NCBI GenBank assembly: GCA_963457665.1
Contig: OY735202.1
Location: forward strand, 47,120,401 to 47,184,400
Reading direction: 5' to 3'
From: Thysanoteuthis rhombus
Lineage: Eukaryota; Mollusca; Cephalopoda; Oegopsida; Thysanoteuthidae
DNA length: 64,000 nucleotides
The position numbers and the translations under genes are program-made. Within the stretch, counting starts at the first letter, position 1. Each line of letters starts with the position of its first letter. Shown here piece after piece: positions 1-64,000 of this stretch. The notes under the pieces are model-generated. The model did not search any database. It saw only the letters and a list, made by a program, of their open reading frames with translations, and had not been told where the DNA came from.

Positions 1-1290
1 CTCAAAATAATTCATCGATTTTAGTAAAGAGGAATTGCTGAGTGTAATCATGGGTGTAATTTTTGATACCTTTTTCTCTCAATCGAGGAGTTTTTCGTAT
101 GATTGGTTTGAAGAAAAAAGCGGGAAAAAATGATAAAAAGTTTTTGATAATAAAGGAAAAAATCGACTGACAAACCCAACAAAAGATTGAAGAAGAAATC
201 ATAAGCGTTTATATCCGGAACCAAAATAGATCCAGACAAATATATGATAAACCGAATTTATGGAAGAGTTCTTCCTTTCCAGCTTCATAGAGACAATTCA
301 CCCAGTTTTTCGGTTTGTTTTGCACTATTCATAAAAAAAAAAGGAACCATATCTGTTTTTTCTGTGGATCTTGAACGACATTGTAAGCATATACATCTTT
401 AGCTCCATGTAGATTATGAAGATATATATTTTATTACTAGCTGGGCCCATGGGAATTCCATGGGTGTAGGTAACTTTGGTTAATTATTAACTCATGCCTC
501 TTCTCTTCTTTAACCCTATTTCTTCTATGATGTTATTGGTGTCACAGATTTTATCAGAATATAGAATTTACGTTGGCATCATTGAATATCATCCTGTAAA
601 ATATTCATAGTTTTTATTTAGAGTTAAAATTAAGAGTTGGAGTTAAAATGCAGAAAATGAAAAATATGGATAGTGTTTATGTAATCTGTCACTCTGTCAC
701 TGTGCCACTTTGGCGAAAAGTTATGTAAACAATGTCACCCAGAGCTTCACTAGTCATTGACGATATTCTCTCGATGATGATGCAAAGGGAATATTCCAGG
801 TTTTACAACGATTTTATTTGATAGCAGACTTATATAATGTTGATAGGTTCTTTACAGACGAGAAAAATGTCCGTATTTTGAAGAGTTTTATGCTCATATA
901 ACAGGTATAGTAAAGTAAATTTTTCTTTTGGTTTCTTACTACATAAATAATCCAAGTTTTGGTGATTGATAGAAAGGGTCATCTGCCATAGATAGTAGTT
1001 GGGTGAGTAGTATGACCCCGCAGAATGCGTGTTTCCATCCTTGCTAATAAAAACATCGACGAAGAGTTATTTATATCGCGGCACACTTCCTGGTCCAAGG
1101 AAAAATCAAAATGAATTGAACAGTTGTGTTAAAGAACACAAAAACGAAGAATGGAAACAGCATGCGAAAACAAAATCCGGACTAAGATTTGAAGAGGGAA
1201 TATGAGGAGTTCAAATTCAGATAGAAGGAGAAAACGTAGAAAGGAGAATCTCCAAAACAAGCTTCAGGGATTAGCGTTGTGTACCAAAAA
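1..1290. other. No recognisable feature
   Basis: AT-rich sequence with only short frames. A 48-base stretch near 357-405 resembles 1896-1945 on the minus strand; otherwise nothing stands out. Confidence 0.6.
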
Positions 1291-1557
1291 CTCTACTATT
1301 GTTCATAGTTAGTCGTACAGCTTTCCATCCTACGTTGACACTAACCGGTTAGCTACTTCATCTACGTTTTCTCAACAGACGATAGCTTGGAGAGACGCGT
1401 GTCACCTTCCACCAACCTAGGTTGCAGACTTGACAGCTTATCGGACTTCTATTCCCCACCACTCCCTGGCTAGCTGGGAGCTCGGAGGAGATGTGACTGC
1501 TCCAGTGTCTTTTCCCAAACTGACTACAAGAATTCTAATTTCTGTCCCGCAGCGTAG

Positions 1558-1588
<31 letters not shown>

Positions 1589-1770
1589 GTCTTTCAACGT
1601 CCATCGTTGGATATAGACTTTCCCCAGGATTCGCCACATTTCTCTATCATGGGCGTCGCGGAGCCAGTACTTTCTAAATTTGTCTAGCTCGTTTCTACAT
1701 CTAATATTCTGTCGGCTTCAGTTGTGCATGTGATCTCGGGGGATCCATGTCTAGTCTCGTGATTTTTACT
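1558..1770 (-). mobile_element. LINE 3' end with (GAT)n tail, minus strand
   Basis: Read on the minus strand, this segment ends in a run of GAT triplets (1558-1588) preceded by sequence closely matching the end of the plus-strand element at 13.6-14.05 kb: both share the stretch encoding 'R..W.KVY', about 40 bases before the triplets. Such short tandem tails are typical of RTE/Jockey-type non-LTR elements, whose 3' ends prime reverse transcription. Only the last 200 bp or so is present, as expected for a 5'-truncated insertion. The open frame across it on the plus strand (poly-Ser) is antisense to the triplets and not a gene. Confidence 0.7.
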
Positions 1771-2069
1771 TTTGTGGAACTGTTTCAACGAGTCCTGTCA
1801 ATCCTCGAGGTTGCCAACAACTTAGTTGACTTTGCTTTGGGAAACCGGACAAGATCAGCCCGAAGTAATTTCAGCCAACCTGACCGACATTCCCCCTGTG
1901 GATCTTTGAACACAATGTAGGCGTAGAAAGTGTTGATGGAGTGAAACGTATCCGAGAGGGGATAGGTCTTTGTCTCACTTCTCATTTTTGTTCGATCGTT
2001 GACTACCCATGATCTAATCGGAATGTTACAGAAACAGGGATTAATTCCATGACAACATATCTTGCCCCA

Positions 2070-2432
2070 AAGTAAACTACGTAACTTTGTTCTCCTCTCT
2101 CCCCACTCCCATCCTCTTATCAAATATTTTCCGATTTCCCCCTCCCATCCTCTTATTAAACAACTTTTCCTGTCTCTCGTCTCTCTTTCCCTATTCCTTC
2201 GGTAAAATACTTTATTTCTTCACGTCTCTTCCTACCCTCTTACTAGAATAGCTCCCTTGTCTCCCCTACTCCTATTCTCTCAGTAAACTACCTAACTTTC
2301 TTTTCCCCCTCTCTTCTCCTGCTCTCTTAATAAACCACCGAAACTACTTTACTTCTATCCCTTCCTTAAAGTACCAACATCCTTTTCTACCCTTTCTCAT
2401 TCTACTCGTTTATTAAACTACCTAACTCTAGT
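2070..2432. repeat. Diverged pyrimidine-rich minisatellite
   Basis: A phrase resembling 'TATTAAACTACCTAACTTT', followed by a 25-35 base C/T-rich stretch, recurs about seven times with variation. The clearest units begin near 2070, 2155, 2285, 2330 and 2412. The period is roughly 45-60 bp and the units are strongly diverged, so this is an old tandem array. It has no coding potential, and its strong C/T strand bias is unlike the flanks. Confidence 0.6.
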
Positions 2433-2514
2433 TTATAGAGATGAAATAATCTTTTTCTTTGATGAAATGAGTAATATCTTTATCTATTAATCAAGCAAAG
2501 TATCACTCTCAGAT

Positions 2515-2937
2515 AGCAAGCCTTTGTCAAAACAAGTACAACCTTCAAGAACAAGGAAATGTAACTAATGCATCCTCCCGATAGTCACTTATGGAGCTAA
2601 AACATACCACCTAACCAAAAGACTGATACTCTGAGAACCATGCAATGTGCTCATAAAAGAATCGGTCTTAACCTCACATGGAGAGATCATGAGGCAGCAC
2701 AATATATTAGGGGAAAACATGAGTCTGAGACATCATAGAATCCAATGGAAAACTCAAATGGCAATGTGCTGGTCATATTGCATGAATGGCAGATAACCGC
2801 CGGACATAACGACTCACAGCACGGATTTCCTTAGACAAGTTCAGAAAGCACGGTGACATCCACGATAGAGAGGTCTGGCAAATCATGAGGAGGATCTATC
2901 AACGGACAAATAAACTGACGATGATAATGATGATGAA
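2515..2937 (+). mobile_element. LINE reverse transcriptase C-terminus, 3' end
   Basis: Three-frame reading gives pieces of the C-terminal region of an endonuclease-reverse transcriptase: an 'I.TYGAET' equivalent near 2580-2610 ('VTYGAKTYHLTK'-like), 'RIQWKTQMAMCW' near 2740 (family: R-x-x-W-x-G-H), then a D-R-x-x-W-like block before GAT/AAT triplets at 2918-2937. It aligns with 13603-14050 over its whole length, including the shared words 'caaccttcaagaacaagg' and 'tatggagct'. Relative to that copy it lacks about 40 bp near 2560. It carries several stops and frameshifts, so it is dead. It may belong to the same insertion history as the RT N-terminal piece at 3.7 kb, but the order is wrong for one element. 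Confidence 0.75.
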
Positions 2938-3721
2938 AGAATAACCAATACATCATCATTAAAAAATACTCTAGTTTGATTTATCGAATATTAACCAAGA
3001 TTTCTTTTGTAAACTGATAATTTCGTAACTCGACAATTATGGAGGGACGAACGAAGAGAATCTGTTTCACAAATCAGTCATGACGTCTTCACTCTGATTC
3101 ATTCAAATTCCTGCATCCTGTAAAACTCCCTCTTCTGATTGGTCACTCTTTCGACAAATCTGCTTGTGTCATGCAGAATAAAAGTACGATTATCATTTTT
3201 TCGCCTATAATATCCTGAATTATTGAACATTTTAAAGATTATTTTTAACTAGTCGACGCTTACTGGTAGATAGATGATTGCCTCGGGTCTGTAACTGATT
3301 ATTGTACGATTATGTATGGTGTTAATAAATAAAACCACTTACCGTGGTCCCTAACTTGGACGCGATGTTCAATCAGCTCGTTCCGTCTGATTCTCAAGGG
3401 AGTCTATTGATTTTTTGTCAGATAAAACTATGCTTAGGAAATGATCAACTAACACCTTCGGTGATGCCTGGTCTGGCATCTAAGAGATTTCACTTTGCCC
3501 CCAAGAGAATTGGCAATTTTTCTCGGACAAAAATATCATGCAACACTTAAAACCATGTTTATATCAACTTTAACTCATCTTGAGAAAGAGATATTTAGGA
3601 TACTATAGCAGACAATCTCGTAGTATTTCTGTCAAGCTTGTCAAGTACCACAAACTAATAAACTGATATTTATTAACGATATCCCACACTTAACAGAAGA
3701 CGAAGTTGTGTTTGTATAACA

Positions 3722-3965
3722 AAATATGAAACTCAGAAAAGCTCATGACTAAGATGACATAACAACAGACCTTACAGAAGAAGATACAGGAGATATCTCC
3801 CCAAAAGACAGATATTTACGTAGTGCATACGAGAAAGGAAAGTGTCTTGAAACTTCTGATCTGAAATGGTGATCCTACTCCACAACAAAAAAGATAATTT
3901 CAACCTCGGCAACTACCGCCTTATTTAGTCTAGGGAAAATAACGTATGACCTCTGACAGAATTCA
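3722..3965 (+). mobile_element. Non-LTR reverse transcriptase, N-terminal palm fragment
   Basis: Frame-corrected reading gives 'KAHD-DDITTDL' (family: K-A-P-G-x-D-x-I-x-x-E-x) and about 40 codons later 'MVILLHNKKDNFNLGNYR' (family: I-L-x-H-K-K-G-D-x-x-N-x-x-N-Y-R-P-I). These are the conserved blocks just before the first catalytic aspartate of LINE reverse transcriptases. A stop falls in the first block, a frame change separates the two, and another stop follows 'NYRLI', so the fragment cannot be expressed. The catalytic motifs are not present downstream. Confidence 0.75.
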
Positions 3966-4249
3966 TCTTTGCTGTTTTATGTTTATATTGATATCTTAAA
4001 CACTGCAGTAAAAATCTAGAAAAATCTCATTTGGTGGAGATATGTTAAAATGTATTTTAATCTGAAATGGCCGCTATTATTCAAAGTTTGCCTATATCTG
4101 GACTTCAAATAGAATTGCAAGTTCTAAAGTCAGTTTCAACTTTGGAAAAAAGTACGAAACTTAAGACTATTGTCTTGTCTGTTGCTGAAACATCCTCATA
4201 AGACACCCTATTCCATTTACATGAGCATCTTTCATTAAAAAGTCACCTT

Positions 4250-7200
4250 CTTCCAAGGAACTTCCGATGTCAGGCTTAGTGGTATTTACACAACTTACTT
4301 TCCTAGACTCCACACAGGCCAGGGAACACCGAAGTCAACGATCTTATACAGCTTGTTCTGTTACAATCTGTTCTGCAGTTACAGCTGATTACTTTCTGGA
4401 TAGTTGGTGATGCTGCTGAAGGAAGGTCCATTTCTATTATGATGAGTTTTCCGTCAAACAATTGCCAATCTCAATTGGTTGGACTCAGGCCTACCCGACT
4501 GTACTTGCAAGTACGCTCTGGAACTTTGACATTTTGTGGCAGAGGCTGTAGGGGAAATCACTTTGGGATGCACAAAGACTGAACTCGTTGCGGCCTTTTT
4601 ACAAAATCGTTCATGACGTCTTTTCTACTATTGTAGATTGATAAATTGGCAGCTTTGCCAGCTTCTTCAATGTCCTTTTTTGTTTAATTTTCATTGCAAA
4701 AAAACTTCTGCATGTTTCTCAAAGTCTGGATCTGGTCTGATCAACTTCAAAGCCGCACCCTTACCAACCCCGAAATACTTGATGTGTTATCACAACACAA
4801 TATAGCGCGCCCAGACTGGATAGAATTGCAGGCTTTCCCATCGAGGTCGTTTTTCAGGTTGTGAATATTTCACACTTTTTTTTTCTGCTGTCTGTCTTTG
4901 TTCTGGTCTGAAGAAGATGTTATGGCTCTCTCTATTCGCATGGTGGCGCAACAGAACCAGCAGGCCTGTATCTTTCACCAACAGCAACTGCTGTCTCCAC
5001 TATCAACTGGTCAGAATTTTCATTAATATGAACAACTCTGAAGCTTCGCCCCAACCTTCATCCCCAGGAGGCCAATCATTATGGTTTTATTTGACAAGAG
5101 ATAACCCTTCTATGATTTACAGACCATCTCTTCATCCCTTATGTCGTCAAACGATACGGGAGGTTGTATGCACAATTGATACTTGAAAATTCCATCTCGA
5201 TTCTCTAGCGGTGTAGCGCTAGAAAAAAAAAGCTTAGGGCCGATTTGCACAATCTCCCTATCAGCTTTGAATCCATGCTGGGTTGCCAGGGTAACTGCCT
5301 GGTCGTTCTCCAGTGAGTGTACTGTGCAGCATTTTCCCCTTCCATTTTGTGCAGAATATTACAACCTACATCTCTAGCAAAGTCAATATTAACAGAAGTA
5401 TCAGCTGTCACCCTACTAGCAATATTGCGTAGAGAGGTTTCTAATGTGGAAGGTTCCCGCTTTCGTAGATAATTTTCAAGCCCCCTAGTGTCTTTTCAAT
5501 CCCTTTCAATTCTTGCGTGTGTTCTCTCCTTATGTTGTTCACTTGTAGCAAATGCTGTACCTGTGACATCTTGTACATCATAACAAATACAAGCATTGGC
5601 TGCAACCAGGTTATACACTGTAACTCTGTCATACCCAATCCCTGGTCAGACCACTGTTTGTCTTCATATTTTTCATGAGAACCTGCCCAATCACTTAATC
5701 TCCGGAGTGGGCCAGCTCAAAAGCAGTCACTTCTTCTGAGGACATGGAGATCATTCTCAAAGTATTTTAATGTAGCAGGTTGCTCATGTTTAAGTTTTCA
5801 CATCCTTTGTAGGTACAAGTGGACTGACTTTGGATATGGATTGTATCCAGGTGCAGCTGGGTATAGTCGCATCCCAGAAAGAGTCTTCAGCCATTTTTCT
5901 CAATCGCTCTACCAAAATAAAACACTGCAGCATCCCGGTCATGTTCTTATACCGAAGCCATAGTGTATCAATGCGTGAGTTCTTCGTTTTGTCTTTTACT
6001 TGATAAGTATCTTCATCCACTCTTTTTAATATTAATGAATCCTTTATTTCTGTAATCGCAATTTCACTTTTTCATTTTTCTTTCTAGCAATTCAGTGACC
6101 CAATGCAGATCATTATTTCCCTACAGGATATTCTTTTGCTCTTTCTAATAACTGTTTCAGATCTTCATTTGGTTCTTTTGGATTCTTTTCTGCTTGTGAT
6201 TTATTCTGCTCCATATATACTGCATCATGTACACTTAGGACTTCTGATGAGATTTCAGAATCGCAACACGTTTCAACAGCACTTGCATGATGTTGGTTGG
6301 CTTATGAGAAAGGACAATTGTATTCCTCTGACAATATCATTATATTCAAGACTAAGACATGCCCCATATGAGTACGAAGCTGTTGCCTTTTCAGGCAGCA
6401 TATTTACAACAGCATATCTATTGCATATATAGTCTTTCGGAGCTCGTCTAGTCCGGATGCTGACATGATGTAGTACATGTATCCTAAGAAACCTATTTCT
6501 GTATGGAAACCACCAAGTCGGAGAACCATCGAGCGGAGATCACTGTTTTGTAGTTCACTCTCAATGATGGTTCAATTTCATCTTGCATCAGCTTACAGGG
6601 GTTGGGGTTCTTATAACAGTCGAAAAAAGCTTTTCATTTTTCATCTCACATTGTTAAAGAATTCATCGGTCAACCCAACTACAAGCAGTAAGGATATATC
6701 ACTAAGATGGTCGAAGATGTCCTATCTTTTACTCTGAGTCTTATGGCCAGTCTACCCCTAGCTGGAGGGGGAAGGAGGAATGTGTCTTTCCTTTCTGTCT
6801 TTTTTTTGTTTTGTTTTGTTTTCAGATCTATCTGTTTTGGGGTTTAGAGGAATATTCCAATCAAATTTTGGTGTACATTTGGAAATATTAAAGCCTTACT
6901 CTTACTTACAGTTTTGGTAGATGTTAGATGGTGTACATTTTAATGGTCAAACAACACAGCTGAATGAATGAATAATGAGAAAAATAGAAAGAAAAATCGT
7001 TGCCTTCCACCGAAGCGGCTGATTGAAGGCAATGATGGGAGTAACATTACATTTCATTGCTTAATCATAAACAAACGGGTGCAGAATACACACAAAACAT
7101 ATGCGTAGGACTCATGTCTATCATAGGCATAAAAAGAAACTATTCATGACTTTCCTCTGTGTTTTCCTTTGTGGACAAGTTCCATCATTCCTGATCACAC

Positions 7201-8600
7201 AAGCTGTTAAGACTTTGGGACCCAAGAGACTTTACAAAGAAACTGTAGGTTAGATGCAGTATCCAATCAGTAGCATTCGCAATCCTCCCCAAGGTCATAG
7301 AGGAGAGGCCAAGGGTCTCCAATTTTCAAAAGTGGATATTGATACACCCTACAGCAGCTGTGTAATCTGATGTCACAGCTATGACTGTTCCTCTAGAAAG
7401 AGCCACACTTGACTCATACTTTTTCACTTGCTTATATAAAGAATAGAATTCAATCTCACTAAAAAAAAAAAAAAGATTTGTATGCCAAGTCCCATTTATA
7501 ATGGAGGGATGAGAATCGTTGGCCTTGTTACCTACATCTTGGTACGTCCCACTTGTAGTTCTCAAGAGTAAAGGTTCTTTGAGGAAAAGATGAAGGGTTC
7601 TTGGTGGAATTACATTTTTCATTAGAAGATGAAATACCGTCAAATGAGGGATATGTATCTCTGAATCTTGACATGTTTTATATCAGTCTTCACCAGCCTG
7701 GTACCAATTTTCACAAAACGGACCATTTTTGCATCAATATCACTATTTCCCTTTCTAGGTTCGGGCATAAATGCACTCAAAATATTTAAGGCTTTTGACT
7801 TGAATGCAACCACTATCAGTCTGCCATTGTTTTCTGTAATGATTGTTTGATCACCAATTCTTTCAAGCAGCTTCATCTTCGTGTGCTTCATTATTTATTA
7901 CTCACAACTGTCATCACAACAGTCATTTTTCTCTTTGAGGTATTGTTTCATCTTAACAAGTAAGCCACCAAGTGTAATATAGTCATTATCATTCTATTCT
8001 AAATACCTGGCTACCTTCAAGAATGCATTTGATCCGGCTTCATCATGAGGTTTGCCCCTTTTCTTTGGACAACTATGTACTTCATAAGTCTAAGGTATTT
8101 GTTGTTGTTTTTTTGGTACGGAAGTTCACACCGCATTGTTGATGATAGATGGCATCTGCAGCATGAAAATCCAGGGTAAATTCCAGTCTTGCAAGAACTT
8201 TTAGTGCTCAGCTATCATAGCACTTCTGGCATACTTCTGAATTCTGAAATTCTTTGGACCCAACAGGAAACATCTCATACCCTCTCCTCTTCTCATCAGA
8301 TGATTTTCCAAACAGGAGACATTTTTTCCTGAAATGAGAACTTGAGATTACTTTTTATGCAACTCAATTTTGTTTGGGTTGCAGTAGACTCTTCTGTATT
8401 CTTGATCTACTCTCGGTCCGCAACGAACATACACTCACTTTTTCGCACATCAAAAAATCTCATGTGGAGCAAGTTTCTTAGTCGCACATATCCTGAAAAC
8501 TTGGCCTTTTTGTGTTGTTTTCGCATCTTTTCTGGTTTTATTGACGGTTATCTTATTCATTTCTCAATGACCACTTTAGAATCTGGAAGGAAGTGAACAA
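4250..8600 (-). pseudogene. Decayed multi-copy invertebrate ORF with CXC-like C-terminus
   Basis: The minus strand preserves, in collinear order from 8.6 to 4.25 kb, fragments of a large protein family I know as multi-copy hypothetical proteins in octopus, cnidarians and arthropods, some annotated with a Tesmin/TSO1-like CXC domain. Visible blocks: 'CLLFGKS' (8303-8335); 'DFHAADAIYHQQCGVNFR' (8118-8175); 'MKLLERIGDQTIITE' (about 7830-7890); 'TRPTILIPPL' then 'MGLGIQI' (about 7480-7540); 'YKQVKKYESSVALSRGT' (about 7380-7440); 'DTLWLRYKNMTGMLQCF' (about 5920-5970); 'GMTELQCITWLQPM' (about 5590-5640); 'KYQLCIQPP' (about 5150-5180); 'DWQLFDGKL' (about 4460); and 'ISCNCRTDCN' (about 4375-4400), which starts the cysteine-rich end. 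Stops and frameshifts occur throughout. The function of the family is not known to me; its copy number suggests a mobile or viral-type origin, which is inference. Confidence 0.75.
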
Positions 8601-8754
8601 TAATATCATACAACTGTCTGGTGCTTAGTTTTATCTCACACCTGCACACACACATACGCTCACACATGTTTACAATATTGGTTTGTACTCACTGACACTG
8701 ATTGGCCCGTTGAGAGTCAAATTACAATGTTACCAAGATATTATCTAGGCCATC

Positions 8755-8838
8755 AACATGTAGCTAAGCTACTTAGAATATCCACATGTAGCTAAGCTAA
8801 CTAGCATATTCACATGTAGCTAAATAATTTAGTGCATT
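8755..8838. repeat. Three-unit tandem repeat, 28-bp period
   Basis: The phrase 'acatgtagctaa' starts at 8756, 8784 and 8812, with related intervening bases ('gctacttagaatatcc' and 'gctaactagcatattc'). The spacing is 28 bp both times. It lies just beyond the 5' end of the 4.25-8.6 kb pseudogene and may belong to it, but I cannot show this. Confidence 0.8.
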
Positions 8839-9160
8839 TCGATTGGTAACAGACAGCGACTCGTAACGAAGAATATGCTGAAGACGAATGATGAAGGAAA
8901 TCTGGTTATGAAACCGTTAGCATTGTTAAATGATAACAAATGAGAGGCACTTGTTATATAGCTCACATGTTTAATTTAAACAGTAGATTTATATAAATAA
9001 GTATGTATTTCAGTTTTTAGCTTATTTATAATACAGGAAACATCTGATAAGTATGATTTGGAGTTCAGATCTATTTGCCATATGCATGCTTAATTTTTTT
9101 TTAGAACAAATGATACATGTTTGTGTTGTCACTAAAATATACAGTTTTCCATTCTTTGAC

Positions 9161-9382
9161 CTATCCATAGATTGTGTTAATTTTGACAAGGTTCCCCCAC
9201 TTTGATTTTTCTAGACATGTTAGATTGGAAGGTTTAATGAGCTGAATGCAACAGAAATCCTTTCTGTTGCGATCAATCCAAGGTTGGATGAAGTTTTCTC
9301 CCAGTTTCCCTAGATTGATTACAGAATTACCAAAGATACATAATCTATTCTCAAACATACTTGCAAACATACTAACAACCAT
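9161..9382 (-). other. Unassigned 73-codon open frame
   Basis: A minus-strand open frame with mixed, non-repetitive composition. It contains 'GENFIQPWIDRNRKDF' and 'IQLIKPSNLTCLEKS', which read like real protein rather than microsatellite translation. I do not recognise a family. It has no clear start context or splice signals that I can defend. It lies between the 4.25-8.6 kb pseudogene and a LINE, so it could be another transposon remnant or chance. Confidence 0.2.
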
Positions 9383-9479
9383 TCAAGACCAAAAATAACC
9401 ACACGAACAGGTAGACTTTATAAGTGGCAATTCAACAACAGCCCGACTACATAGAAGGAATCCACTAATCGAGAAGTCA

Positions 9480-10460
9480 TTAAAATACAAACCACTTTGA
9501 TTGGCCTTTGTAGTTTATGAGAAAGCATTTGACTCAACGTGAGATCAAGGTGTTAACGAGAATTGATTACAGGTCATTCAGAACATCGAATATGGCACTA
9601 CAAAAATCAGACTGCAAAAACGTACAAACCAGATAAAGATAGAAGAAGGGGTAAAGCAAGGGGATGCAATATCACCTGAACTATTCAAAGTGAGACTTGA
9701 ACGCATATTTCGGAAAAAGTGACAAGGAGGGAATGGAGATAAGCTAGTCGTAAAATATTTAAACCGCTTGAGATGACGTTTCAGTTATGAGGGATTGCAA
9801 AACATGTTGACTGATCTATAGTGGGAAATTTGAAAAGTAGGCTCAAAGATGAACAGAAGAATTACAAAAGTAATGTTCGATGATCAATTCTCCCTAAAGA
9901 CTATAAGAATAGAGGGCGAGGCTTTAAAAGAAGTTAACGAATACGTTTACCAAGGACAAGTGATAAAGTTAGAGGAAGACAATGGAAGCGAAATAAATCG
10001 ACGCATAACGATTGGCTAGAAATATTTTGGTATGAATAGAGACATATTTAAGAGCATCTTGCCAATTTTCTTAAGATCTAAAGACTACAATAAATACATA
10101 ATGCCAGCTGTGACTTATGGATGTGACACATGGAAATTTTCAAAAAGATTGAACTCTATGAGATGCAGACAGATCAACATGGGTCAGAGGGATGACTAGA
10201 GTGGAGGATATGATATAAATATGGTGATGGGCTAGACACTTGGCCCGAAGAGATTACAACAAATAGAACAAAAGGCTCTCCGATTGGTGCCCATGAAACA
10301 GTAAACGCTGTACGAAAAGACCAGCCACAAAATGGAGGGATGAGATAGGAAGGTTTGCTGGTAAGGCATGGCAGAGGTCAGCGCAATTGTGGTCATCATG
10401 GAGGGAAATTGGAAAAGGCTTTGTTCAGCATTGGACTTATCATGACTGATGATGATAGCA
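9480..10460 (+). mobile_element. LINE reverse transcriptase, motif A to 3' end
   Basis: This is the longest LINE remnant here. Frame-shifted reading gives 'VVYEKAFDST' (9510-9540), the motif carrying the first catalytic aspartate; 'GVKQGDAISPELFK' (about 9648-9690); 'VMFDDQFSLKTIRIEGEA' (about 9872-9930); 'VNEYVYQGQVI' (about 9933-9965); 'INRRITIG' (about 9992-10015); and 'MPAVTYGCDTW' (about 10101-10133). A degraded C-terminal region and a short GAT tail at 10446-10458 follow. The F-A-D-D block expected near 9745-9770 is frameshifted and unreadable. At least four stops or frameshifts are visible. It matches the endonuclease-reverse transcriptase type of RTE-like LINEs; the endonuclease half is missing. 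Confidence 0.85.
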
Positions 10461-12787
10461 GAAAATATTGCATCTTCGTAGTTGAGAGAACTCAGAACAA
10501 TTCATCAAGATATGTGAAAACAGATGTGAATGAAAAATGTGAAACATTCTTCTGGAAGATTTATTATAATATTAGACCTATAAGACACACTACGTACTTA
10601 TAATGGGGATATACCATAATGGGAATTTATACTTCTTTAAGCTAAAATATGGTATGAGATTAGTATCCGGCTGTGTCATGAACATACTTCTTGTAATAAC
10701 AGATGAAATTTCTTCATGGTGTCGGACACGTGGTAGGTAGGCCATCCGAGGACACATGTGTGCATGACACATTTTTTTTTCAAAGGGAAACTGGTTGGCA
10801 TAGTAACCGTGTTAGGTACATACATGTGCTGAGCAATTAATTTACAATAAAACGAAACAATAAAGCTGATTAGTCAAACTGGTAGGAAGAACAAAAGTGT
10901 CAAAGAACCACAGCTGTGTACTCGATGCATCGAGTTGAAAACTGAGAAAACAAACGTTCACTAGTGTGTGTACGATGGTACCAGATTTGAGACTTCACAT
11001 ACGCTGACCGCTTGACTCTAAGAGATGACTTATGGCAGCTGTGTTGATTTACTCCCAGAACTTATCAAGAGCGATTGTAAGTTCTCATTTACTAATTCAT
11101 TGACTTCTTGCATCAATTCCTCTTTGATTATTTTGAAACGCGAGCTATTAGGTTGGTCAGAATGCTCGTTCTGTTTTCGTCTGCATGTGGCATTAGGTGC
11201 GTTTAATATTAACTCCATTTAAAAGATCGCCTTTGATTGTATTGAGACTGCTATTATGTCAGGGTGCATCTTTTTCACTAGTGTCCAGATTTTTGCTGAT
11301 TGAATCGATTAGTGAAGACATTATTTGAGAATAATCAACATTACACGACGCAGGGGAGAGCAACGTTGTTGAGATATCCAATTCAATCGCGAGAAATCAT
11401 TTTTTTCAAGTTTTGTTATGCTAATCACTTCAATATGTGGCTTCCGAATAAGTTAAGCGAAAAAAAAGCTCTACTGGACTACATTTAAATATTATGTTTT
11501 TGGAAAAAAATTATGACGAGCAATATAAACAACATCTTGGAGTGCAAGAAATCGTAATGAAATCGTCAGTGAAATGAAGCACTACTAATTGTATCAAATG
11601 TCGGTCTTCATCCAGAGAAGGTGATGCTATGAATATGATAGGATCTGAAGGAAGTCATCGACTATGCGCTCATTCCAGCGATAGAAACGATTGATTCAAA
11701 CAAGTACTGCTACCAGGTCGACTAGATGAATTTAATGGCTAAAATGACCCTTTACTCTAAAACAAACGCACACATAATAAAACAAACTCACATATAAGAA
11801 GCATTTAGAACTTCGTAGAATAATAATCCTTGACCTAAATGAAAGGATCATCTTTGAAATAATTAAATATATTTCCTTACTCTCATGTATCAGTAACGTA
11901 TTGCAGAATTATATATAGTGATGTGCAATAAAACCTCAATGGGTTTTACATAAGTTTCTAGGCCAGAACCCTAGATTCTTCCAGCAAACAATTTTTAAAA
12001 AATGGTTTCACTATCGAATTTTGTCATTGATAATAATGCAGCTTCATTTTTTTTTTTTTTTTACAATCAAATCTATTTCTGTTAATTTTAAACGGGTTTT
12101 CATTTCGTCTCGAAAAATGTGACATTATCTTCTGAACAACCTATTTTCATTTTCAGTCCAATTGCTCTAATACCTCCGAGCACAGAGAAGAATCTGAACA
12201 CTGGACAGGTTTTCGTATGCGAATTGATTATTTTTAATAGCATTGGGGACACGCTATCAATTAATTTGAATTTTAGAAAAGTGAAAAAAAAATCTTGCAT
12301 TCGTTCAACAAGAAGTAAAAAAAAAAATTGTTTCGTAGCAGGCTTTAAACATCCTCAAATAATAGTTAGCAATGTGCAGATGTCTTCTTTCACGCAAGGG
12401 ACGAGGTAAAAAAAGATTTGGTTCATACAACTGACATAGTAAATTAGAATTTCACTCATTTTGTGAGGACGCAATGAAAACATTGAATTTAAAGAGTAAT
12501 AGAAAAACATTTAAAAAATTGATGTTATAGAAACGAAAACAAAAATAATAAAAATCCGTTTTTGGCCAACAGAACGCTATTCTCAAAGCTCATCGCAATG
12601 TAAATCTTTCTTATCAACGTGTATGAAAAAACTTGTGAAACCATGTATTTCATATATACCATCATCCTTGACAGTGGGGGAGGGGTTAATAGTTATTATA
12701 TTCTCGACATGCTTTTAAGGCCTATTACATTTTTAAGGGGTTTTAATCAGCATTGAAAAATCGAACAGTCTAAACTTGCCAAAAGAA
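10461..12787. other. No recognisable feature
   Basis: Short frames only. Overlapping frames on both strands at 11025-11222 (minus: 'RFKIIKEELMQEVNELVNEN') have no support. Poly-A/T runs occur at 12049-12062 and 12318-12328. Confidence 0.6.
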
Positions 12788-12793
12788 GCAGAG

Positions 12794-12847
<54 letters not shown>

Positions 12848-12850
12848 AGA
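12788..12850. repeat. (GA)n microsatellite with G-run
   Basis: About 25 GA dinucleotides run into nine or ten Gs. It is a simple repeat with no associated motif. Confidence 0.95.
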
Positions 12851-13304
12851 AAGACAAGGGGCAACATTTGGTAACTAATATGAAGCTGTTATCTTCACTC
12901 TTCATTACATGACACAGCGTCTATTTGAAATCTGATATCACTTTGCCTCTCTCGTGATGTACTTTCAAAAAGGGATCATCACGCGCATCTTTCACAATTT
13001 ATTCTGACAACAACAACAACAAAAAAAAAGAAAACGACCTCTTTTTCAGCGATTTTCATCCCTTCTTGTGGATTGGTACACAGGCAAAGCCAGCTACCAT
13101 TTATTTTTGTCTGGGAATCTTCAAAGAACAGAATTTGAGTTGCACCACAGAAATAAGACTTCTTAATGTCAGATATCTTCTTTTTTTTTCAATTCTGCCA
13201 ACAAATAAAATTTTTGAAGAATAGCTTCCACTGAGTTTTCCTTGCACAGGAGTGTTTCTGAAAAGCCTAGTGAATATCAATGGGTTTTTTGGGGGGGAGG
13301 GAAG

Positions 13305-13529
13305 TCAAGCCTTTCCTGTAAATGATATTACTGGGAGTGTGCTTTGAACAATTTTTTTCATATACGTGTTGTTTTTTGGGGTTTTTTTAAATCGTGGTAA
13401 CCAACCATGGGAAGGACTCATATTTAAATCTTCTAGCAACCTCTCTAAGCATGATTTAAATGCAACCACATCATTGAGCGATGAGCCGAAGGAAAGGATA
13501 TGAGGACGATCCTGAGATATCTTCATCAT
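13305..13529 (-). other. Unassigned open frame with HTH-like phrase
   Basis: A minus-strand open frame of 74 codons contains 'NMSPSHGWLPRFKK', which resembles the 'S-x-G-W-L-x-R-F-K-K' phrase of the CENP-B type DNA-binding domain in pogo/Tigger transposases. Nothing else of that domain is convincing, and the preceding 'FKSCLERLLEDL' only loosely fits. A pogo tail does occur at 19.8 kb, but 6 kb away. Treat this as a weak candidate transposase fragment or chance. Confidence 0.2.
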
Positions 13530-13602
13530 TACATTACATCTTATTAATTTCTATCCAGTTTTAGGCTGTGAAGTTCAAATATTTCTTTCAAATTTTCTAA
13601 GT

Positions 13603-14050
13603 TGGCAAGCTTTTGACAGAGCAAGCTCAACCTTCAAGAACAAGGAAATCCCGCTAGTCTGAGAAAGAAAGGTATACAACCAAGAAGGGGATCCTCGTGA
13701 TAGTCACCTATGGAGCTGAAACATAAAACTTAACCAAAAGAATTCAAATAAAAACCATGCAACGTGCAAAAGGGTGAGAATCCGAGTCCAAGATATTATA
13801 CAATCCATAAGAAACCTAAAATTGCGATGGGCTGGTCTTTTTGCGAAAATGACAAACAACCGCTGGACTCAGAACGTGGATACCGGAAGATCACACGCAA
13901 AACCGACAAAATGTAAGATGGTGTGAAGAACTCAGTAAGTTCACTAAATTCTGGCTTCGCGACGACCACAATAGAGAGGTCAGGCGAATCTTTGGGAAGG
14001 TCTATGTCCATTGACGGACGTTAAAAGCTGGTGATGATGATGATGATGAC
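13603..14050 (+). mobile_element. LINE 3' end with (GAT)n tail
   Basis: Reading gives 'VTYGAET' (about 13697-13720), 'NLKLRWAGLFAKMTNNRW' (about 13812-13865; family: L-R-W-x-G-H-x-x-R-M), and a final 'RGQANLWEGLCPL'-like block before GAT triplets at 14031-14050. It is nearly collinear with 2515-2937 and ends like the minus-strand copies at 1558 and 41699. Stops interrupt it, so it is a truncated, inactive copy. The R-W-A-G block identifies it as the C-terminal region that follows the RT domain in this LINE group. Confidence 0.8.
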
Positions 14051-14290
14051 ATTCTATAATAAATCAATAATAAATTAATTCGTTCAAAATCACAGTGACG
14101 ATAAATAGCTTCCCCGACAAAAAATGTATAGCGTGCAAAAAGTGAAAAAAAAAGAAAAGGAATGCAAATAGACCAGTTCACTTGAAATAATCATCGTGAT
14201 GCCTTTGACACAGGGTTGAATCAGACATTAATGATTTAGTTACCGTCTAACGTAATCTTCGTTCCAACTTTTTAACGAGATTTTTAGAAA

Positions 14291-14755
14291 ATGTCAACTA
14301 AAACTGCCACCAAAACATATGTCTGTTCAGTTTTTAAGCTAGTCTGTCTCTATGTATGTATGTATGTATGTATGTATGTATGTATGTATGTATGTATCAT
14401 GCAACTGGCATCATCAATAGTGCTAGAGGGCTGAAAAAGTAAACATTTACATATCATGTTTGGAAAAAAACGTTTCTTTCATTTTTTGAAAATATCCCCC
14501 TATAGGTTTATAGTGGGAGGATTCAATTTTCAATGCACGTTTTTGTTTGTTTGTTTGTTTGTTTGTTTGTTTGTTTTGGGTTGGGATGGGATTTGGGCTT
14601 TAGTGGTCACCGACCAACAAAAAGTGATAGGAGTAACTTATCCATTGATCACTCATTTTTCCAATTTTTCAATTGATCACCCCCAACACAGCATCTCGTC
14701 ATAAGACGTTAGTCACATGATGGTTCCAACTGAATGACTAGCCAAATCTGATTCA
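14291..14755 (+). repeat. Family A dispersed repeat, copy 1
   Basis: This near full-length copy begins with the family phrase 'GTCAACNAAAACT', runs through a (TATG)n expansion at 14351-14398 and a (TTTG)n expansion at 14541-14578, and ends with the block 'GATCAC..CAACACNGCAT' to 'GACTAGCCA'. The other copies carry only two or three TATG or TTTG units at these points, so both microsatellites grew inside the element. Copies in this window: 14.3 kb (+), 26.1 kb (-), 38.8 kb (+), 43.8 kb (+), 51.9 kb (+), 54.9 kb (-), 57.8 kb (+), 62.7 kb (-). There is no long ORF and no clear terminal inverted repeat. Confidence 0.75.
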
Positions 14756-14759
14756 AGGG

Positions 14760-16940
14760 TAATCTCGGTAAAGTATCTTGGAATAATAGTTTATGAAATT
14801 TTTCGCAGTATGTAGCATGGGAAAAGAATAACTGAACTATTTTTCACTCCTGGATTTAATTTCCCTGGATTGAACCACAGTTCAACCATAGATTTATCAT
14901 TTGAAATAGAACTACTTTTAAAAGCAGCAAGTTACTCACCTGGTGTTTCATACAAATTGTTAAAAATGAATTAATGATACGCACAATCGCTGTTCTTATT
15001 ACAAAGTCACCACACAAATAACTTCTAGTTCCATATAAGACTTCAGGGGCATCCATTTTTTTTTTGTATCTAACCAAATCAGCAATAGAATTGAGTATTG
15101 AGTGTAAGAATTAGAGTTTTTTTTCTCCTTTTTGCTGAGTGGTCAAAGTCTGATGCCGGAAAGAATAACTTTCCTCTGATTCTCGGGGAATTACGTTTGT
15201 AATATATTGGCCTGCAAACCAACTTCGAGTTTCGCACTTACTGCTGAAATATTGACTTGTCTCGCTCAATATGCACTGAGTTTAACGATACCTACGTCTC
15301 ACAAAGCACTTCATTAGTTTTCACTGTATGCATTACTATTTTGTGCCAAGTTAAGTTCTGTAATCCCGAGTTCAAATACTACACAGAATCATGAAAATTC
15401 CTTGGCACTAAAGCAAAAATTACTCTCAAATAATCTTGAGGAAATATTCACGTGCACAATTGATTAAACGCTAAGTGAATGCATTTGGGAAGAGAGAAAT
15501 TGTTTAATGAGGATAATAATTTATATTTTATGACTAGGTCGATGCAAAAGTTTGAGTCATATTTCAACAGAGGATTTTATTCATATGAAAATCGTATTAT
15601 CATTATTCAGTCATTGAAGTATTTTCTATGGCTTTATATGATCTAAAACCGATTCTCTGGTAAACAGTGTATTCGATCATAAAGCAATGATTCCGGTTTG
15701 CATTCGATTATTTTTTCCATGTTGCGATATTGTTGGATCTACTGACCAGACTAGGAATGTTACATCGAACGAAATAACTGACATGGCTGAATAATATATC
15801 GTACGTGAAAGAACTTTCCATCTTGCCTTCATGATCGTTTGGTGTTGTACAGAGGACAGGTTTTGTCATTCAGTAAAATGACCAGTAGGCTACCTTGACC
15901 AGAGGAAGATCGTCACTTGAACAACCGTCCTAAAATAACATTTTTGTATTGATCAACGAGAGGAAGATAAATATGATGAAAATTCTATACTTCTTAAGTT
16001 TCTATGAGAGCCATTTCCATGATTCCTGAATGTTTCCTTGGGTTTGTAAACGACATGCTGTTATTGGCTGATTGTACAAGAAATAAAGAGCTGTTTAAAC
16101 TTGGAAAATACTTCTAAAACTTTTCTAACATTTTGCAAATGATAGCACCGGAAACATATGAAACAAACAAAAATGTTCAACGCTAAAAGAAAACTACAGA
16201 AATATATTCAACGGTAAAATGTTAAAACACTGGTTTCAAAGTGATTAATTTTATGACACTTACAGAAATCACCATAGCACAGTAGAAGGCTGTATTGACG
16301 TAATGGAGAAGGAAGATTTGTTGCACCATCATTCCAACTGGTTCGATTTATTGTTAGAATTTTTATCACAAAAAGTAGACAAATAGACCTGATTAGACTT
16401 GTAACAAAAATGTTCATTCTGGAATGATTTTTATTTAAAAATTTGAATTAACTTTATGATATTCTATGATTTTTCAAACTTTTACTGAAATCTTTATAAC
16501 ATCTGCATTGGCCCCTTTGCCAACTCTTCTCAGATGAATGTGGCAATCAGTCTTAATTTGGAACTATGGATTACCCACTTCCTAATGAGAAAGAGTGACT
16601 GCCAACAGAAAAGTATTTAAGCTTAACAAAGACATGCTATCGCTAGCGATCTTGAAACCACGTAAACTATGAAACGCCAATAGTTTTTGAATAACCGGAA
16701 CATTTTTCATGTCTGTGGGAAAGACATGTCTTCCGGCATTCTATTTCACCATCTGTAAATCATTTTATAGCTGTATGACGCAATTAGAGAAAGATAATAG
16801 GGATGATCCTGAACAATTTTCCTCATTATAATTCAATGTGTATAGAAGTAGCGACCTAGACGTCATTAGCTACCGGAAGATTTTAATGACCTACACCAAA
16901 CACATTTTTTCAATAAAGAAAGCTTCCTGCAATATCAGAA
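14760..16940. other. No recognisable feature
   Basis: AT-rich single-copy-looking sequence with no repeats, RNA genes or convincing frames. Confidence 0.6.
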
Positions 16941-16944
16941 ATCA

Positions 16945-17172
16945 TCAAGGATTGGTGCCTGCGTTGTACTGGACGTTGCTGGCGTGCGAAAGAAGACCCC
17001 ACCAGCACAACGATTCTTTATACACTACACTTTGAACACAAAAGTGTTGGTTGCCCATTTAGAAAATACATTGACCAACTATGCACCAAAACAGGATGTC
17101 GTCTTTCAAACCTGCCAAATGCAAAGAATGAACGAGATAGGTCGCGTGTTAGAGTCAACGGGATCTGAGTAA
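16945..17172 (+). mobile_element. Non-LTR retrotransposon C-terminal fragment
   Basis: One frame reads 'CLRCTGRCWRA', then 'TTILYTLHFEHKSVGCPF', 'RKYIDQLCTKTGC' and 'LSNLPNAKNERDRSR'. This matches the post-RT tail of another LINE type (family: L-R-W-x-G-H-V-x-R-M, I-L-Y-x-E-L-x-x-G-x-R-x-x-G-R-P, R-Y-K-D-x-L-K, D-R-x-x-W). It differs from the GAT-tailed group elsewhere in the window. The fragment is about 75 codons in one uninterrupted frame but lacks a start and the RT domain. The tryptophan and histidine of the W-x-G-H block have decayed. Confidence 0.6.
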
Positions 17173-17701
17173 GATAGACCAGACGATGATTATAATTCAG
17201 CATTATACTTTATGATTGATAGCTTAAGGAAAATAGGATGATTGTGAATTTAGAATCGTGTGAAGAGCAACACAGCAATCTCTAAAAAAGAACATAGAAT
17301 TTCGACTGGACTTTTCAGTGAAATTAAATTCCATCGCCTGGAACAGAGAGAGAATAATGAATGGAAGTTATCCAACTATCAAGTAGCAATAGATTGAGCA
17401 TTTTGTACCCGTATAAAAAAATGAAATGTATTTGCTTGTTACTGATGAAATGTAATTTTTATCTGCAACGGAAGTCGATATTTCTCTGAGAGTCAAAACG
17501 CTTTTCGTTCGGGCCGAATTTGAATCGGTCCACAACGTTCATAAGGATAGAGAAAGTGGACAAAGATAAGAGGAATATCCGTTTACGTCACGCTACCCTA
17601 TATTATTCTTTTTCCAACTTTATCCCTTTCTGAAATAAGAAATAGAAGGTACAATAAAGAAAGCAGAATATACAGTGTTTATAACTAATGTGTAAACTTT
17701 T

Positions 17702-17731
17702 CTCTCTCTCTCTCTCACACACACACATATA
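17702..17731. repeat. (CT)n(CA)n microsatellite
   Basis: A short compound dinucleotide run followed by 'tatatatt'. Nothing else is associated with it. Confidence 0.9.
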
Positions 17732-18084
17732 TTATTTCCCAATGAATTACATTGAATTTTGAACGATGTTTTCTGTTCTATATCTGATGTAATGAATATT
17801 TATTTTTGTTTCGAATGCTTTTATGTGGATAACTTGAAATATCATTCGGAAACCCAATAGCTATTTTACAGAAATAAATATTGCTAAATACTATCGAAGA
17901 GGGTATATACAATGTCGCAGGACCCTTAGCAGAGTATGGCCTTTTTCTTGTTTTTTACATCACAGAGAATCAATTTGAAAGTTTAAAAGAATAGTTCTTA
18001 AATGAACTGAATGAAATTTCCGTCACATTGTCACCCCGTATCTCTGACCCCATTGACTATGTTTATGCTTAGAGAACTGGGACA

Positions 18085-18375
18085 TTAAGTCTTGCATATT
18101 TTGATTAAATATTTACCGTCTATGTTGTTTATATCAGCCTTCATTGTACCCTTCAAAGAAACAATAATCCATTTATAAAAGAATAATTGTTCTGAAAATC
18201 CATTTATATCCATGACAGAGAAACGTAATGTTCTACGACAATGCACCAGATAGAAAGAAAGAGGAGGACCATTTAAAATGGAATCTATTGTGTTGACAAA
18301 GAGATTTATAACAATTTTAACACCCCAATAATTCTCCATCGAGTTCACTCTCAATGCAATCATCTTCTCATCCAC
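18085..18375 (-). other. Unassigned 96-codon open frame, possible exon
   Basis: This is the most protein-like unassigned frame in the window. It starts 'MDEKMIALRVNSMENYW' on the minus strand and is neither low-complexity nor part of a recognised repeat. A good 5' splice-donor match (G|GTAAAT) lies inside the frame near 18110 (minus), which would make it an exon of about 80 codons. A convincing polypyrimidine tract and acceptor upstream are missing. I recognise no domain. It may be a chance frame in AT-rich DNA. Confidence 0.2.
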
Positions 18376-18884
18376 CGTGCACCCCCTAATGTAATATCGC
18401 TATTTCTTATTGGTTCTGCCAATCCGGTCGGATTGTAGCGAGTCGACACCGATGAGAATCAGACGGTACAATCTCATTTCGAATGTGTAAATATGAGAAG
18501 AGTCTTCTGCAAATTTGGAACATAATTAACTATACCGCCTACACCTGTATTGAAACATAGTTAATTTGAAACATAGGAAGTTATTCCGCCTGCACCTCTG
18601 AAAAATGAGAAATTAAGGAAGTAGATATCCAATATTGGAATCTATCTGAACGACCATACATTTTTGATGGATAGTTAAGTTATTACCCAATAACCAATAC
18701 CACTCCCGACATCATCCCCTTACTATTCAACTGTCAAAATTATGTAAAAATGCAGAACTGAAACGATGCTGTGTATTGTACATTGTGTAATGTGTGTCTT
18801 ATAAGGAATGCGGCATAGTACGGAATTTGTGAGTCAAGCATCGGTAACTATATCATTAGTATCGGGAACGAGAGACGAACGAAA

Positions 18885-19040
18885 ACATGATAACTGATGA
18901 AGTGGATATAACATCCAGCCAGAGATATACGAATTGGACATAGAGCCATTGCTAATGACCTACAGATGATACTAACTCAATAATAGGCAGCTGGGATTCC
19001 TAGACATAGAAATTGGTGACGAGAAAACTTAAGAATATAA
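18885..19040 (+). mobile_element. Possible second-type RT fragment
   Basis: In shifted frames this reads 'IQPEIYELDIE' (about 18913-18945) and 'LGFLDIEIGDEK' (about 18991-19026). These resemble the 'I-Y-P-x-E-L-x-L' and 'x-F-L-D-L-x-I' blocks that follow the catalytic D-D of the RT type seen clearly at 60.4-60.9 kb. Stops separate the two. The match is short, so confidence is low. Confidence 0.35.
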
Positions 19041-19340
19041 CGGATAGGTAGATAAAACGATGTAGATACAAGACAACTTTAATTAAAATGAAAGAAATTA
19101 TAGTTGAAAGAAATGACAATGCTTATTCTAGTATAAAAAATTCAAGATACTATCACTACTTATCTTAGGGGCGTCCATCGGCCGAGGTGAACAGCTTTTT
19201 AGCTGTTACACCAGAGCAGTTAGTATTGATGAAGTGCTGTGCCAAACTTCCACCTCTCGACCACGTTGAAGTTTTCCAAAGGAAAGAAGTGTTCAATACG
19301 TTTGAAAATCAGCACGATTGCAAGGGATGCCTACCCAGCT

Positions 19341-19456
19341 GGTTACGATACCTGATATTCTCAGGGAGTCACCCATCTATTTTTAACCAGGCTCGACGCT
19401 GCCCAACTTCCATAATCGTACGAAAACTGGTGTTTCCAAAACAATTGGACTGTGAA
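19341..19456 (-). pseudogene. 5S rRNA-derived sequence
   Basis: The plus strand is a diverged reverse complement of animal 5S rRNA over about 110 bases: 'acctgatattctcaggg' then 'gtcacccatct' (5S complement: acccggtattcccaggcggtcacccatcc), 'aaccaggctcgacgctgccc' (aaccaggcccgacgctgctt) and 'aacttccataatcgtacga' (aacttccgagatcggacga). The conserved internal promoter region (A box, intermediate element, C box) is therefore recognisable. Substitutions are scattered across it, so it is not a functional 5S gene. A 5S-derived SINE head is equally possible: related-looking sequence continues towards 19187, but I could not identify a SINE body or tail. Confidence 0.75.
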
Positions 19457-19796
19457 TAACTAATAATAATGATACTGTTAATGTATGTAATCTGGCAAAC
19501 CCCAGTTACAGCGATTCATTTCTCCAAATTTTTTAATTGCATCAGACGAATTCGCATCGAGTGATTAATAAAACCAATCACAATGAATCCCCCATCCTTA
19601 GGGATCACTCATATAGACTGATAAAAATGTTTTGAAACAACATTTAGCTGCATGTAATATCAAAACTGTAAATGTGAATGAAACATTTATGATATTTTCC
19701 CTTAATTAAATAACTACATCATAATTAAACTATTTCTATGAAAAATATTAATCCAAAATTGACTGCATCGATTTTTTTTATCTAATCCAATTTCAT

Positions 19797-20085
19797 CTAG
19801 TTAGCGATTCACTGCTTCTTTCCATGTTAGGATCGACATTTAGATTAAAATCCTTGGCAGCGTCAACAGGTTTGAATTCTTCTTCAAGTTCTTTTGTAGT
19901 GATTTCCAGCTGTTTCATCTTCTTCGTTTCAAACTTCTTCAAATGCACGTCGTTCATCGGGTTGAAGATCATTTCTGCTTAATTCTCCTACTTGCAAATC
20001 AAGCAATTCACTCATATTTTCTGTATCCATGTCCAAATCTATTCTCATATATTTTCTGATTCCATTCCGAAATCTCTTTCATTGA
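19797..20085 (-). mobile_element. pogo/Tigger-type transposase C-terminus
   Basis: Minus-strand reading gives 'MRIDLDMDTENMSELLDL' and 'VGELSRNDLQ' (about 19955-20055), then after a stop and frame change 'EITTKELEEEFKPVDAA' and 'LNVDPNMERS' (about 19812-19905). This matches the acidic C-terminal tail of Tigger/pogo transposases (family: L-x-x-D-V-x-E-L-L-x-x-H-x-x-E-L-T-N-E-x-L, then T-T-K-x-L and L-D-P-N-x-E-R). The catalytic DDE core upstream is absent and no terminal inverted repeats were found. DNA transposon remnant. Confidence 0.65.
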
Positions 20086-20284
20086 ATTTAATAATCAACT
20101 TTTCAATCATTATAATTGTATTTAAAGAAACTTGCAGTAACCGAACACGGTTTTTTTTTTTCAAAAAGATTCCGTGGTAACTGAATAATTATACGCGTAA
20201 AACGGAAAATAGTGTCAGTTTTCCAAATCGAAGTAACTGGATTTCATTCTGAATTATATAGCGTATAGCAGAACGCGCGTGAAA

Positions 20285-20765
20285 TATCATCATTATCATC
20301 AGCAGCCATTATAAGTATACTGCTAGACACAGGCATCTCCAATCTCGATCCATAACGAATGTGATTGTGCTAATCTCTGCTATGTCTTAACAGCAAATAT
20401 TTCTATCTTGTCCCTCGATCTTGTATATGGTCTTTTTCAAATGCGTTTCCTCTTTCACGGGCATCAATCGGTTAGTCTTTTATTTCATTCATTGTCCTTT
20501 CTTCTCGCTATGTGCCTTGTCCATCTCTATTCTTGGTGCTTCATTACTTGAGCAATATTATTCATTGTGACCCTTCTCGGATCCGTGTTCATCTTTTTAT
20601 ATTTCCTATCGCTAAGAGTTATTCTTAATATTGCTTTCACAGCCTTCTCTGCTGCTGAGATGGTTTTGTAAGTTTCCAGGTTTTGCACCTGTACATCATA
20701 GTTGATATTATGCATTAATCGTATACTGTACGTTTTAAACATATTGGATATTTGCTTTTCAGTAA
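20285..20765 (-). mobile_element. LINE reverse transcriptase C-terminus, GAT-type tail
   Basis: On the minus strand an open stretch contains 'ISAAEKAVKAILRITLSDR' (family: M-x-R-x-M-L-x-I-T-L-R-D-R). After a stop come 'RWTRHIARRKDNE' (family: R-W-A-G-H-I-A-R-R-x-D) and 'KTWQRLAQSHSLWIEIGDA' (family: W-x-R-x-A-Q-D-R-x-x-W-x-x-x-G-E-A), then GAT/AAT triplets at 20287-20302. Order and spacing are those of the RTE-like endonuclease-RT tail. Stops in 'R-P' and the tail show it is dead. Confidence 0.8.
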
Positions 20766-22077
20766 TAGTGAAGTTTCATGGATCCGAGACAGGGCCAGGG
20801 TGATAATTATCGAACAAGTAATATTACATGCCATTATCAAATGGGTGAAGGTTTGCTTCAATATATTTGGCTTGTAGTATAATAAGCGATAAACGAACGA
20901 ATCGACTTGACTGCTTATCCACCCACATTCTGATCATGCTGGGTTGTTCCGATATTGTCACCACGGTTTTCAAATAATTAAAGGGGAAACAAATACTGGA
21001 ACTTGATTTTAATTGCTAAGAAAAACAGAGAAATCAACTGATGAACCAAGACTTCTGTTCATAATTAATTTTTTTTTACGTCAAGCAACTAAATTAAAAA
21101 TAAAAATAATGATCAGTTAAAGAGTTCTCTATCGCTGTGTTGGCACAAATGGTACGCGTAAAGTTATGAAGACTATCGATGACAAACTAGCTTGGTAATA
21201 AAGTGATCGTATTTTTCAAATTGCTACAGAGATAATTAATGAAACAAAGAACAATGAAAAATAAAGATTAAGCTCTGAAAAGTTCAAATGTTCAAAGGCT
21301 TGGTTCAAATCATTTACAAGTGAATATCAAATAAAAGATATGTATATATAAACATGAGGTGTCACAGTGTTTGTCTGTCACGTTAAAGAAACCTAAATAT
21401 GAGCACAGCCCAACCAAATTTGACTTGCATACTCAATAGACCTAGTTGAAGGATTTTAGTAAGTTACTTTTTCAAAAACCCTCCTCCAATAAGTTCTTAA
21501 AGGGTAGATTTACAATGAAATGCTATGCTGAATGGACATTTATTTTGAGAATGTTCCTTATCGATGTAATGTGACGATGAAAACATGATTTTTTCTAAAT
21601 AATTCTTGAAGAGGTGATGTCATAAAGCGTTCTATTTCTAAATATTTGATCATTTGATTTTTTGATCAATTGAAAAAAGCCACATTCTCTTTTACAACTG
21701 AGACAAGTACGATATTTTGAAGTTGTGAATTGCACTAATCCATTTCATAATATATGTGCTACAAAGAAAACTCGTCTTTGGACACCTCCTGCAAAATGAA
21801 AAAGTCTCCATCCCCAATCCCACTAATTTTTTTCTCTTAAATTATTTCATTTCTTTTTTTTCTCCTCCAATTTATAAATGTTTTATCCAATAAGTCAAGA
21901 AAAGAAATTCCACTTTTTCATCCTTCCATAATCTTATTTTTCAAACGTTCATGAAATAGCCATTGTTAAAACGAAACAATCGAATTTTGTAGGATTTATT
22001 CATATCGGTTTTTTTTTCAAAGGACTTTTGCGAGGGAGATTAACTATTTCCGTGTACAGTTTCATGTTTGTATTATA
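20766..22077. other. No recognisable feature
   Basis: AT-rich sequence with poly-T patches and no convincing frame or repeat. Confidence 0.6.
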
Positions 22078-22165
22078 CGGCCCTGTCGTGGGATTATAGT
22101 TAGTATGCTAGTCTCGCTGACCATTACAACTGAATTGAGTTCAATCCACTCTGAATGCACCGCAC
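22078..22165 (+). repeat. tRNA-derived SINE head
   Basis: The phrase 'TAGTTAGTATGCTAGTCTCG' resembles a tRNA D-arm with a pol III A box followed by the anticodon-arm entry, and 'GAGTTCAATCC' about 35 bases later fits the B box (GGTTCGANTCC). Spacing is right for a tRNA-derived promoter. The cloverleaf stems are not well paired, so this is not a working tRNA gene. Downstream sequence to about 22230 may be the SINE body. Confidence 0.5.
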
Positions 22166-22359
22166 TTGTGACATTCTGATTCATTGTGCTAAGTCTAATA
22201 AATATCAATGAATTATTTGTATTAGGTGACGCTGTGAAGTAATCGAGGGAAAAAAGCAATTGTCAGGCCCGGTTTTAATTTTGGTTTTCTCTGTCCACAA
22301 CTGATGCAGTAAAATAGAATAAATGCTGAATTTAAAGAATAATATGATAATTATTCAAA

Positions 22360-22790
22360 AGGGACTCGACTCTGCTGGAATTCACGCCTTGTTAGAGTTC
22401 ATCAGTCTAGATCAGGGGGATGGTAAACACCCGGACAGAATAACTGTTTTCTCATTTGTAGCCGGCGAAACCATGATTTGGGACGTCACTTGTGGTGATC
22501 CCTTCACAAACGACAACCTGTTTTCGTCGGCCATTTGGCCTGGTATTGTCGCCTGATAGGCTGAGGAGTGGGAGATGGGGAAATATCGCTCACTGACCGA
22601 TGATACGATTTTGTACCAATGGCGATCGAGAATGTTGGCTTGATTGGCTCCAAAACGCCAGAGCGTATTCACCAAATTAGTTCCAATGCCTTTCAATGAC
22701 GCGACGGACTGCACAAACCCTCCTGACTCTTCAAGCGTGTGACAATTGCAGTTGTCTGTGGCCATCCATTCTCCACATTGACTGCAGGAC
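22360..22790 (+). mobile_element. Retrotransposon RT C-terminal tail, second LINE type
   Basis: The frame from 22323 reads 'GLDSAGIHALLEFISLDQ', 'KHPDRITVFSFVAGETMI', then 'WDVTCGDPF'. This is the cysteine-free tail that follows the RT domain in a LINE type common in molluscs, cnidarians and echinoderms (family: R-P-D-G-x-T-x-x-P-W-x-x-G-K-x-L-x-W-D-x-T-x-x-D-T). After two stops the same frame continues 'AEEWEMGKYRSLTDD'. A frameshift then leads to 'MAIENVGLIGSKTPERI' and 'FKRVTIAVVCG' (family: A-V-x-R-G-N-A). All blocks are in order. The minus-strand open frame at 22412-22765 is a shadow of it. Confidence 0.75.
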
Positions 22791-22895
22791 CAGACAGAGT
22801 TGTCAGTTAGAAAAAAGAAACTGACATATTTTAAAACTGTTTTTGCTCATTTGCAGGCAAAGTGTATTCATTTGTAGGATAGAACTTCGAAGCTG

Positions 22896-22908
22896 GACAC
22901 ACACACAA

Positions 22909-22982
<74 letters not shown>
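22896..22982. repeat. (CA)n(TA)n microsatellite
   Basis: A CA run passes into about 30 TA dinucleotides and directly abuts the left end of the family B core at 22983. The Tyr-Ile and Thr-His open frames here are translations of this repeat. Confidence 0.95.
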
Positions 22983-22985
<3 letters not shown>

Positions 22986-23204
22986 GTCATCCACAGACAG
23001 CTGTTTCGATGTATTCCATCTCTTCAGTGTGGCTATAGACTTTCCATTATCCCATCCAGTACCGCAAGGAAGAATTGAAACCTTCACTTCAGACCTGGAG
23101 GCCGATATCCTACGTCTGGACAGTCAGTAAGGCTGAATTTAAGCGATATATCTATTTACACAGAAATCCCTCATCCACCAGAGTGTTTTATTCCTATGGA
23201 AACG

Positions 23205-23205
<1 letters not shown>
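22983..23205 (+). repeat. Family B dispersed repeat core, copy 1
   Basis: This block of about 220 bp runs from 'gtgtcatccacagacagctg' to 'ttcctatgg'. It recurs in reverse complement at 30447-30684 with high similarity throughout, including 'gcgatatatctatttacaca' against 'tgtgtaaatagatatattgc'. In both places the core lies between dinucleotide arrays, so the arrays probably belong to the repeat unit. It has no ORF and no terminal inverted repeat. Confidence 0.8.

Positions 23206-23281
<76 letters not shown>
23206..23281. repeat. (CA)n(TA)n microsatellite
   Basis: This array bounds the right side of the family B core. The minus-orientation copy at 30.4 kb has a matching (TA)n at the equivalent end. 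Confidence 0.95.
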
Positions 23282-23285
<4 letters not shown>

Positions 23286-23338
23286 CAAATTGCGTTGTAT
23301 TATATAAAAAGTTATTTTAAATGATCTCCCATGCTTAG

Positions 23339-23576
23339 ACGGTTAATGTATCACTCAATTTTGTCAACGTAAAAAGAATAAACAATTAAAGAAAAATAGG
23401 GCTGCTGCAAGAATCGAACCTGCCACCGATAGGACAGCCGCTTCAACATGATGATGCTCTTCATTTTGAGCTAAACACCCGTTGCTAATGCGAAGGCCCA
23501 AATAACTGGTCTCAACCAAAGTCTTTCAATTATTCATTCTTTTTACATTGTTTAAATAGAATGATATATCAACCGT
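23339..23576. repeat. Foldback element enclosing a tRNA-like sequence
   Basis: Arms at 23339-23391 and 23523-23576 are inverted copies of each other with roughly 78% identity, many of the differences being transitions; both contain the word 'gtaaaaagaat'. Between them, on the minus strand (about 23400-23490), lies a tRNA-like sequence: 'TAGCTCAAAATG' fits an A box, with a perfect GCTC/GAGC D-stem around 'AAAATGAA', and 'GGTTCGATTCT' fits a B box followed by a T-stem and an acceptor-like 'GCAGCCC'. The D-stem to T-stem distance is about 9 bases too long for an ordinary tRNA, so a functional tRNA is unlikely. It could be a MITE that captured a tRNA, or a SINE inserted in a palindrome. Confidence 0.7.
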
Positions 23577-24279
23577 GTGATGACTGGAGTTAATTTCACC
23601 TAAGCTTCGATATGATATGATGCAATTCATGATTCATTCTGTCGGACCAAATATGTCCATTCCTTGCAATCATTTTTACGGCACGGGTGAGCTAGTATAT
23701 TCAATATCACCAAGAAAGTTTTTCGGAGTTACTTTCATCTGGCGAGTGTCTGGATATAAACATATGTTTGAGTTACTGGATTTGTGTTCATATGCGAATT
23801 CCATACTGATATAAGCACTGACGAATATTAAAATTCTCCGACTGACGTCGACATCCTGTGGTAGAAAACGATGATGCAATTTCCGTAAAAGATTTCCTAC
23901 ACCCTGCAAAGCAATTAATTAGATACGCTTATCGACCCACTGACATAATTAATTTCATCATCTCAAGGTTGAGAAAGGTTTCATGCTAACCAAACGCTGA
24001 CCCGCCCCTAGCTTTGAACTTATTGGAACGGGGTGTGTAAGGAAAATCTACTCTGTTTTCATCGGCTGGCTTAGTTCAGAAGTAAGAGTGAAGGACCGTT
24101 TGAGATGAGAAATTAGATTTTTTTTAAAACTTCAATCTGAGTCGAAGAGCTGGTGTTGACTTTGTTTTTCGACTGTAACAAGAACAATCCTCACCTAATT
24201 TAGAAGAGAAAACTGTTCATCGTTTGTCTCTTCGTGACGTTAGAGTAAATCGATACATAAAAGTAACATTTCCCCTACC

Positions 24280-24345
24280 TTGTTTGGAGTTACGATCACG
24301 TAATCGGCAGGCGGTTCTTTTACCGACTGGCAAGCCTTACATATC
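24280..24345 (-). repeat. Possible tRNA-derived fragment
   Basis: The minus strand reads 'TTGCCAGTCGGTAAAAGAAC' (A-box-like) and about 25 bases later 'GATCGTAACTCC' (B-box-like). A short CGGT/ACCG hairpin lies across 24312-24325. The match is weaker than at 22078 or 23400. The tail beyond 24280 is AT-rich and unremarkable. Confidence 0.3.
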
Positions 24346-24707
24346 CATGAAAATGTGTGTAACAAATACTTACGGGTTTATTTCAGTTTAATGAATAAAA
24401 TGCATTTATATTTTATTTCATCTTGTGTATTTTACGGACCAGATTCAGTTTGCCTTATGAATGTTCCTTTTTCGACAATTTCTGACAAGTATTGATGTAT
24501 CAGGATGTTTTCCATGAATCAGATTTCCCAACCATTTTTATAGGATCGAGAGTTTTTCTAAGGTCTGCATTTTCTTATTAAAAAAAAAAAGACGCCCAAA
24601 TAGCTTACACAAATACACAAAAATGGTCCAAAACCTGCCCCAAATAGCTAAAATGTTTTCTCAGGGGTGTGGTTGGAAATCCTCTTACGTTTGGAGAGAA
24701 GCACTTT

Positions 24708-24760
24708 TCAGACCAGAGGTTCCCAACCTAGGATCCGTGGGTACCTCTTTAGGTTTGTTG
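24708..24760 (+). mobile_element. Possible hAT-type terminal sequence
   Basis: The phrase 'agaggttcccaaccta' followed by 'ggatccgtgggtacc' resembles the terminal inverted repeats of animal hAT elements (CAGNGGTTCCCAACC..GGTCCGNGG). I found no matching inverted end within 1 kb, so the element boundary is unknown. Confidence 0.35.
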
Positions 24761-25261
24761 TTCCCAGCCTGGGAAACAGACATCACACAACATAGAATCG
24801 GAACTATACTGAGTATGTGTAACCTTTTTTTACTCTTATCTGGTGGATACCTACGTCTGAATTGTCAGTATCAAAATCAAGATCCGAGTGCCATCCTCTG
24901 GCGAGCACGTAGAAACGGGTGGCTAAATCTTTCAGTATGATTTGCATTCATTAGGGAGCAGCATTGACCTTTACCGATTTTACCGACTAATTAGGAAAAT
25001 TTAAATCGATTATTTTTCCTACACTCAGACTTGAGACCATTCCAGGAGCCCAACTGAACGATTTTCTGAGCATAAAATCGATCTCAAGCCATTGACAGCA
25101 GAATAAAAAAAATACCGTTAGCAATCAAAGCAAAGATACATCCAAATTGTGCGTCAAGCTAGAGACACCACTGACCAAATATATGTACGTTTAACAACCA
25201 TTTCGATAAAACGAGTAAGTTAAATTCTCTTCGATACACAAATTCACTTTATTTTGATACA

Positions 25262-25345
<84 letters not shown>
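25262..25345. repeat. (TA)n microsatellite
   Basis: About 40 TA dinucleotides with a single T insertion near 25280. The overlapping Tyr-Ile open frame is its translation. Confidence 0.95.
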
Positions 25346-25346
<1 letters not shown>

Positions 25347-25349
25347 AAT

Positions 25350-26070
25350 ACTTTATTTCAATGTTATTGTAAAACGTATCAGTTACGCTCGTGCCCTAAA
25401 ACGTTTTATTTACAACATAGAATTAAGGATTCGAGCACACAAGCTTTAACACCGTGGAAAAAAAAGGAAGATTACTCATCTTGCTGTAACTTGATAATGT
25501 AAAGAAGGTGCAAAATGGTTATCAACTTGGAAATAGCAATCGACGAACCGAGTTCCAATTTCGATCGAGACTTTTTATATCACAATTACATCAATGCATT
25601 TAGGTAAAGAGCACGAAACTAACCCTCTTAACGCTCTTTTCAAACGCCAATCATCTTAATCATGCTCTTATCACAAGCACACCGAAACACTAGAAATTTT
25701 GCCGTCGAGTCAAGACAGTTTTTATGCTAATTATACCATATAACCCAATTCTGCATGTCACATGGTACTTGGAGATGAAACGGACACTGCCAAGTAACTC
25801 ATATTACCCTAGATGCCCATGAAGTCTGATTGAGAAATAAGCCCAGTCATGTTAAGGAGTCTCCCCTGCAGCTGGGACCATGCAATCTTGTGGGACCTGC
25901 ATCATATAATTTTTGAAAAAAAGATGAGCTTTGCCAAGTAACTCAGCTTACCGTTTGAAATGTTTTGAAGGGAATGATGTTAGGATTTTTGGAGCTCAGC
26001 ACAGCATAGCTCTTTGATGACCTCCTTCGATGGTCATGGATAGAAGTGAGGATGAAATAACAATGAAAGC
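25350..26070. other. No recognisable feature
   Basis: There are two similar short phrases, 'gccaagtaactca' (25790 and 25934), about 144 bp apart; nothing else is visible. Confidence 0.6.
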
Positions 26071-26074
26071 AAAA

Positions 26075-26283
26075 CAGTTCATCACGTGACTAATCTTTTT
26101 TGGCAGCATGCCGTTTTGGGGTGGTCAATAAAAAAAATTGGGAAGAGGGTTGATCTATGAATAAGTTACTCCTCTCGCCTTTTGTTGAGTAATGATCACT
26201 AGAAAAAAAAGTACGACCTTTTAAAGTAGCGAGCGTGAATGCTGCTGAAGACAATCTAGGGGACCAATTCAGCATAGGCTTGC
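26075..26283 (-). repeat. Family A dispersed repeat, copy 2 (3' half)
   Basis: The minus strand contains 'ATGCTGAATTGGTCCCCTAG', then the 'GATCATTACTCAACAAAAGG' and 'CATGCTGCCAAAA' blocks shared with the copies at 43.8, 57.8 and 62.7 kb, ending at 'TTAGTCACGTGATG'. The 5' half is absent. Confidence 0.75.
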
Positions 26284-26674
26284 TCCACTTTTTGTACTGT
26301 AAATTTTTTTTCTTTCAACCTTGTAAGTAATTTTTTCACTTCGACAAACATGTGCCTAGTTCCCGTTGAATTGTGCGGTTGATGATAGTCAATATTTACG
26401 CCTATAAACAGTATATATACTATATTTCAATCTGTTCCGTCAGAATTTCTGTCTCGGAATAGAATGTAAAGACATCTTTGTGTTTGTGGCTGGTTGGTAA
26501 ATAGTAATTACTTGGTTCTCTGTTATTGGATTCAACATTGTCTGTTGAAAAACGAAAACTCTACAGAACAGCAAAACAGAGCATGGGAGTCGTCATTCTT
26601 TTCTTATTGTTCTTTTCCAATTATCCATCTTATTAAAATGCACCATTGGGTTCCATTCACTTATTTGTTATTCC

Positions 26675-27020
26675 AGGTGGCTATTTTATCCACAAAGTTT
26701 ACTTTTTTTACTCATATACAATCTTCTGTCTGGTTTAAAAGTTTATATTCCTCAATCATAACAATATATTATTTACATCTGTACCTATTAGCAAGAAAAG
26801 TTGTTTGCTCGATTAGACTGAAGCAACTATCCCTAATAGGGGGGGTGCACACTTATTTCTAAATGTTTAAATGATAATATAATGAGCTAGAGAAAGGGTT
26901 CAATATTTAAACGACCCATCCTATGGAAGTCTCTCTCTTCGATTGTAACTTTTGGTCATATGTGCATTCTAATTAATTAGTTTCACAGGAAGTTACATCC
27001 ATCCGAGTGGAAAATGTAGC
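26675..27020 (+). repeat. Family D dispersed repeat, copy 1
   Basis: It matches 50142-50520 on the same strand. Shared words include 'tctggtttaaaa', 'tacatctgtacct', 'agcaagaaaa', 'aaatgtttaaatg', 'aaacgaccc' and 'tttcacaggaagt'. The 122-codon frame ending at 26862 has no counterpart in the other copy and is probably chance. Confidence 0.75.
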
Positions 27021-28479
27021 AACTTGCCCGACTCTCTTGTGCTACCTTTCAGCCAAAATGTCAATTCCATAATGAAAGAACGATACCATTTTGGATCCTT
27101 CAAGAGGTTTTTCAAGATCTTTGGAACTGCTCACCCAAAAGGAGTGTCACATAGAAGGAAACAATTGATAGTTTTGAGGTGACAGATTTGGAAATACGTT
27201 CTATGAGGAAGGACTTCCGTTCGCTACATTGTTTTTGAAACACGAAGACGGGCGTTTTTACGAAACAAAAATCTTATTCTTATTACATTTGTGTAGTTTT
27301 TAGATTCATATCAATTCTAGTTAGTCGATACAACTTTCAGTTCAGGTCAGAGTTTCTATAAAAACGATTAAAATCGAAAGGAAGGTAAAACTGATTTAAT
27401 TAAATTTGATTAAAAATTTTTTTGAATAATATGCTACAATGATAACAAAAATAACCTTGTTTAGAGACTAGTCATCATTTTTCTTTAGTATACCGCAGTG
27501 TTTTTGTTCTTCGGTCTCAAAATCTCTTTATATCATCTTCTCAAACAACTCCAGACACTTTCCAAGGATGTCGCCGCCAGGGAACAACGCAAATCTGTTG
27601 GAGAATTTTTTCAACAAAAATGAAAATTTGTACCGTATTGCTGTATCATTGGAAAAATTCTCAAACACAAACCTCCCCCAAAATCAGTAAATACAGTGAT
27701 AGAAAATTGAAATCCCCAATGATAATATCAAAGACAAGATTGTGTATCATGACTTTCATATTCTATTTTGTTAGTGTGGTCTCGTATTTTCTCCCCTGTG
27801 TTGAGGTACATATAGTATTTAGATCATCTTAGCTATATTTGCATTAGATTTACCACCCCATACGTTAGCAGACGGTTCCCATTTTTACTTCCATTTTACT
27901 TTCAATTCCCAGGAACTTTTACAAATATTCTTAGTGATTTCAATAAAGGTATATTCTTGATAAGAGTCAGTATTAAAATAAAAACCGGATCGTTGTTGTG
28001 GTTATGACGGAAGCCTTTCGCTACTAAGTTATTCGAATTCGTGCGTAGTCACCGAAGTTTTTTAAATCAGTTTTTATATATTTTAACAGTGTGAATTCGC
28101 TTGAATTTTATTTGAAATTCAAGATGGATTTCTTAACTAGTACCAGTTAGTTTAATGGCAATACTTAATGGGACAATACCCCAGACATTTTTAAAAGCAC
28201 TAGATTTTTCGTGCTGAGAAAGAAAGCAGTCAGATACAGACACAGACACTCCCGCACACTTCCTCTTAAAAATTCACATTTTTAATGTAAAGACATTATA
28301 CGTCACTATTGGTCCTATCGGTAAAAAAAAGAGAAAGAAAACAAAGAAAATTGGTGTTGTGCATAACGATATATATATACTTATCTACCTATCTCTGATG
28401 AAAAGTGCTACTATTTAATACTCTCGAAATAGGGTTAAAGTAGGAGAGCTGACGTGATTATTATAGGATTGAAATACAA

Positions 28480-28556
28480 ATTATTATTATTATGATGATC
28501 ATCATCATCATCATCATCTTCATCATCATCATCATCATTAATATTATTATTATTAT
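28480..28556. repeat. (ATT)n/(ATC)n trinucleotide repeat
   Basis: ATT, then ATC, then ATT triplets. The composition resembles the GAT tails of the LINEs but no LINE end is readable beside it; the poly-Asp frame is its translation. Confidence 0.85.
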
Positions 28557-28683
28557 AAAGATTAATAGTTGAAATAACACTGATCGGATCAAACGCGTCT
28601 TTCATGGCTGATAGTGGTAGATACATTGGGACGATATATGAATATTGTTTTAAAAAAATTGTAGTTCAACATTGCAAGATGAA

Positions 28684-28687
<4 letters not shown>

Positions 28688-28744
<57 letters not shown>
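28688..28744. repeat. (TA)n microsatellite
   Basis: It lies immediately before the readable part of the 28.7 kb LINE, so the microsatellite marks or created its 5' break. Confidence 0.95.
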
Positions 28745-28747
<3 letters not shown>

Positions 28748-29430
28748 ACCATGATAATAGATGGTGAAGCCTCAAAAGAAGTTAGGGAATACAATTACCA
28801 AAGTCAAGTGATAATATATCAAGATCATGGAAATGAAATGAGATGGCCCATAACGATGGACTGGAAAGCATTTGGTATGAATAAAGACTTACTAAAAAGC
28901 AAATTGCATGTAGGTTTAAAACGTAAAGTATACAATTATAATAAAAGCTATGAGGTATCGATGTGAAGCTTGGAAACACTCAGAATAGCTCAATAGAGGG
29001 CAATGGAAAGAGCATTGTCAGGAATGGCCCTTAATGATAGGAACAGGACAACATGAACATAGAAAAGGAACAGGCTGAAGGATATCACATAAGTAATCAA
29101 GCATCAAAAATAGATAAGGGCAGGGAACATAGCGGGAAGAATGGAAAAAAAGAACGGCGCAAAAAATAAAACTTCATTTGTGACTCAGATTATCGAAGGA
29201 GAGAAATGGCAGAAGAGAGCATTGGTCGAAGAGAGACAGTTGATATATAACGACTTGTGCCTGTGGGACAGTAAACGCTGTAGGAAAATGCCAGACAAAA
29301 TGAAGAGACAAGATAGACCTATTTGCAGTATTAGACATGGCAGATATTAGCGCGATCACGCTCGTCTTGGGGGTGGATAGAAAGGGCCTGTGTCCAGCAG
29401 TGGACATAACGACGACGATGATGATGATCA
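28745..29430 (+). mobile_element. LINE reverse transcriptase C-terminus with GAT tail
   Basis: Reading begins 'TMIIDGEASKEVREY' (homologous to 'TIRIEGEALKEVNEY' at 9.9 kb), then 'AFGMNKDLLKSKL' and 'GLKRKVYN', then 'AMERALSGMALNDRNR' (family: M-E-R-A-M-L-G-I-T-L-x-D-R). A decayed tail with 'LWDSKRCRKMP' follows, ending in GAT triplets at 29410-29428. The YADD core and everything upstream are missing, replaced by (TA)n. Stops break it in at least three places. The 120-codon frame from 28604 is a chance fusion of the (TA)n translation with this fragment. Confidence 0.85.
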
Positions 29431-29439
29431 TGATATTAC

Positions 29440-30380
29440 AACTACTTAGTGAAAGGAGTCTCCCTGATTGTTTGCTTGAAATCAGAGCCTCCTTTCTCCA
29501 GGGTTAATCAGTGATTGAATCATTAAATGCCAAGCCATAATGTTCCCCTTGTCTTTTCTGCTAATGCCAAGAAATGCATTCGTAAATCATGATCTGTGCA
29601 AGCATATGGGAAAAACAATGCGGGATACATGTGACGTGATGGACTTGCCAAAGAGTTCGATAGCCATTCATTGGCCCAGACTTGAATCGATCATATTTTC
29701 ACAAACATCTGGAACTGCAATGTATCTCGTCACCTCCATCTTCAAAGTGAATGCCGCTCAACAAATATCTGTTCTGCGAAAAGAATTTCCATTGTCGGAA
29801 GAAACGAATTATGGCGTTGGCGGGCGCTCGCAGATGGCAACGCGGTCATTTACAGACAAAACACGATTTCTTTCTAGCATTTAATTGTTTAACAGCTCTG
29901 AAGCCATAACCGTTACCGCTAACATCTGCTTTCAAAGCGCACATGATGGCGATCTCGTATTCCCGCCAAGTCAATAGAACGCACAAAAAATGCTGAAACA
30001 TTCATTGCTGTTCTGAAAGCCCTCGTTTTATCGATCATACCTCAGAGTTGTTGTGACAAAAGAGTATAATTACGGGGCTTGATGTTTTATGGGGAAAAGC
30101 TGGCAGGGCAGGACTCAAGTTACTTGTGAGGTGATGAGGGCCACAGACCGACCTACGCAGTCAAAGGACCAGAAAATATTATCATAATTAACTGCAACAA
30201 TTGTTAGAAATTTATCATGACAGAGTATCCAGTGTTTATTATATTTTAGCATTGCAATATATTTATATGTATGGATAAAGAAGCGAACACTGAATAGAAG
30301 AATAGTGTGCACTTGAAAATCACCAGGAAGGTGTGGAACAAGCCTCTGGTGGTATCATCCACAATTTGAAATATAATTGA
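29440..30380. other. Unclassified, slightly GC-richer stretch
   Basis: A 114-codon plus-strand frame at 29540-29884 ('NHDLCKHMGKTMRDTC', 'RLESIIFSQTSGTAM') is neither repetitive nor recognised. Composition rises in GC between about 29550 and 30110. I see no domain, splice sites or repeat match. Confidence 0.3.
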
Positions 30381-30382
30381 TT

Positions 30383-30384
<2 letters not shown>

Positions 30385-30446
<62 letters not shown>
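30385..30446. repeat. (TA)n microsatellite
   Basis: This array bounds family B copy 2 on its low-coordinate side. Confidence 0.95.
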
Positions 30447-30448
<2 letters not shown>

Positions 30449-30684
30449 TCCATAGGAATTGAGCACACTGGTGGATGAGGAATTTCTGTGTAAATAGATA
30501 TATTGCTTAAATTCAGCCTTACTGACTGTCCAGTTCCGTAGTCCTGAGGCAGGATATCGGCCTCCAGGTCTGATGTGAAGGTTTCAATTCTTCCTCACGG
30601 TACTGGATGGGATAATGGAAAGTCTATAGCCACATTGAAGAGATGTAATATATCGAAACAGCTATCTGTGAATGACAAAATAAC
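30447..30684 (-). repeat. Family B dispersed repeat core, copy 2
   Basis: Reverse complement of the core at 22983-23205, aligned end to end: 'gcctccaggtctgatgtgaa' against 'ttcacttcagacctggaggc', and 'atgggataatggaaagtcta' against 'tagactttccattatcccat'. It again sits between dinucleotide arrays. Confidence 0.8.
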
Positions 30685-30799
<115 letters not shown>

Positions 30800-30824
30800 C
30801 TAGAATGAATTACAGCTTTGAACA

Positions 30825-30975
30825 CCAAACTTTAAAAAGCGTTTTCAAAAATAGGTTTTTGTCAACTATTTCCCTTTATCTGTCAATGCAATGTATGTAA
30901 TTTTCTACAGTGTTTTTTTCTTCCTATTTCAAATATATTTTGTTATTATACCACAATGTATAAATTGTCTCATGT
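30825..30975 (-). repeat. Family F dispersed repeat, copy 3
   Basis: The minus strand reads 'ataataacaaaatatat', 'gaaaattacatac' and 'cattgacagat', matching the copies at 39.7 kb ('aataacaaactatatg', 'gaaaattgcataa', 'cattgacagatta') and 61.1 kb. Confidence 0.55.
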
Positions 30976-31310
30976 CGGGATAAACAGTTATGTACTATGT
31001 AACAGTTTTGGGTATTTTAAAAACAAAACAGTTATATGTACATGGCACCCCAGCAGTGTTGATTAAATACCATCTCCCTTTCTTATTATAAAGTTCATGT
31101 CATCCATGCAGTTCGTCATTTTATGTAAGGTATTACGTGTATTATCTTCAAGAATTGTCCGATTGATTTTTTGGTAACTTTTCATGTTGGTGAATGAGTT
31201 CTTTCGTAACAAGATAAACATTGTATAAAAATTCCTCAAGTTCATAAAGGTTTATTTCTCGTATTTTCGATCATCTTTGAAATGAAGAATTTCCCGTTGT
31301 TGGATTTGGC

Positions 31311-31366
31311 GTTTGTCTTACTTACTTTGTTACGAAGAGTTATAACCTATTGTTAAAGAATTCGTA

Positions 31367-31435
<69 letters not shown>

Positions 31436-31526
31436 AGTGTGTTTGTGTGTGTGTGTGTATGTGTGTGTTTGTCTTAATTACTATGTAACGGAGGATTATA
31501 ACGTACTATTAAAGAATTCGTATTTA

Positions 31527-31608
<82 letters not shown>

Positions 31609-31620
31609 ATGTAAATTAAC
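31311..31620. repeat. Tandem duplication, 156-bp period, with (TA)n(TG)n
   Basis: The phrase 'gtttgtctta' starts at 31311 and again at 31467. Each time about 60 similar bases follow (including 'aaagaattcgtatttaatat' in both) before a (TA)n(TG)n array. The unit was therefore duplicated together with its microsatellite. Confidence 0.85.
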
Positions 31621-31920
31621 CCTTGTCAATAATTCTCCCATGATTTCTTGACTACTGATGATGTACTACCTCCTTATTTTCGATGTAATTCTTCAGTAAA
31701 ATCATATTCAATGCATTTTTATTATATAATAATTTGCCATAAATTTATACATATAATGGCCCTATTCTGTGATGTTTTCATTGATTCCTGATCATTGACA
31801 ATCACTTTCTTGCTGATTTTCAATGCATTTCTATAGTAAAATCGTTGGCGATTCATTTACAATATTATTTATGCGATGCAATGTAATTACAATATTAATA
31901 TTACAGTCAACCCTCGTCCT

Positions 31921-31998
31921 TTTCTCTCTCTCCCTCTCTCTCTCCCTCTCTCCCTCTCCCCTCTCTCTCTCTCTCTCTCTATCCATCTATCTATCTCA
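31921..31998. repeat. (CT)n-rich microsatellite
   Basis: An imperfect CT/CCCT array that ends in a short ATCT run. Serine/leucine- and arginine/glutamate-rich frames across it are translations of the repeat. Confidence 0.9.
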
Positions 31999-33970
31999 GC
32001 ACGCTTGGGACTCATATCATGGAAATAGAGAAGTGGCGGAAGAGAGAGGGTTGAGTGTATGGAAATAAAAGAAACGCTAAAAGTAAAATGCCAAACAGAA
32101 ATATCAATGGATTCTTGGGCATTGTTTTTCTCTGCATAGATATAGTGCGTACATTGGTGATTTTGCTTTGCAGTCAATCTCTAGACCAGTTGACTTCAAT
32201 CTTCACCAAAAGTAGGGAAATAAACCCTTCATCGTTTGTCACGTAAAATTAAACGGATATATAAAATTGAAATTATCCGACAGTGATTTGAAATCACGAC
32301 GCAGTGATTGCGTGAATGCACTCTTACAAACTATGCCAAACTCACAAGTCTTCATTTACAGCGAATATACTCAATACTTAAAGTTTCCGGAATCATGTTC
32401 AGTCGGAAGAGACATAGTAATGGAGTTTGACCCTTCAGCAGTCAGGCTTGTTATACTTGTTGTCCATGTGAAAGTCGTGTTCTCAGAACTTTTAAGATTT
32501 GATGGCCAAGCCAGATGAGACATTTTATTGTTTCTCGTTGGTTATAAGGATCATAATTAATTACTCAGTACCAATGATACGAAACACTTTTTATCCACTT
32601 CTTCCACACCTGCAATGTCTTAGAGATCAACAATTTCGTTTAATGATTAGTGCTTATGTTCCAAATGCGTTGATATTTGTTACATATTGTTTTTAAATTT
32701 TGTCTTCTCAAACTTGTGAATTATACGAATGGTAACGCAAATTTCGATTAACTGGAAGTGTCAGTTCTGTCAACTGTGACAATACAGTGGAGTCACGCTT
32801 ATTGAAAGCAAAATAAAATATTACCAATGAGAATTGTTGGTAATTGCCCTTATTTATCCATACAATGAATCTTCAGCCTTAGAAATATAAGTTGAATACT
32901 CATATACTTTGACTGGTTAAATCATGATTAGAACCTACGAACGGATGATCAAATCATGTTACACTACGTACCAAATCAATTATCCAAGCGAGCAAGTGAA
33001 GCTAAGTGTGATCTAAATTATTCTGACGCTCGTTAAGTCTATCCACGCCTGAACAGCAAAACTGAATTCATTTAAAAATATTTATACAAATATAACACGA
33101 CTCTAAGAATGTCACAGGCTACAGAACCGATCCTCATTTTGTGAAAAAGTATATTTAAGAACATGAACACTGAATTCATTTAATGATCCTTCAGCTTCAG
33201 TCAAACGTTATTTGAGATGCGTTTAATATTTCGGCAGAAAAAAGGGTAAGCCATAAAAAATATTCACTTATTTTTTTGTCTTTCTCGGATCAATAACACA
33301 TTGTTCATAGAAAAAATTGTATTATCCGTAGATTGTACATTCATGTTGAAGTTTTAATATAATAATGCACATGAGTAGTTTGTGTATTCTTTGCATTTCG
33401 TTTTTTTTTGTCCTCATACTTTTAACCAGTATCGAAATTGGCTATGGATGCACAAAGGGGCAAAATATTTTTGTGCCTTAAAAAAAGCAAAATGCTGTAT
33501 GAGCTCTTTCACAATATAGGTAAGGGGGCCTCGATTGAACATTGTAAAATTTCACACTCATGCTTTCTTGAAACAATAATACATTGTTCCTAATCAAAGT
33601 TGTATTATAGCCATAGATTTTGCATTCATATTGGAGTTTTAATACGGTAATGTAGGTGAGTGTTTTGTAATTCTTTTGCATTCTTTCGTTTTGTGTCCTC
33701 GTATGACACAATGGAATCGAAGGTTATTTCGAAAAATGACACGATGAAAATGAAGAGTTAATTAGAAAAATACAAAACTGGAAATAAGAGGTTGAGTGCA
33801 CTGACAAATCAGAACTTTCATCCATAGGGGTTTTCGACGGAACGATTGTATGATTAATCACCTTTGTTTGAGAGGTTTGAAAATCCTTGAGTAGGGAAAA
33901 TAATTTTGCACTAATGTGTTGGGCAAGCAAGGCATGTACAGATTACAGATGTTTGATTATTAATCGCCGT
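31999..33970. other. No recognisable feature
   Basis: Small frames only. Two diverged copies of a phrase lie about 260 bp apart: 'gtattatccgtagatt' with 'cattcatgttgaagttttaa' (33330-33358) and 'gtattatagccatagatttt' with 'cattcatattggagttttaa' (33601-33642). This indicates an old tandem duplication of about 260 bp. Confidence 0.5.
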
Positions 33971-33971
33971 T

Positions 33972-34785
33972 GTTAGGAAAATATTTCTAGTTTCCGGGCA
34001 GGTAAATTAATTGCTAGGGGATCTAGCACCGCCTCTTGCCTATGCATATTTCCAAAGGAAAAACTATGGATTGCTAAGTTTAGAAAGATCTGAATGAAGA
34101 TTGCTTAGGCTAGAATGATTTCAATATTTGCCAGCCGAGAAGAGAAGAAATCAATCACGAACCCTTCAGCCTTTGGCCCCAGTCACAAGGGGACCGGTAA
34201 ATATATAACCCACCTATTTTTGAGTAAACAGAGATGGGTGCAGAAAAGCCGCCGGGACATTGCATAGAACTGTACGTTCCTTGTCACCACGAATATCCTG
34301 AGCCCAAGAAGATTATGTCTTTGGTTAACTTATACCAATATATATACCAAGAGAAACCAAGAGGATTCCCCGAACGAGTTATAATTTCGACGAGAGAATT
34401 TCGTTGAAGTTATACCAACAGACATACTGAGAGATATCAAGTAGATAATCTGAAAGACTGACTGATAGTCATTCCATAGTGTCCTCACCTGCATCAGAGT
34501 GTATTTTGACCAGTCAACTTGTAATAATACTGACGTAAATCTTGTAGCATATTTACACCCATTAATCCTTTTCAATTTGTGACGCCTCCGGGGTCTTTGT
34601 TCCAACGCCGCAGAGTCTTTGAGACGACAGTTACACCCCCTCGGATCTGGACAGACATGAGGTAGGGGCGACTTGAGGCTGAAATATAGCGACCAGTCAA
34701 CTACAGCTTGACCAGCGTCGCACTTCACCGATCGGCGAGGTGGGGGTACTGGCTCGGGGTGCTTGATCATACTTGTAAAATCTCA
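33972..34785. other. GC-richer unclassified segment, possible LTR
   Basis: Base composition changes abruptly to higher GC. On the plus strand, 33972-34560 starts TGTTAGG and ends at 'tttaca', with a TATA-like 'aaatatataac' near 34198 about 30 bases before a GC-rich stretch, features compatible with a solo LTR. Two diverged copies of a 75-base phrase ('ttataccaa' at about 34330 and 34405) lie inside it. The 146-codon minus-strand frame (34330-34770) contains 'MQVRTLWNDYQSVF' but matches no domain I know. No primer-binding site, gag or pol was found. It could equally be an exon-containing region. Confidence 0.25.
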
Positions 34786-34789
34786 CAGC

Positions 34790-36990
34790 CTCTTCCACAC
34801 GATTAAAGTAGTGCACAGATAACAGAAGAATAAGACGATGGAAGGAAAGAAAAATTTGGATTAAACACTATCATCTGCTGTAACCATGATAAATATCAAA
34901 TATGTGATAAACATATATAAAAATGAATAATTGATTAATAAAATAAGAGTAATATTTTTAAATTAATCAGACGTGCAGTTGAGCAGGCAAAATTAGCAAA
35001 ATGAAATTCTTCCGTTCCCTTTGCGCATCCGTAGTTAATTTCGACAATGGTCATTAAACGAAAGACTGCATTTTTTAGCAAATGACGTTTGTTCAGATTC
35101 ATATTTTTAGGTGAGTATGTCATGTCAATGTGTTTCTTAGATTCAGATATAGGGAATCATATTTAAAAATATGTGCCCCCCTCACTCGAATCTCAACCAT
35201 TTTTCATATTTATTTCAAAATCAAATGATGTTCAAGCGATGGTAGTCTAAACCAACAGGAATCCGTCAGTTTTATGTACTTTGAGAACTGTTCAAATTTT
35301 TACCTTCAAACAAAAATGATTGATATGGGGTTTGAGCTGGTCATTCACAACCCCAAGAAATCGACGTTCAAGGACGAACCCAACAGTTCTGGCTTCAATG
35401 CATTCAGCAAAGCAATTGAATCAAATACTCCAGAAGGGTGTCTATAACAAAATATTTTGTGAGTTTACTTGGAGTATGCAGTTGATTGTGGTAAACCGTA
35501 ACGAATTCCATGTTTTGCCTGAAGAATTTCACTTGGCCGCTAGTTCCACCGCAAGTCTACTTCACTATGATTATCTGCACTGTTTATTCACCGTCAAAAA
35601 TTGACGGCTAGAGTTGAGTTGTGATAGGAAACAACTAAGAAATCTGAGACAAAAAAGAATTGAAGTAAACAAAATAATGATGATGAAATACTAGTTGCTA
35701 TCTAGTAATTCGAGGAACTAAGACAGCGTATGCGAACAAAATGTAGTACAGACTTTCGCTGCAACCCTTTGTCAGCAGTGACCTTTGTGAAATCACCATA
35801 AATGTGCCTAAGACGATTTCATCAAAGAATGCGGTGGACATTAGGTGTAACGGTAAGTAGAAGTTTTCCAAGGTAAAAATTTCCCGAACTTTTGGGTAAT
35901 ACATCGAATGTTAGTAAGTACTTTATGTAATACCGTTAATTTGGAGAGAAGTATGAAAGAAAATCACTCATCAAAATTATTGTTAAACGATCTATTGAAA
36001 CACAGTGTAAGTGGTATCCGAACGAAGGAACCCTACTGTTACAAAACATGAAATTTCAATAATCAGTTTTGACCTAGTGAAGTACTATGATATATTCAAC
36101 GGTGTGGCTCGATCGTAGAAGATCATAGAAGTGTGTTCAAAAGGATGCATCAACGTTACACGGGGTTGAATGAGAGCAAAGCATGAAATGTTGGCAGGTT
36201 ATTTAAGTATACACCAGGTTTGCAAAGCTTTAACCATAAAAACATATATCAAACGTTGGGGTCAGATGCTGGAGAAAGGAAATTCCACATGGGTTCAGCT
36301 GCTCGGCCTTTCCACGCAGTCGAAGGGGTTGGACAAAAGTTCTCTGTTTCACTGAAGAAGAAACACTATCCCTTGTTCAACCTCTCGATCTATCTTCATT
36401 TGACATCTGAACAAATCGAGATCTCTTGATTATAACAACTGAAATCCGGGTCTTTACTTCCATTCAGGAAAAGGCCTCGTCAAAAGAAGAATTTTGTTAC
36501 ATTGGTGCCATCAAACCGATAATACTGTGAAAATTTGATAGAAAATATTAGGTACCTAGTTTGATGCAAAAGTATCTGAATACATTCCAATTTAATCTTA
36601 TATCTGGCTATAATTTCTTGTTTAACTTTAATATTCCATGATATTTTGTGGAACTGATTTTTTGAAATTAAAACGTAATTTAATGAGCATAATATCTGCT
36701 GACATTGCCAAAGAGTTGCTAAAATTAGGAGACTTAAAAACAAAATGCATTACTTGGAGATTGACAACGCTTCGCGTGTTACTTTTTTTTACCGGGTCCT
36801 ATTTTCCCAACTCCCAACGGGAACAGGATGTGACACAAGGTCGGTTCAACGAGGGGAGTCTTGCAAACATGTGGGGTAAGGATTTCCTCAAAATTCTCTT
36901 TAGTTATCGCCGCGATTGTTGATTTGCTGTTTTTGTGTATGTATATTTTTAATTTTTTGATATATTTTCTTTCCAGTAAGTTCTTCCAAT
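34790..36990. other. No recognisable feature
   Basis: Unassigned frames at 35320-35604 and 36220-36429 (plus) have mixed composition but no recognised domain. No repeat matches were found within the window. Confidence 0.5.
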
Positions 36991-36994
36991 CACT

Positions 36995-37420
36995 TACGCA
37001 CATATGCCACACACATATATTCCATCTACATACACACTCGCACACATGCACATAATACCTCATATACTCATATTACATATACACATTTATTGACACATAT
37101 GCCACACACGCAGATTCATACACAGATACATGACACACAAATATTTCTTATACACATACATACATATTGCATAATTATTTGCTTGCAAATGCAGGTACAT
37201 ATCAAATACAATCACATACCTACACACATACGTTTACATGCCCAATATGCACTCTTATACCAAACACACATATGCGACGTATACATCTATATACATGCAA
37301 CATATACGCTCACATACGGGCTACATGCTATACACACACGTACACATTCAAATATGTTATTTATGCACACACAAACACATACATACCACCGACATACGCA
37401 TACACACATGTTTCATAGTA
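36995..37420. repeat. Degenerate CA-rich (CAYA) tract
   Basis: A long imperfect run of ACACAT and ATACAC words with interruptions. Several overlapping His/Thr/Tyr-rich frames on the plus strand arise from it and are not genes. Confidence 0.85.
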
Positions 37421-37429
37421 CTAACCTGC

Positions 37430-38815
37430 TGAATTTATCTGGCCTACTGGGATATAAAATAAACTAGCCAGTTTTACATTCTGATGTATAAGTTTGTCTA
37501 GCCTAGAATATATCCGGGAAAAAAAAGGCCAACCCGTTTTAACACCGGGTATAGATTCGTGGGTAGTCAATCTGGCCGACTACACCGGATTACATTGGTT
37601 TAGACATCACAGAGCAGTGCCAAAGGTATCTCATCTGCGTCCATCTGGCCAGAAGTTATATCCCCAAAATAGATTTTCTTACCGGCACACCGGTTATCAA
37701 GATTTACTACTTTTTGTCAATAAAGTGCCATCGATAAGCGATTCTATTGAAATTTGAACCAATCAGAAAATAGTAGTTCCAATGCATTATCTCTTGTTCT
37801 CTTGAGCAATAAATAATGCTTTATATTTTGACTAGAAAAGAACAGGAAGCATCACCTGAAACACTGAAAGGTTCAGATTCTCGTATGAGTGAGTGATTTA
37901 TTTATCTTTGCTTCTCTTAACATGTTGGTGTTTGAGGCATGTAACCATACCTTTGAGTGTGTACAATAATACTCTTACGTACGGGGGATAACTAAATGTC
38001 ACCTGTCAGATAAATCTGAGAATTCTATCTTATGCCATTTCGTGTTTGGATAGCGTGCTCGAACGGAATGTGATACGTACCTTTACTGCAACCTTTTGCG
38101 AGCGTGTCTGTAAAGGGAAGAAAGTACAACGCAAATAGTGGTTTCAATTCTTATTTTTTCGATGGAAATCTATTTGATTCTTTCTGGTTGTTTATCGAAT
38201 TCAGCTGTCTAGTTTGATTCCCCTTTGTTTTTTTTGTTTTTTTTAGATTGATATAAAAATCACCTTAAAATGAAAAACAAAACAAAAACACGCTGTCTTG
38301 ATATACAAGGTGCTACGTTAAGAAAAATAATCATGAAAAAATCACTTTGCCCAACTTTTTTTCTTTCCATCACCCCTTCATATCATTTGCACACAGGCTC
38401 ACAGAGAGTACTGCTCACAAAAAGTAGAGTTAAAAGTCCATACTACATTCGGTTCGAATTCCCCGAACCTTTGAGTAACATCTTCTATTTATTCTGATCG
38501 ATTGTAAGATTAATTTAATCCAGTGGCCGGCGATCCATACCTCAAATAGCACATCCTTAATGCATTAACGTTGGTATGATCAGGAGTAGTCTTTGAAGAC
38601 TGCTACAAAAACCGAGCGATTTTTCTTTGGACAGTCACCCACATTAAAGAGAACTTGTATCATGTTTTGCATCTGCAGGCATGCAAGATAAATACTATAA
38701 GCCCACAAACCCGACCAGGCAAAGATATACATATTTATATCCGTGGAAGTCGGTCGTTTATTGGTTTATCAATCAGTGACTCATATCATGCTGTCCGAAG
38801 GCAATCATTGCTCTT
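37430..38815. other. No recognised gene; GC-richer patch at 37.5-37.75 kb
   Basis: 37490-37760 is more GC-rich, with short inverted words such as 'accggcacaccggt'. It reads as an 87-codon frame without a known domain and could be a short interspersed repeat. The remainder is AT-rich. Confidence 0.4.
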
Positions 38816-38819
38816 TGAT

Positions 38820-39083
38820 TACCAAAACTGTCAACATAGATTTCTTCAGTTTTCAAGTTGATCTGTCTGACTGGCTATGTAATTATCGTGTCTACAGACC
38901 ACAGCAACATTTACTCTTTTTTTTTCGAAAATTCAGACTTTTTGGTGATCACTACCCCCCAAAAATGAGAGAATTTATTCATTGATCACTCCTTCTTCGA
39001 ATATTTTAACTGATCATTCCAAACATGGCATACTGCCAAAAGACGTGATAGTTTCCATTGAGTGATTAACCAGACCTGTTGTC
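38820..39083 (+). repeat. Family A dispersed repeat, copy 3 (internal deletion)
   Basis: It begins 'accaaaactgtcaacatag' and ends 'aaccagacctgttgt', both terminal family words, but is only about 264 bp long. The middle portion present in the 57.8 and 62.7 kb copies is missing. Confidence 0.8.
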
Positions 39084-39218
39084 TTTTTGTTTGTTTTTTT
39101 TGTTTCAATCGAACGATTCTCAGATTTATCTTACATGACTTTTAGTTATTCCCTCAACGCGAACATTTTCATACACATACTTGCAGATGTAGTTACATGC
39201 TTCAAACCGAGACATGTA

Positions 39219-39222
39219 CACG

Positions 39223-39253
<31 letters not shown>

Positions 39254-39274
39254 TCATACACACTCATACACACC

Positions 39275-39352
<78 letters not shown>
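39219..39352. repeat. (CA)n(TA)n microsatellite
   Basis: A compound array with CACTCATA interruptions in the CA part. Confidence 0.95.
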
Positions 39353-39570
39353 AATACGCACACACGTGCGTATGTACATGCATGCTAGAGTATGGTCAAG
39401 GTTGAACTGGTATTTACTGAGCTTAGCTTGGTCTAGCATAAGGTCAAATAAGTTGGGTAGCCACAAAGAACCAAACTCACTACAGTACTAACTGTTCACT
39501 TCACTAGTTTGCTAAGCAATCCAGCTAATCGACACAACCTCAGTTAAAGTTAAACTTTTTAAGACTTCTT

Positions 39571-39572
<2 letters not shown>

Positions 39573-39659
<87 letters not shown>
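39573..39659. repeat. (TA)n microsatellite
   Basis: It has one TGCA interruption near 39602. It precedes family F copy 1. Confidence 0.95.
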
Positions 39660-39660
<1 letters not shown>

Positions 39661-39679
39661 TTAAATCTTATTTTTAGTA

Positions 39680-39965
39680 AGCTACATAAGTAAGCCTTGT
39701 TCTAAAAAATTAAATGATGAGTAGTTAAAATCACATCCAAATTCAATATATTATGATAATTCTTAGTGTAAAATAACAAACTATATGTATAACATAAGCT
39801 GTATATTAGAATCATAGCTGGAAAGGAAAAATTTGCACATTGTCCCCTTAATAATAAAGTATATATTGAACGGGGAAAAACTCGGAAGAAAATTGCATAA
39901 ATCGCATTGACAGATTATATAAGTGACCGAAGTGACACGAAAAGATTTTGAAAGGCTTTTTTTTA
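39680..39965 (+). repeat. Family F dispersed repeat, copy 1
   Basis: It shares 'aataacaaa.tatatgta', 'ga.gaaaattgcataa', 'cattgacagatta' and 'tgac.gaagtgaca' with 61075-61270 and, inverted, with 30825-30975. It runs into a (CT)n(TA)n array. There is no ORF. Confidence 0.6.
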
Positions 39966-40000
39966 ACGTTTAAGTATCTCTCTCTGTTTCTCTCTGTTTT

Positions 40001-40088
<88 letters not shown>

Positions 40089-40109
40089 GATCTTTATTGC
40101 TGTTGATAA

Positions 40110-40144
<35 letters not shown>

Positions 40145-40166
40145 GATCTTTATTGCTGTTGATAAG

Positions 40167-40203
<37 letters not shown>

Positions 40204-40240
40204 GTATATGTGTGTGTGTGTATGTGTGTGTGTGAGTATA
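40001..40240. repeat. Compound microsatellite with duplicated 26-bp insert
   Basis: (CT)n, then (TA)n, with an identical 26-base non-repeat insert starting 'ttgggatctttattgctgtt' at 40085-40110 and 40141-40166, ending in (TA)n(TG)n. The exact identity shows recent local duplication. Confidence 0.9.
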
Positions 40241-40244
40241 ACCT

Positions 40245-41690
40245 TCCTGTCGATCGCTTTTAGAAGTCTAACTCTTACTTTAAATTCTAGCCTTAAGCAC
40301 CTTAATAAATTAGTTTTGAATGGGTTAAACCAATAATGACATCGTAAGGAGGATATTAGGATCGTATATCAGAACAATCACTAATCATCATATGAGAGAC
40401 CGGGGCTGGTTGGTACATTTTTCACTTCGCTGTAACCTCCTGTGAAATCAATCCAATAAAAAGCTAAAAGTTGCTTCGGAAAAGAGACTTCCTTTGGATG
40501 GACTGTTTAGATCTTCAATATCTGTCAACTTTATTTACTGTCATTTGAATATACTATCGAAAAACCAATTCACCAAACAACACTCTTTGGTAGACGCTCT
40601 TGGAAGATGCCAGATATATAACTTAGATGAATGACATCGTCAGACAATGGAACAGCACTGAAGTGACCCCGTCTGGGTGCATGCCTGGGAGAAGCGTATG
40701 GAGATTCTTTGCTGTCCTGTCGTCAGGATTTCCTTCTTGGTATCGCTGTTGTAGTCTAGAGGAAAGCAGAGAGTGATACGTTTGGTATCAGCTTGGGTAC
40801 AGGAGCTTTCAGAAAGACATTGATCAAATGCCAAGAGTACTGATTCCCGTCAGATCATCGAAATTGAGCTGCGACGAGCCTGCTCAGTACTTAGATTAAC
40901 GTCTACTCAAGAAAAGTAGGCAAAGTAATCAACCTATAAACCTAGTGTTTTAGACTGAGCAAAGTAAGTAACTACTTGGTGTTGTTGGATATCTTGGCGT
41001 GAAGAAAGAGATAGAAAGCTGGTTTTCCAGATCAAGTAGTAAGTTTTATCCCCACTGGGCACTCTGTAGGGTGTCGAAATTAGGCCAAGCTAAGTAAATA
41101 GCCCTATGTAGTCACATGTCTATGTTCCGTTTTTTTTATTTGATACAATTGTTCAGGTTCCAGATGCTCTCAGTAAGGATCAAACTCAGTTGAAAAGGCG
41201 TTGGTGAGACTTGATTACTGAACATTGTTCCTTATCTAGACGTTTTTGGGACATACCAGATATAAGACTTTGATAAAATACGAACAAAATCACGTAAAGT
41301 CTCTGTTGAGGTCAACTTTCCAGCACAGGTTTCCCTCCCGATATCCGAATGTAGAGTTCACCAATGAAAACCCTCCGTTAGTCGAAGTGAGGAACCAATT
41401 GCTATCAATTCATATGGGAAAGGTTTTGAATGTTCTAAGACAAAAGAAAATGGTGATGATGGTATGTTACACTCATCGCAGGTGGGGGAACATGATACCA
41501 GGGTGTAGGAGAGAGGATAAAATGATGTGCACTGCCCCTATATCGGCTCGTTGTACAATTAAAACTTAACGATGTTTTAGCTTTTCGCCTTTTGATAAAA
41601 AGCGAAGAGTAGCGTTACAAGAACTTACAGAAGCATTCGGTATTATCAGCTTCGAGATCAGGGTGGGCCAAACAAGTCATTTTGACCCTG
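40245..41690. other. No recognised gene
   Basis: Frames at 40640-40834 (minus) and 41246-41569 (plus, 'YEQNHVKSLLRSTFQHRF') are of mixed composition but unassigned. The block ends at the LINE 3' end at 41.7 kb. Confidence 0.4.
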
Positions 41691-41698
41691 GCCTTGCA

Positions 41699-41895
41699 AA
41701 GCAGCAGCAGCAGCAGCAGCAGGTGCAGCCTTTTAGCGTCCGTCGTCGGACTTGGGCCTTCTTCCAGTTTCGCCAGCCCTCTCTATCATGGGCATCAGGG
41801 AGCAAATACTTCCCAAACTTCCGTCTAGTTTATTATTTGGCCGATCAGAGTTTCGCATATGATCTCTGTGGATCCGCCTTGTGAGTTGTGATGAC
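41699..41895 (-). mobile_element. LINE 3' end with (CTG)n tail
   Basis: The minus strand matches the 1558-1770 element: 'cccatgatagag' and 'gcgtccgtcgt..gac' against 'acgtccatcgt..gat', and 'gatctctgtggatcc' against 'gatctcgggggatcc'. It ends in about seven CTG triplets instead of GAT. It is a 5'-truncated copy of the same LINE group with a different 3' tail unit. Confidence 0.7.
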
Positions 41896-42900
41896 TAGAT
41901 ATTGTCTGACATTGTTGCAACATGACCAGCTCGTTGTGATTAAGAAGTTTATTGAAGTTGTCTACCCGACGATGAATAGAAATCTCTTTGATCGAAAATT
42001 ATCATTGGTACTCTTCCACTTAAATACATTTTGGCATGAATATCTCTACCGACTTCTTATTTCAGAAATACTCTTTGGTGTATTCAATCAGTGTATCGAA
42101 ATAGTCTAAGATTAGTAAGTGTTTAAAAATATCTACATCCTAATGCAGATGGAGCATTTGTTTTACACAATGGATATTTATTTTTCAATACAATCCCCTC
42201 CTTTTCTAATACACTTAATTCAGTGGTGAATATTAATCACGTACAGCGAACATTATACAATGTACATCTCAGATCAGAATTCAGCTGATAACTAGGTGTG
42301 GCTACGGAATCATTGGCCAACCAACTTGTATACCTATACTGAAGTGCTCGTCTAGTTTTGTTTTGCTCGTTGATCGCAACTTCTCGACAATAATTTGTTC
42401 AACACGTTGTCGTTCTTTATAGCCTTGGAACAGAAGATGGCGTAGTCAATAAATATCTATATTTTCAATTGGCTTAGATAGACCTTTGCAGGAAATCAGG
42501 TGGTATTTTGGCCATAATCAGTCGAATGCGCTCTTCCAGTTAATCAAGAGTTTGTGGTTTGGTGTGGCACACCGCCTCCCTCGCCCATCCCAACAGGAAG
42601 ATGTCATGCAAATAGGAAGTTTCTTCACACACCCTGTACGAGGAGTGTGCTTTGAAATAATGACAAACCTGCTAGTTTCACTGATAGAGTGCGTGTACGT
42701 CTTCCAGTCGAAATCTCTGATTATTCTCAGCTCTTTATAAGTCTGCACATTGATGAACGGTCACTCTCTATACAAATTCCATCAGCTGCTTTATTCAAAG
42801 AGTCTCGTAACATTGTGCATTCAATACCCAATAAGCGAACAACAACATCTTCACCACAAATACTGAATGTTTATTGAGAACATTATCGAATGATAATGGT
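41896..42900. other. No recognised gene
   Basis: Overlapping frames at 42486-42748 on both strands are somewhat GC-richer around 42560-42650. I recognise no domain in either strand. Confidence 0.4.
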
Positions 42901-42904
42901 ATAA

Positions 42905-43560
42905 GCTGGTAAGCAGGTTTCAGAACAGAGTCTTTATTTCATAACAACTTTTTTCTTGGTATTCATGGTAGTGATACGTCTTGACAATCATTATCACATA
43001 ATAAACGAGAAAAAAACTAAACATTTTTGTAACATTCTGAATTGGAAAAAAAATGAAATTTGATGACACGATATCATTATTTTTAAAACGTTTATTCTCT
43101 ATATATATACATATATATATGTACAAATATATACATATATATATATAGTATTTGTCATGATCTTTAGAGAAAAAAAAATTGCGAAGAATTTGCAGGAAAT
43201 ATACAATCCAGATAATCTGGCCCCCATATTCAACATGGGCTACCATCTTTGCTTCAAATGAACCAAAACAAAAAAAAGGAACACACATATACGTATATAT
43301 ATATAAAGTATATCCAGTATAGTAATATATATACCAGCAACAAAAAAACTCTTAACATGAACACATAAATAGCATGTTGTTGTTGTTTTTATTAGCTTTC
43401 ATCTTAGTCATAAAATAAACTAAGTTTTCACGAAACAAAATAGAATGATAATAAAATTATTGACGAGGGGAAGGACCGTCATGACATGGTTAACGAGTTG
43501 TCCCTTTTAAGCAAATATTCTTGTAGACTGTCCGTTCGGTTAAAGTTGGTGAAGTGTTGG
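42905..43560 (+). repeat. Family E dispersed repeat, copy 1
   Basis: It matches 52340-52910 over its length: 'tttatttca', a central TA-rich block, 'gaatttgcaggaaatatacaatcc' equivalents, 'ctttgcttcaaatgaa', 'tatatccag', 'attgacgaggg' and 'gtcatgacatggtt'. The 3' part also matches 51055-51370. The 122-codon minus frame at 42920-43288 is not conserved between the copies. Confidence 0.7.
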
Positions 43561-43767
43561 TCGGCATCTAGGGTTCTGTATGCATTCGTGTATCATGCGA
43601 GTTAATTCTGCTTCCTTGACCTGGGTAGCAATCTTATTGAGTAAGTAACGATAGCCATGCGTGGGTGGGTTGTAGAAAAAGCCGCCTCTGCAAAAAAAGA
43701 GAAAATAGAGTTATTTTAATCGGATTAGATAAGAAGACATTCATAATATATCGCATGTATGCCAATT

Positions 43768-44152
43768 AGAAACGGTCAACCAAAACTTTCAACATAAGTT
43801 TCTTCAGTTTTCAAGTTGATCCGGCTGGCTAGTTGGTTTTGTGTGCATATATGTATAAACTTTTTTTTGTTTTCTTAATTCACCCCAAAATTACGTTTTT
43901 AAGGGAGTTCAGTTTACGATAAAAGTTCATACTAGATTGTCCCCTTATTTTGCATCCGTCAGTATTTGCACTTGTTTCCTTTTTTTATTCAGACTTTTTT
44001 TAATGATCACTGCACAACAAAAGGCGAGAGAAGTATCTTATTCATTAATCACCTCTTTTTCCAATTTTTTGATTGATCAACCCTAACATGACATGCTGCC
44101 AAAAGACCTTGATCACATAATGGTTTCTATTGAGTGACTGACCATACCTGTT
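43768..44152 (+). repeat. Family A dispersed repeat, copy 4
   Basis: It runs from 'aacggtcaaccaaaactttc' to 'accatacctgttat', with a partial deletion after 'gtgtgcatatatg'. The 3' block (43985-44150) is the best preserved and includes 'gatcactgcacaacaaaagg' and 'atgacatgctgccaaaagac'. Confidence 0.8.
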
Positions 44153-44419
44153 ATGATTCATTCTTTTTATTTTGAGTTAGTTTATTCATGAGAATATTTC
44201 GTGAAGAAATTGTTATTATCTTAAGCTTTGATACTAATCATAGGTACCCAGTCAGTTTATTCACCAAGTATCTAAAATGCCAAAATCTTCATATATACTA
44301 ATAAGCAAAAAAATTAACTAAGAGTAAGAGAAACTAAATTTATTATAAACTAATAGTAAGAGTTATTCGCTTAGTTTGAAATAAAATTTAAATCTTATCA
44401 TCCTATTCAAATGAATCAA

Positions 44420-44640
44420 CACATGATTAAGTCTGAATTTTTTTCAACATGAAATTTTTTGAGACAATAAATTTACAGATTCAAAAGTATAAACCCGAAT
44501 AAAAAAACAAACATAAAATTGGCTTTAACTCAGAATATGATTAGGATTAACTTTTTGCAATATGAAATATAAATATTTCGAGAAAATAAATATGTATATT
44601 CATAAGCTAAATCCAAACGTCAGTCCGACATAACATCTGT
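44420..44640. repeat. Diverged tandem repeat, about 120-bp period
   Basis: The phrase 'caacatgaaattttttgagacaataaa' at about 44449 and 'caatatgaaatataaatatttcgagaaaataaa' at about 44557 head two related units, each followed by 'cagattcaaaagtataaaccc' or 'tatattcataagctaaatcc'. The repeat is old and AT-rich. Confidence 0.5.
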
Positions 44641-44919
44641 AGGCTAATCAATAAATTCATTTTTCTTATTCAACAAAATGACCTTTGATAAAACTTCCGT
44701 TCCCGTAAACGGAACGTTTGTCGACGAAACACCCAAACATGGTTTCATCACATATTAGCAACAGCCATCCTCTATCAACAGCAGACACCACATATCAGAA
44801 GCTATTTTGGTTACATATTCTTACCTTAACTTTATTATTATAAGGGATGATACATCCAGATAAACTAAAAATAATGTCGATGTTCTAAAATGCTCCTTAT
44901 ATTTTTAGTATAATTCCAA

Positions 44920-45490
44920 TACTCGGAAAATGACTGATGAAAAAGAATTTAACGCCTCTGGAGAAAATTGATATAAAGGCAGTTCTTTTTCTTTTCTCTT
45001 AGGCATAATAAAACACTGTCAACGTTTACATTTTGATTGATTTACTTTCGATTGAATATAAACTATGACTAAAATATTAGGAAAAACGCTTTTCATTTAG
45101 TTCTTTCAAACTCCTCCAAAATGTTGGTCAACGTAAGGCTAGACCACGCAGGTTATGTTCAACAATGAACCACCCTCTTAAAAAAAGGAGGAAAGTCTTA
45201 TTTACCGTTAAATACAATAATTCACTGATCAAATTGACCAAATCAAGCATTTGCACGCAAAATATTTTTTCTATCATCTCATATCAACTATACATTTGGT
45301 CAGCCAGTCGAGGTCGAAGGAAGTAACATGTATTCTGAGCATCTGCATCCAATGCAAAAACTTAATAAAAATATCAACTTAGAGTAACACCCACTAGGCT
45401 AAACTACAAACACAACAGTTACCATTATGTATATAGAAGGACAAACTGAAAATAAGGCCTATTTTCTTTTAGAAATGCCCACTGATTACA
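44920..45490 (+). repeat. Family G repeat, copy 1
   Basis: It shares two separate, collinear blocks with the stretch about 930 bp downstream: 'aatttaacgcctctggagaaaattg' (44948) against 'aattcaacacccctggacaaaattg' (45877), and 'accattatgtatatagaaggacaaactga' (45421) against 'tccataatgtatccgtaagaataactga' (46334). This indicates an old direct duplication. Confidence 0.6.
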
Positions 45491-45510
45491 TTTTATGTAT
45501 GATCCTAACA

Positions 45511-45660
45511 CAGGTATCCCCGCTTTTCGAAAGTTCGCTTTACGCCCCTTTTCTGCCATTACGAAAAAAAGAGATAAGCGGAAATAGATCACAGCATTTG
45601 TTTTACAGTCGTTGTGGGGGCAACACACACCATCCCTCCTCTCTCTCCTACACCTAAATT
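45511..45660 (+). mobile_element. Possible pogo-like MITE end
   Basis: It begins 'caggtatccccgcttttcga', followed by 'aagttcgctttacg', resembling terminal sequences of non-autonomous pogo/Tigger-type elements (CAGG...CGCTTTACG), and later has 'gagataagcgg'. I did not find an unambiguous inverted end. It sits inside family G copy 1, as a later insertion would. Confidence 0.4.
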
Positions 45661-45859
45661 TCATGTGCACCTTCCAACTCCCCAACATCCACTGACTAAG
45701 CCACTTATTCTATAAGTACCATTTATTTTAGGTCTGGGAATGCGCAAAAAATAATTCACTAATAAATTAAAAGTAATTGCTTCTTTGCTTTACGCTCAAA
45801 AAAGGCATTTATAGGAACACTATACTTCTGGATCATAGGAAGGAACTTTTGCTCGAAAT

Positions 45860-46410
45860 ATGATTGCTAGACAAGAGAATTCAACACCCCTGGACAAAAT
45901 TGCTAAGTATCCAGTACTTTTCCTTTCCTGTTGGCTATAACACACGTTAACGTTTCATTTCCTGGTGAGCTTAACTAAACACTTAGGACCGGATTATTTT
46001 TGTGTGATGTCATGTTGGTAATCGGAAAGAGATGAATTGAAGAAAAAGTAATCACCATAAAGAGATGGAATTAGTGCAGAATTATTTCAATCTAAGATAA
46101 GATCAAAAGACGCATTTATTTCAGATCTTTGCACAATAATTCGTAGTTATGTCTCCAAATTTTCAATCGATCATTTCGCTTGTATTTGGTTTTATGAAGG
46201 ATATCTCTTGGAAAAATTATGAAGCAATAGTAACAAAAAAACATAGACAGACATCCTCCTCAAGTAATGGAGAACTGTAAAAAAAAATTTTAACAAATAG
46301 TGACCCGTGAGTAAAATCACGAATACAACGGTTTCCATAATGTATCCGTAAGAATAACTGAATATTAGGCAAATATTCAGAGAAAGATCACCCACTACAT
46401 TTCAGGGATA
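45860..46410 (+). repeat. Family G repeat, copy 2
   Basis: This is the downstream partner of 44920-45490. The second copy lacks the 'caggtatcccc' insertion, which supports that piece being a later mobile insertion. Confidence 0.6.
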
Positions 46411-46419
46411 ACTGCATAT

Positions 46420-48820
46420 TTTTTTGAAATATAAGTTGACTGAGTATAGAATAAGTTTGGTATTGAGCATAGAATTTCAGAAAATCAACTGAATCGAATA
46501 TGAGCTGAGTCCATTATTTTGTTATAACGTTGTCATGAGAGATATCCCCTTCTTATAAATTCACCGTTTAAGACACTTGGTTAGAAGTCATCGAAACATG
46601 AAATTCTTTTATCTTCAACATATTGAGCCTTGTTTTCAGATCGAAAAAGTGAAATTCTCATCACTAATGACGAATCTATATGAAAAAATTATACTAAAAG
46701 GATATCACACATTACTCCCTATATAGAATTTCATACAAAACCGTAATAATGGATTCAGTTGAAATAAAGGCTATTATCACCCTCTAATATGCATTGTTTC
46801 TATCAACGTTCTATTCATATAAGAAAAGGTATTAATCATTTTTGACTGACCTGAGTATAAGCTGAAATGATTGTTTGGGGACATTTCTTTAGTAAAAATA
46901 ACTTATAATCATGTATACGGTAAATCAATACTATGAGAACCATTGTCTCAAAATATTTTAACGTCTAGTATCTATTTTTTCTCTTGGTCGTGTAATAAAG
47001 TTTGATTATCTGATGGAATCACTAGAATAAAAAAAACGTTCATGTTTCGTTGTTTTAATAGCTTCTTGAAACATTCAGAATTGGTAAAGATGCTTAGAAG
47101 GAAATGTCACCAGCTTAAACTTTTAAAAATTAACCTATGTTCTGTCTTCCTTTACGTGATTTCGATGAGGAATGAAAATCGAGCTTTATGCTTTCGATAT
47201 GTTTCCTATGTCAAAAGAATGTAAATCGTATTTACCAAAATTTGTAGGATTTTTGAGGTATCTAATATCTATAATTTGTGACACATTATTGGATTGGTAA
47301 CTCTCTTATTACATACTGCTATCGTGATAGTTTTGTTACTAATTAATGAGACGTTACTTCCAGACTGTACGATACACATAGCTCTGCTAGATGAGAATAA
47401 GTGTGAGTATTTCAACAAATGTAATATTTAAATGATAATTATTCTTACGTAAGTGCGCCTTACTTAATGCATAACAGCATGCAGATATCACTTATAAATA
47501 TTTACGCACAACAAATATGACGTTGCAAAATATGCATGCGTACACACATAGCCACATAAACACAATGTCTGTGCATCGCATAGGGGCAACGAAGTTTGAG
47601 AAGTACGTGTATTTGGTCGTGTCTTTCCGTTTATTTGTCCGTCCACATGATATTTCTAAAAGTACCAAGTGGATTCCAATTAAATTCTGTGGAACGATGG
47701 ACATCTAAGTAAGAAAGTGGTAGTTAAATTCTTTAGTAGATCCAGAAATCTTTGAATATTTTTCCGTTGTTTTTTCCATACCCTTATGTATACGCTCTAC
47801 ACGATAGCCCCAAGAGTTCTCAATGAGTTTATATCAAGTTCATGTCAGTCCGTACAATATCTCTAGATTACCCAGCATTCCTGCTCTAGAATACATACCA
47901 TATTACAAATATTCAAGTCAAGAGGATTCTTACACAACAGCTTAGTTGCATATGAATAACATAATATAAATGTTAAAGATAGAATCGATCGTTTTGATAA
48001 ATTATATTTTTAAATTTGTTATGTACGCAATCGATGGTCACCGAAGCTGATTTATATATTATTGCTTCATTCAAATAGAGATATCGTTGCATAATAAAGT
48101 ACTGGATTCTCTTTTATGGGTTTTATATAGATACTTTGTCGTGATGTAATGGTCAGCAATATGGCCACAATCTACCATAACTTCGATTAGAATTATTATA
48201 CCTAAGTTTGTTTCTCTTTAGACCTAATCTTTTAAAAGTAATTGAACCATTGAAACTATTTTTGTTGCTTTATAGTCTATTTTTAGTTTAAGTAGAGTGA
48301 GATATTTACGCAATAACGATAAATTTTGAACGTTGTCAAAAAGACTATTTTTTTCATGAAAAAGAATTGCATCGTAACGCTGCCGAAATCATCTCAACTT
48401 TGACGTATTGAGATCATTTATATAAGAGTCTCCCATAGACATTTCGATTTTTTTAGGATTTTATCATTTTAATGGTGCTAGTCTCCAACGTAATAATGCT
48501 CTGATAAGAAGGTAATTCTAAACGTTTTGACGAAGTGTTTCACTGCTAGGAATTTATATTCTCTAACGTATTTGATGAGGGAGAGAAAAATAGTATCTCC
48601 CCGAAATTATCTGAATAGCAATAGAGGCCAAATGTTTGCTATGTCTATTGTCAGTCATGACAGATGTTAGCTGATGAACATTTGATTATGTGCATCACGG
48701 AATAGAATGCAAATGTATGAGCTTATTAAGGCATGAACGATTGTGGACAGACATTACATGGGCGGGAATATATTAACTTACGAAAATAATTGACGGAAAA
48801 ATAAATAAAGGCAATTATTT
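46420..48820. other. No recognisable feature
   Basis: Strongly AT-rich, with short frames only and no repeats detected. Confidence 0.6.
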
Positions 48821-49690
48821 TTTTATCATTTTGTTTTTCTTGCATTTCTTTCATCTTTTCTTTTTCATTCTTTCATTTTTTATTTTTCATTTTGTCTCTT
48901 ACTTACTTCCTTTCTTTCAATTTACATCCTGTCTTTTTTTTTTATTGACGTTCTTCAATTTTTTTCTCCTTCTGATACTTCCATTTCTTGATTTTCTTGA
49001 CTTTAGCTTCTCCATGCTATATTTTCTTTTTTTCATTCACCTTTTTCTTTCTTCTTCCCTTTCTTTCTTTCTTTCTTTCTTTCTTTTGGCTTACATTCAT
49101 TTTTTACCTACATTGATTTTCGCTTTCTTCCACTATCGCTTCCATTTCTTCAATCTTTCTTTTTTTTCTTCTCATTTCCTTTCCATATCTCCCTTCTTTC
49201 TTTCTTTCTTTCTTTCTTCCTTTCTTTCTTTCTCTCTCTCTTTCTTTTTTTTTACCGACAATTCCTTCTATTCTTTAAATTCAAGTTATTCCCATCTTCT
49301 TCCAACTGCCACACCCATTTTTCCATCCTACCACCCCTTTTTCATTCCCATTTCCTTCCGTTTTTTTCTTCCTTTCTTTCCTTCTTTCTTCCTTTCTTTG
49401 GGCATATCCGTCTCCGATCTTTATTTCCTTCCAACGCTTTCCCTTTCATTCATTTCTTTATCTATTTGTACTTATATTCTTCCTTTCTCTTTAATAAGAA
49501 TTCTTCCCTTTGTTAATTCCATTTTTCTAGGAAACAGAAATAATGTTGGATCAATATTCCATCAAATGGATTCCTTGCTACTTGACCAAACGCCAAGAAT
49601 TAATTTTTGCCGAGTATAGACCCTTTGTTTATCTTTTCTAAGCAGAACCAAATTCCATCAAATCAAAAAAAAATATTAAACGTATAAAGG
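48820..49690 (+). repeat. Family C repeat with CTTT-rich tract, copy 1
   Basis: A long T/C-rich tract with (CTTT)n patches (about 49060-49090 and 49195-49245) ends in unique sequence shared with 54290-54600: 'ttgttaattccatttt', 'aatgttggatcaatattcca', 'cttgacc' and 'aattaattttt'. The 262-codon frame (48831-49619) is almost wholly Phe, Ser and Leu and simply translates the tract. It is not a membrane protein. Confidence 0.75.
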
Positions 49691-49714
49691 TCCATGGCAA
49701 AAAAAAAAAACGGT

Positions 49715-49715
<1 letters not shown>

Positions 49716-49767
<52 letters not shown>
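49716..49767. repeat. (GA)n microsatellite
   Basis: About 26 GA units directly after the family C copy. Confidence 0.95.
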
Positions 49768-49768
<1 letters not shown>

Positions 49769-50068
49769 TACAGGCAGACGGACAGAAATACAGAAGGGCT
49801 AGAATGTGTTTGACTCTCATAATCGTTATTACATAGCACGCTGATCTACCAGCGATAACTAGTTGTTCATTAGGACCGTTAACTCTGATTCAAACCAAAA
49901 GATTCTTGAAAAAGTTATGTATTTTCAGTAATTAGGTGTCCAAGAATCTGTATGATAATCTTCATTCTAATCGGCCAAAGTTCAATAATTTGTGCATGTT
50001 GACACATGGTTATTTACATATAGAATGTAAACAAACGATCAGATTGACCGTGGAACATCTGATCTGCC

Positions 50069-50070
50069 AC

Positions 50071-50127
<57 letters not shown>
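50069..50127. repeat. (CA)n(TA)n microsatellite
   Basis: It directly precedes family D copy 2. Confidence 0.95.
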
Positions 50128-50141
50128 GCTGGGTATATACA

Positions 50142-50520
50142 ATCAGGCAGCCATTTTATTACATTGAGGTCCTATCTCACTTGTCCTACCAGTTTTTCAT
50201 TATATATAAAAACCTTACTTTTATACTCAGATACATTATGTCTGGTTTAAAATTCCAAATTTCTCAATTATGTCACTTTATTAATTACATCTGTACCTAC
50301 TAGCAAGAAAACTAACTCGCCCAATCAGATAAAACCGACTATCCCCACTGGTGGGATAGATTGCACATTCTTCTCCAAATGTTTAAATGGTTATAGAATG
50401 AACTCAACAAATGTTCAAGACTCAAACGACCCTTACAAAGGATGTCTCTTTCCCATAACTTTCGGTCATGTTTGTGTTTTAATGAATTAATTTCACAGGA
50501 AGTGAAAATTGTACCGACTA
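50142..50520 (+). repeat. Family D dispersed repeat, copy 2
   Basis: It aligns with 26675-27020, with about 40 extra bases near 50162-50204. It ends ten bases before the 520-bp TA array. Confidence 0.75.
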
Positions 50521-50529
50521 GCCCATGTC

Positions 50530-51054
<525 letters not shown>

Positions 51055-51370
51055 GGGTGTATGCGATGTGGTAGCCAAAATGAATATGCTCGATCGCCTT
51101 TGCTTTAAATCAACTATAAGAAAATACACGAATATATCTAGTATACTTATAGATATATCGGCAAAATGAAGAAAAAATCTCCCAACAATGACGCATAGAT
51201 AGCACGTCGTTTCTTTTCACTAGAATTTATTTCAGACGTAAATCAAACTCAGCCTTCAACAAACAAAAGATATCGTTAAAATAATTGCTGAGCCAAATGA
51301 CCATCTCGACTTGATTAACGATTTTTCTCTTTCATTCATTATTCATGCAAAATCTCTGCTCGAGAGCGTA
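51055..51370 (+). repeat. Family E dispersed repeat, copy 2 (3' part)
   Basis: It shares 'cctttgctttaaatcaa', 'atatatctag', 'gcatagatagca' and 'gattaacga' with 42905-43560. It starts exactly where the TA array ends, and copies 1 and 3 carry short TA blocks at the equivalent place, so the array grew inside this copy. Confidence 0.55.
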
Positions 51371-51719
51371 TGCGTATTTTCCAATTTCCGTCTGCGTTAA
51401 ATGTCAAGTACACATTTCCTTGAAAATTCAGCTGTATGTTTTCTCCTCAGGTAGTTGAAGATAGAATCGAGTATGGAACCAATTCACTCGGTGGTGGCAA
51501 ATAGATGAACGTAACAATTGAAAATATATTAAATCAGTGCTGAGTTATTTACACCTGCTCAGATGAAGAAAAACAAAACATTTAGCTTAGAACTTTACAC
51601 AATATATTGCAATTACGTGTTTTACTTGAGCATGTCGCCTGTGTTTGTTCATCCTTACTACCCACAACAGACAGGTTCAAACACTCTTGCTCGGTTTAAG
51701 TTATTGATGTACTACGACA

Positions 51720-51832
51720 TTTATATATATATATACTCGTATCATCGCCCACCCCTAACCATTCAGGGCAGAAACTTGGAACGTTGCTCAAACACGCGCA
51801 AGCATGCGCGCACACACACACACACACACACC
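51720..51832. repeat. Short (TA)n and (CA)n arrays
   Basis: A (TA)n run at about 51722-51735 and a (CA)n run at 51808-51831, with 'gcgcaagcatgcgcg', a near-palindrome, just before the CA run. Confidence 0.8.
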
Positions 51833-51884
51833 TCTTATTATTTGAATATGCTAAATGAAAAGGGTTTTAGTTAGAAATCTATTT

Positions 51885-52110
51885 CTAATGTAAATTTATG
51901 CTAAACTGATCTCTTACTTCGTGTGCAACAACATATACGCTCGGGGTTTTTTGTTTTTGTTTTTTGAAATTCAGACTTTGGTTGTGCCCAAAGAAATGCA
52001 AGTAAAGTAAGTTATTCACTGTTCACCCTTTTTCTCGATCTTTTAATTGATCACCTCAAATATGACATGCTACTTGAAGATAATGTTGACATATATTGAC
52101 TGATAAAATT
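51885..52110 (+). repeat. Family A dispersed repeat, copy 5 (3' half)
   Basis: It contains 'atgctaaactgatctctta', then 'aattcagactttgg', 'gttattcactgttcaccc', 'attgatcacctcaaatatga' and 'tgacatgctact'. The final block is more diverged than in the other copies. Confidence 0.7.
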
Positions 52111-52339
52111 AGTTGAATAAAATAGCACTCGTCTTCCGTTCATTTTTAGTTTGGCAGAACAATTCCTGTTTCATTTGGATAGAGTGCATCCTTAACTGTC
52201 TACATCCAAAACAAGTCATGGGTAAGTACGAAACTGTTCCCAAGTCGAGATTCGAATAAGTGACAAATATATTGATCTCAAATACATTTTGCTTATTGGA
52301 AATATAATTGAATGATTGATATGAATTCCATGGTGTAAC

Positions 52340-52910
52340 CAGGAATGAAAGATTTAGAACTGGGTTTTTATTTCAGAGCAACGTTGTTTTGGATTTATAT
52401 TGTCGAGAAGTCTGGTGCAGCAAACCACAAACAACATTTTTGTTAAGCATTGGCTAGAGGCCAAAGATGAAATTTGCGGATACAACGTTTTTTCGTTTTT
52501 TTTTTATAAAACCATATATATATATATATATATATATTGATAACTGAATCGATAGATTGATAGATAGATGGATAGACAGATTGAAAGGAATTTCAAAGAA
52601 ATTTGCAAGACATAAAATCCGAACAATCTTACTGTCGAACTCAACCGATCGTCTCTGCTTCATTTTTTTTAATGGACAAATATATCCAGCGTAATAATAA
52701 ATACATTACTAACAGAAAACTGCTCATACGAATACATGACAGGTATGATGTTTCTCCTAATTAGTTTTTATCTATCTCATGATATAAACTTCATCTATCA
52801 TAAGATAAGGTTCAATTAATTGACGAGGACTGTCATGGCATGGTTTGTTATTTTGTCAATGGTTATTTATGTAAATTGTTCGTGTTGATCCAAATTTTCC
52901 ATTTCTTTCC
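52340..52910 (+). repeat. Family E dispersed repeat, copy 3
   Basis: A full partner of the 42.9 kb copy, with a (TA)n block at 52517-52538 and an (ATAG)n-like patch at about 52555-52575. Confidence 0.7.
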
Positions 52911-52914
52911 TCTA

Positions 52915-54140
52915 TATTCAGTTTTTATCAAGTCAGCCATGCTTGATTTTATGTCAGTGGCCAACCTCTCGAGGAAGATTTGACGGAAAAATACTTGTTG
53001 CGAAGAGATAATACTTGTATAGTTATATCAGTGTAATCAGATAAAATTTATCTGTTTACCTTGGATCTCAGCTCAATGAATTTCAATTATATCTTGGGTT
53101 TTACTTATCATTTGGGCTTTGTTTTGATCGAACATTTTATCAAAGGCATGACAGATTTCATGCTCCCTGAATCGCCTCTAGTTTATACTGTTTAGTTATT
53201 AACTCTGAGTGGAATTGTGGACAAAACTAATCCAAGAAATTTAGACAACTTATTCCGTTAGATGGTAGTCATTTGATAGATAGTTTCATTAGATTTTTTC
53301 TAGTGGCAAGAATCACATGCTAAGAATAATTAGACATCACTTCCAGGTGAGCTCATTGTGCATTCCCAGATTTTCTCATGGTGCCGTGAGAAAACGAATG
53401 GGAAAAGAAATAGATAGTTTGTTCGGCGCCAGTATTCGATAAGCATTTAGATTTCAGCGAGGGGATAAGTTTGTTTATCTTTTATACTTACAAGGAAATG
53501 AAATGAGCATGCTATCTGTTTGTCAGTTTATGAATTGATATTCCTTGACCACTTAAATTCCGCGTCCGTTTTATTTAGCACCGGAAAGAGATTGAGAAAA
53601 AAAGGAGACCTTGGTCTTTCCTTTCTTTTCTCTACTAATTCTGCTGTTCTTTACTCGATTTAAAACCAGAAAAAGAAAGACTGAAAATTGGTTGCTTGCA
53701 TAGATTACTTGGTAAGGTTACTAACTACAGCACAGTCAAGAAAAGTCCCAATCGAAATAAGTCTCGATTCTACGGAGGTATGGTCTCACTTATATACGTT
53801 TAAAATTTTGAAAGAACCCATTTTTTTAGGAAAGAATCAGAAGTGTTCATGCTTTCTATTCCATTCTGTTCGTAGTGTTAGTGTTTCACTATTTCAGTTG
53901 TAAGCTTTTCATTTGCTGTCACAATCTATACAGAAGAAACAGTTAAACAAAACAAAGTCACCGAAATCAGAATACAATGTCGAGAATGCATTTCGAATAG
54001 AGGTTTGTTGTTCGTAAGTTCAGATCCCAGTTTTTTTGTCGATACAAAACAATCAATTATTCCCATGTTTATTCATAGAGACATTGTTTATTGAATGATA
54101 TTTCCTAAAAGAATGTTTAAAAACAAAGCCATTGTATGAA
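52915..54140. other. No recognisable feature
   Basis: AT-rich, with short frames only. A B-box-like 'aagttcagatccc' at 54016 has no A-box partner. Confidence 0.6.
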
Positions 54141-54231
54141 AGAATATATATATATATATGTGTGTATTTATGTGTATGCAGGCGTAATCATGCATTAGTG
54201 CATGTTTGAGCAATCTTTTTCCCTCTTTATA

Positions 54232-54240
54232 CACAAACAC

Positions 54241-54284
<44 letters not shown>

Positions 54285-54286
54285 GT
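54232..54286. repeat. (CA)n(TA)n microsatellite
   Basis: It immediately precedes family C copy 2. A small (TA)n also lies at 54146-54160. Confidence 0.95.
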
Positions 54287-54289
54287 ATT

Positions 54290-54605
54290 CTTTTTACGAC
54301 ATTTCCTTATTTCTTCCATTGTTATCTTTTTGTTCCTGTTATTCCCACCTCAACACTTCCTTTCTTTCTTTTTTTCTTTGCACTTACATTCCTGTCCCCT
54401 TTATTTATGTTCTTTCTTCCTTTTGTTAATTCCATTTTGTTCTAAGAACAGATAATGTCGGATCAATATTTCATCAAATTATTCCTTTGTCACTTGACAA
54501 ACCACTCATCTCGAAAAATTAATTTTCTCGAAGTATGGACGGTTCTTATTTTATTTCTTTTAAATTTTCATCCAATTAAAAACAAATATCAAGAAGCAAA
54601 AGTAT
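54290..54605 (+). repeat. Family C repeat, copy 2
   Basis: A shorter T/C-rich tract, then the shared unique block from 'ttttgttaattcc' (54421) through 'atgtcggatcaatatttcat' (54452) to 'aacaaatatcaa' (54582). It is collinear with 49500-49690. Confidence 0.75.
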
Positions 54606-54907
54606 CAAGATAATCATGCAAAACTATAACAGTGATTGACTGATTTGTTTTATAACAAAACAGGCCGGGTTATTTACTCAATAGCAGTGTTGCCAATTTA
54701 AATATTATTTTTTTTGTTTTATGAAAGCCAGTGTTACCAGTATTTAAGTGTTTTTTATTAAATATTTTCCATATCTTAAAGTGTACAGTCGCAAATTGAG
54801 ATTTTTTCAATTTCTCGATTTTGAGAGTGACTTCAAGAATAGAAAAATTGAAATCCACATCTAAATTGGCAATTCTGATGAATAGAAACCGTCACCTGTT
54901 CAACGTA

Positions 54908-55205
54908 TTTTGTTTGTATGTCATGTTGATTTGGGTATAAATCAAAATGACAAAAAAGAGGAGGATCAATAAGTAAGTTAGTCCTGCCGCCTTTTGTTGG
55001 ACAGTGATGACTAAAAAGTCTGAATTTCCAACAACAACAACGACAACAACAACAACAACAGGAAACAAGCATGAATGTATATTTTCACTCGTCGAGCTCC
55101 ATTGGTGCAGACTGTACGCGTGACATAATACATACATAGCCAGCCAGACCTACTTGAAAACTAGGGAAACCTATGTCGACTGTTTTGGTGACAGTTTTGG
55201 TCGAC
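54908..55205 (-). repeat. Family A dispersed repeat, copy 6
   Basis: The minus strand runs from 'gtcgaccaaaactgtcacca' through 'ctggctggctatgtatgta' to 'caacatgacatac'. The central part between the two halves is replaced by an ACA-rich triplet run (55030-55062). Confidence 0.75.
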
Positions 55206-55679
55206 GTTTCCTAATATATAAAACAGTATGAGACAGAATGAGAAGTCGTAATTCCGTCAACGGTGTTCATATTCACAGTGCGATGTCGAATCCCGATAGT
55301 TTACGGCGGGCATGCAGTGATTGTCCTTTCAGACAAAAATACTATCGATACAGTTCATATATCTTATTCATTTTGCGAGGTGCTATCTGAGGTACTATCC
55401 AATAATGCACATGGCCACAGAATTTAAAAAAATATACCCTTTTCCACTGAATCATTTAAAATAGTTCAATGGGAACAATATTTCGGTGTAATTCCTACCA
55501 CAATGACATTCGTTACCAGGGTTGTGACATTCATTGCCACAAGATCACGTAGACATTACTTTTTTAAATCAAGAACCCAAGAACGTTTCTTATTGATGAT
55601 TCTAAAAAAAACCCAGGTTGATTTTTGATACAATTTAAGAGCATCACTACTGATATTAGGGCTATCTGAGATCGTAACA

Positions 55680-55830
55680 GGATTTTCAGTTCCACGGCAC
55701 CTAACGTCATCAACAAGATCGTCAAGGTGGTCCGTTTGTTAGTGCTTTGAGTTCAATCCTCAAGGGCGCTCCCTTCTGTTGGCCTTGTGGCACACTCAGC
55801 AATACCTTAGTTAGTTATAAATGCCAATTC
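55680..55830 (+). repeat. Possible tRNA-derived SINE remnant
   Basis: 'GAGTTCAATCCTCAAGG' (55749-55765) fits a pol III B box and T-arm, as at 22.1 kb. The upstream A-box region ('aaggtggtccgtttgttagt') is a weak match. No body shared with the other copies was identified. Confidence 0.3.
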
Positions 55831-55879
55831 AAGATTTAAGCAGAAACATATGTATTTGACCCAGCGGGATGTTAACGAA

Positions 55880-56500
55880 AAATTATGTAGAAGTCATTAA
55901 AACATATATGAAGATAGCATTGAAGATACAAATAAGAACAAGACATGGAAAGGAATAAAACAAGGGGATACAATCTCCTCTAAACTATTTACAGTGAGTC
56001 TTGAAAGCGTCTTTCGGAAAAGTGACCGGGAGGGAATGGGAATAAACATAGACGGAGAATAATTAAAGCATTTAATATTCGCAAATAATTGTTTCCTTGA
56101 CATCAGGAACATCGGAAGAATTACAGAACATGTTGAAAGATCAAAATAGGGTGAGTAAAAAACATACTTTCAAAAATAAACAGAACAAAAACAAAGGTAC
56201 TGTTCAACATAAAGTCCCCCAACGCACCATAAGATCAAACGGATAATAAAATGAAATAAAACCACGCATAACGATTGGCTGGAAATCACTTTGTTTTGAT
56301 AGAGACTAAGTGCTTTTATGTACTCGAAGTATACAATGAATGCACAATACTAGTTATGAGATACAGTGGGGGAACATAGAAGTTAACAGAACGAACTGAT
56401 AATCAATTCAGAATCGCGCGAAGTGCCATGGAAATAGCAATGGTAGGGATAACTCCAAGAGATAGAAAGAGCTCAACATGGATTAGGAGGAAATACTACA
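55880..56500 (+). mobile_element. LINE reverse transcriptase, central and C-terminal fragment
   Basis: Reading gives 'GIKQGDTISSKLFTVSLE' and 'VFRKSDREGMGINIDGE' (about 55950-56060), homologous to the 9.65 kb element. A degraded 'FANN' replaces F-A-D-D (about 56078-56095). Later come 'AMEIAMVGITPRDRK' (about 56428-56470) and then unreadable sequence. Stops are frequent. The catalytic aspartates have become asparagines and the 3' GAT tail is missing. Confidence 0.8.
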
Positions 56501-56934
56501 ATGAAGGATATTTATAATATAATTAGGAAATGAAAATGTTAATGGGCAGAACGCTTGAAAAGGGGGGGATGACAGTAGATAGAGCCAAAGGCTAACTGAG
56601 ATGCACGTATGACCCCACTCTGCCTCTGCTGAAAAGCATGAATTACACAGGAATGGAAACAAGATACATATGATTAGTTGTATTACAAAATAATCTAGTT
56701 GTACCTGCATTGGAGATGGATTTTTCGGTTGTGGCCATTTTGGATTTCGTACACACAGGCCACAACGAGTCGATATCAACTTGCTTGCGATGATTCCTGA
56801 AAATTATATGGTCATATCTAACATCATGCCAAATTGAAAAAAAGTTAGCCCCATGTGCACGATTATCACTAGATGAGATTTATTTCCACTCCTCTATGAG
56901 TCATAATAAAGTGGACGTAAGAGAAAAAGACTGA

Positions 56935-56938
<4 letters not shown>

Positions 56939-56976
<38 letters not shown>

Positions 56977-57068
56977 CAGACAGACAGACAGACAGACAGA
57001 CGGACAGACGGACAGACAGACAGAGACAGACAGAGAGACAGACAGACAAAGAGAGACAGAGAGAGACA
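56939..57068. repeat. (GA)n/(GACA)n compound microsatellite
   Basis: GA dinucleotides pass into GACA/GACG tetranucleotides and back. The Ser/Leu/Val/Cys frames on the minus strand are translations of it. Confidence 0.95.
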
Positions 57069-57390
57069 GTGCCAACGTTTGAATTTTTGTTAATCACTAA
57101 GCGACACCCAACATTGTAAAAGATGAGTCAGAGGAGTTTAGCTTTGCTTCCTTGTTCAGTTGTTTTTTAAAATAACAATGTTTTGCTTTGCCCAGCACGC
57201 TAAGTGTTATTAAACAATTGAACTCAGTCTTCGTGTAGTTTATGATATTAGCTAAACGTTTGGGTTGATCCATTCTACAGCCCTCTCGAGGTAGGTGTAC
57301 GATCTGCAATGAGAGTGTAATGATTAATATTCTTTAAATCGATAATGATTCATTTGCTCCTAACTGTACATAGATCTTGGGACTTGATTA

Positions 57391-57500
57391 AACATTCCAG
57401 TTCGTGCTCAACATGTGGGTTGAATAAAGTATTCCTGTCCGAGCTCAACATGTGGGTTGAGTAAAACATTCCCGTTCGTGCTCAACATGTGGGTTGAATA
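57391..57500. repeat. Three-unit tandem repeat, 37-bp period
   Basis: The units begin 'aacattcc', 'agtattcc' and 'aacattcc' at 57391, 57428 and 57465, each containing 'gctcaacatgtgggttga'. Identity is about 90% or more. The shared core has inverted ends (TCAAC...GTTGA). Confidence 0.9.
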
Positions 57501-57778
57501 TTCTCTACTCAATAGAGTAGCGATATATAAGCAGCATTCAGAGCTCAAGTTCTTCATATACCGTAAGAGGGGGAAGTAACCCGTAACCGAAAATTGAAAA
57601 GTAATTCTCAACAGAAAGAAGGGTGTCTATTTCTGTTTTGGTAAACCATAAGACAAGAATGGATCGGCCGAAATTTTGTGGGAACATCATAAGCTACAAA
57701 GAAAATAAGTTCAGAAGTCTTGACATGCTAATGTCCCTTCACAAAATAATAGACTTTATCACAAGGTTATTTATAATG

Positions 57779-58262
57779 CCCTATTAGAAACTGTCAACCA
57801 AAACTATCAACATAGGTTTCTTTAATGTTCAAGGTGGTCTGGCTGATTACCTATGCATGTATGTATCACGCACTCAAGCTGCACCAACAGAACTAAAAGC
57901 TACATGACTAATAATCTAAACATTTACTCCTGGTCTTGTCTAAAAAAAAATAACGTTTTGGAAATTTTTTTTTTCAAATTTATCACCTTAATAGGTTTTT
58001 GGTGAGGATCAATTAGCAAGTTGATACTAAACTGATCCCTTAGTTTGTGTCAGTAAGCAGTCAAATGTGGGTGTGTTTTGTTTGTTTTTTGTCTTTCTTT
58101 TTTTTTGTTTGTCTGTTTTTTAGGATTCAGACGTTTTTTTTAGTAATTCACTAAAAGCGAGAGAAGTGACTTGTTCATTGATCAGCCTCAACACGACATG
58201 CAACTACAAGACGTAGGTCACGTAACGTTTTCTTTTAGGTGATTAACCACACCTGTTGTAAT
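57779..58262 (+). repeat. Family A dispersed repeat, copy 7 (reference copy)
   Basis: The most complete plus-strand copy, from 'ctattagaaactgtcaacc' to 'cacacctgttgt', about 480 bp. Order of blocks: 'gtcaaccaaaactatcaaca', 'ggtttctt', 'ctggctga', 'tatgtatcacgca', 'aacatttactcct', 'gatactaactga'-type, a T-rich tract, 'gattcagac', 'gttcattgatcagcc' and 'gacatgcaact'. No ORF exceeds 60 codons. The B-box-like 'ggtttcaaatccct' seen in the 62.7 kb copy is absent here. Confidence 0.8.
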
Positions 58263-58389
58263 ATCAGTCTAGTGAATTAGATCAGCATTTTAAATTGATA
58301 AAACCAAGAGTATTTGATGGACAACGCCAACGTTCTTTCAAGGCCAAATTTACAGATCAAACAGAAAGAAACGAAATCATTGTCAATGG

Positions 58390-58414
58390 TTTACTAGCTT
58401 AATGCGCTAACCAC

Positions 58415-58415
<1 letters not shown>
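58390..58415 (-). other. tRNA D-arm-like phrase beside (TA)n
   Basis: The minus strand reads 'GCAGTGGTTAGCGCATTAAG', like the D-arm of a tRNA-derived SINE. The expected B box is not found downstream within 60 bases, so only a fragment, if anything, remains. Confidence 0.3.

Positions 58416-58476
<61 letters not shown>
58415..58476. repeat. (TA)n microsatellite
   Basis: About 30 TA dinucleotides. Confidence 0.95.
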
Positions 58477-58479
<3 letters not shown>

Positions 58480-58480
<1 letters not shown>

Positions 58481-59268
58481 TTAGTAATGCATAAAACGCA
58501 TATGTAATTATATTGTGGGAAGTGCGAATCCCCGTCTTCTACTTGCAAATTAAAAACAGAAACGAAGCAAAGAAATAGTTCAGAGAGTAAATTGCATCTC
58601 ACATTTCTTATCTCTATTGTTTTGTTTTATGGAATGTAGATTAACCCATCTATTAATATTGAGCCATGAAATAGCGGGATATTAATGAATCTTTTCGGAA
58701 AATACTCTATTGAATTTTTAACTTTCTAGATTTTTAGTATATTTCTCACAATTAACAATAAAACCCACCGGCATACTAACAGGTAAGACGAAGAACAAGG
58801 AGGATCTTTGCCTACGATATTTTATACGTATCGTTTTCATGGGTACATAATGTCAATTGTGACATCTCCTCAAAGTTTGAGATCATGGTTACCCCAATGT
58901 CAAAATTGTGAGTATGGGTGTTTGTTTTCAAACAAGTGGCCACTTTGACTGTCAGGACTTCCTCGCTTTGAAATGCTTAAAAGCCTTGCAACAGAATGCG
59001 ATTATTTCCCGTCATATTTTCAAGAGAATATGAGTGCAAATGGCACGTTAAGTATTCTGTCTCAATTGCTGCCGCGACCGACTTATTGAAGCAAAATCTT
59101 GGCGTAGATAATGAATACAAATAGCAAAGATTTCTGTTGAACGCCCATACGTATCGTGAACCCCACTTGTTTGTTCAAATAAGGTCAGTTGGTTTGTCCA
59201 TTCGGTGAGAACGCACGTTGAAAATATTTTGTTCGGTGGTCAATGGATAGCTGTTTCTGCTACAGAGA
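58480..59268. other. No recognisable feature
   Basis: Nothing visible on either strand. In particular, there is no matching upstream half of the RT found beyond the Tc1 element. Confidence 0.6.
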
Positions 59269-59269
59269 A

Positions 59270-60370
59270 GGTAAACAAGTATTTGAACACTTGCAAAATA
59301 TCCATTTAATACACTCCAGATGCTCACATTCACTCTAAATTTACACAAGCGATGTATTTTGACATAATATTAAAAATTATTTAGAAAAAAATACACATTT
59401 CCAAAAATACAATGCAGAATAAAGTATTAAAAAAATATTGATGGGAAAAAGTATTCAGACACATTGATTTCAGTTGCATTGTCCTGGTTTCTAATTACTG
59501 ACCAGAGACGTTTGCCGTATATCTTCAAAAGCCCTTCACAACATTCTTTTGAAATTTTGGTCCATTCTTCCGAGCAAATGACCCTCAAATCATCAATGTT
59601 TCTGGGGTCCCATTGATGACTTTGATCTTCCAAGCTTTGCTATGAATTTTCAGCTGGATTCTAGTCCAGGGATTGACTAGGTCACTGAAGCAACACTACA
59701 TTGTTCTGGACAAACCATTCCCGAGTTATCTTAGCTGTATGCTTCGTGTAGTAATCTTGTTGAAAGATTCAACCTTCTTCATGCACCAACTATTGCACCG
59801 AAAAGAACACAATAGCTTCAAAAATGACCCCGATAAATAGCAATATTCTTGTTTTATTCAATAACATGGCCCCGCGCCCGTAGAGAAACTGTGCTTTACT
59901 ATGGGGATTATATTTCTTTTTCTTTTTTGCATCATCGGCGCATCCATTTTTTGCAATAAAAATCAATTTTCTATTCATCTGACTGGAGAATGTTTTTCCA
60001 AATATTATTATTAGGCTTTTCTAAATGGTCACGAGCGAACTTCATCTGGAAATCTCGATGCCTCTATTCTGCAAAGGTGTTTTCCGTGAGCTATAAGATT
60101 TCAAGCCATTCTTGCCCATTTCATTACTAATAGTTCTTCTAGTAACCCATGTACCAGCTACTTACAAATTATTTGGAATCTCCTATCGAGTAACCATTGG
60201 ATTCACTTTGATAATTCTTAGGATTTTCAAGTTGCTCGTGGAGAAATTTTGCGTGGAGCACCTATTCGAACAAGGTTTTTGACGGTGCAAAACTTCTCCT
60301 GCTTCATAATAATCGATCCAGAAATGCTTTTTGGTATAAAACCAAAATAGCAATACTTACTTTACGTGCT
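59270..60370 (-). mobile_element. Tc1/mariner-type transposase pseudogene
   Basis: The minus strand preserves a Tc1-like transposase in order: 'IIMKQEKFCTVKNLVRIG' (end of the paired-type HTH, about 60250-60310) and 'APRKISPRA'; 'GKTFSSQMN' in one frame with 'WKNILQSDE' as the equivalent (about 59975-60010); 'FQQDYYTKHTAKITREWF' (about 59720-59775), with the second catalytic D; 'PSQSLD.NPAEN' (about 59650-59690), with the E; and 'DDLRVICSEEWTKISKECC' (about 59535-59600), up to 'VIRNQ'. Stops and frameshifts are spread along it. Beyond the C-terminus, 'gtaaacaagtatttgaacac' (59271) resembles a Tc1 terminal end. The N-terminal first HTH is missing where the sequence meets the RT at about 60375. 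Confidence 0.85.
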
Positions 60371-60374
60371 CTGC

Positions 60375-60880
60375 CCTTAGGCGGTTTTTCTTATTGGAGA
60401 ATTTTACTTTAAAATAGGTGAGAAACTATTTCATCAGATCATAGATGTCAAAATGGGAGTTGATCCTGTGCCCTGCTTAGAAAATTTGCATTTACATAGA
60501 CATGAATATATATCCAAGTCGTCTTAAATTAGACCTAATATGAAGTGAGTTCGTTCATTTTAGGTTGTCTGTTTTATTGACGACTTATATTCTGTTAATG
60601 AATGGAGAGAATTCGTAAAATCTTAAAGTACTATGTATTCTTAGGATCTTGAACTAAAATGGGAATGTAATGGAATGCAAGCAACATTCCTAAATTTGGA
60701 TATCAAAATCGAGGATGGAATGTTTGTGTACAAATTGTTTGATAAACGAGACTCATTTCCGTTTCATATCATACGTATGACATTTAGAACGAATAGTATT
60801 CAATCTGATATATTTTACGCAATTATATAATCAGAATATTTAAGAATAGCCCGAGCTATAACCTCGATAAATAGCTCCAT
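60375..60880 (+). mobile_element. Reverse transcriptase with F-I-D-D motif, second type
   Basis: One long frame with few breaks reads 'KIGEKLFHQIIDVKMGVDPV', 'ENLHLHRHEY', 'VCFIDDLYSVNEW' (about 60563-60602, catalytic D-D), 'ATFLNLDIKIEDGMFVYKLF', 'DKRDSFPFHI' (about 60680-60770) and 'SEYLRIARAI' (60831-60861). This RT type (family: I-P-M-G-I-D-P-A-P-F, F-I-D-D-L-C-A-I-N-D, F-V-Y-K-L-x-D-K-R-D) is widespread in cnidarians, molluscs and fishes. It probably belongs to a Penelope-like or related retroelement, but I am not sure of the class. It is better preserved than the LINE pieces. The upstream half is cut off by the Tc1 element. Confidence 0.75.
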
Positions 60881-61074
60881 TCTTGTTTCATTCAATAACT
60901 TGGATTTATTGATTTTATACTGAAAATTGTTTCCTTAGTTATAAGAATGGTCAATCAAGGTGGCTAAATAATCAAGGTTTCTAAACAATTTATAAAAGCC
61001 ATGACTCGATCCCTTGGAAGCATATCAGCTTGTCCGTAATGAAATCATAACAAAAATTGTAGAATATATTACTG

Positions 61075-61270
61075 TTTTTTTAAAATCCCCTAAACAGTTA
61101 CATGGTAAACAACTGATGATCCCAACGAGAAGACATTTACACGTAGTACCATAATAACAAATTATATGTACAACATGAAGAACACTGGAGAAAATTACAC
61201 AAATTATATTAACAGATGTTAGGAAATAAATGACTGGAGTGACAAAAAAATTGCTAAAGTTTTTAATGTG
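61075..61270 (+). repeat. Family F dispersed repeat, copy 2
   Basis: It contains 'cataataacaaattatatgta', 'agaaaattacacaaatt', 'attaacagat' and 'gactggagtgaca', as at 39.7 kb. A (TA)n follows at 61303-61366. Confidence 0.6.
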
Positions 61271-61301
61271 TTTAATGTTTAAAGCTGTAAAGCTGTCTAG
61301 A

Positions 61302-61302
<1 letters not shown>

Positions 61303-61366
<64 letters not shown>
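61303..61366. repeat. (TA)n microsatellite
   Basis: About 32 TA units following family F copy 2, as at copy 1, where (CT)n(TA)n follows. Confidence 0.95.
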
Positions 61367-61368
<2 letters not shown>

Positions 61369-61945
61369 GCACATATTCACAAAGAAAACATTTATACTAA
61401 TTTTATTATTCCATTGGGGGAGCTTCAGCAAAAAGAAAAGATTTAAAAGAACAAAAAATTCTTATGCTGCATATCAAGAGCGTTATTTAGAACAACCGTC
61501 TTGGCAACATTATTTTTAATGAACGAGCAGTGGATGTTCATTTTTGTAAGTACCGACTGCGGAGGAAGGCCTCAACGAAATAATTCATTCATTTAAATAA
61601 AATGTGTCTTTGAAAATAAAAAAAGGAATTCGTGTCTGATTTTTTTTTAGGCGAGGTGCATTAATCATTGTATAAACATGCAGGCCCGTAAGAATAAGTA
61701 TCTGAGGACAACACGTTCAAATCTGGCATGACGGGCCATACATGGGACAAAGTTCAAATTACAGGTAGAGAGAGCAAAATGGCGAATATAACACCCGAAA
61801 GGAGCGGCATGCATACTTTGTTCGGTCAAACCAATTATAAATACCATGCGGGTAACCTCTTATCGAAAAAGCTATTTCTGGAAAAGTTAACAGATCATAT
61901 AACTAAGAATTTGACACTGAAATAATAAAAAAAAACAATGTATAG

Positions 61946-61947
<2 letters not shown>

Positions 61948-61978
<31 letters not shown>
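61948..61978. repeat. (TA)n microsatellite
   Basis: About 15 TA units. Confidence 0.9.
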
Positions 61979-61979
<1 letters not shown>

Positions 61980-62570
61980 AACGGGCGTAACGTTTCTTGT
62001 TCAATATGAGCATGCGCACAAGGAAGGTTTCCACATTCTAGAACTAGGAACACCCAAAGTTGTGAACGAATGAACATATATACGAGTATAATATCCCGAA
62101 CGTATCATACACAATGAAGAAAATATATAGTGTTCAGGAATTCGATATACAGGCAGAACAACGCAACTCTAACCAAGGAAAGACAGAGAAAATTGATGAA
62201 TATTAGAATCTTGCCCAAGATTTTTGAAAAAGAACGAAACTGCTCAGGCCACGTCAGTGATGGATTTGATTGAAATACTGAGGAAAGTGATGCAGATTTG
62301 AGGAGACTTGCTGTCAAGCAGTCCATAGTGATAATCTCCAGACATGAAGGATTCTAAAGAATGCGGTTGTTGTTTCCTTCAACGATTGTTGAGATACTTG
62401 GTAAAATCTCTAAATTATATAAGGTGTAATTTGAGCAAACATCCGAAGGCAAATACAATATCATCTACTTTAGTAATCAGACTTTCTTGATAGAAGAATC
62501 AGAGGGAGTGCAATTGGATCAGATATGTTGAAGCGAAGATTTCCAATATCAGAAAGATAGGAAATGTCAC
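61980..62570. other. No recognisable feature
   Basis: A 73-codon minus frame (62105-62326) is open but unassigned. Confidence 0.5.
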
Positions 62571-62575
62571 GTGTG

Positions 62576-62652
62576 TGGAGGGAGAAAGGGAGAGAGAGAG
62601 AGGGAGAGAGAGGGGAGAGAGGGGGAGAGAAAGAGGGGGGAGAGAGAGAGGA
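62576..62652. repeat. (GA)n-rich microsatellite
   Basis: GA, GGGA and GAGAGG mixture. The Glu/Arg frame across it is its translation. It abuts family A copy 8. Confidence 0.9.
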
Positions 62653-62667
62653 AAATGGCACCACACC

Positions 62668-63092
62668 ATTAACGGCTGCAATAAGCCACTCAATAGAAAC
62701 TGTTGTGTGTCCAACACCTTTTGGCAGCATGGCCAATTGAAAAGGTGGGGAAGGGGGTGATCAATGATTAAGTTACATCTCTCGCGTTTTGTCTGAATTT
62801 CCGAAAGAAAAAAAAAACAAGCGTAAAAGCTACCGTACACACACTTAGTGACCAATTCAGCATAAATTTACATTGCAAATCGACCTCGCCAAAAAAAATC
62901 TATTGAGGTGGAGGGATTTGAAACCAGAACACATAAAAATTTTCCGCTGTTTCGTTTCATTGGTGCTGCCTTTATGCGTGATTCATACATACGAACAAAC
63001 CTACATCGCCTGCCAGCCAGCCAAACCATCTTAAAAAATAAGAAACCCACGTTGGTAGTCTCGGTGACAGTTTTTGTTGAAGGTTTTTAATA
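62668..63092 (-). repeat. Family A dispersed repeat, copy 8
   Basis: A near full-length minus copy, from 'ccttcaacaaaaactgtcac' (near 63090) through 'tggctggctggca' to 'ctattgagtggct'. Its middle contains 'ggtttcaaatccct', a possible pol III B box, and 'atgctgaattggtcac', shared with 26.1 and 51.9 kb. The three small frames that overlap it (62499-62855, 62868-63050, 62908-63090) have no counterpart in other copies. Confidence 0.8.
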
Positions 63093-63180
63093 AAATACCC
63101 CTATCCAAGCAAGAAGACCAGATTCGATTGTTGTGAACAAGGAAACAAAAGTCTGCCATATCTCGATCGTGACTGTCTCG

Positions 63181-63561
63181 TCAGGCAACGGCGTAAGGTC
63201 GTACCGATGATGTTCGAAGTACTGAGATAGGAATAATTAGAGAACTGAGGGAAATTGAGACAATTAAGAACATAACACTACTTTGTTCAGAAAAAATTCT
63301 GAGAAGGGTTCCTTGAAATTTAAGACGACTTTTTTTTTCATCCGTCTGATGAGGGATCACAGCTCTGATATCATACTTGAAGTATTCAAAACAATCTGTA
63401 TTTATTGTTCGAATGCTAGCTGACAGCCAGGAATTCATTCCCTCTTTGAATCCTTTTTCTCGTGTACCCTTCAAATGATGAAGCACGAGTAAAGGAGAGA
63501 CTGGCGTGGAATCCTCTCGAATAATACGATCAGAACCCTTATGCAATTCTTCCCTGCACAA
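63181..63561 (-). other. Unassigned 126-codon open frame
   Basis: A minus-strand frame of mixed composition ('SPLLVLHHLKGTREKGFKEG', 'IRAVIPHQTDEKKSRL') outside any repeat I could define. There are no transmembrane or signal features, and no domain I recognise. Flanks show no strong splice signals. It could be an old transposon fragment, an exon or chance. Confidence 0.2.
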
Positions 63562-63564
63562 CTT

Positions 63565-64000
63565 TGGAGCGCTTTTATTCAGCTTAGATCTAACTACCTG
63601 ACTTTGGTAACGTTAATTAATCGATTACTCCAGGTATTTTCTAGCGACTGAAAGCGACAGGGTCAATAGATCCTGTTGTGCTGTCATATCTAAAGTAAAT
63701 CGCTTCGTATATTGGATGATAAATTAGTTAATCTTATCTTCAAAGTTGACACAATATTTCCTTCTAACGTTTAGTTCCAATTGTATTGATTCCTGCTGCT
63801 GGAAATCACACTTGTTTGATAAGGATGCAGACAATTTCCACTAACCAACCAGTCTAGCCCTATCGCCTGGCCACATTCGAACCTGTATAATTCCAAGTGG
63901 AACGTTGGATATTTTACGAAGTACAAGTCGACACTTTTCACTAACACTCAATCCGACTTATTGATCTCATCAGACGAAAGCCAACTATGCGCCCACGTCC
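63565..64000. other. No recognisable feature
   Basis: No frame, repeat or RNA gene seen. Confidence 0.6.

Follow-up and report, generated by a model that had tools for sequence, protein, structure and literature searches.

A decayed CXC-type reading frame in Thysanoteuthis rhombus as a probable remnant of an old TIR DNA transposon

Proteins of the CXC type are abundant in invertebrate gene lists, where they are entered as hypothetical proteins or as host genes, and no account that names this CXC ORF a transposon was recognised in the literature searched. A long, decayed frame of this type lies in a 64,000-nucleotide stretch of the genome of the cephalopod Thysanoteuthis rhombus (contig OY735202.1, positions 47,120,401 to 47,184,400; hereafter, the window), and raises the question of whether it is what remains of a host gene or of a mobile element. 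An ORF that lies within a repeated element with defined boundaries and inverted terminal sequences provides a direct reason to treat such proteins as mobile DNA. The analysis described below indicates that the locus, which spans about 5.4 kb, is quite probably a dead member of an old class II family of DNA transposons of the TIR type.

A broken reading frame on the minus strand

Three-frame translation of the minus strand yields 25 peptide pieces of one broken protein, chosen by eye, that follow each other in the N-to-C order from position 8327 to position 4348, with frame changes and stop codons intervening between the pieces. The original prediction of ten or more collinear minus-strand family blocks is thus borne out, and the order of the pieces is matched in genomic copies. 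In the region 4250-8600, the minus strand contains 7 stop-free runs of at least 80 amino acids against a shuffle mean of 1.18, a number reached in none of 300 shuffles, and 28 and 10 runs of at least 40 and 60 amino acids against shuffle means of 18.5 and 4.6, neither of which was equalled in 300 shuffles. The plus strand of the same region is raised less, with 6 runs of at least 80 amino acids against a shuffle mean of 3.63 (equalled or exceeded in 41 of 300 shuffles). Elsewhere in the window, tiles contain as many as 14 runs of at least 60 amino acids on the minus strand, compared to the 10 at the locus, so the run statistic cannot by itself single out the locus, which is counted as real because other genomic copies carry the corresponding blocks in matching order. 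The window has no matches in Rfam or tRNA scans.

Genomic copies and the ends of the element

The host genome searched comprises 2.73 Gb in 514 contigs. A 1-kb query matched at least five other places with 67-76% identity (the place at 20.97 Mb of contig C4 in two pieces), and a second query added at least two further places, one of them a match of only about 115 bp. Taken together, the two queries place related DNA, 67-77% identical, at a minimum of seven other genomic positions, a lower bound at which the family can be called multi-copy, as had been proposed. When the 10-kb stretches around each of the seven places were compared and translated, blocks of the protein of the window were found in the translations. 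No second copy was found at the DNA level inside the window, and neither pattern scans of viral contigs and genome contigs nor a tblastn search of phages detected family members outside the host genome, the translated pattern matches having been judged unlike by eye.

The homology with the window extends past the ORF on both sides. Seven long copies were compared for their ends (that of the window, L025-L029 and L036). The 5' limit of homology falls at window position 9313 in L025 and 9312 in L029, so that this end is common to three of the seven copies including that of the window, and the 3' limit, at 3922 in L025 and at 3926 in L026 and L027, is common to four. The remaining copies, which may be truncated or too decayed, stop short of these points: L026 reaches 9192, L027 about 9098-9131 and L036 9194 on the 5' side, and L028 and L029 do not attain the 3' end. 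Between L025 and L027, and between L026 and L027, similarity continues for 13-22 bp beyond the 3' end given here. Over the 60 bp on the inner side of the ends, identity is 0.61-0.80, and over the 60 bp on the outer side it is 0.41-0.49 (these outer stretches starting 8 bp beyond the end on the 3' side), compared to 0.40-0.52 farther out and a mean of 0.45 for random window pairs. The copies therefore appear to lie in unrelated surroundings, an argument against segmental duplication. The resulting boundaries and the associated repeats are as follows:

3930..9313, minus strand: whole element (about 5,384 bp, give or take some bases at the ends), from copy-to-copy homology bounds and the inverted repeat
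9305..9314, minus strand: 5' arm of the terminal inverted repeat, reading TCTAGGGAAA along the element strand (pair I9)
3929..3938, plus strand: 3' arm of the terminal inverted repeat, reading TCTAGGGAAA along the plus strand (pair I9)
8752..8823, no strand assigned: tandem repeat with a 28-bp unit, within the non-coding 5' part, several units of which are also present in L025

The inverted repeat of the window copy is exact over 10 bp and matches at 14 of 17 positions over a longer pair. It is one of 21 pairs returned by an unguided search for inverted repeats that had been made before the copies were compared. When 25-base stretches were paired at random 20,000 times, 30 of the pairs scored as well as the terminal repeat, although the test was placed on the repeat itself, which favours it somewhat. 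In L025 and L029, the inverted repeat is less clear on the 5' side. Past the 3' arm, four copies share the sequence ACTA(T)A, which has no clear 5' counterpart, so the exact termini are uncertain by some bases. No clear target-site duplication can be read in the window copy or in L025, the two copies that have both ends; the copies are too old. Another inverted repeat, 3416-3433/8623-8640, was considered as a pair of termini and rejected, given its score of 26 against a mean best score of 26.5 for shuffled flanks, the absence of an adjoining duplication and the other ends shown by the copies. Since its 28-bp unit recurs several times in L025, the tandem repeat belongs to the element, and it might be a subterminal binding array.

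The region of 4250-8600 originally assigned to the family does contain its blocks, but the element is longer and spans approximately 3930-9313. The suggestion that the family moves agrees with the presence of copies at unrelated sites, with their common boundaries outside the ORF and with the inverted repeat at these boundaries. Had the copies lacked common boundaries and shared only a syntenic host-gene context, the suggestion would have failed; the alignment of copies with their flanks, which had been proposed as the check, showed otherwise. A TIR DNA transposon is expected to have common ends outside the ORF at unrelated sites, which are observed here, and terminal inverted repeats, which are observed in the window copy.

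Two other interpretations bear on the same evidence. A multi-copy family of immobile host genes with decayed duplicates could account for the small number of copies, with seven other places as a lower bound from two queries, and for the failure to read a target-site duplication, but is very unlikely given that the flanks of the copies are unrelated, that homology stops at common points outside the ORF and that an inverted repeat is found at the ends. A fossil of a LINE or another retroelement, suggested by apparently LINE-like fragments nearby (for example, 9834-10019 on the plus strand), is even harder to credit and can be regarded as extremely improbable: no reverse-transcriptase family occurs among the matches of the pieces scanned, which cover part of the frames of the element, and the ends are inverted rather than direct repeats, the best direct flank-to-flank match being a gapped one of 46 columns with a raw score of 29 that has no shuffle baseline.

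The decay of the copies was followed by codon position. Summed over five comparisons that all have the window in common, the mismatches between the window and the copies are 493/2244, 525/2241 and 558/2243 at the first, second and third positions (22.0, 23.4 and 24.9%, respectively), and the non-coding ends, with 22.9% mismatches, are on par with the codon positions. Half of the Jukes-Cantor distance amounts to approximately 13-14% per copy. Such near-even mismatches are the pattern of dead insertions derived from a common master, and the decay is almost neutral, although the small excess at the third position speaks against strict neutrality.

Protein modules along the element

Within these boundaries, the following parts of the protein can be followed in the window, in the N-to-C order:

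8109..8327, minus strand: N-terminal zinc-finger-like block (damaged CxxC ... YHQQC), from translation; CLFCGQ is kept in L025
7670..8038, minus strand: conserved block, from translation; copies show up to 77% DNA identity
7386..7430, minus strand: block just ahead of the lost NVDHN, the putative first acidic motif (NVDHY in L025, also present in L026), from the copies
7001..7042, minus strand: TPIIAFNQPLRWKA, with the putative second catalytic acidic residue, N in the window and D in L025, L026 and L029
6354..6526, minus strand: GGFH block and the helical block after it, from translation
5638..5694, minus strand: VIGQVLMKNMKTNSGLTRD, with the putative third catalytic acidic residue, G in the window and E in L025
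5143..5435, minus strand: conserved block that separates the putative transposase core from the nuclease-like part, from translation; counterpart in L020 and L026
4700..5015, minus strand: putative remains of an XPG/FEN-like nuclease (SDQLIVETAV, KDTGLLVLL, CCDNTSS, FGVGKGAALK)
4348..4392, minus strand: C-terminal remnant of a CXC (Tesmin/TSO1-like) domain, CNCRTDCNRTSC, from translation; longer counterpart in L022 and L028

The N-terminal motif C-x-F-x-G-K of the original prediction is present, but corresponds to a damaged CxxC finger (CLLFGKS in the window, CLFCGQS in L025). Likewise, the description of the copy as near full-length holds for its overall outline but not for two parts that are lost relative to the copies: the first acidic motif, removed by a deletion of approximately 135 bp (L025 3673-3844 versus window 7344-7380), and a stretch of roughly 280 bp from the nuclease-like C-terminal part.

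The copies carry blocks of the protein with recognisable motifs, namely NVDHN in L026, NVDHY in L025, TFDQP in L029, TFDHP in L025, GGFH together with VIEQ in L025, and GCDSTS together with the CXC end in L028. We take NVDHN, FDQP and IEQ to be a candidate DDE triad, although the E of the third motif is intact in one copy only, L025, and the D of the first motif is missing in L029. The earlier statement that the ORF has no transposase signature is therefore probably wrong, with NVDHN (L026), TFDQP (L029) and VIEQ (L025) as the members of that putative triad. The part of the window at 5015-4700, counterparts of which are present in L026, L027 and L028, presumably resembles an XPG/FEN-type nuclease, with a DTDLLVLL-like strand and with GCDTTS..GVGKG as a helix-hairpin-helix. 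A Pfam scan of the pieces gave no support for a transposase or a nuclease, and PDB searches returned three weak matches for the nuclease-like piece of the window, none to a FEN-type chain, and no FEN-type chain for a six-row nuclease-like profile with approximate rows. The C-terminal cysteine pattern is like that of the Tesmin/TSO1-like CXC domain. The CXC end of L022 matches the Pfam TCR family (PF03638) with an E-value of 0.008 and 16.9 bits, short of the curated cut-off of 23.5 at which the domain would be called, and the CXC piece of the window itself has no match. Other Pfam matches (PetN, MUS81-like winged helix, DUF5522, DUF7671, TPPII_C, Retro_M and others, E-values of 0.0008-0.47) are below the curated cut-offs and were dismissed as chance; the TCR match, likewise below the cut-off, was retained as a weak pointer.

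If these assignments are correct, one long protein would recognise the ends of the element via the N-terminal finger and/or the C-terminal CXC domain, both of which may bind DNA; a DDE-type catalytic core, with NVDHN, FDQP and IEQ as its putative triad, would cut the element out and paste it elsewhere; and a C-terminal module similar to XPG/FEN nucleases might trim or resolve DNA flaps. A different possibility is that the CXC ORF is a passenger of another mobile element rather than its transposase. The catalytic motifs are putative, and the terminal inverted repeats could serve the enzyme of another element, but about 4 of the 5.4 kb that separate the two ends are taken up by remains of the ORF, and the scanned pieces yielded no recognisable coding sequence of any other kind, which makes a passenger unlikely.

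Classification and neighbouring repeats

The nuclease of the AcademX elements is of the XPG type. With its terminal inverted repeats and its putative DDE-like and XPG/FEN-like motifs, the element is provisionally filed as an Academ-like TIR DNA transposon, to which AcademX appears to be the best fit. The most likely class is the AcademX lineage of Academ, a tentative assignment based on these putative motifs.

This account of Academ is drawn from four papers (PMC10045372, PMC10294476, PMC10799480, PMC9587614). Repbase counts Academ among its 20 DDD/E superfamilies (PMC9587614), and AcademX is described as a DDD/E lineage with a nuclease and 3-4 bp target-site duplications (PMC10045372), to which the element is likened by this description. 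AcademH, also likened by description, shares the DDD/E transposase of the superfamily but is characterised by a helicase and 9-10 bp duplications (PMC10045372), whereas no helicase family was matched by the pieces of the element that were scanned. According to PMC9587614, lineages of Kolobok (KolobokE, KolobokD and KolobokP) also combine a DDD/E transposase with accessory nucleases; they are set apart, again by description, by nucleases of other types.

The occurrence of accessory nucleases in Kolobok, together with a likeness to Academ that is drawn from descriptions, leaves room for a TIR transposon outside Academ, of another or unnamed superfamily, with its own transposase joined to nuclease-like and CXC domains. 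We consider this possible but doubtful: the combination of a transposase and a nuclease on a TIR element is precisely that of AcademX as described in PMC10045372. If the element does belong to Academ, its presence in a cephalopod would be a trace of the superfamily outside bivalves. Among the molluscs covered by PMC10294476, bivalves appeared to be the only ones with Academ ORFs; that work includes a curated bivalve library with 100 Academ elements.

Whatever its class, the family is, or was, mobile, and is probably of a known kind hidden under the label of hypothetical proteins. The end sequences reported here offer a handle for finding young copies, reading target-site duplications and settling the superfamily. 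A less likely reading, in which we place little confidence, is that the widespread CXC-type invertebrate proteins are transposases of a separate, undescribed TIR superfamily. A single chain would then unite a DDE core with a FEN-like flap nuclease and a DNA-binding CXC domain, and one protein would recognise the ends, cut the DNA and trim it.

The window also contains other repeats. Dispersed related fragments, 67-71% identical, are located at 9834-10456, 28745-29425 and 20280-20765, and their frames presumably represent pieces of a LINE reverse-transcriptase ORF, which they resemble. Another repeat family, represented at 1559-1763 and 2489-2826, is also found in L025, L026, L027 and L037; it sits inside the transposon copy of L026 and was therefore inserted there later. 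An AT-repeat-bearing pair in inverted orientation, 86% identical, occupies 22929-23280 and 30386-30736, and a long (TA)n array, some 520 bp in length, extends over 50531-51054.
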